Positions 1 to 64,000 of a DNA stretch of 64,000 nucleotides are shown in pieces (position 1 is the stretch's first letter; every line of letters starts with the position of its first letter). Made by a program: the position numbers and the translations under genes. The DNA lies in assembly GCF_000455125.1 (NCBI RefSeq), contig NZ_AUWR01000035.1, positions 35,805 to 99,804 on the forward strand, in the 5' to 3' direction. This stretch comes from Mycobacterium sp. UM_WGJ. GTDB taxonomy: Bacteria; Actinomycetota; Actinomycetes; Mycobacteriales; Mycobacteriaceae. Under the pieces are notes generated by a model. That model was not told where the DNA came from and made no database searches. It was given only the letters and a program-made list of their open reading frames with translations.

Positions 1-128
1 TCCCTCCGTCGGTCTCCTGGCCCATAACGATACGCATCGCGTAGTTGAGTTTTGTGCTTCCCGGCATCGGCCGGACCCAACGTGTCCAGCCATTACGGTT
101 CGACTTGACGCTCGGACGCTGGCACTAT
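1..128. other. left edge, upstream region of fadE34; no gene recognised
   Basis: In Mtb the regulator gene kstR is divergent from fadE34, so its start would be expected here on the minus strand. A minus-strand ATG at 67 opens a frame running off the left edge (MPGSTKLNYAMRI...). I do not recognise this as the KstR N-terminus, so I do not call it. The plus-strand frames contain stops or have no gene-like content. Confidence 0.3.
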
Positions 129-142
129 TAGAACACGTTCTA
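129..142. promoter_or_regulatory. KstR operator upstream of fadE34
   Basis: TAGAACACGTTCTA matches the KstR consensus TnnAACnnGTTnnA at every fixed position and is almost a perfect palindrome. It lies 64 bp upstream of the fadE34 start, the same place as the box in the kstR-fadE34 intergenic region of Mtb. KstR is the TetR-family repressor released by cholesterol-derived CoA thioesters. Confidence 0.85.
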
Positions 143-206
143 GTGGTTGGTGGGGGTGTTCGTGACCCGCCTCTCTCAAGCCCGTCTCGACCCGGAGGAG
201 CCCAGC

Positions 207-2327
207 GTGTCCGTGACCATCAACGACGAACAGCTCGCAGCCCGCGAGCTGGTCCGCGACTGGGCCGCCGCCGCGGGCACCGCCGAAGCGATTCGCGCGG
301 CGGAATTGGGTGAAACCGATTCCTGGCGAGCTGTTTTCGCGCGGCTGGCCGACCTGGGCCTGTTCGGTGTGGCGGTGCCCGAGGAGTCCGGCGGGGCCGG
401 TGGGCGCCTCGAAGACCTCTGCGCGATGGTCGATGAGGCCGCCAGGGCCCTGGTTCCCGGGCCGGTTGCGACCACCGCGCTGGCCACCCTGGTGGTCACC
501 GATCCGGCTTCGGTTGAAGCCCTGGCAGCCGGCGAGCGGACTGCCGGCGTGGTCACCGACCCGTCCGCGGCGGCGGTGAGCTTCGACGCCGCAGCAGGGC
601 AGGCCTCCGGCACCGCTGAGCGGGTGCTCGGCGCCACCGCCGACGGACTGCTGCTGTTGCCGGCCGGCCAGGACTGGATCCTGGTGGACGCCGGCGCGAA
701 CGGGGTGAATGTCGAGCCCCTGGCCGCCACCGACTTCTCCCGACCGCTGGCCAAGGTGACGTTGACGGCAGCGCCGGCAGTGGTCCTGGAGGCCGGTCAC
801 CGGGTGGAGAACCTGGTGGTCACGGTGCTGGCCGCCGAGGCCGCCGGGGTCGCCCGCTGGGCGCTGGACACCGCGGTCGAATACGCCAAGGTGCGTGAAC
901 AGTTCGGTAAGCCGATCGGCAGCTTCCAGGCCATCAAGCACCTGTGCGCGGAGATGCTGTGCCGGGCCGATCAGGCCGCGGTGGCGGCCAGCGACGTGGC
1001 CCGCGCCGCTGCCGATTCCGATGACCAGCAGTTCGCGATCGCGGCCGCAGTCGCCGCCGCGATCTGCATCGACGCCGCCAAGGCCAACGCCAAGGACTGC
1101 ATCCAGGTACTCGGCGGAATCGGCATCACCTGGGAGCACGACGCACACCTGTACCTGCGCCGGGCCTACGGCATCGGGCAGGCGCTGGGCGGACCCCAAC
1201 GGTGGCTGCGCCGCACCGCCGCACTGACCCGCGACGGCCTGCGGCGCCGGTTGGAGGTCGACCTCGGTGAGGCCACCGACGTCCGGCCCGAGATCGCCGC
1301 GGAGGTGGCGCGCATCGCAGCGCTGCCCGCCGACCAGCACCAAGTGGCGCTGGCCGAATCCGGGCTGCTGGCGCCGCACTGGCCGGTTCCCTACGGACGC
1401 GCGGCCGGCCCCGCCGAGCAGCTGGTGATCGACCAGGAACTGGCCGCCGCCGGCGTCGGGCGTCCGGACCTGGTGGTCGGCTGGTGGGCAGCCCCGACCA
1501 TTCTCGAGCACGGCACGCCCGAGCAGATCGAGCGCTTCATCCCGGCCACGCTGACCGGCGAGGTGTTCTGGTGTCAGCTGTTCTCCGAGCCCGGCGCCGG
1601 CTCGGACCTGGCGGCGCTACGCACCAAGGCGGTGAAGGTCGACGGCGGCTGGCGGCTGACCGGTCAGAAGGTGTGGACGTCGCGAGCCCACGACTCGCAG
1701 TGGGGCGTCTGCCTGGCCAGAACCGATGCCGAAGCTCCGAAACACAAGGGCATCACCTACTTCCTGGTCGACATGGCCGCTGAGGGCATCGACATCCGGC
1801 CGCTGCGGGAGATCACCGGTGAGGCCCTGTTCAACGAGGTCTTCCTCGATGACGTCTTCGTTCCCGACGAGCAGGTGGTCGGCGGCGTCAACGACGGCTG
1901 GCGCCTGGCCCGCACCACCTTGGCCAACGAGCGCGTCGCGATCGCCGGCGGCACCGCGCTGGGCAACCCGATGGAGGAGCTGCTGAAAACCCTGGCGGAT
2001 TCCGAACCCGACACCGCCACCGCCGAGCGTCTGGCCCGGCTGATCATCGCCGCGCAGGCGGGTTCGCTGCTGGATCAACGCATCGCCCAGCTCGCGGTGG
2101 GCGGCCAAGACCCGGGCTCGGAGTCCTCGGTGCGCAAGCTCATCGGGGTGCGCTACCGCCAGGAGCTGGCCGAGTTCCGGATGGATGTGGCCGAGGGGGG
2201 CGGCGCGGTGGCCGGCCGCGAAGTGCACGACTTCCTCAACACCCGGTGCCTGTCCATCGCCGGAGGCACCGAGCAGATCCTGTTGACACTGGCCGCTGAG
2301 CGGCTGCTGGGCCTGCCGCGCGGCTAG
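207..2327 (+). CDS. fadE34: FadE34-type fused acyl-CoA dehydrogenase (steroid side chain)
   Basis: FadE34 (ChsE3) introduces the alpha-beta double bond in steroid side-chain CoA thioesters during beta-oxidation, using FAD. At about 706 aa the protein is twice a normal acyl-CoA dehydrogenase and contains two such halves. The N-terminal half carries EYAKVREQFGKPIGSFQAIK and GGIGITWEHDAHLYLRRA. The C-terminal half carries the FAD-binding stretch QLFSEPGAGSDLAALRTKA and ends in SIAGGTEQILLTLAAERLLG. The start chosen is GTG 207, which has GGAGGAG at 194-200 seven bases upstream; the in-frame ATG at 147 lies in the leader. A KstR box precedes it. The closest alternative is a FadE6-like fused dehydrogenase, but the box and the neighbouring steroid genes favour FadE34. 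Confidence 0.85.
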   Translation: MSVTINDEQLAARELVRDWAAAAGTAEAIRAAELGETDSWRAVFARLADLGLFGVAVPEESGGAGGRLEDLCAMVDEAARALVPGPVATTALATLVVTDPASVEALAAGERTAGVVTDPSAAAVSFDAAAGQASGTAERVLGATADGLLLLPAGQDWILVDAGANGVNVEPLAATDFSRPLAKVTLTAAPAVVLEAGHRVENLVVTVLAAEAAGVARWALDTAVEYAKVREQFGKPIGSFQAIKHLCAEMLCRADQAAVAASDVARAAADSDDQQFAIAAAVAAAICIDAAKANAKDCIQVLGGIGITWEHDAHLYLRRAYGIGQALGGPQRWLRRTAALTRDGLRRRLEVDLGEATDVRPEIAAEVARIAALPADQHQVALAESGLLAPHWPVPYGRAAGPAEQLVIDQELAAAGVGRPDLVVGWWAAPTILEHGTPEQIERFIPATLTGEVFWCQLFSEPGAGSDLAALRTKAVKVDGGWRLTGQKVWTSRAHDSQWGVCLARTDAEAPKHKGITYFLVDMAAEGIDIRPLREITGEALFNEVFLDDVFVPDEQVVGGVNDGWRLARTTLANERVAIAGGTALGNPMEELLKTLADSEPDTATAERLARLIIAAQAGSLLDQRIAQLAVGGQDPGSESSVRKLIGVRYRQELAEFRMDVAEGGGAVAGREVHDFLNTRCLSIAGGTEQILLTLAAERLLGLPRG

Positions 2328-2407
2328 CTCGCCGCTGTCGCGCCGGTCGTCGCCGAGCGTAGCTTTCCGTCGCCGGGGGTACCCACTGTCGGAATCGCCG
2401 CCGACGA

Positions 2408-4480
2408 ATGGAGTGCTGTGTGCCGGGCCGAATCGAAGTCGATGGCGTTACGCCGGTTGTGTCCTGCGGCCGGCAACCCGCCAAGGCAGTGGTCGGGGAG
2501 ACCGTGCCGGTCCGCGCCGCGGTGTGGCGTGACGGACACGAAGTGGTCGCGGCGACCTTGGTCGTGCGCTACCTCGGCTGCGAGTCTCCACCGGGGTCGC
2601 AGACGCGTCTCGACGAGCAGGAAACGGCTGTTCCAGCGCCTCGAACAAAGCCGGCGCTGCTTCCAATGCGGGAGGGCGGCGAGCCGTACGTCTTCCACGG
2701 TGAATTCGTTCCCGACCAGACCGGGATGTGGGCTTTCCGGGTCGACGGGTGGACCGATTCGATCCGCACCTGGCGTGACGCGGTGGTCGCCAAGCTGGAC
2801 GCCGGCCAGGACGAGGCCGAACTATCCAACGATCTGTTGATCGGTGCCGACCTGCTGGAGCGTGCCGCCGCGGCGATGCCCCGCAGCCGGCGTGAACCCG
2901 TCGTGGCAGCGGCTGCGGCATTGCGCCATCCCGGCGACCCGATCGTTCGCTCGGCGCCGGCATTGTCCGACGAGATCTCCCAGCTGCTCACCTGCTACCC
3001 GCTGCGCGACCTGCTCACCCGCGGACAGCAGTATCGGGTCTGGGTGGATCGGCCACTGGCCCGCTTCAGCTCCTGGTACGAGATGTTTCCGCGCTCCACC
3101 GGCGGATGGGACTCAGCGGGCGCTCCGGTGCACGGCACGCTGGCCACCGCCGCGTCGGCGCTACCGCGGATCGCCGAGATGGGATTCGACGTGGTCTATC
3201 TCCCGCCGATCCACCCGATCGGAAAGGTGCACCGAAAGGGTCGCAACAACAGCGCGGTGGCCGAACCCGGCGATGTCGGGTCACCATGGGCGATCGGCAG
3301 CGACGAGGGCGGCCACGATGCGGTGCACCCCGACTTGGGAGCAGTCGATGATTTCGACCAATTCGTTGCCAGGGCACGCGAACTCGGTCTGGAGGTCGCC
3401 TTGGATCTGGCGTTGCAGTGCGCTCCTGATCACCCGTGGGTGCGCCAACACCGTCAGTGGTTCACCGAGTTGCCGGACGGGACGATCGCCTACGCGGAGA
3501 ATCCGCCGAAGAAATACCAGGATATCTACCCATTGAATTTCGACAATGATCCCGCCGGCCTGTATGCCGAGGTCCACCGCGTGGTGCAGTTCTGGATCTC
3601 ACACGGGGTCAAAGTATTCCGGGTCGACAACCCGCATACCAAGCCACCCGGGTTCTGGGCATGGTTGATCACGAAAGTGAAGGCCGCCGAACCCGATGTG
3701 CTGTTCCTCTCGGAGGCGTTCACCCCGCCGGCACGACAGTACGGCCTGGCCAAGCTCGGTTTCACCCAGTCCTACACCTACTTCACCTGGCGAACTTCCA
3801 AGGCCGAACTCGTCGAATTCGGCGAAGAGATAGCCGAATTCGCGGATTTTCGCCGCCCCAATCTGTTCGTCAACACACCGGACATCCTGCACGCCAGTCT
3901 GCAACATCACGGCCCCGGTATGTTCGCCATCCGCGCGGTGCTGGCCGCGACGATGGGCCCCTCCTGGGGCGTGTATTCCGGCTATGAATTGTTCGAGCAC
4001 GAGGCGCTGCACGAGGGAAGCGAAGAATACCTTCATTCGGAGAAATACGAGCTGCGTCCCCGCGATTACGCCGCCGCGCGCCGCGAGGGCAGATCGCTGG
4101 AGCCGTTCATCGCTGCGCTCAACGCCATTCGCCGGCGGCACCCTGCCCTGCAGCAACTGCGCACCCTGCATTTCCATCACGTCGACAACGACGCGCTGCT
4201 GGCCTACAGCAAATTCGACCCGGCCAGCGGTGACACGGTGCTGGTGGTGGTGACCTTGAACGCATTCGGTGCCGAGGAAGCGACGTTGTCGCTCGACCTG
4301 ACGACGCTGGGCATGGCGCCCTACGAGCGGTTCTGGGTGCGTGACGAAATCACCGGGGAGGAATACCAATGGGGGCAAGACAATTATGTGCGACTCGATC
4401 CGAGCCGAGCGGTCGCCCACATCATCAATATGCCGGTGATGAGTGCCCAGGCGCGAACCGACCTGCTGCATCGGAGGTGA
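2408..4480 (+). CDS. glgE: alpha-1,4-glucan:maltose-1-phosphate maltosyltransferase GlgE
   Basis: GlgE extends linear alpha-1,4-glucan by transferring maltosyl units from maltose-1-phosphate (GH13_3). The 690-aa protein is close to collinear with Mtb GlgE. It has an N-terminal beta domain beginning [10 protein letters not shown], then the catalytic barrel with [11 protein letters not shown] and [20 protein letters not shown]. The nucleophile region [11 protein letters not shown] places Asp at residue 407 and FLSEAF places the acid Glu at residue 436; that spacing of 29 matches characterised GlgE enzymes. ATG 2408 has no visible ribosome site. GTG 2420 has GGAG at 2410-2413 and is a good alternative start. 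Its stop overlaps the ribosome site of glgB, so the two are almost certainly co-translated. Confidence 0.96.
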
Positions 4481-4487
4481 AGACCCG

Positions 4488-6716
4488 ATGACCCGAATCA
4501 AAAACCAGCCCGGCGGGCTCGAGGTGAACCGCGAGGATCTCGATCGGCTGATGTCCGGCGTGCACTACGACCCGCACTCGATCCTGGGCGCCCACGACAA
4601 CGGCCAACACACCGTGATCCGGGCCTTGCGCCCGGGCGCGAGCGCGGTGGCGGTTGTGGTGGGCGGTGACCGGGTCCCGATGCAACACCTGGGCAACGGA
4701 TTGTTCGCCGTGGTGCTGCCGTTCGCCGACCTGATCGACTATCGGCTGCAGATCGACTATCCCGGCGTCGCCGAACCGCAGATCGTGGCCGACGGGTATC
4801 GCTTCCTGCCGACGCTGGGCGAGGTCGACCTGCACCTGTTCGGTGAGGGCCGACACGAACAGCTTTGGGAGGTTCTGGGCGCTCATCCGCGCACGTTCAC
4901 CACTGCGGACGGGCCGGTGACGGGCGTGTCGTTCGCGGTGTGGGCGCCCAACGCCAAGGGAATCGGGTTGATCAGTGACAGCACCGGCTGGGACGGCATC
5001 GGCGCACCCATGCGGGCACTGGGCTCATCCGGTGTGTGGGAACTGTTCTGGCCGGGGTTTCCGCTCGACGGGCTGTACAAGTTTCGTGTGCACGGCGCAG
5101 ACGATGTGGTCACCGAGCGGGCTGACCCAATGGCGTTCGCCGCCGAGACCCCGCCGCACACCGCGTCGCGTGTCGCCACCAATCGCTACACCTGGAGTGA
5201 CGGCGACTGGATGGATCGGCGGGCCACCGCAAACCCGGCGTTCGAGGCCATGAGCGTCTACGAAGTGCACCTCGGATCGTGGCGGCCTGGGTTGAGCTAC
5301 CGCCAGCTTGCCGCCGAGTTGACGGATTACGTTGTGGAGCAAGGGTTCACTCACGTCGAACTGCTGCCGGTCGCGGAGCATCCGTTCGGCGGATCGTGGG
5401 GATATCAGGTCACCTCGTACTACGCGCCGACCGCGCGTTTCGGCACGCCCGACGACTTCCGCTTCCTGGTGGACGCGCTGCATCGTGCCGGCATCGGAGT
5501 CATTGTGGACTGGGTGCCGGCGCACTTCCCGAAAGATGCCTGGGCGCTGGGCCGGTTCGACGGCACTCCGCTGTATGAGCACGCTGATCCGCGGCGCGGT
5601 GAGCAGCTCGACTGGGGAACCTATGTGTTCGATTTCGGTCGCCCTGAGGTGCGCAACTTTCTGGTGGCCAATGCGCTGTACTGGCTGTTGGAGTTTCACA
5701 TCGACGGACTACGAGTGGACGCCGTGGCGTCGATGCTCTACCTGGACTACTCGCGACCTCAGGGCGGCTGGACGCCCAACGTCTACGGCGGCCGAGAGAA
5801 CCTGGAGGCGGTGCAGTTCCTCCAGGAGATGAACGCCACGGCACACAAATCGGCGCCCGGGATCGTCACGATCGCCGAAGAATCGACCTCGTGGCCCGGA
5901 GTGTCGAGACCGACCAGCCTTGGTGGACTGGGCTTTTCGATGAAGTGGAACATGGGCTGGATGCACGACACCCTGTCCTATCTCGGTCACGACCCGGTGC
6001 ACCGCTCCTACCATCACCACGAGATGACCTTCTCGATGCTCTATGCCTACAGCGAGAATTTCGTGCTGCCGATCAGCCATGACGAAGTGGTGCACGGCAA
6101 GGGCACGCTGTGGAGCCGGATGCCCGGTGACGACCACGCCAAGGCGGCCGGGGTGCGCAGTCTGCTGGCCTACCAGTGGGCGCATCCGGGAAAGCAACTG
6201 CTGTTCATGGGCCAGGAGTTCGGCCAGCGTGCCGAGTGGTCCGAGGAACGCGGGCTGGACTGGTTCCAGCTCGACTCACCCGGCGAGCAGGACGGGTTCT
6301 CTGCGGGAATCCAGTGCTTGACCCGCGATCTCAACTCCGTCTATCGCAGCCGCCCCGCGCTGTGGAGCGAGGACACCAACCCGGCCGGCTATTCCTGGAT
6401 CGATGCCAACGACTCCGCCAACAATGTGCTGAGCTTCCTGCGTTATGCGACAGACGGATCGGTGCTGGCGGCGGTATTCAACTTCTCCGGTGTGGTGCAT
6501 ACCGACTACCACCTCGGACTGCCGTTCGCGGGCCGGTGGCGCGAGATACTCAACACCGACGCCGTCGACTACAACGGCGGCGGTGCAGGAAATTTCGGTG
6601 GTGTGGATGCCGTCGACGAACCTCGGCACGGGCGTCCTGCTTCCGCGGTACTGGTGCTGCCCCCGCTGTCGGCGTTGTGGCTGGAACCCGCCGCGCAAGC
6701 GATCACCGCTCGCTGA
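4488..6716 (+). CDS. glgB: 1,4-alpha-glucan branching enzyme GlgB
   Basis: GlgB cuts alpha-1,4-glucan and re-attaches the piece as an alpha-1,6 branch; it acts with GlgE to build glycogen and capsular glucan. The product is 742 aa. An N-terminal CBM48-like region ([20 protein letters not shown]) is followed by a second one ([15 protein letters not shown]) and a GH13 barrel. The nucleophile Asp411 is in [15 protein letters not shown] and the acid Glu464 in TIAEEST, the same numbering as Mtb GlgB as I know it. [14 protein letters not shown] is also typical. ATG 4488 is the start because GGAGG at 4473-4477 precedes it and abuts the glgE stop. The upstream in-frame ATG at 4443 lies inside glgE. 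Confidence 0.96.
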
Positions 6717-8061
6717 GTCGACTCAGCGCTCGCAGCGGAATGGGTAGCCAGGCGGGCCGGTGGCGGGCCTCGTATCCGGCCTCATAGACCGCCTTGTCCA
6801 GTTCGTAGGCGGCCAATAGCGCTGCGCTATCCCGCGGGTCGGTGCCGGACTCCGCGCCATAGCCTTCGCAGAAGGCGCTGCGACAGCGGTCCAGCCACTC
6901 CCGGGCTCGGGTGGCCAGTTGCCGGGCCTGGCCGTCGCGCGACAGGTCGGCCAGTTTGCCGTACGCGGCGTACTCGTAGGACCGCAGTACGCCGGCGACA
7001 TCGCGCAGCGGAGAGTCCGGCCTCCGACGTTCCGGCAGCGGTGCGCCGGGCTCGCCTTCGAAGTCGATCAGCAGCCAGCCGTTCGGGGTGCGCAGCACCT
7101 GACCCAGATGTAGGTCGCCGTGGACTCGTTGCACCGTGATCGTCTCGCCGGCGAGTGCGGCGAAGCGCTCTTCGATAGCGGTTAGGTGGGGGCGTATTTC
7201 GGGCACGCTCTCCGCGGTCGCCGCCAACCGCGACAGCAGCGCCTCGGCCGGGAAGAGCGACTGCGAAGTCCCCAGCGTGTCGGCCAGTGTCCGGTGCACC
7301 GATGCGACAGCCTCACCGAGGCGGTACGACTCACCGGCGAAGTCGCCGCCCACTTCGTAGGCGTACAGATCGGCTTCGGCGAACAGGTCGCGCACGCTCG
7401 CGGTCGCCATCGCCCAGCCTTCGGCCGAGTTCAACGCGTATTCGCTGACCATTCCCAGCGCATAGGGCAACACGCCAGAGTCGCCCGGCAACTCGATCTG
7501 GTAGGAGCCGAACAGTCGTGGCACGTGGGGATTGGCGGCTCGGCCCAGCGCTGCGTTGAGCTCGATGTCCGGATTGATCCCATCTCTGATCCGCCGGAAC
7601 ACCTTGAGGACCACTTTTTCCTCGACGATGACGCTGGTGTTGCTCTGCTCGGCTTCCGATACGCGGGACTCGGCGCGAACCGGCAGCGTGACCCCCGGCT
7701 CCGGTGTGAACGTGACGTCACCCCGCCGGGCTGCCGAATCGATCAGTGACAACAAGACTCGGGTTGCCGCGGCGTCGTAGAGAGCGTCGGAGGCGGTGTG
7801 CCCGCCATGGGTTCCGATCGTCGCGACCTGGGCGTACTCCGGCGCCAGGTCCACGTCCCAGGCGACTATCACCTGGTAGCGATCGGCGGTGCCGTCGGTG
7901 TAGCCGACGTCGATCAGCACCAGCTGCAGGTCGCCGCCCAACTCCACCACCAGGAAGGGATCTGCCTGGGCCAATTGCTTATTCCGCCCCGCGTACCAGC
8001 GTCGGGTTGGTAGCCATTCCGCCCACGGCAGGCCCGCTGGTTCGCCGGTGCCACCGGTCAT
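6703..8061 (-). CDS. mak: maltokinase Mak (Pep2)
   Basis: Mak phosphorylates maltose with ATP to give maltose-1-phosphate, the GlgE donor. The 452-aa protein starts [10 protein letters not shown] and has the characteristic [13 protein letters not shown] near the N-terminus. The kinase-like core includes [13 protein letters not shown] (catalytic loop) and [20 protein letters not shown] (metal-binding Asp). The start is ATG 8061, which overlaps the treS stop as ATGA (8058-8061), with AGGAGG just upstream in the end of treS. The longer open frame upstream to 8259 is inside treS. In Mtb TreS and Mak form a complex; the overlap here fits stoichiometric co-translation. Confidence 0.94.
6711..6728. 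terminator. perfect palindrome at the glgB/mak convergent junction
   Basis: CGCTGAGTCGACTCAGCG is a perfect 18-base palindrome (7-bp stem, TCGA loop). The 3' ends of glgB and mak overlap by 14 bases here, and the palindrome contains the glgB stop codon and starts within mak's 3' end. No U-tract follows, as is common in mycobacteria. A bidirectional terminator is the likely role. Confidence 0.45.
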
Positions 8062-9857
8062 GACATGTCCTCCTTCGACTCGCGTGGCTCGCACAGCTGA
8101 AACCAGTAGAAGCCGTGGCCGGGAAGTGTGAGCAGGTATGGCAGTTTTCCGATTCGGGGAAACTCCACCGAACCGGTGAGTTCCACCGGTATGTGGCCGT
8201 CCCAGTGCTGCAGGTTCAGTTCGATCGGCTGGGGAAACCGGGACAGGTTGTTGACGCACAAGACCGTGTTCCCGTCGTCACCCGAGATCTCCCGCACGAA
8301 GGCCAGCACCGACGGATTGGAGCCGCCCAGTTCGCGGAATTCGCCGAGGGCGAAGGCGTCATACCGGCGTCGAATGGCCAGCATGGTGCGAGTCCAGTTG
8401 AGCAACGACGTGGAGGTGTCGCGTTGCGATTCGACGTTGACGGACTGATGACCGTAGACCGCGTCCTGAATGGGCGGCAGGTACAGGCGGCCGGGGTTGG
8501 CGGTGGAGAAGCCCGCGTTGCGGTCGGGTGTCCACTGCATCGGGGTGCGCACCGCGTCGCGGTCGCCCAGCCAGATGATGTCACCCATCCCGATCTCGTC
8601 ACCGTAGTAGAGGATCGGGGAGCCGGGCAGCGACAGCAACAGGGCGGTGAACAGTTCGATCTGGTTGCGGTCCTTGTCCAGCAGCGGGGCAAGCCGGCGC
8701 CGGATCCCCACATTCGCCTTCATCCGCGGGTCTTTGGCGTATTCGGCGTACATGTAGTCGCGCTCGTCGTCGGTGACCATCTCCAAGGTCAACTCGTCAT
8801 GGTTGCGCAAGAAGATTCCCCATTGCGCCATATGGGGTATCGGTGGCGTCTGCGCCAGGATCTCCGAGATCGGGAAGCGTGACTCTCGGCGTACCGCCAT
8901 GAAAATGCGTGGCATCAGCGGGAAGTGGAATGCCATGTGGCATTCATCACCGCCGGTGTCCGGGTTGCCGAAATACTCGACCACGTCCGTCGGCCACTGA
9001 TTGGCCTCGGCCAGCAGAACTCTGCCGGGAAACTCGTCGTCGACCACCTTGCGGCAGCGCTTCAGGAAGTCATGTGTCTCAGGCAGGTTTTCGCAGTTGG
9101 TTCCCTCCCTCTCGAACAGGTACGGCACCGCGTCCAACCGAAACCCATCGATGCCGAGGTTGAGCCAGAACCGCAGCACATCGATCATGGCTTCCTGCAC
9201 CGCCGGGTTGTCATAGTTCAGATCCGGCTGGTGGGAGAAGAATCGGTGCCAATAGAACTGCTTGCGCACCGCGTCGAACGTCCAGTTGGACTCCTCGGTG
9301 TCGACGAAGATGATCCGGGCATCGGCGTACCGTTCGCTGGTGTCACTCCACACGTAGTAGTCGCCATGGGGACCGTCGGGGTCTTGCCGCGACTGTTGAA
9401 ACCACGGGTGACTGTCGGAGGTGTGGTTCATCACCAGATCGGTGATCACCCGAATACCGCGCCGGTGGGCGGCGTCGAGCAGTTCGACGAAATCGTCGAC
9501 CGTGCCGAACTCCGGCAACACCTTGTAGAAATCCCGGATGTCATAGCCGCCGTCGCGCAACGGCGAGTCGTAGAACGGCGGCAACCACAGACAGTCGACG
9601 CCGAGCCACTGCAGGTAGTCCAGCTGCTCGGTCAGGCCCCGCAGGTCCCCGATCCCGTCCCCGTTGGAGTCGTAGAACGCCCGGACCAGTACCTCGTAGA
9701 ACACCGCTCGCTTGAACCAGACCGGGTCCGCCGGCAGGGCCGCGGCGTCGCCGAAATCGTCCGCGCTCGGGTGCTCGACGATGCCGTCCTCGACATGGCT
9801 GCCCGCCCCGGGGTCTGCTACGTCCTGACCAAGTTCGTCGTCCGCGTCGAAGGCCAT
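8058..9857 (-). CDS. treS: trehalose synthase TreS
   Basis: TreS interconverts trehalose and maltose and feeds maltose to Mak. The 599-aa protein matches Mtb TreS through most of its length. Visible motifs include [30 protein letters not shown], the nucleophile region [20 protein letters not shown] (Asp242), the acid in LLAEANQWP (Glu284) and [13 protein letters not shown] for the third catalytic Asp. The C-terminal domain ends in [16 protein letters not shown] 9857 gives the expected N-terminus with [16 protein letters not shown]. It lies 30 bp downstream of malQ on the same strand and is coupled to mak. Confidence 0.96.
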
Positions 9858-9887
9858 ATCTCGACATGTACCCCATTCCGGTCGTGA

Positions 9888-11885
9888 TTACCTGGCAGGC
9901 GATTGGTCATCGTGATCGTGCGAGAACAACGCGGCGGTGCGGGCGATCCGCGGATCGGCCTGCAACTGTTCGAGAGGCGCGGACAGCGGCAGACGCCAAT
10001 TCGGATACTGATCCACGGTGCCGGGCAGGTTGGGCTGACAAGGCTCGGCCAGCACGTCGTAGGGGGAGACCAGTTTCAGCCGGCTCGGGGTGGCCGCCAG
10101 AAAGCGGTGCATGGCGTCGATGATCCGCGGCTCATCCGGAGCCATCTCGTCATGCTCAAGAAACCCTTCGGTACGCAGTAGCTCAAGCCATTCGGCTCGT
10201 TCCTGCTCGGCGGCGGACTGTGCGGCCGCCACGTCGTCGAGCAGACCCCGCTCGGCGCGTGCCCGCACATGCTCGGCGCGGAAGAATCCGGCGGCGGTGG
10301 GCAGGTCGTGGGTAGAGATGCTGGCAGCCACCCGCGACGGCCACTTCGCGGACGGAAGCAACGGCTGGCCGGGGGCCGATTCATCGCGAGTGAACCAGGA
10401 GACCGCGCACCCCAGCATTTCATTGCCGGCCAGCGCGCGGGTGACTTCCGGTTCGACGGTTCCCAGGTCCTCGCCGATGACGACAGCGTTGGCGCGATGC
10501 GCCTCCAGTGCCAGCACCGCGAGCATGACGTCGGCGTCGTAGTGGACATAGGTGCCGCGGTCGGGGCTTTCGCCAGGGGGGATCCACCACAGCCGCCACA
10601 ATCCGGCGACGTGATCGATGCGTACGCCGTCCGCGTGGGCCAGGACGGCCCGCAGCATGTCGCGCACCGCGCGGTAGCCGGTGGCCGCCAAGCGGTCCGG
10701 TCGCCATGGCGGCAGACACCAGTCCTGCCCACGAGGGCTGAACGTATCCGGAGGCGCGCCGACGCTGGCATCAACGGCCAGCACGTCGGCCAGGGCCCAC
10801 GCATCGGCGCCATCGCCGTCGACGCCGACTGCCAGGTCGTGCAGCACGCCCAGCGCCATGCCCGCGTTCTTGGCGGCACTCTGCACCGCCAGCAGCTGCT
10901 CCGTGCAGCGCTGCTGCACCCAAGCATGAAACGCCACCCTCGGCGCGAGCTCCCGCCGTGCGGCGGCCACCGCGGCGCCGGTCGCGTCGTGTAGGGGCGC
11001 AGGCCAGCGGGACCACCGGCTGCCATGGCGTTCGGCCAGCGCGCAGTAGGTCGCCCAGTCACGCAACGCCCGAGTCCGCGACGACTCGTCGAGCGGGCAG
11101 GGGCGCCCTTCAGAACGCCAGAGCAACTCCAGGGCCGCGCGCTTGGCGGCCCAGACGAGGTCGTAGTCGATTCGTGCGGTGTCCGCAGCGACCCGCAGCG
11201 CGTCGACTTCTGCCCGGGTGGCCGAGTCGGCGCGCTGGTAGGCGGCGAGGTCAGCGATGCACAGGGCGAGCGGGTTGGCGAACTGCCGGCTCGAAGGCGT
11301 ATACGGCGACGGCTGCACCGGATACGTCGGTCCCGGTGCGTGCAGCGGATTGAGCAGCACCGCCCCGGCGCCGTGCTCGGCGGCTGTCCACCTCACCCAG
11401 TCCCGCAGGTCCGCCAAGTCCCCGATGCCCCAGGAGCGCGCGGATCGCAACGCGTAGAGCTGCAGCATCCATCCCCAGGTGAGCGGTGCCCGCGGCACCC
11501 GGGCGGGAGCCGCCACCAGCGTGACTTCCTGGCCATCGCGCAGCTGAAGCTGATACCAGCCGGGCGACAGATCGGCGGGCAGTTCATCGCGCACTGCGGT
11601 GCGCTCGCCGCCCTCGCTCACCAGTGCGGCGGCTCCGGAAAACGGTAGGGGGCGTCCGGTCACCCGCACAGCGGCTGTCGGAGGCGAAACGCCCGCACGC
11701 TCGCGTTCATCCAGCCTGGCCAACTCATGGCGGCGGTCGGCCGCACTGCGCGCCTCGACCTCGAGCAGCCGAAGAACCCGGACCACCACGTCTTCGTCCA
11801 CCTGCACCATCTCGCGCCGTTCGTTGCGGTAGGCGGTGGCTACGCCGTGCGCGGTCGCCAGCCGGCGTAGGTCATCGGGCGCCAC
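9888..11885 (-). CDS. malQ: 4-alpha-glucanotransferase MalQ
   Basis: MalQ (amylomaltase, GH77) transfers maltosyl and longer alpha-1,4-glucan segments between acceptors, recycling short maltodextrins. Supporting stretches are GWMLQLYALRSARSWGIGDL, AVLLNPLHAPGPTYPVQPSP, the nucleophile region DGVRIDHVAGLWRLWWIPPG, VIGEDLGTVEPEV (acid) and STHDLPTAAGFFR. The C-terminus contains NLPGTVDQYPNWRLPLS. The start is uncertain: GTG 11885 (VAPDDLRRLATAHGV) gives 665 aa. The open frame extends to 12011, but that extension is composition-poor and intrudes on the treX promoter region. It probably leads the malQ-treS-mak operon. Confidence 0.9.
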   Translation of the reverse strand: MAPDDLRRLATAHGVATAYRNERREMVQVDEDVVVRVLRLLEVEARSAADRRHELARLDERERAGVSPPTAAVRVTGRPLPFSGAAALVSEGGERTAVRDELPADLSPGWYQLQLRDGQEVTLVAAPARVPRAPLTWGWMLQLYALRSARSWGIGDLADLRDWVRWTAAEHGAGAVLLNPLHAPGPTYPVQPSPYTPSSRQFANPLALCIADLAAYQRADSATRAEVDALRVAADTARIDYDLVWAAKRAALELLWRSEGRPCPLDESSRTRALRDWATYCALAERHGSRWSRWPAPLHDATGAAVAAARRELAPRVAFHAWVQQRCTEQLLAVQSAAKNAGMALGVLHDLAVGVDGDGADAWALADVLAVDASVGAPPDTFSPRGQDWCLPPWRPDRLAATGYRAVRDMLRAVLAHADGVRIDHVAGLWRLWWIPPGESPDRGTYVHYDADVMLAVLALEAHRANAVVIGEDLGTVEPEVTRALAGNEMLGCAVSWFTRDESAPGQPLLPSAKWPSRVAASISTHDLPTAAGFFRAEHVRARAERGLLDDVAAAQSAAEQERAEWLELLRTEGFLEHDEMAPDEPRIIDAMHRFLAATPSRLKLVSPYDVLAEPCQPNLPGTVDQYPNWRLPLSAPLEQLQADPRIARTAALFSHDHDDQSPAR

Positions 11886-12040
11886 ACCACGCCTATACCC
11901 GCCTGAGGTGCATTTCAACAGCCAGCACCGAACCGGTCCGTAGGGTCGGAGACGGCGATAGTTTGACCGGCCGGCAGGCGGGTAGCCACAACCCGGTCGG
12001 CGCCGCAGCATCGAAGTATCGAAATTCCTGACGAAATTGG

Positions 12041-14245
<2,205 letters not shown>

Positions 14246-14248
14246 CGC

Positions 14249-16546
14249 ATGGCCAGCCCGGTGCTGTCCACCTACCGGTTGCAGCTGCGGGGCGCAGAAA
14301 GCGGGTTCACGTTCACCTTCGCGGACGCCGAGAATCTACTCGACTATTTCGATGCACTTGGCATTTCGCACCTTTACCTCTCGCCGATCATGACGGCGGT
14401 GCGCGGATCGACACACGGCTACGACGTCGTCGATCCGACCACCGTCTCTGCGGAACTGGGTGGCGCGCAGGGGCTGGCGCGGCTGTCAGCGGCCGCGCGT
14501 GCCCGCGGCATCGGCCTGATCGTCGATATCGTGCCCAATCACGTCGGGGTACAACGGCCGGAGCAGAACCCATGGTGGTGGGACGTGCTGAAGCACGGCC
14601 GATCCTCCCGGTACGCCGCGTTCTTCGACATCGATTGGGGCCTCGGTGACGGCCGAATCATTCTGCCGGTACTGGGCTCTGACGGCGATACTGCCGACCT
14701 GACCGTGGATGGCGAGTCCCTACGCCTGGGTGACCTGGTGTTTCCGATCGCACCCGGAACCGGCGCCGGCAGCGGCGCCGAAGTCCACGATCGCCAGCAC
14801 TATCGACTGGTCGGCTGGCGCAGCGGTAGCTGTGGCTACCGCCGCTTCTTTTCGATCACGTCGTTGGCCGGCCTGCGTCAGGAGGATCGAGCGGTTTTCG
14901 ACGCCTGGCACGCCGAGCCGGCGCGCTGGTTCGACGCTCAGCTCATCGATGGCGTGCGGGTCGATCACCCGGATGGCCTGTCGGATCCGCAGGGATATCT
15001 GCACCGGCTGCGCGCGCTGATCGGACCGGATGCCTGGATCGTCGTCGAAAAGATTCTGGCCGTTGACGAGGCGCTCGATCCCAGCCTGCCGGTCGCCGGC
15101 TCCACCGGTTACGACGCACTACGGGAGATCGGTGGGTTGTTCATCGACCCCAACGGTGAGCCGGCGCTGACCGAGCTGTGTGAAACCGCCGGTGTCGACT
15201 ACCGCGCGATGCCGAACCTGCTGGCCGAGCAGAAGGAGCTCGCGGCTGCCGAGACGCTGGGCAGCGAGCTGGCGCGGCTATGTCGTTGTGTGGTGAGCGC
15301 TACCGGCGCCGAGCATCCGCTGTTGTCCGATGCCATCGTGGCCTTGCTCGGTCACATCGGGGTGTATCGCAGCGACTATCCCGGGTTGGCGACGATAGTG
15401 CCGGTGGCGCTAGCACATACGCTGGCGCAGCAGCCAGAACTCGACGAGCCGCTTGCACTGCTCGCGGCTGCGCTGGCCGACGGTGGGGAAGCAGCGGTGC
15501 GGCTGCAACAGCTGTGCGGAGCGGTGACCGCCAAGGCGACCGAAGACTGCCTGTTCTACCGGGATGCCAGGCTGGTGTCGCTCAACGAAGTCGGCGGCAG
15601 CCCGCAGTATTTCGGTGTGGGCTCGGCCGAGTTTCATCATCGGGCCGCCACGCGGGCTCGGCACTGGCCGCACACGATGACCACGCTGTCCACCCACGAC
15701 ACCAAACGCGGCGAGGATGTCAGGGCACGCATCGGCGTGTTGTCGCAGGTGCCGTCGTTGTGGGCGGAGTTCGTCGCTCGTTGGGAATCGAGGGCTCCCT
15801 CACCCGATCTGGCCACCGGGCTCTTCCTGTGGCAGAACATCTTCGGGGTGTGGCCACTCGACGGTCGAGTGAGCACGGCAGTGCGCGAGCGACTGCATGC
15901 CTATGCCGAAAAGGCGGTTCGCGAGGCGGACCGGCGGACATCGTGGCACGATCCCGACGCAGCGTTCGAGGGCGCGCTGCACCAGTGGCTCGACGACATC
16001 CTCGATGGTCCTATCGCGCAGGAACTGACCGAGTTCGTCGCCGAACTCGCTCCGCACATCGACAGCGACATCCTGGGGCAGAAACTGCTGTCCTTGACCG
16101 TCCCCGGCGTCCCGGACGTCTATCAGGGCACCGAGCTCTGCGATGACAGCTTGGTCGACCCGGACAATCGGCGGCCGGTCGACTACGGTGCACGCCGCGC
16201 AGCGCTGGAGGCCTTGCATCACCCGAAAATGCGGGTGGTCGTTGCGGCACTGCGAATGCGGCGAGCCCGTCCCGACAGCTTCCTGCGCGGCGGCTACCAC
16301 CCGGTGCAGGCGTCAGGACCGGCGTCAGAACATCTCGTGGCCTTTCGCCGGGGCGACGACGTGGTGGTGGCGGTCAGCCGTTGGACGGTGCGCCTGCAGG
16401 GCACCGGATGGGGCGATACGGCTCTCCCGCTGCCCCCCGGGACGTGGTCTGACGCGCTCTCCGGCGCCAGCCACAACGGAATGGTGCGAGCAGTCGAGCT
16501 GTTCGCCGAACTGCCGGTTGTGCTGCTGGAGCGTGTCGATGACTGA
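14249..16546 (+). CDS. treY: malto-oligosyltrehalose synthase TreY
   Basis: TreY isomerises the reducing-end glucose of maltodextrin from an alpha-1,4 to an alpha,alpha-1,1 linkage. The 765-aa protein equals the length of the Mtb homologue. It begins STYRLQLRGAESGFTFTFAD, with LYLSPIMTAVRGSTHGYDVV, DIVPNHVGVQRPEQNPWWWD, the nucleophile area LIDGVRVDHPDGLSDPQGYL and IVVEKILAVDE. THDTKRGEDVRARI and VPGVPDVYQGTELCDDSLVD are also characteristic. ATG 14249 lies three bases after the treX stop. Its 3' end overlaps treZ by eight bases. Confidence 0.95.
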   Translation: MASPVLSTYRLQLRGAESGFTFTFADAENLLDYFDALGISHLYLSPIMTAVRGSTHGYDVVDPTTVSAELGGAQGLARLSAAARARGIGLIVDIVPNHVGVQRPEQNPWWWDVLKHGRSSRYAAFFDIDWGLGDGRIILPVLGSDGDTADLTVDGESLRLGDLVFPIAPGTGAGSGAEVHDRQHYRLVGWRSGSCGYRRFFSITSLAGLRQEDRAVFDAWHAEPARWFDAQLIDGVRVDHPDGLSDPQGYLHRLRALIGPDAWIVVEKILAVDEALDPSLPVAGSTGYDALREIGGLFIDPNGEPALTELCETAGVDYRAMPNLLAEQKELAAAETLGSELARLCRCVVSATGAEHPLLSDAIVALLGHIGVYRSDYPGLATIVPVALAHTLAQQPELDEPLALLAAALADGGEAAVRLQQLCGAVTAKATEDCLFYRDARLVSLNEVGGSPQYFGVGSAEFHHRAATRARHWPHTMTTLSTHDTKRGEDVRARIGVLSQVPSLWAEFVARWESRAPSPDLATGLFLWQNIFGVWPLDGRVSTAVRERLHAYAEKAVREADRRTSWHDPDAAFEGALHQWLDDILDGPIAQELTEFVAELAPHIDSDILGQKLLSLTVPGVPDVYQGTELCDDSLVDPDNRRPVDYGARRAALEALHHPKMRVVVAALRMRRARPDSFLRGGYHPVQASGPASEHLVAFRRGDDVVVAVSRWTVRLQGTGWGDTALPLPPGTWSDALSGASHNGMVRAVELFAELPVVLLERVDD

Positions 16547-18263
16547 GTTCGCCGTCTGGGCACCAACCCCGGCAGTCGTGGGTCTCGATGTCGACGGGGT
16601 AGCGCATCCGATGGACCGTTCCGACGGTGGGTGGTGGCGGGCGAGGCTCGACGTGGCGCCCGATGCCCGCTACGGGTTTCTGCTCGATGACGACCCGCAG
16701 GTTCTCCCCGATCCGCGGTCGGCCCGCCAGCCCGACGGCGTGCACGCGCGCTCGGCGGTGTGGGACGAGGAGAGCCTGACCTGGACCGACCACGACTGGG
16801 CGGGACGGCCCGTCGAAGGTGCGGTGATCTATGAAATGCACGTCGGCACTTTCACGCCCGCCGGCACCTTCGATTCCGCCGTCGCCAAACTGGATCACCT
16901 GGTCGACCTGGGTGTCGACTTCGTCGAACTCATGCCGGTCAACGCCTTTTCCGGCACGCACGGCTGGGGCTATGACGGGGTGCTGTGGTACGCCGTGCAT
17001 GAGCCCTACGGCGGCCCGAACGGCTTGGCGCGCTTTGTCGATGCCTGCCACGGCCGGGGCCTGGGGGTACTGATCGACGTCGTCTTCAACCACCTGGGTC
17101 CGTCCGGCAACTACCTTCCCCGCTTCGGGCCGTATCTGTCGGGGGCACATAACCCGTGGGGCAATGCCATCAACATCGATGGCCCGGATTCCGACGAAGT
17201 GCGCCGCTACATCATCGACTGTGCGCTGCGCTGGATGCGGGTGTTCCGCGTCGATGGCCTACGGCTGGATGCCGTACACGCGCTGGTGGACACCACAGCC
17301 ATCAATATTCTCGAAGAGCTGGCGGCCGAAACCGATGCGCTTGCCGCGCGGTTGGGGCGTCCGCTGTCACTCATCGCGGAAAGTGACCGCAACGATCCGC
17401 GCACCGTCACCCGCCGCGAAGACGGTGGCTACGGGATCACCGCGCAATGGGATGACGACATCCACCACGCCATCCACACCGCGGTATCCGGTGAGCGGCA
17501 AGGCTATTACGCCGATTTCGGCAGCATGGCCACTTTGGCGACCACCCTGCGTAACGGCTTTTTCCATGCGGCCACGTACTCCTCGTTTCGCCGCCGGCGG
17601 CACGGGCGTCCGCTGCCGATCTCGCAGATTCCGGCCACCCGCCTGTTGGCCTATACGTGCACCCACGATCAGGTCGGCAACCGAGCGCTCGGCGACCGTC
17701 CGTCGCAGAACCTGACGGCCGGGCAACTCGCGGTAAAGGCTGCACTGGTACTGCTGTCGCCCTACACCGCAATGCTTTTCATGGGAGAGGAGTGGGGCGC
17801 GCGTACCCCTTTTCAGTTCTTCACCGCACATGAGGACCCGCAGGTGGCACGCGCCACCGCCGAGGGCCGCAAAGCCGAATTCGCCGAGCACGGCTGGGAT
17901 GCCGACGACATCCCCGACCCGCAGGATCCCGAAACCTACCAGCGGTCCAAGCTGGCCTGGCGCGAGCTCGAGGAGCAACACCACCTGCGGCTGTTGCGCC
18001 TCTACAGGTCGCTGATCGGACTTCGCGCTGAAGTCGGTCCGGCCGGACCTTGGTTGAGCCAGCTGGTGATCGACTACGACGAGGGCCGGCGATGGCTCGT
18101 CATGCACCGCGGTCCGCTCCTGGTGGCGTGCAATCTCAGCGAGGACACGGTGAGCGTGCCGGTCCACGGCGAGCTGGTACTGGCGTGGGGATCACCGGCG
18201 GTCGGGCCTGAGACCACCCGACTGCCCGGGCATTCGTTCGCGGTCCTGCGACCGGCTCCATGA
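16539..18263 (+). CDS. treZ: malto-oligosyltrehalose trehalohydrolase TreZ
   Basis: TreZ releases trehalose from the maltooligosyl trehalose made by TreY, completing the TreX-TreY-TreZ route. The 574-aa protein starts MTEFAVWAPTPAVVGLDVDG. It has GAVIYEMHVGTFTPAGTFD, DVVFNHLGPSGNYLP, the nucleophile region FRVDGLRLDAVHALVD, LIAESDRNDPRTVTR (acid), THDQVGNRALGDR and LLFMGEEWGARTPFQFFTAH-like stretches typical of GH13_10. The start is ATG 16539, overlapping the treY stop by eight bases; the open frame back to 16143 is only treY in another frame. A 216-bp gap to the nitrate reductase gene follows. Confidence 0.95.
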   Translation: MTEFAVWAPTPAVVGLDVDGVAHPMDRSDGGWWRARLDVAPDARYGFLLDDDPQVLPDPRSARQPDGVHARSAVWDEESLTWTDHDWAGRPVEGAVIYEMHVGTFTPAGTFDSAVAKLDHLVDLGVDFVELMPVNAFSGTHGWGYDGVLWYAVHEPYGGPNGLARFVDACHGRGLGVLIDVVFNHLGPSGNYLPRFGPYLSGAHNPWGNAINIDGPDSDEVRRYIIDCALRWMRVFRVDGLRLDAVHALVDTTAINILEELAAETDALAARLGRPLSLIAESDRNDPRTVTRREDGGYGITAQWDDDIHHAIHTAVSGERQGYYADFGSMATLATTLRNGFFHAATYSSFRRRRHGRPLPISQIPATRLLAYTCTHDQVGNRALGDRPSQNLTAGQLAVKAALVLLSPYTAMLFMGEEWGARTPFQFFTAHEDPQVARATAEGRKAEFAEHGWDADDIPDPQDPETYQRSKLAWRELEEQHHLRLLRLYRSLIGLRAEVGPAGPWLSQLVIDYDEGRRWLVMHRGPLLVACNLSEDTVSVPVHGELVLAWGSPAVGPETTRLPGHSFAVLRPAP

Positions 18264-18479
18264 GCTCCCTACCGACGCTGTAGGGCCCGCAACTCGTTCC
18301 TGCGCAGCATTGTGGCCGCTGTCACGTAGTGCTTCGCTCGGCGGATCGGACCTGGTCAGCGAAGGTGGCCGGCGATACTGCAGGAATATCGCAACGCGTG
18401 GTAATGGTGACGAAATGATCTTGAAACCTGCGGGCGGCAGGGTGACGACGAGGCTCGCAACCGCAGGAGGTGACCTTCC
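18264..18479. other. intergenic region between treZ and the nitrate reductase gene
   Basis: This 216-bp region holds no gene I can support. It ends in an unusually good ribosome site, AGGAGGTGA at 18465-18473, seven bases before ATG 18480. Nitrogen control by GlnR would be expected, but I could not find a convincing GlnR box by eye. Confidence 0.5.
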
Positions 18480-21400
18480 ATGCCCGCGCAAAACGACTCC
18501 CAGCATGCAGAGGTCGTCTCCACGCTGTGTGCCTACTGCGGGGTCGGATGCGGCCTGGTGCTGCAGGTCGAGACCGACGCGGTCACCGGGCGCCGCCGGG
18601 TAGTCAAATCCAGCGGTGACCCATCCCACCCGACCAACTCCGGCCGGCTGTGCACCAAGGGTGCCACCACCGCGGATCTGCTCGCCGCGCCCGGCCGACT
18701 GGCGTCCGCGTTCATGCGGCCCGGCCGCGACGAGCCCGTCGAACCGACTGACATCGATACCGCCATCACCCACTGCGCCGGCCGGTTGCGGGCGATCATC
18801 GACGAGCAAGGACCCGACGCCGTAGCGCTCTACGTTTCCGGGCAGATGTCCACCGAGGCGCAGTACCTGGCGAACAAGCTCGCCAAGGGCTTTATCGGCA
18901 CCAACCAGATCGAGTCCAACTCGCGACTGTGTATGGCCAGCGCCGGCAGCGGCTACAAGCAGTCACTCGGCGCCGACGGGCCGCCCGGCTCCTATCAGGA
19001 CTTCGATCACGCCGACGTGTTCCTCGTGATCGGCGCGAATATGGCCGACTGCCACCCGATTCTGTTCCTGCGGATGATGGACCGCGTCAAGGCCGGCGCC
19101 AAGCTGATCGTCGTCGATCCACGTCGCAGTGCCACCGCGGAGAAGGCCGACCTGTACTTGCAGATCGCACCCGGAACCGATCTGGCGCTGCTCAATGGGC
19201 TGCTGCATCTGATCGTCGCGAATGGCCACACCGACGACGAGTTTATCGCCGAGCACACGCAGGGCTGGGAGGTCATGCCCAGCTTCCTTGAGCAGTTCAC
19301 GCCGGAGGCGGTGGCTGAGCTCACCGGACTCTCCGAAGCTGACATTCGCACTGCCGCAGCATGGATCGGCGAGGCGGACAACTGGATGAGTTGCTGGACG
19401 ATGGGACTCAACCAGAGCACCCATGGAACCTGGAACACCAACGCCATCTGCAATCTGCACCTGGCCACCGGGGCGATCTGCAAGACGGGCAGCGGACCGT
19501 TCTCCCTGACCGGTCAGCCCAACGCGATGGGTGGCCGAGAAATGGGCTACCTGGGCCCAGGACTGCCAGGCCAGCGCAGCGTCGTCTCGGCCGACGACCG
19601 AGAATTCGTCGAGGACATCTGGGATATCCCACGCGGCTCGCTGCGCGCCGAGCTGGGCACCGGCACCATCGACATGTTCTCGCGGATGGCCGACGGCCAG
19701 ATCAAGGCGTGCTGGATCATCTGCACCAACCCGGTTGCGACGGTGGCGAATCGGAAGACCGTGCTGGAAGGGCTGGAACGGGCCGAGCTGGTGATCGCCC
19801 AGGATGCCTTCGCCGACAACGAGACTGCCGCCTACGCCGACGTGCTGTTGCCGGCTGCGCTGTGGAGTGAGTGTGACGGAGTGATGGTCAACTCCGAGCG
19901 CAATCTCACGCTCTTTCAAAAGGCGGTCGACCCGGTCGGCCAATCGCTGCCGGACTGGCAGATCATCGCCCGCATCGCGGCAGAGATGGGATACGCCAAG
20001 GCGTTCGACTACTCGAGCGCTGAGGAGGTGTTCGAAGAGATCAAACTATTCGCCAACCCCAAGACCGGCTACGACCTACGCGGCATCAGCTACGAGCGAT
20101 TGCGCCGGACGCCGATTCAGTGGCCCTGCCCGCCGGAGAGTACGCGAGATCGCCACCCCATCCGCTATCTCAACGACGGGGCGAGTCAGACGCGGCTGGT
20201 CCGCGAAGACGGCAGCGTGCCGCGGTTGGCTTTCGCGACCGAGTCCGGCCGCGCGGTCTTCTGCGCCCGCCCGCATCTGCTGCCCGCCGAGATGCCCGAT
20301 GACGACTATCCGTACCTGCTCAACACCGGACGGCTGCCGCATCAGTGGCACACCATGACCAAGACCGGAAAGGTCGCCAAGCTCAACAAGCTCAATCCGG
20401 GCCCGTTCGTGGAGATCCACCCCGACGACGCCGTCCGGCTGGGCATCGTCGACGACGACCCGGTGGAGATCGCCTCGCGCCGGGGCCGGGCCGTGCTGCC
20501 GGCGGTGGTCACCGACCGGGTGCGTCCGGGGAACTGCTTCGCGCCGTTTCACTGGAATGACGTCTTCGGTGAGTACCTGTCGATCAACGCCGTCACCAAT
20601 GACGCCGTTGACCCGACATCGCAACAGCCTGAGTACAAGGCATGTGCGGTGACCTTGGCCAAGGTGGTGGTCGAATCGCCGCGCGAGCTGGAAGCACCCC
20701 CTACGTCGCAGGCCGGCCAGGTCAGCTTGGACCGGGTGGACACCCTCATCGAATTATTCGGGCTCAGTGGGGAATCGGTGACCACCGTGCCCTCATTCGC
20801 TCCCATGGAGCGCATCTATCTGAGTGGGTTGCTGACCGCGCTCCGGACCGAGGCGGGGCGCAGCGCAACCGGTGTGCCGACGGTGCCGGCCAATGCCCCG
20901 CTGGAGCCGGCCACCCGCATGTGGGTCGACGGCCTGCTGGCCGGGCTGTACTCCCGGCACCCAACGCCGGCGAGCCTGCCGGCCGAGGGGTTGCGCCCAG
21001 AGTCGATCGTGGTGCTGTGGGCCTCGCAGACCGGCAACGCCGAAGAGGTGGCCGCCCGCTGCGCGGCCCACCTCGGCGAGGCCGGACTGCCGGTCGCCTT
21101 GCACACGATGAACGACTTCCCGGTGACCGGCCTGTCGGCAACCCGACAGCTGATCGTGGTCTCCAGCACCACCGGTGACGGTGACCCGCCCGACAACGGC
21201 GCTGCCCTGTGGGAAGAGCTGTCCGGTGACGGGACACCACAACTCACCGACACGCGCTACGCCGTGTTGGCGCTGGGTGACTCCAACTACGACGACTTCT
21301 GTGGTTATGGACGCAAACTCGACACCCGGCTGGCCGAACTCGGCGCCACCCGAATCCTGGACCGTGTCGACTGCGAGCCGGATTACGACGACGCCGTGGA

Positions 21401-22622
21401 CGAATGGTTCAGAACGCTGCGCGGGGCGCTGAGCGCCGCGCCGACTCCGGCTGTGACGCAGGGTGCGACGCCCGTGGCTGCCCGCTCGTTGAGGGCACCG
21501 GGCCGGTACAGCAGGAAGAACCCGCTGCTCACCAGGCTGATGCGCAACACCGTGCTCAGCGGCCCGGGTTCGACGAAGGAGGTGCGGCAGCTGGTGTTCG
21601 CACTCCCGGAAAAGACGCTGAGCTATCAGGCCGGTGATGCACTCGGGGTGTGGCCACGCAACAGCACCGCGCTGGTAGAAGAATGGCTGACGGTGACCGG
21701 CGTCGACGGCACGCACGTCGTCGAAGTCGCCGGCCACGGTTCGATGCCGTTGCGGCAGGCGCTGGTCGAACGATTCGAAATCGCCCGTATCACCGGTGAT
21801 TTGCTGCGGTTCGTGGCGCAGCACAGCCAAGATCGCGAGCTCGCCGACCTGTTGCGGCCGGAGAACAAGGCTGCGCTGGCGGATTGGATGTGGGGTCGCC
21901 AGTCAGTGGATGTGCTGGCCGCAACTCCGATTCGGGCCGCCGTCGACGACTGGCTCGGCGTCCTCAAACCGCTGACACCGCGGATGTACTCGATTTCGTC
22001 GGCATGTGTCGACAACCCCGGCGAGGTGCACGTGACGGTAGGCGCGGTGCGCTATGAGTGCCGGGGCGTGCCGCGCGGCGGCGTGTGCTCCACATATCTG
22101 GCGGACCGAAGCGACGATGCCGAGATCGGCATATTCGTACAGCCCGCCAACCATTTCCGGCCGCCGGCGGACCCCGACGCCCCGATGATCATGATCGGGC
22201 CGGGCACCGGCGTCGCACCGTTCCGCGGCTTCCTGCAGCAGCGCCGCGCGCTCGGGCATCGCGGCCGGAACTGGTTGTTCTTCGGCGAACGCAATGCCGC
22301 CACCGATTTCTACTATCGCGATGAGCTCAGGGACATGCACGCCAGCGGTTTTCTCACCGAACTCGATCTGGCTTTCTCCCGCGATCAGCCCGAGAAGGTC
22401 TACGTACAAGACTTGCTCCGCGCTCGCGGCGCCGAAGTGTGGGAGTGGTTGCAGGACGGCGCACACCTCTACGTGTGTGGCGATGCCAGCCAGATGGCCA
22501 AGGAGGTCGACCGCGCGATCTGCGATATCGCCGCGCGACATGGGTTGCTCGCACGAGACGCCGCGAAAGCCCATGTGCGGGCGCTGTCATCCGCCGGTCG
22601 CTACCAGCGCGACGTGTACTGA
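18480..22622 (+). CDS. narB: assimilatory nitrate reductase fused to CysJ-like diflavin reductase
   Basis: The 1380-aa product joins a molybdopterin nitrate reductase to a flavodoxin/FAD/NADPH reductase. Residues 1-60 carry a [4Fe-4S] set, Cys17, Cys20, Cys24 and Cys58 ([19 protein letters not shown]). Residues to about 750 form the bis-MGD domain, with a likely Mo-ligand Cys in [12 protein letters not shown] and [19 protein letters not shown]. From about 840 comes the flavodoxin fold ([27 protein letters not shown]). It is followed by the FAD domain ([19 protein letters not shown]) and the NADPH domain ([36 protein letters not shown]-terminal YQRDVY). It would reduce nitrate to nitrite in the cytoplasm with its own NADPH-fed electron supply. 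No nitrite reductase gene is in the window. Confidence 0.9.
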
Positions 22623-22642
22623 GTGCCTGGGGGTCAGAACAC
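22614..22642. terminator. hairpin spanning both stop codons, narB / Rv3572-like junction
   Basis: GTGTACTGA (22614-22622) and TCAGAACAC (22634-22642) are inverted repeats with one mismatch and an 11-base loop. The two genes are convergent and each stop codon sits inside one arm. A bidirectional terminator is the likely role; there is no U-tract. Confidence 0.45.
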
Positions 22643-23191
22643 GGTCTGGGCGCAGGTGGACGGCGTGGTCAGGTTCACTCCGGCGTAGACCACCTGCACG
22701 TGAGTGCAGACGATCACGTTGGCGTCGGTCTTGGGGCGCCCGGTGGAGTATTCCAGGACGTCGATGCTGCCGTTGGTCTGGTATTTCTCCGGCGGGCCCT
22801 CGCCGTAGTACATCGACTGGATCACCGCGCCGGTGCCGTCCTTGAACACCTTGGTGCCCGGGCCGCCACGGTCTTTGAACCAGCCCTCACCGCCGTCGGT
22901 GTGTACATCCAGATAGGCGGTGCGCTTCGACGAGCGGATCTCGGTGCTCTGGCGGGCCCACAGATCCGGCGGGAACCCGGTCATGCCCTCGGGCGTCTGC
23001 AGCTGCACCCCGACGGTGAACCGGCACAGCGGGGGAGCGCTGCAGTCGACCCAGCTGTGAGTCTGCAGTTGATCGGCGTCATTGACCGGGAACAACGTGG
23101 TCTTGGTGTCACTGGCCGCCGACGCAGTCGCGGCCGGGATCAGCGCCGCCAGCAACGTCAACGCGGCCGGGATCATCAGCAACCGCTTCAT
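22634..23191 (-). CDS. secreted protein of unknown function, positional counterpart of Rv3572
   Basis: The 185-aa product starts MKRLLMIPAALTLLAALIPA, a Sec signal peptide with likely cleavage near ATASA. The mature protein, from about residue 27, has two cysteine-containing segments (VDCSAPPLCRF; IVCTHVQV and STCAQTVF), suggesting disulfides in an exported domain. I recognise no catalytic motif. It follows kshB by 23 bp on the same strand, as Rv3572 follows kshB in Mtb, so it should share KstR control. The start is ATG 23191, just before a hydrophobic helix; the longer open frame upstream overlaps kshB and lacks gene-like composition. Confidence 0.75.
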   Translation of the reverse strand: MKRLLMIPAALTLLAALIPAATASAASDTKTTLFPVNDADQLQTHSWVDCSAPPLCRFTVGVQLQTPEGMTGFPPDLWARQSTEIRSSKRTAYLDVHTDGGEGWFKDRGGPGTKVFKDGTGAVIQSMYYGEGPPEKYQTNGSIDVLEYSTGRPKTDANVIVCTHVQVVYAGVNLTTPSTCAQTVF

Positions 23192-23214
23192 GTCGCACCA
23201 ACCTAGACCGGACA

Positions 23215-24327
23215 TCACTCGTCGTAGGTCACTTCCACCGAATCGGTCTCCGGGTGGGCTTGGCAGGCCAGGATCAGCCCTTCGGCGAGGTCCTGGGGTT
23301 CCAGTACGTCGTTGATCTCCATGGTGACCTTGCCCTTTTTGAGCTCGCAGGCGCAGGCCCCGCAGTGACCCTCCCGGCAGGAGAATGGGGCATCGAGTCC
23401 CTTGTCGAGCAGCAGGTCGAGCAGCTTGACGTGCCGCGGCCATTCCAGCTCGTGCTTCTCGCCGTCCAGCTCGACGACGACGCTGGCCGGCGCGGCAGCC
23501 TGCTCGCCTTCCGGGGCGTCGGCGATCTTGACCGCGGCGAAGGGGTCGCTGTCCAGCGACTTGAACACCTCGAGGTGGACCTGCTCGGCCGGCACCTTGC
23601 AGGCATCCAGGGCTTCGCGGGCGGCCTGCATGAACGGGCCGGGGCCGCAGATGAAGACCTGGCGGTCGGTGTAGGGGGCGGCCAGCTGCGCCAACGCGGC
23701 GCGGCTCGGCAGGCCCTGGACCGACTCCAGCCAGTGCACGACAGTCAGCCGGTCGGGGTACTTGTCGACCAGCTCGCGCAGTGCGGCGCCGAAGATCACC
23801 GAACGCTCATCGCGGTTGGCGTAGACCAGGACCACCTTGCCGCTGCCCTGTGACAGCGCCGACTTGCAGATCGCCATCATCGGGGTGATCCCGCTGCCGG
23901 CGGCCAGCAGCAGAAAGTCGCTGTCCAGGGATTTCGGCACGAAGGTGCCCGACGGTGCCAGCACGTGGATGCGCATGCCGGCGTGCGCGTTGTCGCACAG
24001 CCAGTTCGACGCGTAGCCGTCGGCGGTCCGCTTGACGGTGACCGCCAGCGAGTCATCGGTGAACGGCGAACTGCACAGCGAGTAGCAGCGGGCCACCGAG
24101 CCGGTCTGGTCGCTGGGGATCCGCAGCGTCAGGAACTGGCCCGGCGAGTACTTCAACCGCTGCTCGGGGATCTCCGGGTCGTCCGGCCCGTCGGGCACGC
24201 CGAACACCAGCGAGCGTGCGTCGTCGGTCTCGGTGACGACTTCGGTGATCTGCAGTTCCAGGACGTGAGCACCGAGTGGTTCGTCCGGAATGGTCTCCGT
24301 CACGGGCCGCCCTTCATCTTCGGTCAT
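23215..24327 (-). CDS. kshB: 3-ketosteroid 9-alpha-hydroxylase reductase KshB
   Basis: KshB passes electrons from NAD(P)H through FAD and a [2Fe-2S] cluster to the Rieske oxygenase KshA, which opens steroid ring B. The 370-aa protein has an FAD-binding domain (VARCYSLCSSP), an NAD domain (AAGSGITPMMAICKSA, VFICGPGPFMQAA) and a C-terminal plant-type ferredoxin domain. The cluster cysteines are in FSCREGHCGACACEL and LILACQAHPE. The N-terminal half matches Mtb KshB (Hmp, Rv3571) closely. Mtb's enzyme is about 12 residues shorter, partly because this one has an insert (ADAPEGEQAAAPAS) before the ferredoxin domain. A KstR box lies three bases upstream of ATG 24327. kshA is not in the window. Confidence 0.93.
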   Translation of the reverse strand: MTEDEGRPVTETIPDEPLGAHVLELQITEVVTETDDARSLVFGVPDGPDDPEIPEQRLKYSPGQFLTLRIPSDQTGSVARCYSLCSSPFTDDSLAVTVKRTADGYASNWLCDNAHAGMRIHVLAPSGTFVPKSLDSDFLLLAAGSGITPMMAICKSALSQGSGKVVLVYANRDERSVIFGAALRELVDKYPDRLTVVHWLESVQGLPSRAALAQLAAPYTDRQVFICGPGPFMQAAREALDACKVPAEQVHLEVFKSLDSDPFAAVKIADAPEGEQAAAPASVVVELDGEKHELEWPRHVKLLDLLLDKGLDAPFSCREGHCGACACELKKGKVTMEINDVLEPQDLAEGLILACQAHPETDSVEVTYDE

Positions 24328-24330
24328 AAC

Positions 24331-24344
24331 TAGAACAGGTTACA
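24331..24344. promoter_or_regulatory. KstR operator abutting the kshB start
   Basis: TAGAACAGGTTACA matches TnnAACnnGTTnnA at all fixed positions. It ends three bases before the kshB start codon (minus strand), so bound KstR would cover the transcription start or the 5' end of the message. Confidence 0.8.
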
Positions 24345-24397
24345 GAAAAGTGGTCCGGTATTGCTACCAGCTGCAGGAACACCCGCTCGACACAAAT

Positions 24398-24411
24398 CGG
24401 AACGTGTTCTA
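24398..24411. promoter_or_regulatory. second KstR operator, hsaA side
   Basis: CGGAACGTGTTCTA matches the KstR consensus except for the first base (C instead of T). It lies 64 bp upstream of the hsaA GTG, a normal promoter position for the hsaA-hsaC-hsaB operon. Confidence 0.65.
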
Positions 24412-24475
24412 ATCTCACTCTAGGCTGGTTGGAAAACGGGCCGGAAGAACCTGTTCACTTCTGGGAGGCAATCTA

Positions 24476-25666
24476 GTGACGTCCATTCAACAGCGTGACG
24501 CGCAGTCGGTGTTGGCCGCCATCGACGACCTTCTGCCGCAGTTGCGTGAGCGTGCCCAGGAGACCGAAGACCTACGCAAGCTGCCCGACGCCAACGTCGC
24601 GGCGCTCGAGGACGTCGGTTTCTTCCGGCTGCTGCAGCCCGAGCAGTGGGGCGGCCTGCAGTGCGACCCGACCCTCTTCTACGAGGCGGTGCGCCGGCTG
24701 GCCAGTGCGTGCGGCTCCACCGGCTGGGTCGCCGGAATCATCGGCGTGCACAACTGGCACCTGGCGCTGTTCGACCAGCAGGCCCAGGAAGACGTCTGGG
24801 GTGAGGACACAAACGTCCGGATCTCCTCGTCCTACGCCCCGATGGGCGCCGGGGTCGTCACCGAGACCGCCGACGGCTACATCGTCAACGGTTCGTGGAA
24901 CTGGTCGTCGGGCTGCGACCATGCCACCTGGGCGTTCCTGGGCGGTCCGGTGATCAAGGACGGCAAGCCGGTCGACTTCGGCAGCTTCCTGATCCCGATC
25001 TCCGACTACCGCATCGACGACGTCTGGCACGTGGTGGGCCTGCGCGGCACCGGCAGCAACACCGTCGTGGTCAAGGACGCCTTCGTGCCGCGGCACCGTT
25101 TCTTGTCCTACCGGGCGATGAACGACGGCACCGCCGGCGGCTACCAGACCAACACCGCGCCGGTCTACAAGATGCCGTGGGGGACCATTCACCCGACCAC
25201 CATCTCGACGCCGATCATGGGCATGGCCTACGGCGCCTACGAGGCGCACGTCGAGCACCAGGGCAAGCGGGTGCGCGCGGCGTTCGCCGGTGAGAAGGCC
25301 AAGGACGACCCGTTCGCCAAGGTCCGGATCGCCGAGGCCGCCAGTGACATCGACGCCGGCTGGCGTCAGCTGATCGGCAACGTCGGCGACGAGTACGCGC
25401 TGCTGGCCGCCGGTCAGGAGATCCCGTTCGAGCTGCGGGCCCGGGCGCGACGTGACCAGGTCCGGGCCACCGGCCGGGCCATCGCCTCCATCGACCGGCT
25501 CTTCGAGGCGGCCGGTGCCACCGCGCTGTCCAACGACGCACCGGTGCAGCGGTTCTGGCGCGACGCGCATGCAGGTCGGGTGCACGCCGCCAACGACCCG
25601 GAGCGCGCGTACATGATCTTCGGCAACCACGAGTTCGGGTTGCCGCCCGGCGACACCATGGTCTGA
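24476..25666 (+). CDS. hsaA: flavin-dependent 3-HSA monooxygenase HsaA
   Basis: HsaA hydroxylates 3-HSA to the catechol 3,4-DHSA with reduced flavin supplied by HsaB. The 396-aa protein has the acyl-CoA-dehydrogenase-like fold of group D monooxygenases (VGFFRLLQPEQWGG, GSTGWVAGIIGVHNWHLALF, WNWSSGCDHATWAFLGGP, VVGLRGTGSNTVVVKDAFVP). The C-terminal part ends RAYMIFGNHEFGLPPGDTMV. The start is GTG 24476 with GGGAGG about nine bases upstream. It heads a three-gene operon. In Mtb hsaD lies between hsaA and hsaC; here hsaC follows after 50 bp. Confidence 0.95.
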   Translation: MTSIQQRDAQSVLAAIDDLLPQLRERAQETEDLRKLPDANVAALEDVGFFRLLQPEQWGGLQCDPTLFYEAVRRLASACGSTGWVAGIIGVHNWHLALFDQQAQEDVWGEDTNVRISSSYAPMGAGVVTETADGYIVNGSWNWSSGCDHATWAFLGGPVIKDGKPVDFGSFLIPISDYRIDDVWHVVGLRGTGSNTVVVKDAFVPRHRFLSYRAMNDGTAGGYQTNTAPVYKMPWGTIHPTTISTPIMGMAYGAYEAHVEHQGKRVRAAFAGEKAKDDPFAKVRIAEAASDIDAGWRQLIGNVGDEYALLAAGQEIPFELRARARRDQVRATGRAIASIDRLFEAAGATALSNDAPVQRFWRDAHAGRVHAANDPERAYMIFGNHEFGLPPGDTMV

Positions 25667-25692
25667 TCGAACTGGACCTGGCTGGGACATAG

Positions 25693-26616
<924 letters not shown>

Positions 26617-26618
26617 CA

Positions 26619-27188
26619 GTGACTGACGACCTCGCGATCGACCCGCGTGCGTTCCGCAACGTACTCGGCCAGTTCTGCACCGGCATCACGATCATCACCA
26701 CCGTGGATGGCGACGCGCCGGTCGGCTTCGCCTGCCAGTCGTTCGCCGCGCTGTCGCTGGACCCGCCGCTGGTGCTGTTCTGCCCCACCAAGCAGTCGCG
26801 GTCCTGGCAGGCCATCGAATCCAGCGGAAAGTTCTGCGTCAACATTCTGGCCGAGGAGCAGAAGGACGTCTGCGCCCGCTTCGGCTCCCGTGAACCGGAC
26901 AAGTTCGCCGGCGTGGACTGGAAGCCGTCCCCACTGGGGTCGCCGATCCTGGGCGGATCGCTGGCCCACATCGACTGCACGGTGGCCTCAGTGCACGACG
27001 GCGGCGACCACTTCGTGGTGTTCGGCGCGGTGCAGTCGCTGTCAGATGTCCCGGAGGTGAAGCCGCGGCCGCTGCTGTTCTATCGCGGCGACTACACCGG
27101 CATCGAGCCGGACAAGACCACTCCGGCGCACTGGCGCGACGACCTGGAGGCGTTCCTCACCGCCACCACCGACGACACCTGGCTGTAA
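26619..27188 (+). CDS. hsaB: flavin reductase HsaB
   Basis: HsaB reduces FMN/FAD with NADH and supplies it to HsaA. The 189-aa protein starts at GTG 26619, two bases after the hsaC stop, and reads VTDDLAIDPRAFRNVLGQFC. It is close to Mtb HsaB along its length, including FACQSFAALSLDPPLVLFCP, DKFAGVDWKPSPLGSPILGG and the C-terminus PAHWRDDLEAFLTATTDDTW. It belongs to the flavin-reductase-like split-barrel family. Confidence 0.95.
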   Translation: MTDDLAIDPRAFRNVLGQFCTGITIITTVDGDAPVGFACQSFAALSLDPPLVLFCPTKQSRSWQAIESSGKFCVNILAEEQKDVCARFGSREPDKFAGVDWKPSPLGSPILGGSLAHIDCTVASVHDGGDHFVVFGAVQSLSDVPEVKPRPLLFYRGDYTGIEPDKTTPAHWRDDLEAFLTATTDDTWL

Positions 27189-27199
27189 TTTCCGTCCTC

Positions 27200-27252
27200 G
27201 AGTGTGAATCCCGCGACGCCGACGCGGCGTGTCGCGCCCTGAGATTCGCCCG
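27200..27252. repeat. hairpin and intergenic repeat-like element after hsaB
   Basis: CGCGACGCCG and CGGCGTGTCGCG (27212-27236) can form a stem with a small bulge just after the hsaB stop. The right flank GTGTCGCGCCCTGAGATT resembles the GTCGCGTCGTGAGATTGGCG element found twice around the DUF559 gene near 43.8-44.8 kb. A terminator or a degenerate member of that intergenic repeat is plausible. Confidence 0.35.
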
Positions 27253-27275
27253 CGCGGGGCGGGCCGTTGCCTACC

Positions 27276-27755
27276 ATGCACCGGGTGAAGCGACTTGGCT
27301 GGTCGGCGGTGGCGACTCTCGCCTATGCCGCGGTGATGTTGGTGCTGGAGCGCGGGATGCGAAAGACGGGCGGCCCCGGCATCATCGGCTTTGAGCTGGC
27401 CGGCAATGCCGAACGAGTCCAGGAGATCTTGGCCGTCTGGGGAGACGAGGGCGGTCGGTGGGCGCGCTGGTCTCTGTGGCTCGACTTCGGTTACATGCTG
27501 ACCTACGGAACCTTGGGGCTGTTGCTCATCGAGCGTGCCCGAAGTCGCCACGGGCATCCGATCATGTTGCGGCTGTTGCCGATCGGTGCGGTGGCCGGCG
27601 ACGCGATCGAGGGCGTGGCGCTGCTCAAGGTGCTCGACGGCGCCGACATCGACGTGAACGCCCGGCGTGCGCGTGGCGCGGCGCTTGCCAAGTTCGCCCT
27701 GTTAGCGGTGGGGCTGGTCTACACCGTCATCGGGGGAGTTCGCCGGCGGTCATAA
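27276..27755 (+). CDS. small multi-pass membrane protein, unknown function
   Basis: The product is about 159 aa. Hydrophobic segments sit at roughly residues 8-25 (GWSAVATLAYAAVMLVLERG), 70-88 (WLDFGYMLTYGTLGLLLIER), 96-112 and 135-152 (ALAKFALLAVGLVYTVIGGV), suggesting four membrane spans. No conserved catalytic motif is evident. In Mtb this position next to hsaB holds a different gene (Rv3566A/nat region). The start is uncertain: ATG 27267, ATG 27276 or GTG 27285. Its 3' end overlaps the convergent gene by six bases. Confidence 0.6.
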   Translation: MHRVKRLGWSAVATLAYAAVMLVLERGMRKTGGPGIIGFELAGNAERVQEILAVWGDEGGRWARWSLWLDFGYMLTYGTLGLLLIERARSRHGHPIMLRLLPIGAVAGDAIEGVALLKVLDGADIDVNARRARGAALAKFALLAVGLVYTVIGGVRRRS

Positions 27756-29024
27756 GCCGTGCCAGCATCGCTGATGTTCGGCGTGGGTGCGTAGATACGC
27801 CCCGGGTGAGTACATCTCGTCGTAGAAATCGGTGTCCAGATGCTGGGCCTGCAGATACATCAGCACATGCACCGTCGGGACGGTGCCCGGCAGTTTCCCG
27901 AACGTGTCGTAGATGTAGGACGCCTCGCAGGTGACCAGTTCGGCGATGCGGTCCGGTGCCAGTGCCGATCCGCGCACGGCCCGGCTGTCTGACCACGGAC
28001 CCGGGGTGTCGGGGTGCGACGGACCGCCGGGCCCGAATTTGCGGGCCACCAGCTTTTGCACACCCTGCGCGACCGAGGCGACATGCGGCGGGCTCAGCGT
28101 CTCGAAGTGACCGGGTAACCCGGTGACATTCGGGAACGGCCAGCGCGGATCGGTGTCGGCGACAAAACCCAGTCCGGGGGCACGCGGGTCACCGGAGCCG
28201 CCCAGCACCGACAACCGGTCCAGACCGTCGAAGATCCAGCCGCCCAAGCCCATTGCCTGCAAGCCCAGCGCTCCGTTATGGGCCGCGATGGACAACTCCG
28301 CACTGGCCTCGGTCAGGGTGTACTGCTCCACGAACGACAGCGGTATCGGGTCGTCGGCATGCGCCAAACCGGAAAACGACTGTATGCCGGGTATTTCGCG
28401 ACCATGGACGTCGTCGCGGATCGGATAGCCGTTGGCCGCGAAGAACCACAGGTTCTCCAGCAGATGTTCGGCCAGGTCAGCCACATTGAAGGCCAACAGA
28501 CTGCCCGGGTGGTTGCCGATCCAGGTGTTGTGGCCCTCCATGTAGGGCTCTTCACGGGGTAGTTCCAGCCGGGACTCCGAAATCCGGACATAGGAATCGG
28601 CGGTATGGCCGATCCACTCTTCGATGCTGTCGAACTCGCGTGGTTCTTGATCGCGGGTGGGCAGCAGATAGCAGCCGGTGTCGTCGGTGAAGAACAGCTG
28701 GCTGGTGTGAAAGCCGGCCGCCGACGGCAGGGCGCGCCCGGTGGCGCTGCCGGGATAGTTCGGCAGCGCCGGGGCGTACCCGGGATGGTGCGCGATCCCG
28801 TCATGCCAGCCGGTGGTGCCGGCCATCAGCGACAACAGCAGGGCTCGCTCGACCTCGGACAGCGGCTGCACCGGACGGCGGCTGGTGTAGGCCAGCGCAC
28901 CGGCTGGAATGGCGCCGCCCACGGGGAACCGTCGCGACCGGCGTCCGGTGATGGCGGCGAACAGCCCGAAACCGGCCGCCTGCGCCAGCGCGGCCCGTTC
29001 CTGTTCAGTGATCGCCAGGGCCAT
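27750..29024 (-). CDS. unknown protein, possible nitroreductase-fold/SagB-like
   Basis: The 424-aa cytoplasmic protein is not one I recognise. The N-terminal part has RRPVQPLSEVERALLLSLMA followed by GRALPSAAGFHTSQLFFTDD and GCYLLPTRDQEP. That order (pls..E...LL, then PSaG...., then a Y/D turn) recalls the nitroreductase/SagB flavoprotein superfamily. The rest (PLSFVEQYTLTEASAELSIA, MGLGGWIFDGLDRLSVLGG, CEASYIYDTFGKLPGTVP) gives no further clue. Composition and codon use look like a real gene. It follows the haemophore-like gene by nine bases and may be the last gene of the fadD3 run. Family assignment is a guess. Confidence 0.65.
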   Translation of the reverse strand: MALAITEQERAALAQAAGFGLFAAITGRRSRRFPVGGAIPAGALAYTSRRPVQPLSEVERALLLSLMAGTTGWHDGIAHHPGYAPALPNYPGSATGRALPSAAGFHTSQLFFTDDTGCYLLPTRDQEPREFDSIEEWIGHTADSYVRISESRLELPREEPYMEGHNTWIGNHPGSLLAFNVADLAEHLLENLWFFAANGYPIRDDVHGREIPGIQSFSGLAHADDPIPLSFVEQYTLTEASAELSIAAHNGALGLQAMGLGGWIFDGLDRLSVLGGSGDPRAPGLGFVADTDPRWPFPNVTGLPGHFETLSPPHVASVAQGVQKLVARKFGPGGPSHPDTPGPWSDSRAVRGSALAPDRIAELVTCEASYIYDTFGKLPGTVPTVHVLMYLQAQHLDTDFYDEMYSPGAYLRTHAEHQRCWHGL

Positions 29025-29033
29025 TGCCCAGGC

Positions 29034-29432
29034 CTACTTGCTGACGGTCTCCAGCAGCATGGCCAGCTGGGTCGGCGAGACCGCGATCCCGCACTGGTTC
29101 TTCAGGTCGGTGAGCGGCTGGGCGATGCCCTGCAGGGTCGACAGCTGGTCGAGGTGGCCGATGAAGTAGCCCTGAACCGAGGACTTGGCCTGGTCCGCGG
29201 GCATGGTGGCCGCGTTGGTCAGCACGTCATTGGCCTCCGGGTGGTCGTGGAGGAACACACCCGCCTGGCCCAGCACGCCGCTGGCGGTACTGGACAGCCC
29301 GGCCGCGGTGCAGGAGGCGGGCGCGGCGTCGGCGGCGGGCGTGCTGGTGGTCAGTGCCGATGCGGCCACCGCACCGAGGATGCCGGCGGCTGCGGCGCCG
29401 AGCGCCAGGCCAGAAGTCGTGGAGATGCGCAT
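29034..29432 (-). CDS. secreted haemophore-like protein (MHB-type)
   Basis: The 132-aa protein has a signal peptide (about residues 1-37, ending TPAADAAPA). The mature domain has the mycobacterial haem-binding (Rv0203-like, MHB) pattern: an N-terminal Cys, FLHDHPEANDVLT, GYFIGHLDQLSTLQGIAQPL, then TDLKNQCGIAVSPTQLAMLL. The two cysteines probably form a disulfide. Known family members bind haem outside the cell or act in haem uptake, but similar domains exist with no proven haem function. It has a fair ribosome site (GAAGGGA) before ATG 29432. I found no IdeR box upstream. It is unusual inside a steroid-degradation cluster. Confidence 0.7.
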   Translation of the reverse strand: MRISTTSGLALGAAAAGILGAVAASALTTSTPAADAAPASCTAAGLSSTASGVLGQAGVFLHDHPEANDVLTNAATMPADQAKSSVQGYFIGHLDQLSTLQGIAQPLTDLKNQCGIAVSPTQLAMLLETVSK

Positions 29433-29477
29433 AGCAGTGGTCCCTTCGATCAGGTATTTCCAGCTTGGAAGGTAAAC

Positions 29478-30644
29478 CTACCGGAGCGGCAGCCACCCGC
29501 GGAGTCGGCGCAGGGCTTCGTCGATGTCGGCGGTCGGGCCGGCGAACGACAGCCGGACGAAGGTGTTGCCGCGTTCGGTGTCGAAGTCGACGCCCGGCGT
29601 CAGCGCGAGACCGGTGTCGGCCAGCAGGCGCGCGCAGAACGCCAGTGAGTCGTCGGTGTGCTCTGCGAGGTCCGCATAGACGTAGAACGCGCCGTCGGTG
29701 GGGGCCAACCGGTCGATGCCCATGCTCCGCAGTCCGCCGAGCAGCAGTTCCCGGTTGGCGGCGTAGTGCCGCAGGTGGCCGTTGGATTCTGCGATCGCCT
29801 CCGGCGTGAACGCCGCGACCGCCGCGTACTGGGCCAGCACCGGCGGGCAGATGGTGAAGTTGCCGGTCAGGCAGTCCACCGCACGGCGCAGTGCCGGCGG
29901 CACCAGCAGCCAGCCCAGCCGCCAGCCGGTCATCGCAAAGTACTTCGAGAAGCTGTTGGCCACCACCGCGTTCCGCGAAGTCTCCCAAGCACAGCTGGTC
30001 TGCGGTGCACCCTGGTAGACCAGGCCGTGGTAGACCTCGTCGCTGATCAGTCGCACACCGGCGGTGTCGCACCAGGCGGCGATCGCGGCCAGCTCCGCCG
30101 GTTCCAGCACAGTCCCGGTCGGGTTGGCGGGGCTGGCCACGATGACCCCTGCCAACGGTCCGGGAATCTCGGCGAGCATGGCGGCGGTGGGCTGGAAGCG
30201 GGTCTCGGGCCCGCACGGGATCTCGACCACCTCACAGCCCAGCGCGGTCAGGATGTTGCGATAGCAGGGATAGCCCGGGCTGGCGATCGCCACCCGATCG
30301 CCGGCGTCGAAACAGGCCAGAAATGCGAGCAGGAAGCCCCCGGACGAACCCGTGGTCACGACCACGTCGTCGGGGTCGACGCTCAGCCCGTAGCGGTCGG
30401 CATACGAGCCGGCGATGGCCGAGCGCAGCTCCGGGATGCCCAGTGCGACGGTGTAGCCCAGCGCATTGGCGTTCAGCGCCGCGGCGGCGGCGGCGCGCAC
30501 CGGTTCGGGGGCGCCCACACTGGGCTGGCCGGCCGACAGATTCACCAGATCGCCATGGGTGCGTTGGCGTTCGGCCGCGGCCAGCCACACGTCCATCACA
30601 TGGAACGGCGGAATGCCCGCGCGCAGCGCAACCCGGTCGGTCAT
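29478..30644 (-). CDS. aspB: PLP-dependent aminotransferase AspB (Rv3565-like)
   Basis: The 388-aa protein is a fold-type I class I/II aminotransferase. Visible motifs are NLSAGQPSVGAPEPVRAAA, TTGSSGGFLLAFLACFDAGD, ASPANPTGTVLEP, DEVYHGLVYQG and the PLP-lysine segment NSFSKYFAMTGWRLGWLL; the C-terminus has TFVRLSFAGPTADIDEALRR. Length and genomic place match Rv3565, a KstR2-regulon gene without a proven substrate in cholesterol catabolism. ATG 30644 overlaps the lipase stop as ATGA (30641-30644), so it is translationally coupled to that gene. In Mtb aspB instead sits directly beside fadE33. Confidence 0.88.
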   Translation of the reverse strand: MTDRVALRAGIPPFHVMDVWLAAAERQRTHGDLVNLSAGQPSVGAPEPVRAAAAAALNANALGYTVALGIPELRSAIAGSYADRYGLSVDPDDVVVTTGSSGGFLLAFLACFDAGDRVAIASPGYPCYRNILTALGCEVVEIPCGPETRFQPTAAMLAEIPGPLAGVIVASPANPTGTVLEPAELAAIAAWCDTAGVRLISDEVYHGLVYQGAPQTSCAWETSRNAVVANSFSKYFAMTGWRLGWLLVPPALRRAVDCLTGNFTICPPVLAQYAAVAAFTPEAIAESNGHLRHYAANRELLLGGLRSMGIDRLAPTDGAFYVYADLAEHTDDSLAFCARLLADTGLALTPGVDFDTERGNTFVRLSFAGPTADIDEALRRLRGWLPLR

Positions 30645-31831
30645 GAGTCATCCTCCGTCATGATGCGGTGCAGGAAGCGGGTGGCGTCGGGCATAGCGGC
30701 GAGCACCGTGCCGGAATGGTCCTGGTCGGGGTAGATGTGCAGCTCGACATTCTGGCCGTTGTCGATCAGCTGCTGATACAGCGTTTGACTGGACCGGGGT
30801 GGCACGTCGGTGTCGAGCAGGCCGTGCCCCAACAAGATCGGCCGATCGTATCCGCCGGTGGGGGTGCCCATGAAGCCGTCGAGCGCCGCGCCGATCCCGT
30901 CCAGCGACGCCACCGGCGCGCTGAACAGCTCATCGATCCGGGTTCCGGCCGCCTGTCGGTCCAGGTCGGTCTTGCAGACGGTTTCGGCCCGATCTGCCAG
31001 CTCGCGCCCGCGAGGAGTCAGCACACTGTCGATGGGAATCTCGGGAAGCGCTTCGCGCAGCGCGGCCACGATGTATGAGGCGTAACTGATCGCGGCGGGA
31101 GGCACCGACTGCGGCGGCAGATCGGGTCCGGCCTCCATGACCAGCCGTTCGATGTTGGCCGGTGTGCCGGTGGCCACCACGCCTCGATAGTCCAGGCCGC
31201 TGCCGGCGGTGAGGCGGGTGGCCCACCACGCGCTGTTGATCGCCGCGCCGCCGCCCTGGGACTGACCCACGATCGCCCACTTGGGCGACAGCGGCAGGTC
31301 CATCTGGTGCACGGCTCGCACGGAGTCGATCACCGAGTGCGCTTCGGCGGCGCTGTTGAGATAGCTCATCAGCCCTGGCGTGCCGAGCCCGGCGTAATCG
31401 GTGCCGACCACCAGGTAGCCCTCGTCGAGCCAGTGCGACAGGTATTCGTTGTCGCGGGCGCTACGTGGCCGCGCCGACGGCGTGCAGTCGTCGCCGAGCC
31501 CGACGGTGCCGTGCGCCCATGCGATTAGCGGCCATCCGCCCGCCGGGGGCGCCCCGTGCGGAACGAAGACCGCCGCCGTGCTCACTGCGGGCCGGTCGTG
31601 TTGATCTGTCGTGGCGTACAGGATCCGGAATGCCTTGGCGGCGCCGGTCACCGACAGGGCCGGGTCCAGTGGCACCGTGGTGATCAGACCCCCTTCGGGG
31701 GGAATGGGGCCGGCATAGCTGCGCGCGTCAAGGCCCGACCACTGCGGCGCCGGCTCAGCGGCCGCGGGTGCGGCCAACACCAGGGCGGCCAGTCCGGCGG
31801 CCAACAGCGCATTGCGGCGCGGCGACCTCAC
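30641..31831 (-). CDS. secreted lipase, secretory-lipase (LIP) family
   Basis: The roughly 396-aa product begins VRSPRRNALLAAGLAALVLA, a signal peptide with likely cleavage near AAAEP. The alpha/beta hydrolase fold has the oxyanion region PLIAWAHGTVGLGDDCTPSA, the nucleophile elbow VGQSQGGGAAINSAWW (GxSxG), PILLGHGLLDTDVPP with the likely Asp, and DQDHSGTVLAA with the likely His. It would hydrolyse lipid or sterol esters outside the membrane; the exact substrate is unknown. GTG 31831 overlaps the stop of the Ntn hydrolase as GTGA (31828-31831). The frame upstream to 32047 lies inside that gene. It is absent from the equivalent Mtb operon. Confidence 0.8.
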   Translation of the reverse strand: MRSPRRNALLAAGLAALVLAAPAAAEPAPQWSGLDARSYAGPIPPEGGLITTVPLDPALSVTGAAKAFRILYATTDQHDRPAVSTAAVFVPHGAPPAGGWPLIAWAHGTVGLGDDCTPSARPRSARDNEYLSHWLDEGYLVVGTDYAGLGTPGLMSYLNSAAEAHSVIDSVRAVHQMDLPLSPKWAIVGQSQGGGAAINSAWWATRLTAGSGLDYRGVVATGTPANIERLVMEAGPDLPPQSVPPAAISYASYIVAALREALPEIPIDSVLTPRGRELADRAETVCKTDLDRQAAGTRIDELFSAPVASLDGIGAALDGFMGTPTGGYDRPILLGHGLLDTDVPPRSSQTLYQQLIDNGQNVELHIYPDQDHSGTVLAAMPDATRFLHRIMTEDDS

Positions 31832-32814
31832 TTGTTCAATCCGAGAAAGGTGAACGCCTCGGCCGCTTCGAAACTCGCCGATGTCTCGCCGGCGAAGACA
31901 TTGCTGTCGTCGGAGCCGAGGGCGAGCTTGCGTACTGGGGCGCCTTCGTCGAAGTCCAGTTTGTTCAGGTCCACCCAGAACACGTTGGGGGTCAGCGCTG
32001 ATTCGAAGCAATACAGCTTGCGGGTGTGGTGTGCGACGGTGCGCCACCGGGTGGAGGAGATGTTGGGCTCGTTCGGCGTGGAGATGCCGAACGGCACCGA
32101 AACATTGCGCACAACACTGAGTACCGACGCGAGCGCGATCTTGAGGTCCTCGGATTTCGGTATCGCGTTGACGTAGAACGAAGCCCGCGCGAAGCGATCC
32201 GCGGCCCGGTTGGTGCCCGGCAACATGACCGTGCCGCCCAGCTGCTCCCAGTAGGAGTTCACCGCAAGTTGTTGTTCGAAGATCGGCGAGTTCGTCATCA
32301 CCTGATACTGGCGCCCGTGGTGGATGACCTGCTTGCCGTCAACGTATTCCACGATCGCACTGTCGCCTGTCGCGTCGGACAGGGACAGGTGCAGCGTGGC
32401 CAGGCGGTCCTCACCGGGCACGCCGTCGGTCACCACCTGGAACGCTTCGGCCTTCAGCGCGGCGACGGCTTCGGCCACGGTGGCGAAGTTGTCCAGGACA
32501 TACTGGGCCCAGATGGAGATGCACAACCCGGGGCGGCTGCCGTCGTATTGCGGGTACACCGATTCGGCCAGCCAGAGCAGGTTCGCCGACAGACCGGCTT
32601 CGTTCAGTCCGTCGGTGGTGCAGATGTTGTAGCCGGTAGCCACCACGCTGCCGTACTTTGCGGTCCATTCGATGGAATTGGCCCCGGCCCGGCCGTCGCG
32701 CTTCACACCACGCGGCATCGACCACAGATCGGTCGCCAAATCCAGCTTCCAGTCCATCGATCGACCGGTGATGATGTTGCCGTTCGGGCCGAGGTAAACC
32801 AGGCGAGTACACAT
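31828..32814 (-). CDS. choloylglycine hydrolase-family Ntn amidase
   Basis: The 328-aa product starts MCTRLVYLGPNGNIITGRSM and belongs to the linear amide C-N hydrolase family (bile salt hydrolases, penicillin V acylases). Cys2 would become the N-terminal nucleophile after Met removal. Arg18 and Asp21 match the family's substrate-site residues. VMTNSPIFEQQ supplies the oxyanion Asn and PGTNRAADRFARA the conserved Arg. No signal peptide is seen. It lies 19 bp after fadE33 and is coupled to the lipase gene. Conjugated bile acid, N-acyl amino acid or acyl-homoserine lactone substrates are all possible; the operon suggests a steroid amide. Confidence 0.85.
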   Translation of the reverse strand: MCTRLVYLGPNGNIITGRSMDWKLDLATDLWSMPRGVKRDGRAGANSIEWTAKYGSVVATGYNICTTDGLNEAGLSANLLWLAESVYPQYDGSRPGLCISIWAQYVLDNFATVAEAVAALKAEAFQVVTDGVPGEDRLATLHLSLSDATGDSAIVEYVDGKQVIHHGRQYQVMTNSPIFEQQLAVNSYWEQLGGTVMLPGTNRAADRFARASFYVNAIPKSEDLKIALASVLSVVRNVSVPFGISTPNEPNISSTRWRTVAHHTRKLYCFESALTPNVFWVDLNKLDFDEGAPVRKLALGSDDSNVFAGETSASFEAAEAFTFLGLNK

Positions 32815-32833
32815 GCCGCTACCGTACGGGCCT

Positions 32834-33781
32834 TCAGACCACCTCGGCCTGCAACCGGCGAAGATGGTGTGCCGGCTGGCCAAAGAGTTGCGAACTTCCG
32901 TGTGCGCGTTTGAAGTACAGCTGGATGTCGCTTTCCCAGGTGATTGCGATACCGCCGTGCAGCTGCACCGCTTCGCCGGCCACCTTGGTGAATGCCTCGC
33001 TGGCGACCACCCGTGCCAGCGCCGCAGAGGTCGCCGACGGCTCGGCGATCGCGTCGTCGACAACGGCGCGCGCGGCCGACACGGCCACGTACAGGTCGGC
33101 CATCCGGTGTTTGAGCGCCTGGAAACTGCCGATCGGCCGGCCGAACTGTACCCGGCTCTTGGTGTACTCCACGGTCAGGTCCAGGCAGCGAGCCGCCGCG
33201 CCGATCTGCTCGGCCGCCAGCAGGATCGCCGCATAGTCCGCGATGCCGGGGTCCTCCCCGATCGGCGCGGTGGCGGTGGGGACGATGCGGCCAAGACGCC
33301 GAGTGGGGTCCATGGTGGCAACCGGCTCGGTGCTGAATTCCGTCCAGCGGGTGAGCTGGCTGCCGTCGGTGCCGACAACGACGTCGGCGATATCACCGTT
33401 GGCGGCGTAGCCGTCGCCGAAGACGACCGCTCCGATCGCGCCGCCTGCTGCCAACTGTTCCAACGCCTCGGCGTCGGGCTCGGGCGAGGCCAGCAGCGCC
33501 AGCTCGGCCAAGATGGTGCCCAGCAGCGGGGTGGGCACGAGTGCCTTGCCCAGCTCCTCGAGAACCACTGCGGCGTCGCCCAGTTCGCCCCCGGCACCGC
33601 CGAGCTCCTCGGGCACCACCAGGGCAGCGGCGCCGACCTGCTCGCACAACAGTTGCCACAGGGTCTGGTCGTAGCCGCGGTCGGATTCCATCGCCACCCG
33701 TACTGCTTCTCCGGTGGCGTGCTTGTCGACCAATGCGGCCACGGTCTGGCGCAGCAGGTCGCGTTCGTCGTTACGGGTCAC
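32834..33781 (-). CDS. fadE33: acyl-CoA dehydrogenase FadE33
   Basis: The 315-aa protein is a short acyl-CoA dehydrogenase of the KstR2 regulon. It has a compact N-terminal domain (LVVPEELGGAGGELGDAAVV), VEYTKSRVQFGRPIGSFQAL and ends AITWESDIQLYFKRAHGSSQ. It is thought to act in the late beta-oxidation of ring C/D products; the short FadEs in this cluster are probably subunits of heteromeric alpha2beta2 enzymes. GTG 33781 directly abuts the TAA of fadE32, with no bases between. Confidence 0.88.
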   Translation of the reverse strand: MTRNDERDLLRQTVAALVDKHATGEAVRVAMESDRGYDQTLWQLLCEQVGAAALVVPEELGGAGGELGDAAVVLEELGKALVPTPLLGTILAELALLASPEPDAEALEQLAAGGAIGAVVFGDGYAANGDIADVVVGTDGSQLTRWTEFSTEPVATMDPTRRLGRIVPTATAPIGEDPGIADYAAILLAAEQIGAAARCLDLTVEYTKSRVQFGRPIGSFQALKHRMADLYVAVSAARAVVDDAIAEPSATSAALARVVASEAFTKVAGEAVQLHGGIAITWESDIQLYFKRAHGSSQLFGQPAHHLRRLQAEVV

Positions 33782-34747
33782 TTAGATCGCCTCCAACACT
33801 CGCCGACGGTGGGCGGTCGGGTCACCCCACGCGGGACGCAGCGCCTGCACCCGCAGCAACCACAGTGACAGGTCGCACTCGCTGGTGAAGCCGATCGCGC
33901 CGTGGGTCTGCAGCGCCGAATGCGCAGCCAGCAGGGCGGCGTCGGACGCGGCCACCTTCGCGGCGCTGACGTCGCGGGCGGTGTCGGGGGAGTCCTGCGA
34001 CACCGAGATCGCCGCCCCGTACACCAACGGGCGGGCCAGCTCGAGCGCGATGTGCACGTCGGCCAGCTTGTGCTTGATGGCCTGGTAGCCGCCGATCACC
34101 CGCCCGAACTGGGTGCGCTGTTTGGCGTAGTCGACGGCGATGTTCAGCATCGCCTGCCCGGCCCCGACCAGCTGCGCGGCAGTGGCCAGGGCGCCCATCT
34201 CGTAGGCGCGGGCGGTGTCGGTGTTCCAGGAGTCGCCGGTCGCGTTCACGTCGAACACGCCGCGGCTGGAGTCCACCGAGGCGTGACGGGTGCCGACCTG
34301 TGCGATCGATGCTGTCCCGTTCTGGGCCAGCAGGACCAGATCGGCGCGGTCGGCGTCGACTGCGCGTGGGGTGTGCGGCGGCAGTGCCACGGTGGCGATC
34401 AGCTCCCCGGCAGCCAGTCCGGCCAGCTGCGCACCGGCATCGGGTGAACCGGCCAGCAGGATCGGCCCGACCGCAATGGATTCCACCACCGGTCCGGGGA
34501 CGCACCAGCGGCCCAGCGCCTCGATGGCCAGCACCGTATCGACGGGGTCGGCGCCGATACCGTCGAACTCTTCGGGCACCGCCAGCGCGGTCACGCCGAG
34601 CTCGGTCAGTTGGTTCCACACCCGACGGCCGGGCTCGGCCTCACCTTGCGACCAGGCCCGCACCGCACCGGGCACGTCGGCGGCGCCCAGCGCGGCGTCG
34701 ATGCTGGCCGCGAAGTCGCGCTGATCTTGGTCTAGATCGAATTTCAT
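33782..34747 (-). CDS. fadE32: acyl-CoA dehydrogenase FadE32
   Basis: The 321-aa protein is the neighbour of FadE33 in the same family. Motifs are ALAVPEEFDGIGADPVDTVL, VDYAKQRTQFGRVIGGYQAI and GAIGFTSECDLSLWLLRVQA. In related actinobacteria FadE31-32-33 are tied to degradation of the methyl-oxo-octanedioyl intermediate after ring opening. ATG 34747 overlaps the fadE31 stop as ATGA (34744-34747). Exact partner pairing cannot be read from sequence. Confidence 0.88.
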   Translation of the reverse strand: MKFDLDQDQRDFAASIDAALGAADVPGAVRAWSQGEAEPGRRVWNQLTELGVTALAVPEEFDGIGADPVDTVLAIEALGRWCVPGPVVESIAVGPILLAGSPDAGAQLAGLAAGELIATVALPPHTPRAVDADRADLVLLAQNGTASIAQVGTRHASVDSSRGVFDVNATGDSWNTDTARAYEMGALATAAQLVGAGQAMLNIAVDYAKQRTQFGRVIGGYQAIKHKLADVHIALELARPLVYGAAISVSQDSPDTARDVSAAKVAASDAALLAAHSALQTHGAIGFTSECDLSLWLLRVQALRPAWGDPTAHRRRVLEAI

Positions 34748-35877
34748 TTCTTCTCCCGGGGCAGGCCCAGCAGCCGCTCGGCGATGATGTTGCGCTGAAT
34801 CTCGTTGGTGCCGGCGTAGATCGGTCCGCCGAGCGAGAACAGGTAACCGTGGGTCCAGGCGTCGGCGAGTTCGCCGTCGGCGCCCCGGATGTCCAGGCCG
34901 GTCTGGTGCAGGGCAACGTCGAGGTCGGACCAGAACACCTTGGTCACCGAGGACTCCGCGCCCAGCTCACCGCCGGCGGCCAGCCGGGTGACGGTGCCGA
35001 ACGTCTGTAACCGGTAGGCCTGCGCCTTGATCCAGGCGTCGGCGACGCGGTCGGTGAACACCGGATCGCTGCCGTGCTGGCGCCACATGGCCGCCAACCT
35101 CTCGGCGCCCACCACGAACCGGGCCGGGCTGCGCAGGCTCATGCCGCGCTCGTTGCTCGACGTGCTCATCGCGGCCCGCCAGCCTTCGTTCGGCACACCG
35201 ATGACGTCGTTGTCCGGCACGAAGACGTCGTCGAGAAAGATCTCGCCGAAGCCGGTCTCGCCGCCGAGCTGTTCGATGGCACGAACGGTGATCCCGTCGG
35301 CCTTCAGGTCGAACATGAAGTAGGTCAGGCCGTGGTGGCGCTGGGCCTCCGGGTCGGAGCGGAACAGTCCGAAGCCGCGCTCGCCGAACGGGGCCCGCGA
35401 GCTCCAGATCTTCTGCCCGTTGAGCTTCCAGCCGCCGTCGACCTTGGTCGCCGTCGAGCGCAACGACGCCAGGTCACTGCCGGACTCCGGCTCCGACCAT
35501 GCCTGCGCCCAGATCTCTTCGCCGGAGGCCATCTTCGGGAGGACGCGGTCCAGCTGTTCTTGCGTGCCGTGCGCGAACAGCGTCGGCGCCAGCATCGAGG
35601 TGCCGTTGGCGCTGGCGCGGCCGGGCGCACCGGCGCGGAAGTACTCCTCTTCGTACACCACCCACTGCAGCATGGTGGCGTCGCGCCCGCCGTACTTCTT
35701 CGGCCAGGCGATCACCGACAGGCCGGCGTCGAAAAGCACCTTGTCCCAGCGACGGTGCTGCTCGAAACCCTCGGCGGTGTCGTAGGACAGGCGCGGGAAC
35801 TTGTCGGTGTTCGCGGCCAGGAAGTCGCGGACCTCGGCGCGGAAGGCCTCGGTCTCGTCATCGAAATTCAGGTCCAT
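34744..35877 (-). CDS. fadE31: acyl-CoA dehydrogenase FadE31
   Basis: The 377-aa full-length acyl-CoA dehydrogenase starts MDLNFDDETEAFRAEVRDFL. It has the FAD-binding segments AWSEPGSGSDLASLRSTATK and WSSRAPFGERGFGLF and the C-terminal GGPIYAGTNEIQRNIIAERL. It is the likely catalytic large subunit for the short FadE32/33 partners. ATG 35877 overlaps the fadD3 stop by one base (TGATG). A GTG at 35886 is also in frame but adds only three residues. Confidence 0.9.
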   Translation of the reverse strand: MDLNFDDETEAFRAEVRDFLAANTDKFPRLSYDTAEGFEQHRRWDKVLFDAGLSVIAWPKKYGGRDATMLQWVVYEEEYFRAGAPGRASANGTSMLAPTLFAHGTQEQLDRVLPKMASGEEIWAQAWSEPESGSDLASLRSTATKVDGGWKLNGQKIWSSRAPFGERGFGLFRSDPEAQRHHGLTYFMFDLKADGITVRAIEQLGGETGFGEIFLDDVFVPDNDVIGVPNEGWRAAMSTSSNERGMSLRSPARFVVGAERLAAMWRQHGSDPVFTDRVADAWIKAQAYRLQTFGTVTRLAAGGELGAESSVTKVFWSDLDVALHQTGLDIRGADGELADAWTHGYLFSLGGPIYAGTNEIQRNIIAERLLGLPREKK

Positions 35878-37421
35878 CAGGCCCACTCTCTCAATTCATG
35901 CTTGACCACCTTGCCGCCGGGATTGCGCGGTAGGGAGTCGGTGAAGGTCACCGATCGCGGTGCCTTGAAATTCGCCAAATGCTCGCGGGCATAAGCGATC
36001 ACCGCTGCCTCGTCGAGCGTTGATCCGGGCCGGCGCACGACGAAGGCGCGGCCCACTTCGCCCATCCGCTCATCGGGAACACCGATCACCGCCACGTCGG
36101 CCACGCCGTCGAGGCGGGCCAGGGCCTGCTCGATCTCGGCCGGATAGACGTTGAAGCCGCCGCAGATGTACATGTCCTTGAGCCGGTCGGTGATCCGCAG
36201 GTTCCCGGCGGCGTCCACGGTTCCGATGTCGCCGGTGTGCAGCCAGCCCTCCGCGTCGATCGCTGCGGCGGTGGCCTCCGGGTCATCGAGGTAGCCGAGC
36301 ATGATGTTGGCGCTGCGCAGGAGCACCTCGCCGGAATCCGAATCTCCGCCAGTGCTTTCCAGTCGCAGCTCGAAATCGCCGATCGGACGCCCGCACGTGG
36401 TGGCGACGGTGACGGCGTCGTCATCGGCGCGGCACATGGTGCCGAACCCGCCGGACTCGGTCAGTCCGTAAGCGGTCAGCACGATGTCGATGTCCAGTTC
36501 GGTCTGCATCCGTTCGATCAGCACCACCGGGACGGTGGCGGCGCCGGTGACCGCGAACCGCAGCGAGCTCAGGTCGTGTTGGTCACGCTCGGGGTGATCC
36601 AGCAGGGTCTGGTAGATGGTGGGCGGCCCGGGCAGCACGGTGATCCGGTGGGATTCGATGGCTCGCAGCGCGCCTGCCGGGTCGAAGGTGAGCTGCGGGA
36701 TCAGGGTGGCCCCGGTCTGCAGGCAGGCCAGGATGCCGGCCTTGTAGCCGAAGTTGTGAAAGAACGGATTGATGCACAGGTAGCGGTCCTGCGCGGTCAT
36801 CTGACCGCACTCCGCCCAGGCCGCCGGGCCGGCCAGCGACTGCCGGTGCGCGCAGAGCACGCCCTTGCTGCGGCCGGTGGTCCCGGAGGTGAACAGGATG
36901 TCGGACAGATCATCGGGGCCAACGGCGGCGGCGCGCGCATCGACCTCGGCGGCCGGCACCGCGGCGCCGGCGGCGATGAACTCGTCCCAGGTTCCGTCCG
37001 TGGCCTCTATCGGCACCCGGACGACATGCTGCAGGTCGGGCAGCTGGTCGCGGTCCAGTTCGGTGAGCCGGTCGGTCTTGAGGAATCGGCCCATGCCCAC
37101 CAGCACCTTGGCCTTGCTGCGGGCCAGGATGTCGGTGGCCTCCGCGGCGGTGTAGCGCGTGTTCAGCGGCACCAGCACACCGCCGGCGTAGTGGGTTCCC
37201 AGGCAGGTGATCACCCAGTGCCAGGTGTTCGGCGACCACAGCGCAACCCGGTCGCCGGGCTGCACGCCGAGGGCGATCAGAGCCGCGGCGGCTCGCCGCA
37301 CCTCCTCGCGCAGGGTGGCGTAGGTGAAGCACTTGTCCTCGGTGACCAGCGCGTCATGGTCGGGCAGCGTATGCGCGATGTGGTCCAGGGCCGCAGGTGT
37401 GGTCTGCGGTTGGCTACTCAT
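35877..37421 (-). CDS. fadD3: HIP-CoA ligase FadD3
   Basis: FadD3 activates HIP, the indanedione propionate left after rings A and B are removed, to HIP-CoA; HIP-CoA is the ligand that releases KstR2. The 514-aa ANL enzyme has DLSDILFTSGTTGRSKGVLC (P-loop), INPFFHNFGYKAGILACLQT, TAYGLTESGGFGTMCRADD, GWLHTGDIGTVDAAGNLRIT (hinge) and NPGGKVVKHELREW with the catalytic Lys near the C-terminus. ATG 37421 is 77 bp from the KstR2 box. It heads a run of seven to nine minus-strand genes with overlaps or very short gaps. Confidence 0.94.
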   Translation of the reverse strand: MSSQPQTTPAALDHIAHTLPDHDALVTEDKCFTYATLREEVRRAAAALIALGVQPGDRVALWSPNTWHWVITCLGTHYAGGVLVPLNTRYTAAEATDILARSKAKVLVGMGRFLKTDRLTELDRDQLPDLQHVVRVPIEATDGTWDEFIAAGAAVPAAEVDARAAAVGPDDLSDILFTSGTTGRSKGVLCAHRQSLAGPAAWAECGQMTAQDRYLCINPFFHNFGYKAGILACLQTGATLIPQLTFDPAGALRAIESHRITVLPGPPTIYQTLLDHPERDQHDLSSLRFAVTGAATVPVVLIERMQTELDIDIVLTAYGLTESGGFGTMCRADDDAVTVATTCGRPIGDFELRLESTGGDSDSGEVLLRSANIMLGYLDDPEATAAAIDAEGWLHTGDIGTVDAAGNLRITDRLKDMYICGGFNVYPAEIEQALARLDGVADVAVIGVPDERMGEVGRAFVVRRPGSTLDEAAVIAYAREHLANFKAPRSVTFTDSLPRNPGGKVVKHELREWA

Positions 37422-37497
37422 AGGCGCTGCTCCTCCCCGTCGCTGAACTCTGCATCGCCGTCAGCGCGGGCTCCCTGGGCTCGACGGCTCGTAGCCG

Positions 37498-37511
37498 AGC
37501 AAGTGCTTGGT
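37498..37511. promoter_or_regulatory. KstR2 operator between fadD3 and fadE30
   Basis: AGCAAGTGCTTGGT matches the KstR2 consensus AnCAAGnnCTTGnT at every fixed base. It sits 16 bp upstream of the fadE30 GTG and 76 bp upstream of fadD3, so one bound repressor can close both divergent operons. Confidence 0.88.
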
Positions 37512-37527
37512 AGGTTAGCCTACAAGG

Positions 37528-38676
37528 GTGCAAGCAGTCGAGGAGTTCCGGGCTGAGGTCCGTGCATGGCTGGCCGACAACCTGGTCGGGGAGTTCGCCG
37601 AGCTCAAGGGCCTCGGCGGCCCCGGGCGCGAACATGAGGCGTTCGAGGAGCGGATGGCGTGGAACCGCCATCTGGCCGACGCCGGACTGACCTGCCTGGG
37701 CTGGCCGACCGAACACGGCGGGCGCGGCCTGTCGGTGGCTCACCGGGTGGCGTTCTACGAGGAGTACGCCCGCGCTGACGCGCCCGACAAGGTCAACCAC
37801 CTGGGCGAAGAGCTGCTGGGGCCCACCCTGATCGCCTTCGGCACACCCGAGCAGCAGCAGCGCTTCCTGCCCGGAATCCGCAACGTCACCGAGCTGTGGT
37901 GCCAGGGCTACTCCGAGCCGGGAGCCGGCAGCGACCTGGCCAACGTGGCCACCACCGCGGTACTGGACGGCGACGCGTGGGTCATCAACGGCCAAAAGGT
38001 CTGGACGTCACTGGCGCACCTGTCGCAGTGGTGCTTCGTGGTGGCCCGCACCGAGAAGGGCTCCAAGCGGCACAACGGACTGTCCTACCTGCTGGTGCCG
38101 CTGGACCAGCCCGGCGTCGAGATCCGGCCGATCGTGCAGCTGACCGGCACCTCGGAGTTCAACGAGGTGTTCTTCGACGACGCGCGCACCGACGCCGATC
38201 TGGTGGTCGGGGAGCCCGGCGACGGCTGGAAGGTCGCGATGGGCACGCTCACCTTTGAGCGTGGCGTGTCGACACTGGGGCAGCAGATCCGTTACGCCCG
38301 GGAACTGTCCGCGCTCGCCGAACTCGCACAGCGCAACGGTGCCGCCGAAGACCCGCTGATCCGCGAGCGGTTGACCCGGTCCTGGGTCGGCCTGCGGTCG
38401 ATGCGGTCCTACGCGATGGCCACCATGGACGTGGAGCAGCCGGGCCAAGACAACGTCTCGAAGTTGTTGTGGGCCAACTGGCACCGCGATCTCGGCGAGC
38501 TCGCCATGGATGTGATCGGTCGCGACTCGATGGTGCTGCGCGACGGCGAGTTCGACGAATGGCAGCGGCTCTACCTGTTCACCCGCAGCGACACCATCTA
38601 CGGCGGTTCGAACGAGATTCAGCGCAACATCATCGCCGAGCGGGTTCTCGGCCTACCCCGAGAGGCAAAGGGATGA
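37528..38676 (+). CDS. fadE30: acyl-CoA dehydrogenase FadE30
   Basis: FadE30 dehydrogenates the propionyl side chain of the 5-hydroxylated HIP-CoA intermediate in ring C/D degradation. The 382-aa protein has LGWPTEHGGRGLSVAHRVAF, GYSEPGAGSDLANVATTAVL, WTSLAHLSQWCFVVARTEKG and the C-terminal IYGGSNEIQRNIIAERVLGL. GTG 37528 is the start; it lacks a real ribosome site and lies close behind the operator, so the message may be leaderless. Its stop overlaps the next gene as ATGA (38673-38676). Confidence 0.92.
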   Translation: MQAVEEFRAEVRAWLADNLVGEFAELKGLGGPGREHEAFEERMAWNRHLADAGLTCLGWPTEHGGRGLSVAHRVAFYEEYARADAPDKVNHLGEELLGPTLIAFGTPEQQQRFLPGIRNVTELWCQGYSEPGAGSDLANVATTAVLDGDAWVINGQKVWTSLAHLSQWCFVVARTEKGSKRHNGLSYLLVPLDQPGVEIRPIVQLTGTSEFNEVFFDDARTDADLVVGEPGDGWKVAMGTLTFERGVSTLGQQIRYARELSALAELAQRNGAAEDPLIRERLTRSWVGLRSMRSYAMATMDVEQPGQDNVSKLLWANWHRDLGELAMDVIGRDSMVLRDGEFDEWQRLYLFTRSDTIYGGSNEIQRNIIAERVLGLPREAKG

Positions 38677-39473
38677 GCTCGATTTCGGATCTGTCCAAGG
38701 CGCCGGAAGAGATCGCCGGACACGGCCTGTTGGCGGGCAAGACGGTGCTGGTGACCGCGGCCGCCGGCACCGGGATCGGTTCCACCACCGCGCGACGAGC
38801 ACTGCTCGAAGGCGCTGACGTGGTGGTCTCCGACTACCACGAGCGCCGGCTCGGCGAGACCCGCGACGAACTGGCCGGCCTCGGGCTGGGCCGGGTGGAG
38901 GCGGTGGTCTGTGACGTCACGTCCACCGCTGCGGTGGACGCGCTGTTCGACGAGGCCGTGGCGAAGATGGGCCGACTCGACGTGCTGGTCAACAATGCCG
39001 GACTCGGCGGGCAGACCCCGGTGATCGACATGACCGACGACGAGTGGGACCGCGTGCTCAACGTGACACTCACCTCGGTGATGCGAGCGACCCGGGCGGC
39101 GCTGCGCTACTTCCGCGGCGTCGAGCACGGCGGGGTGATCGTCAACAATGCCAGCGTGTTGGGTTGGCGCGCACAGCATTCGCAGTCGCACTACGCCGCG
39201 GCTAAGGCCGGCGTGATGGCGCTGACCCGGTGCAGCGCGATCGAGGCCGTCGAATACGGGGTCCGGATCAACGCCGTCTCGCCGTCCATCGCGCGGCACA
39301 AGTTCCTGGAGAAGACCAGCTCGGCGGAGTTGCTGGACCGCCTCGCCGACGGCGAGGCCTTCGGCCGGGCCGCTGAGCCGTGGGAGATCGCCACCACCAT
39401 CGCGTTCCTGGCCAGTGACTATTCCAGTTACCTGACCGGCGAGATCATCTCGGTTTCCAGCCAGCGCGCCTGA
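38673..39473 (+). CDS. ipdF: short-chain dehydrogenase IpdF (Rv3559c)
   Basis: IpdF oxidises the ring hydroxyl of 5-OH-HIP-CoA-type intermediates. The 266-aa SDR has the cofactor motif TAAAGTGIGSTTARRALLEG, an NNAG in LVNNAGLGGQTPV and the catalytic YxxxK in SQSHYAAAKAGVMALTRCSA. It ends YLTGEIISVSSQRA. ATG 38673 overlaps the fadE30 stop; the long open frame back to 38469 is only fadE30 out of frame. kstR2 follows four bases after its stop. In Mtb PPE64 (Rv3558) lies between these two genes; it is absent here. Confidence 0.9.
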   Translation: MSSISDLSKAPEEIAGHGLLAGKTVLVTAAAGTGIGSTTARRALLEGADVVVSDYHERRLGETRDELAGLGLGRVEAVVCDVTSTAAVDALFDEAVAKMGRLDVLVNNAGLGGQTPVIDMTDDEWDRVLNVTLTSVMRATRAALRYFRGVEHGGVIVNNASVLGWRAQHSQSHYAAAKAGVMALTRCSAIEAVEYGVRINAVSPSIARHKFLEKTSSAELLDRLADGEAFGRAAEPWEIATTIAFLASDYSSYLTGEIISVSSQRA

Positions 39474-39477
39474 TGCC

Positions 39478-40056
39478 ATGACGCGCCGTGACGAACTCCT
39501 GAACCTGGCGGCGGCGATGATCGCCGAGCGTGGCCTGCGTGCCACGACCGTGCGCGACATCGCCGACGCCGCCGGGATCTTGTCCGGCAGTCTGTATCAC
39601 CACTTCTCCTCCAAGGAGGAGATGGTCGACGAGGTGCTGCGCGACTTTCTGGACTGGCTGTTCGATCGTTATCAGCAGATCGTCGATCACGAAACCGATC
39701 CGCTGGAGCGCCTCAAGGGACTGTTCCTGGCCTCGTTCGACGCGATCGAGCATCGGCACGCCCAAGTCGTCATCTACCAGGACGAGGCCAAGCGGCTGTC
39801 GGCTCACGAGCGGTTCTCCTACGTCGACGAACGCAACCGGCAGCAACGCAAGATGTGGCTTGACGTGCTGGCGCAGGGCATCGAAGCGGGATGTTTCCGG
39901 CCCGACCTCGACGTTGACCTGGTGTACCGCTTCATCCGCGACACCACTTGGGTATCGGTGCGCTGGTACCAACCGGGTGGTCCTTTAACGGCCGAACAAG
40001 TCGGCAGGCAATACCTCGCCATCGTGCTGGGTGGAATCACCAAAGAAGGAAGTTGA
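39478..40056 (+). CDS. kstR2: TetR-family repressor KstR2
   Basis: KstR2 represses the HIP (ring C/D) regulon and is released by HIP-CoA. The 192-aa protein has an N-terminal TetR helix-turn-helix (RGLRATTVRDIADAAGILSG, SLYHHFSSKEEMVDEVLRDF). Its C-terminal ligand domain is close to identical to Mtb KstR2 (QVVIYQDEAKRLS, DLVYRFIRDTTWVSVRWYQP, GQ/RQYLAIVLGGITKEG). The two operators at 37498 and 48293 lie within the window. ATG 39478 follows ipdF by four bases, so the repressor is made from its own regulated operon. Confidence 0.95.
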   Translation: MTRRDELLNLAAAMIAERGLRATTVRDIADAAGILSGSLYHHFSSKEEMVDEVLRDFLDWLFDRYQQIVDHETDPLERLKGLFLASFDAIEHRHAQVVIYQDEAKRLSAHERFSYVDERNRQQRKMWLDVLAQGIEAGCFRPDLDVDLVYRFIRDTTWVSVRWYQPGGPLTAEQVGRQYLAIVLGGITKEGS

Positions 40057-40057
40057 T

Positions 40058-41242
40058 ATGTCACAAGTCGCGCACGTTTCCCAGGCGTATGTCATCGACG
40101 CCGTTCGCACCGCCGTCGGCAAGCGCAACGGCTCGCTGGCCGGCATTCACCCGATCGACTTGGGCGCGTTGGCTTTCAGTGGTCTGCTGGACCGTGTCGG
40201 CGTCGACCCGGCCGCCGTCGACGATGTGGTCGTCGGCTGCGTGGACGCCGTCGGCGGCCAGGCCGGCAACATCGGCAGGCTCGCGTGGCTGGCGGCCGGC
40301 TTCCCCGAAGCGGTACCCGGGGTGACCGTCGACCGGCAGTGCGGTTCGTCCCAGCAGGCCATCTCCTTCGGCGCGCAGGCGATCATGTCGCGCACCGCGG
40401 ACCTGATCGTGGCCGGCGGCGTGCAGAACATGAGCTGGATCCCGATCTCGTCGGCAATGGTCGTCGGCGAGCAATTCGGCTTCACCTCCCCGACCAACGA
40501 GTCGAAGAAGTGGCTGGAGCGCTACGGGGACGAAGAGGTCTCGCAGTTCCGCGGTGCGGAGATGATCGCCGAGCGCTGGGACATCTCCCGCGAGGACATG
40601 GAGCGCTTCGCGCTGCAGAGCCACCAGCGGGCATTCACCGCGATCGCCGAGGGCCGGTTCGACAACGAGATCATCCCGGTCGAGGTGGACGGCCGCTCGT
40701 TCCACATCGACGAGTGCCCGCGCGAGTCCACGCTGGAGAAGATGGCGGGTCTCAAGACGTTGGTCGAGGGCGGCCGGCTGACCGCCGCGCTCTCCAGCCA
40801 GATCTGCGACGGGTCGGCTGCGGTGCTGCTCGCCTCAGAGCAGGCGGTCAAGGACCACAACCTGAACCCCCGCGCCCGTATCCACCACATCAGCGCCCGT
40901 GGTGACGACCCGGTGATCATGCTGACCGGCCCGATTCCGGCGACGCGCTACGCGCTGGAAAAGACCGGCCTGAGCATCGACGACATCGACGTCGTTGAGA
41001 TCAACGAGGCGTTTGCGCCGGTGGTGCAGGCCTGGATGAAGGAGTTCCCGATCGACCCGGCCAAGGTCAACCCCAACGGCGGGGCGATCGCGCTGGGTCA
41101 CCCGCTGGGGGCGACCGGGGCCAAATTGTTCACCACAATGCTCAACGAACTGGAGCGCACCGGCGGCCGGTACGGTTTGCAGACGATGTGCGAAGGCGGG
41201 GGCACCGCTAACGTCACGATCATCGAGCGTCTGGGCGGCTAA
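40058..41242 (+). CDS. fadA6: acetyl-CoA acyltransferase (thiolase) FadA6
   Basis: FadA6 thiolytically cleaves the beta-keto CoA formed after ring C opening. The 394-aa thiolase has the nucleophile Cys95 in TVDRQCGSSQQAISFGAQAI, the His in NGGAIALGHPLGATGAKLFT and the second Cys in LQTMCEGGGTANVTIIERLG. ATG 40058 lies one base after the kstR2 stop with AAGAAGGAAG upstream. The open frame begins at 40031, but that part overlaps the kstR2 3' end. Confidence 0.93.
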   Translation: MSQVAHVSQAYVIDAVRTAVGKRNGSLAGIHPIDLGALAFSGLLDRVGVDPAAVDDVVVGCVDAVGGQAGNIGRLAWLAAGFPEAVPGVTVDRQCGSSQQAISFGAQAIMSRTADLIVAGGVQNMSWIPISSAMVVGEQFGFTSPTNESKKWLERYGDEEVSQFRGAEMIAERWDISREDMERFALQSHQRAFTAIAEGRFDNEIIPVEVDGRSFHIDECPRESTLEKMAGLKTLVEGGRLTAALSSQICDGSAAVLLASEQAVKDHNLNPRARIHHISARGDDPVIMLTGPIPATRYALEKTGLSIDDIDVVEINEAFAPVVQAWMKEFPIDPAKVNPNGGAIALGHPLGATGAKLFTTMLNELERTGGRYGLQTMCEGGGTANVTIIERLGG

Positions 41243-41253
41243 AATCTTCAATT

Positions 41254-41928
41254 ATGGAAACACCGCCTCCGACGGCACCAGGAGGACGCCGGATTCGCGG
41301 GCTCGACGCTGATCAGCGCCGAGCCCAGCGCCGTGAGCAACTTTTGACCGCAGCATTCGAATTGTTTGCCCGAGACGGTTACGCCAACACCTCGATCGAG
41401 CAGATCTGCCAAACGGCCTACGTCGGCAACAAGGCGTTCTACGAACTGTTCGACAGCAAGGAAGACTGTTACCTGGCGCTGATGAACGAGATCGGCGAGC
41501 GCATCGAGGCAAAAGTCGAGGAGGAGTTGCTTCACGGCGCCCCCGACGACATTGAAGAGACCGAAGAGGCGACGGTGCGTCGCGTGCTGACGGTGTTCGC
41601 CCATGAGCTGGTCGTCGATCCTCGGGTGGCTGTCGTCGCGTTCCGGGAAAGCACCGGAATCTCGCCACGGGTCGAGGCGCAACGGCGGGCCAACCGTCGG
41701 TGGGCCGCGAACTTCATCGAGTCGTTCTGGCGCAGCAAGGCCCAGGACGGTGAGGCCCCCGACTATCGGGCGATGGCGGTGGCCACCGTCGGGGGTCTTT
41801 TCGAGATCATCGCCGATTTTCTGCACCAGACCGACCCGCCGCGATCGATCGACGATCTCACACGTGACCTCACCACGTTCCTGATCACCGTCAGCAACGG
41901 GATCCATCTGCCGGCCCAGGCCAGCTGA
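41254..41928 (+). CDS. TetR-family regulator, unknown ligand
   Basis: The 224-aa protein has a TetR DNA-binding domain at residues 25-75 (RREQLLTAAFELFARDGYAN, SIEQICQTAYVGNKAFYELF). The C-terminal part (FREST, RRWAANFIESFW) is typical of the family but gives no ligand. ATG 41254 is 11 bases after fadA6 and there is no good ribosome site. It may be expressed from the kstR2-fadA6 message. It occupies the place of Rv3555c/fdxB in Mtb. Confidence 0.8.
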   Translation: METPPPTAPGGRRIRGLDADQRRAQRREQLLTAAFELFARDGYANTSIEQICQTAYVGNKAFYELFDSKEDCYLALMNEIGERIEAKVEEELLHGAPDDIEETEEATVRRVLTVFAHELVVDPRVAVVAFRESTGISPRVEAQRRANRRWAANFIESFWRSKAQDGEAPDYRAMAVATVGGLFEIIADFLHQTDPPRSIDDLTRDLTTFLITVSNGIHLPAQAS

Positions 41929-41946
41929 AGTCACGCGGTCGCCGAT

Positions 41947-42549
41947 TCACCCCGTCAGACCGGCGATGATGTCGTCGACCGTTCGCCCTGCCAGCGCATC
42001 CAGATCGGGGCGGGGCGCGCCGCGCAGCGGCCCGCGCAGGGCCAGCTCGGCGAATCCGTGCACGGCCGACCAGCACGGCCACTCCGCTCCGGCACGCCGG
42101 TTCGCGTGCAGCACACCGGCATCGGCCATCGCATCGAGTGCGTCGACCAGCGCGCGAAAAGGTGGCGGGGCTCCGTCGTCGACTGACGTGAGCCCTGATC
42201 CGAAGAAGGCCACGGTGAACCACCCGGGCTCGTCCAGCGCGAAACCGATGTAGCCCAGTCCGACCGCACGGAGCTGATCGCGCGCCCGGTTCGCTGCGGT
42301 GCCGCGCCGGGTCACCGGTACCAACATGCGAGCGGCCATCCGCTCGCCGATGGCGATTGCGACGGCCTTCAACAGTGCCTCGCGGTCGGCGAAGTGGCGG
42401 TAGGCGGCGTTCGGGGAGACCCCGACGCGCCGGGTCGCCTCCCGGACCGTGAGAGCCTCTGGACCGCCGAGCCGGGTCAGCTGTAGACCGGCGTCTATCA
42501 GGGCCGCGCCCAGGTCGCCATGGTGATAGCCGGTCTTTGTCGCAGTCAC
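41947..42549 (-). CDS. TetR-family regulator divergent from DUF899 gene
   Basis: The 200-aa protein starts VTATKTGYHHGDLGAALIDA and has a TetR helix-turn-helix (LTVREATRRVGVSPNAAYRH, FADREALLKAV). The KTGYHHGDL start plus C-terminal WxAVHGFAELALRGP is seen in TetR regulators with the WHG-type C-terminal domain. GTG 42549 is the start used; ATG 42591 lies upstream but inside the operator region. It probably represses itself and the DUF899 gene. It is convergent with the previous TetR gene (18-bp gap). Confidence 0.82.
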   Translation of the reverse strand: MTATKTGYHHGDLGAALIDAGLQLTRLGGPEALTVREATRRVGVSPNAAYRHFADREALLKAVAIAIGERMAARMLVPVTRRGTAANRARDQLRAVGLGYIGFALDEPGWFTVAFFGSGLTSVDDGAPPPFRALVDALDAMADAGVLHANRRAGAEWPCWSAVHGFAELALRGPLRGAPRPDLDALAGRTVDDIIAGLTG

Positions 42550-42552
42550 CTC

Positions 42553-42613
42553 TTGACAGCCCCCTCGGGAAAAAGTGTACGGTGTGAACATAGTCAATGT
42601 GGACGTTGTACAC
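42553..42613 (+). promoter_or_regulatory. promoter and TetR operator of the DUF899 gene
   Basis: A consensus -35 TTGACA at 42553-42558 is followed by a TANNNT-type -10 at 42578-42583 (TACGGT). The inverted repeat GTGTAC (42575-42580) and GTACAC (42608-42613) brackets the -10 and start region, with AT-richer sequence between. This is a typical layout for autorepression by the divergent TetR protein. Confidence 0.5.
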
Positions 42614-42634
42614 ATAGCAATGGGAGTTCTCGTG

Positions 42635-43321
42635 ATGGCAGGTGTCGGGGTGCCGCCGGTGGTGGACCATCAGACGTGGCAGCGCGAACTGGATGCCTTG
42701 TGTGTCCGCGAGAAAGCGGCGACCCGGGAGCTGGACGCGATCGCCGCGCAGCGCCGCCGTCTGCCGATGGTCGCCATGGACGACTACGTGCTCGAGGGCG
42801 AACGCGGGCCCGCCTGCCTGGCCGAGGTGTTCGAAGGCAACAGTCAGCTGATCGTCTATCACCACATGTGGTCCCCGGGCCAGCAGTGGCAGTGCGCGGG
42901 ATGTACCGGTTTCGTCTCGCAGTTCACCCGCCTCGAATTTCTGGCCGCCTACGATGCGCGGTTCGTGATTGTCACGCAGGGGCCCATCGACGAGGCGATC
43001 GCCTACAAGCGGCGCGTCGGCAATCAGATGGCCTGGTACAGCACCGCCAACAGTTCGTTCGGGGCTGACGTCGGGGCACCGCCGGGTGGGCAGTTCGCGG
43101 TGAATGTGTTTCTGCGGCAAGGTAATGCGGTATATCGCACCTGGCATACCAACCGGCGCGGAACCGAACAGCTCGGCCACGTGTTCTCGTTGCTCGATGT
43201 GCTGCCCTACGGGCGCCAGGAAGAGTGGCAGGACTCACCCGACGGCTGGCCGCAGAGCCCCACCTACAGCCGCTGGGCCAGCTCGCCGGAACTCGCGCAG
43301 CTCTATGGCGCCAGTTCGTAG
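42635..43321 (+). CDS. DUF899 thioredoxin-like protein
   Basis: The 228-aa protein has the DUF899 signature: LPMVAMDDYVLEGERGPACL, LIVYHHMWSPGQQWQCAGCT (CxxC-like CAGC) and AYDARFVIVTQGPIDEAIAY, ending in an LLDVLPYGRQEEWQDSPDGW segment. The fold is thioredoxin-like; the family is suspected of redox or detoxification roles, with no proven reaction here. ATG 42635 is chosen for GGGAG at 42622-42626. It is controlled, by position, by the divergent TetR gene. The VOC gene follows after 24 bp. Confidence 0.82.
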   Translation: MAGVGVPPVVDHQTWQRELDALCVREKAATRELDAIAAQRRRLPMVAMDDYVLEGERGPACLAEVFEGNSQLIVYHHMWSPGQQWQCAGCTGFVSQFTRLEFLAAYDARFVIVTQGPIDEAIAYKRRVGNQMAWYSTANSSFGADVGAPPGGQFAVNVFLRQGNAVYRTWHTNRRGTEQLGHVFSLLDVLPYGRQEEWQDSPDGWPQSPTYSRWASSPELAQLYGASS

Positions 43322-43345
43322 TGTTCCGAACCGAGAAGGAGCAAG

Positions 43346-43735
43346 ATGAGTACCGCCAAGGTCGGCTTGAAGTCGATCAACCTCGTTTGTGTGCCCACCG
43401 TCGACCAGGACAAGGCCATCGCGTTCTACGAGTCGTTGGGCTTCGAGAAACGCACCGACATCCACATGGGCGACGGCTACCGGTGGGTCGAGGTCTACCC
43501 GCCGCAGGGTCTGGCGGGCATTGCGCTGGCGCCGCCGTCGCCGGAGAGCGGTCCGGTTGAGCCGGCCGTCACCGGCATCACGCTGACCACCGACGACATC
43601 GACGCCACGCTGGCCGCGATGCGGGAACTCGGAGTCGATGTCGACGCAGAGATCATGCGTCAGGGAGACCCCGTTCCGCCGCTGTTCTGGTTCCGCGACC
43701 CGACCGGCCACACCCTGATGGTGGCCGAGGTCTAA
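43346..43735 (+). CDS. VOC-family protein (glyoxalase-like)
   Basis: The 129-aa protein is a single vicinal-oxygen-chelate unit: SINLVCVPTVDQDKAIAFYE, LGFEKRTDIHMGDGYRWVEV and PPLFWFRDPTGHTLMVAEV. The metal-ligand positions are only partly present (Glu in the last strand, EV), so it may be a binding protein rather than an enzyme. The ribosome site GAGAAGGAG precedes ATG 43346. It probably forms a two-gene operon with the DUF899 gene. Confidence 0.8.
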   Translation: MSTAKVGLKSINLVCVPTVDQDKAIAFYESLGFEKRTDIHMGDGYRWVEVYPPQGLAGIALAPPSPESGPVEPAVTGITLTTDDIDATLAAMRELGVDVDAEIMRQGDPVPPLFWFRDPTGHTLMVAEV

Positions 43736-43741
43736 CCACCG

Positions 43742-43803
43742 CGCCGAGCGCCAATCTCACGGCGCAGCACCAGCGTGTCGCGTCGTAAGATTGGCGCTCG
43801 GCG
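43742..43803. repeat. 20-bp inverted repeat, 5' side of DUF559 gene
   Basis: CGCCGAGCGCCAATCTCACG (43742-43761) and CGTAAGATTGGCGCTCGGCG (43784-43803) are inverted repeats, 19 of 20 bases paired, with a 22-base loop. They lie just after the VOC stop and before the DUF559 gene. The right arm belongs to an element repeated at the other end of that gene (44764-44787). Confidence 0.8.
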
Positions 43804-43857
43804 GGCTTGTGGATGGGTGTCGGCGCGGATCGGCACCAGCGGGCAGGCTTTCAGGCT

Positions 43858-44775
43858 GTGGACGAATTGGCCTGGCCATTCCTGGGGCAGGAGGCGCTGG
43901 TTGCCAAGGCCATCCCCGAGCGGGCGATGCGGGCACTTTACCAACCGGTCTACCCCGGGGTTTACGCGCCGTGGGGTATTGAGCTGACCGCCCGGCAGCG
44001 GGCTGAGGCGGCGTGGCTGTGGTCACGCCGCCGCGGCGTGGTCGCGGGTGCCTCGGCTGCGGCGCTGCTGGGCGCGAAGTGGGTGAGTGGCGCGCTGGAC
44101 GCCGAGCTGGTGTACGGCAGCCGTCAGCCACCGCCGAGGCTCGTCGTGCACCGTGACACCCTGAAGCCCGGCGAGGTGACGACCGTCGACGGGATTGCGG
44201 TCACTGTCCCGGCACGCACCGCTTTCGACATCGGGCGGCGAACCCGGTCGCGGCTGGTCAGCCTGCAGCGACTCGACTCGTTGGCGAACGCGACCGGCGT
44301 CGGGATCGCCGATGTCGAGGCCGTCATCGCTGCCCATCCCGGGGCACGAGATCTGACCCGGCTGCGGGGTGTGCTGCCACTGGTCGACGGTGGTGCGGAA
44401 TCTCCGCAGGAGTCCGGGACTCGCCTAGCCTTGATCGACGCCGGGTTGCCACGCCCGGAGACCCAGATCGTGGTGCGCGACGAGTACGGCGGATTCGTGG
44501 CGCGGCTGGACATGGGATACCCGCAGTTCAAGGTCGGTATCGAATATGACGGCCAACAGCACTGGACGGACCCCAGGCAGCGACAGCGCGATATCGACCG
44601 GCAGGTAGCGCTCGCCGACCAAGGCTGGGTGATCAGCCGGGTCAGCGCGGCGCTGCTGCGTTACCGTCGCGGGACGTTGATTGCCCGGGTGAAGGAGGCG
44701 ATGTATTCCGCCGGATGGCCCGGCCAGGTCGCGGGTGCCAATCTGGCGACGCCGCCACGGCATGTCGCGTCGTGA
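43858..44775 (+). CDS. DUF559-type protein with AbiEi-like N-terminus
   Basis: The roughly 305-aa protein has an N-terminal part resembling AbiEi antitoxin-type proteins (VAKAIPERAMRALYQPVYPG, TARQRAEAAWLWSRRRGVVA, VTVPARTAFDIGRRTR). Its C-terminus is a DUF559/Vsr-like endonuclease fold (DMGYPQFKVGIEYDGQQHWT, RQVALADQGWVISRVSA). The E-Y-D segment fits a PD-(D/E)xK core, but nuclease activity is unproven. Many mycobacteria carry copies. GTG 43858 is chosen because family members start with a DE..LG.EAL segment; TTG 43807 and ATG 43813 are in frame upstream. The stop codon lies in the downstream repeat. Confidence 0.75.
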   Translation: MDELAWPFLGQEALVAKAIPERAMRALYQPVYPGVYAPWGIELTARQRAEAAWLWSRRRGVVAGASAAALLGAKWVSGALDAELVYGSRQPPPRLVVHRDTLKPGEVTTVDGIAVTVPARTAFDIGRRTRSRLVSLQRLDSLANATGVGIADVEAVIAAHPGARDLTRLRGVLPLVDGGAESPQESGTRLALIDAGLPRPETQIVVRDEYGGFVARLDMGYPQFKVGIEYDGQQHWTDPRQRQRDIDRQVALADQGWVISRVSAALLRYRRGTLIARVKEAMYSAGWPGQVAGANLATPPRHVAS

Positions 44776-44787
44776 GATTGGCGCTCG
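44764..44787. repeat. direct repeat, 3' side of DUF559 gene
   Basis: These 24 bases (from GTCGCGTCGTGAGATTGG) match 43777-43800 at 23 of 24 positions in the same orientation. The copy contains the DUF559 stop codon and ends three bases before the ipdC stop. Together the two copies bracket the gene. Confidence 0.8.
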
Positions 44788-44790
44788 CGA

Positions 44791-45861
44791 TCAGGCGATG
44801 AAGGAGTTGGCCGCCCGCAGCTGCTCGACCGCCTCGTCGACGATCGAGGTGATCAGCTCCGCGCAGGACGGCAGGCTGTCCAGGATGCCCGCCACCTGAC
44901 CCGAGGCCAGCACACCGGCTTCGGTGTTGCCTTCCACGAGCCCGGCTTTGAGCAGCATCGGAGTGTTGGCGGCCATCAGCACCTGCGACCAGGTGAGCTC
45001 CTTGCCATGCCGCATGGCCAGTCCGTCGCGCACCATGGTCGGCCAGCTCATCTGCGACATCTTCTTGAACTTCGCCGCGTTGCGGATAGCGGCGCTGAAA
45101 CCGCGTGCCCGCGAACCGCTTTCGAGCTTCTCCACCAGTTCGGTGCGCAGCACCCGGTGTGGCATACCGTCGACCCTGGTGGAGACCACGGTGCCGCTCA
45201 GGTCAGCGGCCAAGTAGCGCTGCTTGACCGCGTCCGGAACAGTGGAGTCGCTGGTCAGCAGGAATCGGGTGCCCATCGCGACACCGGTCGCACCATAGGA
45301 CAGCGCGGCGGCCAGGCCGCGGCCGTCGAAGAACCCGCCGGCGGCGATCACCTGAACCCCGGTACCGGCGACGGCGTCAAGCACCGAAGGCAGCAGCAGC
45401 GTGGTGGCGACCGGACCGGTGTGCCCGCCGCCCTCGCCGCCCTGCACGATCACCGCGTCGGCGCCCCAGGACGCCACCTTCTTGGCGTGCTTGGCCGCAC
45501 CGACCGACGGGATCACCACCGAGCCCGCCTCTTTGAGCTTGGCGATCAGCTCGGCTTTGGGGGCCAGCGCGAACGACGCCACCTTGACGCCCTCGCGGAT
45601 CATCAGATCCACCCGGTCACCGGCGTCGGATGCGTCGGCGCGGATGTTGACGCCGAACGGCTTGTCGGTGGCCGACTTCACCTTGGAGATCGCGGCGGCC
45701 AACTCGTCGATCGTCATGGTCGCCGAGGCCAGGATGCCCAGGCCGCCGGCGTTGGCGGTGGCCGAGACCAGTCGGGCGCCGGCCACCCAGCCCATGCCGG
45801 TCTGCACCACCGGGTGTTCGATGCCGACCAGTTCGGTCAGCGGGGTCTTCAACCGGCTCAT
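44791..45861 (-). CDS. ipdC: flavin oxidoreductase IpdC (Rv3553)
   Basis: IpdC is a nitronate-monooxygenase/2-nitropropane-dioxygenase-like FMN enzyme of ring C/D degradation, thought to introduce a ring double bond before hydrolytic opening. The 356-aa protein starts MSRLKTPLTELVGIEHPVVQ. It has the FMN-barrel segments NAGGLGILASATMTIDELAA, DAVIVQGGEGGGHTG, VIAAGGFFDGRGLAAALSYG and GATGVAMGTRFLLT. ATG 45861 overlaps the ipdB stop as ATGA; the frame upstream of it is ipdB out of frame and should be ignored. It ends the echA20-ipdA-ipdB-ipdC operon. Confidence 0.9.
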   Translation of the reverse strand: MSRLKTPLTELVGIEHPVVQTGMGWVAGARLVSATANAGGLGILASATMTIDELAAAISKVKSATDKPFGVNIRADASDAGDRVDLMIREGVKVASFALAPKAELIAKLKEAGSVVIPSVGAAKHAKKVASWGADAVIVQGGEGGGHTGPVATTLLLPSVLDAVAGTGVQVIAAGGFFDGRGLAAALSYGATGVAMGTRFLLTSDSTVPDAVKQRYLAADLSGTVVSTRVDGMPHRVLRTELVEKLESGSRARGFSAAIRNAAKFKKMSQMSWPTMVRDGLAMRHGKELTWSQVLMAANTPMLLKAGLVEGNTEAGVLASGQVAGILDSLPSCAELITSIVDEAVEQLRAANSFIA

Positions 45862-46610
45862 GCCCGCACTTCTTTGTCTCGCAACGACTTCGGGTCGATG
45901 ACCTCGCGGATCAACTGAAGCTCCTCGACCTCGGGCAACCGAGTCGTCGCCGCGTCGGCCAGGCCGTGCACCTCGAACGAGGTGTTCTCGGCGACCTCGT
46001 CGGCGGTGACGCCGGGGTGCAGCGAGACCGCGCGCATCTGGTGGTCGGGGCCATTGAAGTCGAACACCCCGAGGTTGGTCACCACGCCGCCCAGGTTGAA
46101 GAAGCGGAACGCCGGGTTCGACGGGTCCACCTTGTCGTAGCCGATGCCGGAGACGATGTCGACGGCCTGGCAGAACACCCGCGACGAGTGCGCGCCCACC
46201 CAGTAGCTGGTGGTGTGGTTGATGGTGTTGCCCGGCGCCCCGCGCACCCCGAACATCTGCCGGGTGGGCTGCTGCAGCGGGCCGAACGCCGACAGGTTCT
46301 GGTTGCCGTAGCGGTCGATCTGGTTGGCACCCATGATCACGTGGCGCCGGCCCCAGGACAAGGTTTCGAAGACCCGGTTGAACGGCATCCAGCCTTCCAG
46401 CGGTCCGACCTTGCCGATCGCCGGGGTGTCGGCCAGAATGCGGGCCTCCCCGTCGGTGAGCACCAGGTCGGGGGAGAAGGTGAGGCGGGCCAGCCGGGCG
46501 CCGACCGAGGGCACGGTAGCCATCGGGCTTGCCATAATCTCGCCGGCGTCGCGGAACAGCTCGGCGCAGGCGACGGCGCAGATCTCGGCGCGAGTGGGTG
46601 AGTCGGTCAT
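45858..46610 (-). CDS. ipdB: COCHEA-CoA hydrolase subunit IpdB
   Basis: IpdB pairs with IpdA in a coenzyme A transferase-fold enzyme that hydrolytically opens the last steroid ring (COCHEA-CoA). The 250-aa protein equals the Mtb length. It has SPDLVLTDGEARILADTPAI, VIMGANQIDRYGNQNLSAFG and GPDHQMRAVSLHPGVTADEV. ATG 46610 overlaps the ipdA stop as ATGA (46607-46610), consistent with equal production of the two subunits. Confidence 0.92.
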   Translation of the reverse strand: MTDSPTRAEICAVACAELFRDAGEIMASPMATVPSVGARLARLTFSPDLVLTDGEARILADTPAIGKVGPLEGWMPFNRVFETLSWGRRHVIMGANQIDRYGNQNLSAFGPLQQPTRQMFGVRGAPGNTINHTTSYWVGAHSSRVFCQAVDIVSGIGYDKVDPSNPAFRFFNLGGVVTNLGVFDFNGPDHQMRAVSLHPGVTADEVAENTSFEVHGLADAATTRLPEVEELQLIREVIDPKSLRDKEVRA

Positions 46611-47488
46611 GCTTGTGCCTCCGCTCCGAATGCCTTAACCGCCGCCTGGTAGTCGTCTTCACTACCGGACAGGTAGGTGGCCTTGAATTCCGCCCAGGTC
46701 TCGTCGGACTTGGCGGCTTCGGCGTAGTGCCGCTGGAACTTCTCGTCGCGGCCGTAATCGGCTGCCCCGATGGTGAAGTGGGCGCCACCCGGGGCCTCCA
46801 CCACCTTGTCCACCATCATCCGGTTGATCACCTGGGTCTGCGGCGAGGTGCTGGCGATCAGCTCTTCGGTGGGCACGATCTTCTCCACCGACAGGAAACG
46901 GCGCTGCGCCGACATCAGGAACAGGTCGTCGAAGTACGGATCGATGCCGGTGTAGGCGGCGTTGCCGCGGGCGTCGCCGAGGTTCAGGTGCACGAACGCG
47001 GCGTCCAGGTTCAGGGCCGGCATCGCGACCAGGGTCTCGTGGGCGCCGTCCGTCGGGTACGGCGAGGTGACGGTCTTGAGCTCGCCCTCCCAGAAGTCGA
47101 TCACCGAGCTGCCCAGCCCGGCGCGGATCGGCAGGAACGGCAGCCGCTGGGCGGCGGCCTGCAGTCCGCAGCGCAGCATGCCCTCGTCCATCTCGCGGGC
47201 CTCGATGGCCCCGGTGGTGCGGGCCTTGGAGAACCACGGGTCGTAGAACGGCGGCGAGTCCAGGGAGACGAACCCGTAGTAGGCCCGGCGCACTTTGCCC
47301 GCCGAACACAGCAGACCCAGGTCCGGTCCGCCGTAGGTCACTACGGTGAGGTCCTTGACGTCGGTGCGCAGGATGGCGCGCACGAACGCCATCGGCTTAC
47401 GCCGCGAGCCCCAGCCGCCGATACCGACGGTCATGCCGTCGCGCAGCTCGGAGACGGCGTCGTCGAGAGTGGTGATCTTCGAAGCCAT
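46607..47488 (-). CDS. ipdA: COCHEA-CoA hydrolase subunit IpdA
   Basis: IpdA is the subunit that carries the catalytic glutamate. The 293-aa protein has VGIGGWGSRRKPMAFVRAIL (CoA-transferase glycine-rich turn), LTVVTYGGPDLGLLCSAGKV and PIRAGLGSSVIDFWEGELKT. The CoA-transferase fold is used for C-C bond hydrolysis rather than CoA transfer. ATG 47488 overlaps the echA20 stop by one base (TAATG). Confidence 0.92.
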   Translation of the reverse strand: MASKITTLDDAVSELRDGMTVGIGGWGSRRKPMAFVRAILRTDVKDLTVVTYGGPDLGLLCSAGKVRRAYYGFVSLDSPPFYDPWFSKARTTGAIEAREMDEGMLRCGLQAAAQRLPFLPIRAGLGSSVIDFWEGELKTVTSPYPTDGAHETLVAMPALNLDAAFVHLNLGDARGNAAYTGIDPYFDDLFLMSAQRRFLSVEKIVPTEELIASTSPQTQVINRMMVDKVVEAPGGAHFTIGAADYGRDEKFQRHYAEAAKSDETWAEFKATYLSGSEDDYQAAVKAFGAEAQA

Positions 47489-48243
47489 TACTTCTTGCCC
47501 TTCTCGGTACCGGCGAACTCGTCGCGGTGTTCGTCGGCGACACCGGAGAGGTTGAGCTCAAAGGTGAAGCCCTGCTCCATGCGGTAGCTGGAGTTGACCT
47601 TCTGCACGTCGATGAGGTTCAGCGCTTCCTTGGCCGCCCGGATCACCCGAGTGTCCTTGGCGGCGATATCGCGGGCCACCCGCAGCGCGGCCTCGTCGAG
47701 CTCGTCGCGCGGCACCACCTCGTGCACCGATCCGTACTGGTGCAGGGTGGCGGCGTTGACGGTGGCCGCGGTGTAGAACAACCGGCGCATCATGTGCTGC
47801 GGCACCAGCCGGGACAGGTGGGTGGCCGCACCGAGGGCGCCGCGCTCCACCTCGGGCAGACCGAACTTGGCGTCGTCAGAGGCCACGATCACGTCGGCGT
47901 TGCCGACCAGGCCGATCCCGCCGCCCACGCAGAAGCCGTTGACCGCGGCGACCACCGGCACCGCGCACTCATAGACGGCCTTGAATGCCGCGAAGCAACC
48001 ACGGTTGGCGTCGATCAGGGCGGTGAAGCCCTCGGTGTTCTGCATTTCCTTGATGTCCACCCCGGCGTTGAATCCGCGGCCCTCCGCGCGAAGGATCACC
48101 ACGTGGGTGGACATGTCCTTGCCGGCGGCCGTGATGACCTCGCCGAGCTCGAACCAGGCCCGCGACGGCAGCGCGTTGACCGGTGGGTAGTCGACGGTGA
48201 CCGCGACGATCCCCGGTTCGACGGTTGTGGATGTGATCGGCAT
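47488..48243 (-). CDS. echA20: enoyl-CoA hydratase-family ring D hydrolase EchA20
   Basis: EchA20 is a crotonase-superfamily enzyme that hydrolyses ring D of the HIP-derived CoA ester. The 251-aa protein has PPVNALPSRAWFELGEVITA, ILRAEGRGFNAGVDIKEMQN (oxyanion strand), VNGFCVGGGIGLVGNADVIV and GLPEVERGALGAATHLSRLV. It is first in the minus-strand operon echA20-ipdA-ipdB-ipdC. The KstR2 operator lies 49 bp upstream of ATG 48243. Confidence 0.92.
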   Translation of the reverse strand: MPITSTTVEPGIVAVTVDYPPVNALPSRAWFELGEVITAAGKDMSTHVVILRAEGRGFNAGVDIKEMQNTEGFTALIDANRGCFAAFKAVYECAVPVVAAVNGFCVGGGIGLVGNADVIVASDDAKFGLPEVERGALGAATHLSRLVPQHMMRRLFYTAATVNAATLHQYGSVHEVVPRDELDEAALRVARDIAAKDTRVIRAAKEALNLIDVQKVNSSYRMEQGFTFELNLSGVADEHRDEFAGTEKGKK

Positions 48244-48292
48244 GGGCGGACTTCCCTGTCGTATTGGGGCCTTGGAGTACCTAAGCTACCTA

Positions 48293-48306
48293 AGCAAGCA
48301 CTTGCT
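48293..48306. promoter_or_regulatory. KstR2 operator between echA20 and the SDR pair
   Basis: AGCAAGCACTTGCT is a perfect palindrome and a perfect match to AnCAAGnnCTTGnT. It serves both divergent operons: 49 bp to echA20 and 15 bp to the SDR gene at 48322. Confidence 0.9.
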
Positions 48307-48321
48307 TGGTACGCTAGCACA

Positions 48322-49086
48322 GTGGGTGATGCGATCAACCTCGGATTGACCGGCAAGGTGGTCCTGGTGACCGGCGGGGTGCGCGGCGTCGGCGCGGGCA
48401 TCAGTGCCGTCTTCGCCGATCAGGGTGCGACGGTGGTGACTTGCGCCCGGCGTCCGGTGGAGGGCCTGCCGTATGAATTCCATTCCTGCGACGTTCGCGA
48501 CGACGACGCGGTCAAGGGCCTGATCGAAGCGATCGTGGCCGCTCACGGCCGGATCGACATCGTGGTCAACAATGCCGGCGGGTCTCCGTTCGCGCTGGCC
48601 GCCGATGCGTCAGCCAACTTCAGTCGCAAGATCATCGAGTTGAACCTGATCAGCGCCCTGCTCGTGTCCACGCACGCCAACGCCGTCATGCAGACCCAGG
48701 ACGGCGGGGGCTCGATCGTCAACATCACCAGTGTCAGCGGCTGCCGGCCGTCACCGGGAACCGCGGCCTACGGCGCGGCCAAGGCCGGGGTGGACAGCCT
48801 GACCACCTCGTTGGCCGTCGAGTGGGCGCCGAAGGTGCGGATCAACTCGATCGTGGTCGGCATGGTCGAGACCGAGCAGTCCGAGCTGTTCTACGGCGAC
48901 GCCGAATCGGTGGCCGCCGTCGGCGCCACCGTGCCGTTGGGCCGGCTGGCCAAGCCATCCGAAATCGGTTGGACAGCCGCATTTTTGAGTTCCGATCTGG
49001 CGTCCTATGTCACTGGTGCCAGCCTGACCGTGCACGGTGGCGGAGAGAACCCCGCCTACCTCGACGCATCTAGCGCCAATAAATAG
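48322..49086 (+). CDS. short-chain dehydrogenase, Rv3549c-like
   Basis: The 254-aa SDR has the cofactor motif LVTGGVRGVGAGISAVFADQ, NNAG in VVNNAGGSPFALA, and the catalytic TAAYGAAKAGVDSLTTSL (YxxxK). It matches the position of Rv3549c, a KstR2-regulon gene whose substrate is not firmly known. GTG 48322 has no ribosome site and sits seven bases after a -10-like TACGCT (48310-48315), so the message is probably leaderless. The open frame back to 47527 overlaps echA20 and is not real. Confidence 0.88.
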   Translation: MGDAINLGLTGKVVLVTGGVRGVGAGISAVFADQGATVVTCARRPVEGLPYEFHSCDVRDDDAVKGLIEAIVAAHGRIDIVVNNAGGSPFALAADASANFSRKIIELNLISALLVSTHANAVMQTQDGGGSIVNITSVSGCRPSPGTAAYGAAKAGVDSLTTSLAVEWAPKVRINSIVVGMVETEQSELFYGDAESVAAVGATVPLGRLAKPSEIGWTAAFLSSDLASYVTGASLTVHGGGENPAYLDASSANK

Positions 49087-49114
49087 GTCGACCCCGAAAA
49101 AGGAGACAGCACTG

Positions 49115-50020
49115 ATGGGACTTCTCGACGGCCGCGTGGTCATCGTCACCGGAGCGGGCGGCGGAATCGGGCGGGCGCACGCGCTGGCCTTTGCCGCCGA
49201 GGGCGCCCGGGTCGTGGTCAACGACATCGGTGTCGGGCTGGACGGCTCGCCGGCCGGCGGCGGCAGTGCTGCCCAGAGCGTGGTCGACGAGATCGTCGCA
49301 GCCGGCGGCGAAGCCGTGGCCAACGGCTCGAACGTCGCCGACTGGGGCCAGGCCGAGGCTCTGATCAAGCAGGCAGTCGACACCTACGGCACGCTCGACG
49401 TGCTGGTGAACAACGCCGGCATCGTCCGCGACCGGATGTTCGCCAACGCCACCGAAGAGGAATTCGACGCCGTCACCGCGGTGCACCTCAAGGGTCACTT
49501 CGCCACCATGAAGCACGCTGCCGCGTATTGGCGGGCCAAGTCCAAGGCCGGCGAGACTGTCGACGCCCGGATCATCAACACCAGCTCCGGCGCCGGCCTG
49601 CAGGGCAGCGTCGGTCAGGCCACCTACAGCGCGTCCAAGGCAGGCATCGCCGCGCTGACCCTGGTAGCCGCCGCTGAGATGGGCCGCTACGGAGTCACCG
49701 CCAACGCCATCGCGCCGTCGGCCCGTACCCGCATGACCGAGACCGTCTTCGCCGACATGATGGCCACCCAGGACGCGGCGTTCGACACCATGGCCCCGGA
49801 GAATGTCAGCCCGCTGGTGGTCTGGCTGGGCAGCGTCGAGTCGCGCGACGTGACCGGCAAGGTCTTCGAGGTCGAAGGTGGCAAGATCCGCGTCGCCGAG
49901 GGCTGGGCGCACGGGCCGCAGGTCGACAAGGGCGCCAAATGGGATCCCGCCGAGCTGGGGCCGGTCGTCACCGACCTGCTGGCCAAGGCGCGGACACCCG
50001 TGCCGGTTTACGGGGCTTAG
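49115..50020 (+). CDS. short-chain dehydrogenase, Rv3548c-like
   Basis: The 301-aa SDR has VIVTGAGGGIGRAHALAFAA, VVNDIGVGLDGSPAGGGSAA (a loop typical of the 3-hydroxyacyl-CoA dehydrogenase/HSD17B4 group), LVNNAGIVRDRMFANATEEE and TYSASKAGIAALTLVAAAEM. Its likely role is 3-hydroxyacyl-CoA oxidation in the HIP pathway; this is inferred from the family and the operon. ATG 49115 has AAAGGAGA upstream and follows the previous gene by 28 bp. Confidence 0.9.
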   Translation: MGLLDGRVVIVTGAGGGIGRAHALAFAAEGARVVVNDIGVGLDGSPAGGGSAAQSVVDEIVAAGGEAVANGSNVADWGQAEALIKQAVDTYGTLDVLVNNAGIVRDRMFANATEEEFDAVTAVHLKGHFATMKHAAAYWRAKSKAGETVDARIINTSSGAGLQGSVGQATYSASKAGIAALTLVAAAEMGRYGVTANAIAPSARTRMTETVFADMMATQDAAFDTMAPENVSPLVVWLGSVESRDVTGKVFEVEGGKIRVAEGWAHGPQVDKGAKWDPAELGPVVTDLLAKARTPVPVYGA

Positions 50021-50201
50021 ACCGCAACGGATGAAAGTCCCGATGCGCGGACCAGCAGTGTTATACGCGAGCGTCAATATTGTGATACTTACTTAGCCGG
50101 ACAAGTACGCGTTGCGGCCCTCCCCTCATCGGACAGCGACGTAATCTTTCACCTGCTCTTAGGTGATGCGCTCATGTCCATGTCCAGCTGCTGGAGGTCT
50201 C
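50021..50201. other. intergenic region before the desaturase gene
   Basis: This 181-bp region holds no gene or tRNA. It marks the edge of the conserved steroid cluster. A weak stem CACCT/AGGTG (50150-50165) lies 36 bases upstream of the start; I see no convincing KstR box. Confidence 0.4.
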
Positions 50202-51167
50202 GTGTCGGTGCTCGAGGTGGACGACCACCCACCCACGGCAGTCCGACGACAGCGGCATCCGCACCCCGGTGAGGGCGTACCGAGCTTCTCGTGGCCCACC
50301 TTCGTGCTCGGGGTGGTCGGCATCACCGTATTCGTATTGGTAGCCATCGGCGCCGCCCGCGGATCGCTTTCGGCTTGGGTCGTCATACCGCTGAGCACCT
50401 TGGTCACCTACGTGCTGTTCTCGGTGGCGCACGAAGCCCTGCACCGCTCGTTCTGCTCGGTGCGCTGGGTGAACGCGGTGGTCGGCCGGGTGGCTTGGCT
50501 GTTGGTGGTGCTGCCGTTCTCGTTGCCGGCGTTCGGCTATGTCCACGGTGAGCACCACCGTCACACCAATGATCCCGAGCGCGATCCCGATATGTTCGCC
50601 ACCCATGCGCCCACCTGGCAGCTGCCGTTCCGCTGGGCGCTGATGGACCTGTTCAATGCGACCTGGTACGTCCGCAAGCTGTGGCCGCGGGTCCGCCATT
50701 CGTGGCGGCGTCCGATTGCCGAGCTCGCCGAAACGTCGGTGCTGTTCTCGTTGACCATCGCCATGACCGTCGCGGCGATCCTCACCGACCACTTCTGGCT
50801 GCTTGCCGAGGTCGTGTTGATCCCGCAGCGCCTCGGTCTTTTCATCATCGGATGGGCCTTCGACTGGTTGCCGCACCACGGGATCGACATCACGCAGCGT
50901 GAGGATCGTTATCGCGCCAGTCGTCTTCGGGTCGGGATGGAATGGCTGCTCGCGCCGTTGATGCTGTCTCAGAATTACCACCTGATCCACCATCTCCATC
51001 CCTGGCTGCCGTTCTACCGCTACCTGCCGGCGTGGCGACGCAACGAGGACCTCTACCTGGAGCACCACGCTGCCGTCACCACCGTGTTCGGCCGGGAACT
51101 CAACGCCGAGGAACACCGGCATTTCAAGCGCTGGGCGCAGGTCGAGCTCGAGTCCCGCATCGCCTGA
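50202..51167 (+). CDS. membrane fatty-acid desaturase / beta-carotene hydroxylase-like di-iron enzyme
   Basis: The 321-aa integral membrane protein has the three histidine boxes of the type 1 desaturase superfamily: AHEALH (about residue 78-83), HGEHHRHTND (about 112-121) and NYHLIHHLHPW (about 255-265). About four hydrophobic spans surround them. It would carry out O2-dependent desaturation or hydroxylation of a lipid; the substrate (fatty acid, sterol side chain or carotenoid) cannot be told. The start is GTG 50202 or GTG 50208; GGAGG at 50193-50197 suits 50208 better. It is convergent with the LuxR-type gene. Confidence 0.82.
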   Translation: MSVLEVDDHPPTAVRRQRHPHPGEGVPSFSWPTFVLGVVGITVFVLVAIGAARGSLSAWVVIPLSTLVTYVLFSVAHEALHRSFCSVRWVNAVVGRVAWLLVVLPFSLPAFGYVHGEHHRHTNDPERDPDMFATHAPTWQLPFRWALMDLFNATWYVRKLWPRVRHSWRRPIAELAETSVLFSLTIAMTVAAILTDHFWLLAEVVLIPQRLGLFIIGWAFDWLPHHGIDITQREDRYRASRLRVGMEWLLAPLMLSQNYHLIHHLHPWLPFYRYLPAWRRNEDLYLEHHAAVTTVFGRELNAEEHRHFKRWAQVELESRIA

Positions 51168-51194
51168 CGCCGGCACGGCTACGCCGCTGTCAGG
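51163..51194. terminator. hairpin between desaturase and LuxR-type gene
   Basis: CCTGAC (51163-51168) pairs with GTCAGG (51189-51194) and the inner CGGC pairs with GCCG (51183-51186). The structure contains both stop codons (convergent genes). A bidirectional terminator is the likely role. Confidence 0.45.
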
Positions 51195-54100
51195 TGTTTA
51201 GCGCCGCTTCGTGAGCGAGTTGCAAGCGGGACGAGATATCGAGCTTGGTGTAGATCCGGTTCAGGTGCGAGTGCACCGTACGGGGCGAGACGCTCAGTTC
51301 TGCGGCGATCTCCTTGTCACGAAGGCCGGCACTGATGAGCCGGACAATATTGCGCTCGGCCGGCGTCAGCGAACCCCAACCGCTGGACGGGCGTTTGGAG
51401 GCGCTTCTGCCCTTTGCGTCGCCACGGCATGCGTAAGCGATGGCATCAGCCGTCGACAGTGCATTACCCTGATCCCAACAACGCTCAAAATCGTTCTGCG
51501 GCATGGCCTCTCGTAGCGAGTTGACGGTGGCCTGATAGCCGGCGTCGTAGACCTTGGTGCGGACCGCGCCGGTGCGCTCACGGATGCCCGCAGCTGAGCC
51601 GATCAGCCGTGCTGCATCGTGGAGTCGGCCTGCGGCCGTGGCCACCGCGGCCAGCAGTTCGATCAGGTCGGGGGTGCCCAGGAGCGCCTCAGTGTCCGCC
51701 GCGATGGCCAGCGCGTCCCTCGCGTCTCGTTCGGCCTGCTCGAACTCGCCCTCGGCCATGGCCACCTGGCCACGTATCTCCAGCAGCAATATCCGGTGGA
51801 TCCCCGAGCCCACCGACAGCGCCTCGTCAGCCCAACGACGCGCGGCGGCCAGGTCACCGGATGCCAGCGCCGCGCGAGCGAGCGGATTGCCGTTGATTGC
51901 CAATAGTTGGGGCAGCGCACATGCTTCGCAAGCCGCGTCAGCTGCGCTGACAGCCCCGGGTACGTCGCCGGCGGCCAACAGGGTGTCTGTCACCGCGCCG
52001 AACCCGAACGCGCGGTGGAAGTCGATGAGCTCGGCGGCGGCCTCGACGCATGCATCGGCCGCCGCACGCGCCCGCCGGGTATCACCTTGGCACGCAAGGG
52101 CTTCAGCTAGAAGCGTCAGGCTCTGGGCGCCGAACAGTGGGTCGTGTGCCGCCTCGGCCTCCGTCGCCACCTGCCGGGCCTGCTCGATTGCCATCGTGAG
52201 CTCCGCGCGGTGCAGGTGGGCCAGTCCTAGGCAAAGGCGGCACAGTCGCGCCACCGACCAGTCACCGACCGCGTCACCGAGTGCTGCGCCGTTCTCCGCG
52301 GCACGCCGCATCGTATCGAGGTCGCCGGCCACGAACGCCGAATACGCCTGCACGCCGTAGATCTGGCTCAACCGCCAGTCGTCGTTCATGTCAGGAGACA
52401 GCGCAATGGCCTGCTCGAAGTAAGGCAGGGCGAGTTCGGGGCTGTAGCTACAGGTGAAGCCGCAGGCGGCCAGCGCCCAGGCGAGCAGTCCCGGCTCGTC
52501 GAGATCCCGGGCGATGGAGACCGCTTCCTCTGCTTGCTGAGCCTGCCCGTAGTTTCCGATCAATGCGTCGAAGATCGCTTTGTCGGCGAGTGTCCGGGCA
52601 CGCGCGCCAGGCGACATGGTGGCCCCGACGGCGAGCATCGCGTTGAACCATGCCAGGCCTTCCAAGGTCCGACTATGGATCCACAGCGGGAGCAGCGATG
52701 ACGCGAGGCGCGCGGCAAGCTCCAGGTCGCCGTGGTCGCGGCTCCAGGTGAAGGCGGCCCGGATGTTGTCGATCTCGAGTTCCGCCTGAGCGATGTGCCA
52801 GCCATATCCGGCGGTCACCTCGGAGCCGAACAGGGTGGTGTAGTGATCACGGTGGCGCGCCCGGATAGCTTCGGATTCTCCGGCCTTCTCGAGCTTCTCC
52901 AGGGCGTACTGCTGCACGGTCTGCAACATCCGGAAGCGCGTCGAATCGCCGGTACTGTCAGCTATCACCAGCGATTTGTCGACCAGCTGGGTGAGTTTGT
53001 CGATGATCAGCCCGCGCGGCAGGTCCGTGCCGCCGGCGACGGCGTGGGCGGCGTCGAGGTCGAAACCGCCCCTAAATGGCGCCAAACGGCGAAACACAAC
53101 GCGCTCGGGCTCGCTCAACAAGTCGTGCGACCAGTCCTCTGAAGCTCGCAGGGTCTGCTGGCGCGGAACCACCGTGCGCGCACCACCGGTCAACAGATGG
53201 AAGCGCTCGTCGAGCCCGTCGGCGATCTCGGCCAGTGACAACGCCCGAACCCGTGTTGCGGCGAGCTCGATGGCCAACGGAACCCCGTCCAGGCGACGAC
53301 AGATTTCGGTCACCAAAGCGGTGTCGCCATCGGTGCCGGTGAAACTCGGCCGGACCAGCCGAGCGCGCTGCCGGAACAACTCGACAGCCTCGTCGACGAG
53401 CGAGAGCGACGGGGTTTTCCAGGTCACTTCGCCGGCCACCCCGATGGGTGCGCGACTCGTCGCCACGATGGTCAGCTCTGTGCCGGCGGCCAACAGCGTG
53501 GCGGTCAGTTGCGCGCAGGCGGCCAGCAGATGCTCACAATTGTCGAGCACCAACAGCAATTGCCGGTCTGCGAGGTAGCGCACCAAGGTGTCGACCGGCG
53601 AGTGGTCCGGTCGATCAGGCAGGCCCAACCTGTGGGTCACGCGTTCCGGCAGCAGCTCCGGATCGGTGATCGGCGCCAGATCCACGCACCATGCCCCATC
53701 GCGGAACCGGTCGACAAACTCCTCGGCCAGTTGCAGCGCGAGCCGTGTCTTGCCGACTCCGCCGGAGCCGGTCAGCGTCACAAGACGGTTGCTATCAACC
53801 AGCCTACGAAGCTCGAGCATCTCCGCATCGCGTCCGACGAAACTCGTCAGCGGCGTCGGAAAGTAGTTCTCGTGTAACGCACTTCCGGTGCGAAGCGGCG
53901 GAAACTCGGTAGCAAGCCCGCGGTGGCAGAGCTGGGCTACTCGCTCCGGATACGGAATGCCACGCAGTCGAAACACGCCCAGGTCGATTAGCCAAGCCTC
54001 TGGCGGGAGTCGATCAGCCAGAAACGGCTGGGCCGTCTCCGACAACAACGTCTGACCGCTATGGGCCAGATCGCACAGGCGTGCGGCACGATTCACCAGC

Positions 54101-54447
54101 GACTGCGGGTGTGCACTGGGCTCGGCCACCGAGACCTGGGTGGCGTGCAACGCGATCCGCGGACGGATCGGTGCCGAGGGGGCGTGCTGCAAGGCTATGG
54201 CACACGCCGCCGCATCAGTGGCGTCGGCGAACCCGACGGCGAACTTGTCGTTGTGGTCCCGTTCCAGCAGGCGTTCACCACGGTGGGCGGCAACGATGTC
54301 GGAGAGCGTGGCTTCGAGCCAGGAGAGACCGGTGGTCAACGACTCCGTGGGGGGTTGCCATTGAGGTCGGGCGTCTCCGGGGCTGACCACGAGGACCGTT
54401 CGCGGGGGGGAAGGCGGCGAAAGTGCCGCGCTCGCGTTCGTCATCAT
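51190..54447 (-). CDS. LuxR-family regulator with degenerate cyclase domain and STAND ATPase
   Basis: The 1085-aa protein has four parts. Residues 1-190 resemble a class III nucleotide cyclase homology domain (AHRGERLLERDHNDKFAVGF, SLVNRAARLCDLAHSGQTLL), but the usual metal-binding DIEGS is replaced by SPGDA, so it is probably inactive. Residues 210-560 form an NB-ARC/AAA ATPase with Walker A TLTGSGGVGKTRLALQL and Walker B LLLVLDNCEHLL. A helical TPR/MalT-like region follows. The last 60 residues are a LuxR helix-turn-helix (LTPAERNIVRLISAGLRDKE, RTVHSHLNRIYTKLDISSRL). Mtb has similar proteins (Rv0386, Rv0890c, Rv1358, Rv2488c types). Target and signal are unknown. The ORF could start at either Met 1 or 2. 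Confidence 0.85.
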   Translation of the reverse strand: MMTNASAALSPPSPPRTVLVVSPGDARPQWQPPTESLTTGLSWLEATLSDIVAAHRGERLLERDHNDKFAVGFADATDAAACAIALQHAPSAPIRPRIALHATQVSVAEPSAHPQSLVNRAARLCDLAHSGQTLLSETAQPFLADRLPPEAWLIDLGVFRLRGIPYPERVAQLCHRGLATEFPPLRTGSALHENYFPTPLTSFVGRDAEMLELRRLVDSNRLVTLTGSGGVGKTRLALQLAEEFVDRFRDGAWCVDLAPITDPELLPERVTHRLGLPDRPDHSPVDTLVRYLADRQLLLVLDNCEHLLAACAQLTATLLAAGTELTIVATSRAPIGVAGEVTWKTPSLSLVDEAVELFRQRARLVRPSFTGTDGDTALVTEICRRLDGVPLAIELAATRVRALSLAEIADGLDERFHLLTGGARTVVPRQQTLRASEDWSHDLLSEPERVVFRRLAPFRGGFDLDAAHAVAGGTDLPRGLIIDKLTQLVDKSLVIADSTGDSTRFRMLQTVQQYALEKLEKAGESEAIRARHRDHYTTLFGSEVTAGYGWHIAQAELEIDNIRAAFTWSRDHGDLELAARLASSLLPLWIHSRTLEGLAWFNAMLAVGATMSPGARARTLADKAIFDALIGNYGQAQQAEEAVSIARDLDEPGLLAWALAACGFTCSYSPELALPYFEQAIALSPDMNDDWRLSQIYGVQAYSAFVAGDLDTMRRAAENGAALGDAVGDWSVARLCRLCLGLAHLHRAELTMAIEQARQVATEAEAAHDPLFGAQSLTLLAEALACQGDTRRARAAADACVEAAAELIDFHRAFGFGAVTDTLLAAGDVPGAVSAADAACEACALPQLLAINGNPLARAALASGDLAAARRWADEALSVGSGIHRILLLEIRGQVAMAEGEFEQAERDARDALAIAADTEALLGTPDLIELLAAVATAAGRLHDAARLIGSAAGIRERTGAVRTKVYDAGYQATVNSLREAMPQNDFERCWDQGNALSTADAIAYACRGDAKGRSASKRPSSGWGSLTPAERNIVRLISAGLRDKEIAAELSVSPRTVHSHLNRIYTKLDISSRLQLAHEAALNT

Positions 54448-54975
54448 CTACCGTCTCTCAGAGGCAAGGATGCTCGCGCAAGCTAGCAAGCCCTCCATTC
54501 CCCCCGGATGGATCAGCAGTGCATCCGTGCAGTTGTGCAGTCGTAAGGCTTGCTTCCGGTCAGCTAGGTATTTTTACCGCCAAGTCTCGGGCCACGATAC
54601 CAGCGCGATTTCAGCATTTTTGCCGATGCTCTCCGGTGGCGCCGTGCCGCACAGTAAGGGTGGCAGAGCTGCGCTTTCCCAGTCCGCCGCCTCGCGGCGG
54701 GCCTATTCCGCCCATCTTCACTTGATCGCGATCTGCTGATCTCGGGCAGCGGCAGCACGGACGCCCAGGGTGCGCTCAGCGCGAGCCCGGGGACCGTCGT
54801 CAGGGCCCGAATTCGGCGCCTTGTTTCTGCCGAATTTGGCGTGTCAGCAAACTGCAATTGAATATTTGATCCGTTTCCTGCGTGGCCTTCTGGGTGACAC
54901 AGGAAACGCGTGTGCGTGCTGCTGAATTCTGTGAAGTAAATCTCAATTTCTTGCCAATGGTTCATCATTTTCTAC

Positions 54976-54991
54976 TGTGATCAACGTCACA
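54976..54991. promoter_or_regulatory. CRP-type palindromic binding site
   Basis: TGTGATCAACGTCACA is a perfect TGTGA-N6-TCACA palindrome, the full CRP/FNR-family consensus and compatible with the motif of Mtb CRP (Rv3676). It lies about 185 bp upstream of the PGRS start and about 530 bp upstream of the divergent LuxR-type gene. Confidence 0.7.
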
Positions 54992-55101
54992 TGAAATCGA
55001 TCCGCAGCGCCATCTGGCGCTTCTGCCAGGCATTTCTTGCCCTTGCCCTGCGTCACAAAGCCTATCCAGGTGTGGTTTCGGACACGTAAACGTCGCCTGA
55101 G

Positions 55102-55130
55102 TTGGCGATAAGTGAACAGAAGGCCATAAT
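55102..55130 (+). promoter_or_regulatory. candidate promoter of the PGRS gene
   Basis: TTGGCG (55102-55107) and CATAAT (55125-55130) are separated by 17 bases. The predicted start near 55137 would leave a leader of about 38 bases. GAGAGGG at 55163-55169 is a fair ribosome site before ATG 55175. Confidence 0.45.
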
Positions 55131-55174
55131 TTGAACCTGCGTGAATGCTTAGCGGAAATTATGAGAGGGTCGTC

Positions 55175-58100
55175 ATGAGCCGTCGGATGTCTAGCAAATT
55201 TGTTCGTTCGTCCGATCGGGGCGTAGCGGGTCGGCGTGTGGTGGGTGCGTCGAGTGCTGTGGCGGCGTTTTTGGCGTTTGGGGTGGGGTCGGCGCCGGTG
55301 GCGTCGGCTGATGGTTTTGATTTGTTGGATCCGGTGTTTTGGTCGGAGTTGTCGGATCCGGGTTCGGCGTTGTGGGCGGGGTGGGGTGAGCCGGGTGCGG
55401 CTGACGGTGGCTTCATCATCGATGCGTTTGAGCAGTTCGATCTGGCGGTGGCGTCGTTCTATCACGAGAACTTGTATCTGCCGCTGTATGACCTGACGCA
55501 GGATTTTATTGCTGGTAACCAGCAGTTTTTGGACTTGATCAACCAGCCGTTTGTGGACTTGTTCGGTCGGGAGTTGATCGGTAACGGTGTTGATGGCTTC
55601 ACCGGGGCTAATGACACGATCTTCGGTTCCACCGGGTGGTTCGGCAACCTTGGTGATGGCGGGTTCTTGTTCGGTGATGGTGGTGTCGGTGCTGCGGGGG
55701 TGGCCGGGATTGCTGGTGGTGTCGGTGGTGTGGGTGGCGCTGCGGGGATGTTCGGTAACGGCGGCACCGGTGGGGTCGGTGTTGAGGGCGGCGATGGTGG
55801 CGCCGGTGGTGTGGGTGGTTGGTTGTTCGGTGATGGTGGCGCTGGTGGTGCGGGTGGGGCTTCGATTGATGCGCTGGTAGCCGGTGGCAATGGTGGTGCC
55901 GGTGGCGATGTCGTCAGCTTGTTCGGCTTTGGTGGCGCTGGTGGCGCTGGTGGCGCTGGTGCGGTCGGCGCCGCGGGCACTGCGGGTATCGATGGTGTTT
56001 TGGGGGCCCTGAACGGCACCGCTGGTGGGGATGCTCTGGCCGGTGGCCTGGGTGGCAATGGTGGTGCCGGTGGCGCGGCTGGGTTTGTGCTGGGTATTGG
56101 TGGCCTGGGTGGTGCTGGTGGTGTCGGTGGCACCGGTGGTGTTGGTGGTGCCGGTGGTGTTGGGGCGGCCAGCCTCGATGATGTCGGCGGCAATGGTGGT
56201 GTGGGTGGGGTTGGTGGCGATGGTGGCGCCGGTGGCCGTGGTGGTGTTGGTGGTGTGGGTGGGCACTTCGGTGCTGCCGGTGATGGTGGTGTGGGCGGTA
56301 ATGCGGGCTTGGCTGGCGATGGTGGCGCCGGCGGTCTCGGTGGTGATGGTGTTCTCGGTGGCGGCAATGGTGGCGATGGTGGCGCGGGCGGCCAGATCGG
56401 TACGGTGGCCGGTCTTGGTGGTGCTGCGGGTGAGAAGTTCATGGCCTGGTTGTGGGGTAACGCGGGCCGGCCGGGTGCGGATGGGCTGGTGCCGACGGGG
56501 ATCAGTGGCAATGGTGGTGTCGGTGGTGCCGGCGGTCACGGCACCGGCGTCTTGGCTAATGGTGATGGCGCCTCCGGTGGCAATGGTGGTGTCGGTGGTG
56601 ATGGCGGTGCGCACGGCAACGGCGCTACCGGTGGCCTCGGTGGTGACGGTTTCGCCGGTCTGACTGGTGCCGATGCCAGCCTCGCGGGTGGCTCCGGAGT
56701 TTCGGGTGGCAACGGTGGTGCCGGTGGTGCCGGCGGTGCCGGCGGCTCGGGTGGTTCGGTGGTCGGCAACGCCGGCTCCGGTGGCGGCGGGGGTAAGGGC
56801 GCCGCCGGTGGCGGCGGTGGTGCTGGTGCTGATGGAGCCGTCGGGTCGTTCGCTGAGGGCGGCGATGGCATCGGTGGTGCTGGTGGCGATGCCGGCAATG
56901 GTGGTGCTGGTGGTCATGGTGGTGCTGGGGGTGCGGCCGGTAGTGCCAGCAACGGTGCTGCCGGTGGTGCCGGTGTCGGTGGTGGTGCTGGCGATGGTGG
57001 CAATGCCGGGACGGCCGGTGCTGGTGGGCAGGGCGCGGCGGGTACCGCTGAGCATCCTGATGGCGCCGCTGGTGGTGTCGGTGGCAAGGGTGGGGACTTC
57101 GGTGCCGGCGGTACCGGCGGCACCAATGGTGATGGCATCGGCCAGGCCGCTGATGGGCTCGATGGGTCGGGCAGCGTCGGCGGCAATGGTGGGGCCGGTG
57201 GGGATGGCTTCTTGGGCACCAATGGTGTCGCCGACAGCATTAATGGCACCGGTGGTGGCGCTGGTGGTGATGGTGGTGATGGTGGCGTTGGTGGCCTGCA
57301 GGCTGATGGTTCCAACGCCGCTCAGGGTGTTGGTGGCGCCGGTGGTGACGGTGGCGCCGGCGGGAACGGTTTCAACGGGTTCAATGGGTTGGCCCCGGGT
57401 GGTGATGGCACCAATGCCGGTGATGGTGGCGCCGGCGGTCACGGTGGCCAGGGCGGGCACGGAAGCATCGACGGTACGCACGGTATCGGTGGCCTCGGCG
57501 GCAACGGTGGTAACGGTGGTAACGGTGCCGATGGTGGTGATGGTGCCGGTGGTGACGGGGAGCACGCGGGCGGGTATGCCGGCCAAGATGGTGGCAATGG
57601 TGGTAACGCCGGTAAGGGGGGTGCCGGCGGTGACAGTGGTGGCGGTACCGCTTCGGCCAGCGGCAGCGATGGTGTTGCTGGGATCGGCGGCAATGGTGGT
57701 GTCGGGGGCGCCGGCCTCGATGGGGTCAATGGCACCCTCGACAATCCTGATGGCACCGCTGGTGCTGCTGGTGGGGCCGGCGGTAATGGTGGCCAGGGTG
57801 GTCTCGAAGCCGACGGTGTGACCCAGGCTGTCACTGGCAATGGTGGTGCCGGCGGCCTCGGCGGTCGCGGCGGCAACGGTTTTAACGGTGCCAACGGTGA
57901 CGCTCCGGGTGCTGAGGGCATTCGTGGTGGCAACGGTGGTGCTGGTGGTGCCGGCGGTGTCGGCGGTACCGGCACCGTTGAGGGTGCTCACGGTGCCGGT
58001 GGTGTCGGGGGTAACGCCGGCAATGGTGGTAACGGTGCGGCTGGCGCTAACGGCGCTAACGGCAATGCTGAGCACACCGCCGGCTACGCCGGTGGTGATG

Positions 58101-61100
58101 GCGGCGCCGGTGGTAATGCCGGTGTTGGGGGTGCTGGTGGCGACAGTGGTAACGGCACCACTGCCGCTGATGGCAGTGACGGTGCGGCCGGTAAGGGCGG
58201 TGCCGGTGGTCTTGGTGGTACCGGTCTTGATGGTGTCAACGGCACGGCGGCCAACCCCGACGGCACTGCTGGTGCTGCTGGTGGCGCCGGCGGTAATGGT
58301 GGCCAGGGTGGTCTAGAGGCGGACGGCATCACCCAGGCCGCCGATGGTGCTGGTGGTGCCGGTGGTGGCGGTGGCCGCGGTGGTAGTGGCTTCAACGGTG
58401 CCAATGGGGATGCCCCCGGTGCTGATGGCACCCGCGGTGGCAATGGTGGTGCCGGTGGTGCTGGTGGTGGCGGGGGTAGTGGCAGTACGACCGGTGCTCA
58501 CGGTGCTGGCGGGGTCGGGGGTAACGCCGGCAATGGTGGTGCCGGCGCCGATGGCGCCGACGGCGCCAACGGTGACGCCCAGCACGCTGCCGGCTATGCC
58601 GGTCAAGACGGCGGCAAGGGCGGTAACGCCGGTATCGCCGGCGCCGGTGGGGACAACGGCAACGGCACCACCGCCGCAGCGGGCAGTGACGGCACCGCCG
58701 GCAAGGGCGGCAACGGCGGCACCGGCGGCACCGGACTCGACGGCACCAACGGCACCGCGCAGAATCCCGACGGAACGGCGGGTGCTGCCGGCGGCGCCGG
58801 GGGTAACGGCGGCCAAGGCGGCCTAGAAGCTGACGGCACCACCCAGGCTGTCACCGGTAATGGTGGTGCCGGTGGCTTGGGCGGCCGCGGCGGCAACGGC
58901 ATCAACGGCACCAATGGCAACGAGCCGGGTGCTGACGGCACCCGCGGCGGCAATGGTGGCGCTGGTGGTGCCGGCGGCGTCGGCGGCACCGGCACCCAGG
59001 CCGGTGCCCATGGTGTCGGTGGCGTCGGCGGCAACGCCGGCAACGGCGGCGCAGGCGCAGACGGCGCCAACGGTGCCGACGGCGACGCGACCCACCAGGC
59101 GGGTTACGCCGGTCAAGACGGTGGTGCTGGTGGCAACGCCGGCAAGGGCGGCGCTGGTGGCGACAGTGGCGGCGGCAACCAGGCTGCCGGCGGTAATTCC
59201 GGTATTGCCGGTCAGGGCGGTAATGGCGGTGTCGGTGGCACCGGCCTGGACGGCGTGAACGGCACCGCAGACAACATCAACGGCACTGCGGGCGCGGCCG
59301 GCGGTTCCGGTGGCAAGGGCGGCCAGGGCGGTCTGCAAGCTGACGGCACCACACAGGCGACCGACGGCAACGGCGGCGCCGGTGGTGCCGGTGGCCGTGG
59401 TGGTAGCGGCTTCAACGGTGCCAACGGCACCAACCCGGGCGGTGACGGTACGTCCGGCGGTACCGGTGGCGATGGTGGCGCCGGTGGTGTGGGTGGCACC
59501 GGTGCAGCCACCGGTGATCACGGTGTCGGCGGTGCTGGCGGCAATGGTGGTAACGGCGGTAATGGTGCCGACGGATCCAACGGTGCCAACGGGGACGCCG
59601 AGCACGTGGGCGGCTACGACGGTGGCGCCGGTGGTAACGGCGGCAACGCCGGGGCCGGCGGCAAGGGCGGTGATTCCGGCGGCGGTCAGCAGGGCGTCAA
59701 CGGCGGCAATGGTGCTGCTGGCACCGGCGGTAACGGCGGCGCGGGTGGCGCCGGCATGGACGGCGCCAACGGCGACCGGGACAACGTGGACGGCACCACC
59801 GGCGGCAACGGCGGTAACGGTGGCGCGGGTGGTGCCGGTGGCCAAGAAGTCGGCGGCGGCCACGCGACCGACGGCAACGGTGGCGTCGGTGGTCAGGGTG
59901 GTCAGGGCGGTGCCGGCTTCGACGGCAACAACGGCAATGACGAGCACGCTGACGGATTCGCGGGCGGTAACGGCGGTGGCGGCGGTACCGGTGGTAACGG
60001 CGGTGCCGGTGGTGGCACCACCGGAGCCGGCGGCAATGCCGGTAACGGCGGTAACGGCGGTGCTCCCGGTGACGGTGGCGACGGTATTGACGGCACGGCA
60101 GCTCACCCCGACGGCGGCGCGGGCGGCCACGGTGGCAATGTCGGTGTCGGCGGCGGCGGCGGAACCGGTGGGTCCGGTGCGACCACAGGCAACAACGGAT
60201 CGGCAGGTAACACCCCGGGCAGCGGTGGCAACGGTGGTAACGGTGGGGCCGGCTACGACGCCGCGTCCGATCCGACCGCCGCGCCGGGAACGTCCGGCGG
60301 CAACGGCGGTGCCGGTGGTGCGGCTGGTGACCACGGCAATGGTGGTAACGGCGGCGACGCCGGCAATGGCGCAGCCGGTGGTGTCGGTGGCAACGGCGAA
60401 AACCCGGGCGACGCCGGTCAGACCGGCGGATCGGGCGGTAAGGGCGGCGCCGGAGGCGCCGGTGGTGCCGGCGGATCGATTGCCGGCGATGGTGGTAACG
60501 GTGGGGCCGGTGGTGTCGGCGCTGACGGTGGTGTCGGTGGCAATGGGGCCACCGGTGCGGACGGCACGTTCGACAACGGCGGTGACGGTAACGGCGGAAC
60601 GGGCGGCAGCGCCGGCACAGGTGGTGGCGGCGGCGACGGCGGCGCGGGCGGCGCAGCCGGTAGTTCTGCACACGGTAAGGCGGGCAGCGAAGGCGCTGGC
60701 GGCAACGCGGGCAATGGCGCAGATTCCGGCAAGGCCGGAGACGGCGGCGCGGGTGCGCACGGCACCGCGGAGAACCCCGACGGTGGCAATGGTGGCCAGG
60801 GCGGAAACGCCGCCGCTGGCGGTGCCGGTGGCACTGGCGGTAGCGGCCTGACCGACGGTACCGACGGCCAGGACGGGGGCATCCCGTCGGGTACCCAGGG
60901 CAACGGCGGCACCGGTGGTGACGGCTATGACGCCTCCACCGACCCGAATGCTGCGCCGGGGACCTCTGGTGGCAACGGTGGTGCTGGTGGTAACGCCGGT
61001 GACCACGGCAACGGTGGCCTGGGCGGCAACGGCGGTAGCGGCACCGACGGCAGCACCGGCGCGAACGGCAGCGGCACCGACGGCGACGGCAACGGCAACG

Positions 61101-64000
61101 CCGGTGACTCCGGTACTGCCGGTGGCTCCGGCGGTAACGGTGGCTCCGGTGGTAAGGGCGGATCCGTCATCGGTGACGGCGGCGCTGGTGGTGTGGCCGG
61201 CAACGGCGGTAACGGTGGCTCCGGTGGAACGGGTGCCAACGGTTCAGACGCCACTGACCCCGGCCAGGACGGTGGCAACGGCGGTGTCGGCGGCGACGCC
61301 GGAGCCGGTGGCAAGGCCGGTACGGGCGGTAGCGGCGGCTCGGCGACCAACGGTTCGGCGGGCGCCAACGGCGACGGCGGTAACGGCGGTAATGGCGGCA
61401 ACGCCGGTGTCGGCGGTAACGGCGGTAAGGGCGCGGACGGCGACGCCACCAACCCCGATGGCGGCAAGGGCGGTGACGGCGGTAACGACGGCGCCATCGG
61501 CCAGGGTGCAACCGGTGGTTCGGCGGGCAGCGGCGGTGCCGGCGGCACCGGCACGGCCGGCAACGACGGCACTGATGGCACGGCGGGCGCCGGTGGTGAC
61601 GGTGGCGCCGGTGGTGACGGCTATGACGCCTCCACCGACCCGAATGCTGCGCCGGGGACCTCTGGTGGCAACGGTGGTGCTGGTGGTAACGCCGGTGACC
61701 ACGGCAACGGTGGACAGGGCGGCAACGGCGGTTCGGGCTCCAACGGCACCGACGGCAGCAACAGCACCGACCCGTCGCAAGCTGGTGGCGACGGCACCAA
61801 CGGTGGCGCCGGCGGCAACGGTGGCGCTGGTGGCGCAGGCGGTTCGGTCGTGGGCAACGGTGGTGGCGGTGGCAACGCCGGCAGTGGTGGCGAGGCCGGC
61901 AACGGTGGTTCCGGAGCAGACGGCGACGACGCCACCACTCCCGGCGCCGACGGTGGCGCCGGCAGCAACGGTGGCTCGGGTGGTACCGGTGGCGCCGGTG
62001 GTTCCGGCGGCAACGGCGGCGGTGCCAGCAACGGCAACGCCGGAAACAACGGCAATGGCGGCGACGGTGGTGCCGGGGGCAACGCTGGCTCGGCTGGCAG
62101 CGGCGGCAAGGGTGCCGACGGCGACGCCACCAACCCCGACGGTGGCAGCGGCGGTAAGGGTGGCGACACCGGCAACGCCGGGTCCGGTGGTTCCGGCGGT
62201 GGCGCCGGTACCGGTGGCGCTGGAGGCACCGGTAGCGACGGTGGCGACGGTGGCGACGGTGCCGAAGGAACGCCGTCGGGCGATGGCGGCGATGGCGGTA
62301 ACGGCTACACGAACCCCGATGGCGATGGCGGCAACGGCGGTAACGGTGGCGACGCCGGCAGCCACGGCAATGGCGGCAATGCCGGTAACGGTGGCGATGG
62401 CCACGGTGACAACTCCAATGGCGGCTCCGGTGGAACCGGTGGTGCCGGTGGCACCGACACCGGCAACGGCGGCAACGGCGGCAACGGCGGCAACGGCGAC
62501 CACGACGGCGGTTCCGGCGGTGGTGGCGGCGACGCCGGCGCCAACGGCAATGGTGGCAATGCCGGTAACGGTGGCACTGGCCAGACCGGCAACGGTGGCA
62601 ACGGTGGCGACGGTGGCGACGGTGGCACCGAGACCGGTAACGGTGGCAACGCCGGTGACGGCGGTGACGGCGGGCAGCACGGCGGCGACGGTGGTACCGG
62701 CGGCAGTGCCACGGGTGAGGGCAATGGTGGCAACGGTGGTTACGGCGGCGATGGCCTGCCCGGCCCGAACGGCCCCAACGGTGCCAACGGTGGCAGCGGA
62801 ACTCAGCCGGGTGAGGCCGGCGGCGACGGTGAGGCCGGCGGCGCAGGCGGTAAGGGCGGTGACGGCGGTGCCGGCAGCGGTGTCGGCTACCACGCTGGTA
62901 GCGGCGGCCTGGGCGGTAACGGCGGTAACGGCGGTAACGGCGGCGACGGAGCCAAGGGCGCTACCGGAACCTTCGCCGGTGGTGACAACGGTGACGGTGG
63001 CCAAGGCGGTGACGCCGGTAATGGCGGCGCGGGTGGCGCAGGTGCGGCCGGTGGTAACGCCGGTATCGGCCTGAACGGTGCCACTGACGGCGTCCACGGC
63101 GCCGGCGGTACCGGCGGCAACGGCGGTAGCGCCGGTAACGCCGGTAACGGCGGCAAGGGCGCCAACGGCACCGCGAGCCACCTCGATGGTGGTAACGGTG
63201 GAGCCGGTGGTGCTGGCGGCAGCGCAGGCGCGGCGGGTGCCGGCGGCGACAACGGTGACGGCACGACCGGCGCCAACGGGCAGGCCGGTAACGGCAGCAT
63301 CGGTGGAGACGGCGCCGACGGTGGCCGCGGCTACATCGGTACCAACGGCACGGCCGGAAGCATCGACGGCACGGCCGGCGGTGCCGGCGGTGCCGGCGGT
63401 AACGGCGGCGCCGGTGGCTTCGCCGGCGACGGTACGCAGCTCAACCAGGGCGACGGCGGTACCGGAGGCGACGGCGGCGCCGGCGGCAACGGCTTCAATG
63501 GCCTCAACGGCCAGACCCCGGGCGCTGACGGCGGCAATGGCGGAAACGGCGGTGCCGGCGGTAGCGGCGGTGCCGCAGGTACCGGCCACATCGACGGCGA
63601 CCACGGGGTCGGCGGGCTCGGCGGCAACGGCGGCAACGGCGGCAACGGGGCCAACGGCTCCAACGGTTCCACAGGCGGCGGCGACGGCCAGGACGGCGGC
63701 GCCGGTGGCAACGCCGGTGCCGGCGGAGCCGGCGGTGACAGCGGCGGTGGCAACCATGCCGCCAACGGCACCGACGGTGCGGCCGGTGTCGGCGGCAACG
63801 GTGGCGACGGCGCCAGGGGCACCGACGGTGCCAACGGCACGGTCGCTGACGTCAATGGTGTCGCCGGTGGTGACGGTGGCAAGGGCGGCAATGGCGGCCT
63901 GGGCGGCTTGGAGGTCAACGGTGTTGACCGGGCTGGTACCGGCTCCGGTGGCAACGGTGGCGCCGGCGGTAAGGGCGGCAACGGTGTTGATGGTGCGGCC
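55175..64000 (+). CDS. PGRS-repeat protein with signal peptide instead of PE domain (3' end outside window)
   Basis: The frame is open from ATG 55175 to the window edge, at least 2,942 codons; I checked the phase at several points. Residues 1-45 are an N-terminal signal ([18 protein letters not shown], cleavage likely after PVASA). Residues 46-130 are a non-repetitive linker ([39 protein letters not shown]). GRELIGNG at 131-138 matches the GRPLIGNG hinge found between PE domains and PGRS repeats. From about 150 on the protein is GGxGG/GNGG repeats with interrupting Asp/Asn/Thr segments. No PE domain is present. It is probably exported to the cell surface. PE_PGRS repeats may bind calcium and vary antigenically, but function here is unknown. 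Confidence 0.85.
57284..59836 (+). repeat. tandem 170-codon units inside the PGRS gene
   Basis: The phrase GQGGLEADG (or GLQADG) recurs at 57284, 57791, 58301, 58811 and 59321, spacings 507, 510, 510 and 510 bases; a divergent sixth starts near 59837. Each unit contains GFNGxNG, a GYAGxDGG block, GGDSGGG, LDGxNGT and a DGTAGAAGG-type end. A further related unit runs from about 63412 to the window edge. Confidence 0.85.
60912..61713 (+). repeat. 106-bp exact repeat within PGRS gene, copies 696 bp apart
   Basis: Bases 60912-61017 and 61608-61713 are identical (106 of 106). They encode the segment around [21 protein letters not shown] diverged relative occurs near 60250-60350 ([17 protein letters not shown]). 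The offset of 696 bases is 232 codons, so the frame is preserved. Confidence 0.85.

Follow-up and report, generated by a model that had tools for sequence, protein, structure and literature searches.

Does a gene lodged in a steroid-catabolic operon have to serve steroid catabolism? The question is raised by the fadD3 locus of a Mycolicibacter-like genome, in which an amidase gene and a lipase gene do lie between fadE33 and aspB, as claimed in a preliminary description of this DNA. The locus was analysed within a window of 64,000 nucleotides (the whole stretch of DNA under study) and comprises the following features:

37498..37511, no strand assigned: KstR2-type operator AGCAAGTGCTTGGT, preceding the fadD3 start codon by 76 bp
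35877..37421, minus strand: fadD3 (HIP-CoA ligase type); NCBIfam FadD3 family, 824.8 bits, cut-off 657
34744..35886, minus strand: fadE31-type acyl-CoA dehydrogenase; Pfam Acyl-CoA_dh domains, named from gene order
33782..34747, minus strand: fadE32-type acyl-CoA dehydrogenase; Pfam, named from gene order
32834..33781, minus strand: fadE33/IpdE2; NCBIfam IpdE2, 564.4 bits, cut-off 450
31828..32814, minus strand: amidase of the choloylglycine-hydrolase (CGH) family, Ntn type with N-terminal Cys; 328 aa, ATG start, Pfam PF02275 (CBAH)
30641..31831, minus strand: lipase/esterase of the LIP family; 396 aa, GTG start, Pfam PF03583
29478..30644, minus strand: aspB (class I/II aminotransferase); Pfam PF00155, E 7.5e-59
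29034..29432, minus strand: MHB haemophore-like protein; Pfam MHB, E 1.4e-26, 45 bp past aspB
27750..29024, minus strand: 424-aa protein of no family, 9 bp past the MHB gene

Naming fadE31 by its order agrees with Table 1 of PMC5380842. The GC content of the amidase gene is 62.6%, versus 68–71% in the remaining fadD3-to-aspB genes. The four-base overlaps described earlier are present between amidase and lipase (GTGA, 31828-31831) and between lipase and aspB (ATGA, 30641-30644), but fadE33 and the amidase gene are separated by a 19-bp gap. Overlap length also varies among relatives. Where the lipase is intact (12 loci), the spacing at these two junctions spans -10 to +22 bp, start codons having been placed by extrapolation from alignments with the proteins of the window. 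The MHB gene and the 424-aa gene possibly form the tail of the operon. The latter is retained in 18/18 related loci, and its product gave no match in Pfam or NCBIfam at E 0.001 and none in the PDB at E 1.

The operator AGCAAGTGCTTGGT is an exact match to AnCAAGnnCTTGnT, of which the window holds two matches against 0.02 expected, and the identical 14-mer lies within the M. tuberculosis Rv3560c/Rv3561 EMSA probe (PMC3068626). A KstR2 motif match was found upstream of fadD3 in all 18 related loci, and in all 18 named Mycolicibacter/Mycolicibacillus-type loci the amidase occupies the fadE33–aspB slot, an occupancy beyond chance given this constancy. Median pairwise dN/dS was 0.157 for the amidase, 0.171 for fadE33 and 0.178 for fadD3, these being medians over non-independent pairs, with the intact part of a broken M. 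arupensis copy included in the amidase set. Since the medians are alike, the amidase is under purifying selection similar to that of fadE33. With slot and operator kept in 18/18 loci and the gene under purifying selection, membership of the amidase in the KstR2 regulon, whose mark is an operator upstream of the transcription unit, is well supported by inference. The earlier placement of amidase and lipase within the fadD3/KstR2 transcription unit gains support in the same indirect manner, from the operator, the tight spacing and the conserved arrangement. Judging by spacing, the amidase is probably co-transcribed with fadD3, fadE31, fadE32, fadE33 and aspB, and would therefore be induced when HIP-CoA relieves KstR2. 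The KstR2 regulon of M. tuberculosis and M. smegmatis shares the fadD3-to-aspB order and the operator, but no amidase or lipase is named there between fadE33 and aspB (PMC3068626). Among the top matches in the open-licence PMC literature, we found no report of a CGH within a KstR2 operon.

What, then, might the amidase cleave? Its Pfam match to PF02275 is strong (E 5.5e-44, 151.5 bits against a cut-off of 20.4), and together with this curated score the catalytic Cys, Arg18, Asp21, Asn175 and Arg assign it to the CGH family, with removal of the initial Met predicted. The catalytic residues are invariant in 27/27 aligned rows; the last of them is Arg236 in an SVVRN motif, which we infer to be equivalent to CpBSH Arg228. 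The nearest protein of solved structure is PDB 5j9r (67.7% identity, 515.7 bits), itself 95.4% identical to an Agrobacterium protein; we take 5j9r to be AtPVA itself. PDB 3hbc, a Bacteroides bile salt hydrolase (BSH), is 56.5% identical to the amidase. Besides its identity to 5j9r (taken as the type), the amidase shares with the Agrobacterium AtPVA-type penicillin V acylase (PVA)/AHL acylase the catalytic residues and a Trp-Trp pair, and its loops 1–3 are unchanged in length from those of Agrobacterium protein L091.

The preliminary description had read Cys2, Arg18, Asp21, Asn and Arg as bile salt hydrolase residues. All of them are present, Asn being Asn175, but BSH and PVA have five of six catalytic residues in common according to a review (PMC8066178), the discriminating one being Asn81 of BSH. 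Position 81 (CpBSH numbering) is occupied by Trp, the PVA state, although the Asn81 rule is not decisive for this branch, since 3hbc, itself a BSH, has Phe there. Trp22 and Trp81 are both invariant in 27/27 rows and form the Trp-Trp pocket pair of the Gram-negative PVA/AHL acylase subtype (AtPVA, PaPVA). With NF038245, the NCBIfam bile-salt-hydrolase model, the score was 83.9 bits, the cut-off being 350. We observe in passing that this model may derive from other CGH branches. For AtPVA and PaPVA, AHL acylase activity and no BSH activity are reported (PMC9207391, PMC8066178, PMC5474475). The pocket residues, the NF038245 score and the kinship to Agrobacterium-type 5j9r thus speak against the bile-salt specificity proposed earlier.

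The assayed relatives nevertheless disagree on bile salt cleavage, so a steroid-freeing role is possible rather than established. A Brucella CGH is reported to deconjugate bile salts (PMC3234258); it has a putative signal sequence and is linked to cell envelope traits. The amidase is 69% identical to a Brucellaceae homologue near the Agrobacterium type (L098), possibly the orthologue of that enzyme. In trees excluding the broken M. arupensis copy, the Brucella lineage adjoins the Agrobacterium type (support 99/88; 82 in a second tree, with more taxa between). The AtPVA subtype label therefore leaves bile salts possible, because the adjoining Brucella CGH is reported active and 3hbc is a BSH. 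By analogy, steroid amides are possible substrates of the amidase.

The amidase also differs from its exported relatives at the N-terminus. It starts with Met-Cys and has no signal peptide, as opposed to the proteobacterial homologues, all 61 of which carry a hydrophobic leader, ending in A|C in 59 and in G|C in two. Mycobacterial amidases start with Met/Val-Cys in 68 of 70 loci, some species being counted twice owing to the overlap of two collections; the other two loci represent a single DNA piece with a broken frame. No leader was found at any mycobacterial amidase locus with at least 12 residues of open upstream frame. A longer, exported form of the window's amidase was considered and rejected: the in-frame extension to a TTG within fadE33 shows, by eye, no leader-like stretch. 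The mycobacterial amidase thus probably works in the cytosol. Unlike the AtPVA type, which is exported and whose proteobacterial homologues showed, by eye, no recurrent steroid neighbour, the Mycolicibacter form lacks a signal peptide and resides in a KstR2 operon.

The lipase tells a different story. It matches the secretory lipase family LIP (PF03583, E 6e-10, 39.4 bits against a cut-off of 23) and, remotely, PDB 3h2g (E 8.8e-16); its N-terminus looks by eye like a signal peptide. With LIP-family secreted lipases/esterases it shares a GxSxG serine, an Asp and a His, and Ser191, Asp340 and His372, the putative catalytic triad, are invariant in 12/12 aligned copies. Cholesteryl ester hydrolysis is a candidate activity. 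The gene is absent or broken in 6/18 clade loci. Remnants persist in three of these (two large pieces in L042, a short one in L038 at E 4e-6 and a very short one in L048 at E 0.004), showing that at least some of the six once had the lipase. Ten relatives of the lipase (63–68% identity) had, by eye, gltX-like neighbours in six cases and dxs/nhaA-like neighbours in four. In other mycobacteria, the 20 amidase contexts examined contained no lipase homologue, nor was an amidase present in any of the 10 lipase contexts. A single transferred amidase–lipase cassette was discarded as an explanation, the relatives of the two genes lying in separate neighbourhoods in the contexts inspected.

The lipase's patchy presence and the lack of pairing weaken the idea, put forward in the preliminary description, of a KstR2-linked module in which the secreted lipase cleaves sterol esters outside the cell and the cytosolic amidase cleaves glycine or taurine steroid amides inside. 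Several of the above results suit such a module: the operon position and KstR2 site in 18/18 loci, purifying selection on the amidase, the bile-salt-deconjugating Brucella relative and a cytosolic enzyme suited to imported conjugates. It has to be set against the PVA-type active site, the absence of reported BSH activity in AtPVA and PaPVA, and the score far under the NCBIfam cut-off. In addition, no CasG-type bile-acid CoA ligase was found above cut-off in the window's genome (best 324.2 against 750), and the bile-acid degrader Sphingobium Chol11 employs a different amidase, Bsa (PMC8399759). Bsa resembles the window's enzyme in being an amidase catalogued alongside a pathway of steroid degradation; the same source calls it significantly different from bile salt hydrolases. 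Moreover, release would be an early step, yet KstR2 senses HIP-CoA, a late pathway intermediate as presented in PMC5380842. Overall, we consider this module fairly unlikely.

Could the amidase simply be a passenger? In M. tuberculosis, fadE33 and aspB are adjacent, as previously claimed, bearing the consecutive numbers Rv3564 and Rv3565 (PMC6429209). A search of 138 same-genus genomes under strict E-value limits located fadE33 in 128, aspB in 132 and both in 126; six of these were dropped because the two genes lay on different contigs or strands, leaving 120 measured. The distance was below 300 bp in 90 of the 120, and the other 30 carry junction inserts of at least five kinds. The insert contains no amidase in 19 genomes: it is patatin-like in four, PhnD-like in six (one partial), a histidine-ammonia-lyase gene with transporter genes in three, and something else in six, including one (G066) with no clear gene. 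Twenty junction stretches were inspected, one of which (G013, 161 bp) was insert-free, so that all 19 non-amidase inserts were covered. The junction is therefore permissive to insertion, and with unrelated genes occupying it in 19/120 genomes, any steroid function deduced from location is weakened.

Copies of the amidase that are 63–70% identical exist in other mycobacteria (39/297 genomes). Fifteen were inspected: 12 lie near leuA/amt/ask-asd and three near marP/acs, and no steroid gene was recognised nearby, part of the neighbours having been scanned against family libraries. In two loci (L119, L122) the ORF picker missed the amidase, and its position was taken from the 297-genome search. 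An alpha/beta-hydrolase adjoining the amidase in L118-type loci was dismissed as a module partner, since it belongs to the conserved marP/acs neighbourhood. Proteobacterial homologues had diverse neighbours and no recurrent steroid gene (by eye; the amidase was uncalled by the ORF picker in 3/61). The data are compatible with either one or two mycobacterial amidase clades (p-AU 0.383), and a lateral transfer of the amidase and its direction are therefore tentative.

Such evidence might induce one to regard the gene as a pure passenger at an insertion-tolerant junction, doing an unrelated job (AHL quenching, penicillin V cleavage or N-acyl amino acid recycling), with co-expression meaningless. 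The 19 of 30 insert-bearing genomes that hold no amidase favour it, as do the copies elsewhere adjoining amino-acid biosynthesis genes; nitrogen supply also alters an M. smegmatis choloylglycine hydrolase, a member of one or other branch of the family (PMC4617892). However, the amidase stays in the KstR2 operon in 18/18 named loci, although its expression would then be tied to HIP-CoA. We regard a pure passenger as unlikely.

Keeping all this in mind, we propose that the ancestor of the Mycolicibacter/Mycolicibacillus group laterally gained an AtPVA-subtype CGH Ntn amidase, which would have inserted near the end of the fadD3 operon, itself under KstR2 control, at the junction that tolerates insertions. 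The exported proteobacterial form would have become a cytosolic one, Met removal exposing the catalytic Cys2. Since AtPVA is reported to cleave AHLs and penicillin V, the enzyme would most likely hydrolyse an N-acyl amide of hydrophobic character, with a fatty or aryl acyl group, and not be specialised as a bile salt hydrolase. The lipase would be a separate addition, exported and dispensable in the clade. The amidase's persistence at this single site throughout the clade, which would suit a steroid function more than chance carriage, weighs against the proposal, as does the Brucella relative with its reported action on bile salts. We judge this proposal as a whole, a laterally gained cytosolic N-acyl-amide hydrolase placed under KstR2 control, to stand at even chances.

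A further scenario is that, in the cytosol and alongside AspB, the amidase acts on amides between amino acids and HIP-type acids or other steroid fragments, either hydrolysing them or forming them by N-acyl transfer. The cytosolic form and the presence of aspB in the fadD3 unit accord with it, and BSH proper doubles as an amine N-acyltransferase in the account given by PMC10881385. Still, such amides are not described in the cited portions of the literature, and the KstR2 table of PMC5380842 stops at fadE33, with neither amidase nor aminotransferase mentioned in its main text. We find this scenario very improbable.

It is less far-fetched, though still doubtful, that the cytosol-relocated amidase contributes actively to the KstR2 regulon by cleaving amino-acid amides of steroid acids; conjugated bile acids may be its substrates, or else HIP-type ring C/D fragments in amide form. 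If so, ring breakdown and conjugate cleavage would be switched on jointly, and the Mycolicibacter group would have arrived independently at another way of doing what Bsa does in Proteobacteria. Mycobacterial steroid catabolism would be extended by a step of substrate release that answers to the same repressor, and use of conjugated bile acids would be expected in the Mycolicibacter group. If the amidase spares steroid amides, the locus would be a warning case for location-based function calls: because the fadE33–aspB junction takes many unrelated genes, a position within a steroid operon says little about steroid function.

The window is part of contig C35 in a 4.47 Mb genome whose nearest named relatives are Mycolicibacter species. 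After a KstR2 site, the minus strand carries fadD3, fadE31, fadE32, fadE33, an amidase gene, a lipase gene, aspB, a haemophore-like gene and a gene for a 424-aa protein. On the opposite side of this site, both strands encode an acyl-CoA dehydrogenase, an SDR, a thiolase, a TetR regulator, a CoA-transferase and an enoyl-CoA hydratase, as would be expected of the KstR2 cluster. The features discussed here are:

27750-29024 (-), 424-aa protein
29034-29432 (-), MHB haemophore-like protein
30641-31831 (-), LIP-family lipase, 396 aa
31828-32814 (-), choloylglycine-hydrolase-family (CGH, PF02275) Ntn amidase, 328 aa
43807-44775 (+), 322-aa protein
47488-48243 (-), enoyl-CoA hydratase
48293-48306, second perfect KstR2 site

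Both inserted genes are real and lie where the preliminary description placed them. Its four-base overlaps hold for amidase/lipase and lipase/aspB, but fadE33 and the amidase are separated by a 19-bp gap. In relatives, the fadE33/amidase spacing is +4 to +29 bp, while loci with an intact lipase show -10 to +11 bp for amidase/lipase and -4 to +22 bp for lipase/aspB; given these differences, close packing is conserved and the overlaps are not.

The distance between fadE33 and aspB was below 300 bp in 90 of the 120 genomes where it could be measured, and the other 30 carried inserts: the amidase, whether or not accompanied by the lipase (11), a PhnD-like gene (6, one a partial match), a patatin-like gene (4), histidine-ammonia-lyase with transporter genes (3) and others (6, among them an IS110-like transposase identified by eye and a stretch in which no clear gene was seen). 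This junction (stretches L140-L159) is thus a recurrent mycobacterial insertion site with inserts of at least five kinds, and because it accepts so many, position alone is weak evidence of function. Three kinds of insert are lipid or alpha/beta hydrolases, namely the lipase, the patatin and one in stretch L152 (by eye).

In all 18 named loci from Mycolicibacter, Mycolicibacillus and their relatives (L032-L049), the place between fadE33 and aspB is occupied by the amidase. Copies at least 80% identical occur in 17 of 297 genus-sample genomes, each with fadE33 directly upstream, and the best aligned stretch of the M. arupensis amidase is 99% identical to ours. In pairwise comparisons the amidase has a median dN/dS of 0.157, against 0.191 for the lipase, 0.171 for fadE33, 0.178 for fadD3 and 0.128 for aspB. 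Of the 18 loci, 12 retain an intact lipase, while in six it is absent or reduced to remnants, with clear ones in L042, a short one in L038 and a very short one in L048; an obligate pairing of lipase and amidase is therefore improbable. None of the top-ranked literature matches described a CGH-family amidase that lacks a signal peptide and is fixed in a KstR2 operon. In M. arupensis DSM 44942 (L039 and L010, the same DNA) the amidase frame is disrupted near its start, reflecting either a pseudogene or a sequencing error.

The possible tail of the operon deserves a separate comment. The MHB gene, present in 17 of 18 related loci, lies 45 bp from aspB and 9 bp from the 424-aa gene, and with such gaps this haem-binding protein may be co-expressed with the ring C/D genes. 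The 424-aa gene lies in this tail of the KstR2 operon in all 18 Mycolicibacter-type loci, and its product had no matches in Pfam and NCBIfam (E 0.001) or in the PDB. A search of 60 same-genus genomes found it in 5; homologues lie about 1 kb after fadE33 in G050, G088 and G092 (73-75% identical), whereas the G030 copy (79%) follows aspB at about 2.2 kb. We consider it a candidate uncharacterised steroid-linked gene. The 322-aa protein, inside the KstR2 gene cluster, has a weak MTES_1575/DUF559 endonuclease-like C-terminus, under the curated cut-offs.

The solved structure closest to the amidase is 5j9r (67.7% identity), which is 95.4% identical to an Agrobacterium homologue and which we take to be AtPVA. 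Its Trp22 and Trp81, read in the amidase, correspond to the Trp-Trp pair found in Gram-negative penicillin V acylases (PVAs), whereas bile salt hydrolases (BSHs) have Asn81 at the position of Trp81. In loops 1-3 (taken as 20-26, 59-68 and 131-142), 7 of 29 positions differ from the Agrobacterium homologue L091 and lengths are equal, as read off the alignment. AtPVA and PaPVA are reported to lack BSH activity (PMC9207391, PMC8066178) and to show acyl-homoserine lactone acylase activity (PMC5474475), and a Brucella CGH is reported to deconjugate bile salts (PMC3234258). Brucellaceae homologues, possible orthologues of the tested Brucella CGH, adjoin the Agrobacterium type in our tree; both observations count against reading the amidase as a PVA without BSH activity. 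A review (PMC8066178) states that phylogeny was not enough to tell the BSHs and PVAs of Gram-negative bacteria apart, and the substrate of the amidase cannot be called from its sequence.

In all 61 proteobacterial homologues (67-75% identity) a leader peptide ends right before the catalytic Cys, while 68 of 70 mycobacterial loci encode a homologue that starts with Met/Val-Cys and the remaining two represent a single broken copy. Mycolicibacter amidases form one clade (support 93 in one tree, 100/96 in another) and proteobacterial amidases a separate one (99; 97/94 in the second tree); the two mycobacterial amidase clades may or may not be one (p-AU 0.383). The GC content of the amidase gene is 62.6% vs 68-71% for the other fadD3-to-aspB genes. 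It was likely gained laterally, although we infer both the transfer and its direction.

Amidase matches of any kind occur in 149 of 297 genomes, and 39 of 297 hold a copy at 63-70%. Of 15 such copies inspected, 12 have leuA, amt and ask-asd as neighbours and three lie near marP/acs. Neither in these contexts nor in five more distant ones did we find orthologues of the fadD3-operon genes or the lipase, just remote fadD3, fadE31 and aspB paralogues (23-33%), which makes it less likely that the family has an intrinsic steroid substrate. No CasG-type ligase exceeded the cut-off in this genome (best 324.2 vs 750 bits), which weighs mildly against an ability to grow on bile acids; its role could fall to other ligases. 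Overall, the earlier proposal that amidase and lipase free steroids from conjugates is a hypothesis that seems to us rather unlikely.

The KstR2 motif AnCAAGnnCTTGnT, as given in PMC3068626, occurs twice in the window vs 0.02 expected. One site, 76 bp upstream of fadD3, is the identical 14-mer of the M. tuberculosis Rv3560c/Rv3561 probe (same paper), and the motif recurs 31-139 bp upstream of fadD3 in all 18 named loci. The second perfect site lies 49 bp upstream of the enoyl-CoA hydratase gene. The 19-bp gap after fadE33 leaves scant space for the amidase's own promoter; one within fadE33 is possible. The amidase would be co-transcribed with the fadD3 operon, and its membership of the KstR2 regulon is, by inference, well supported.
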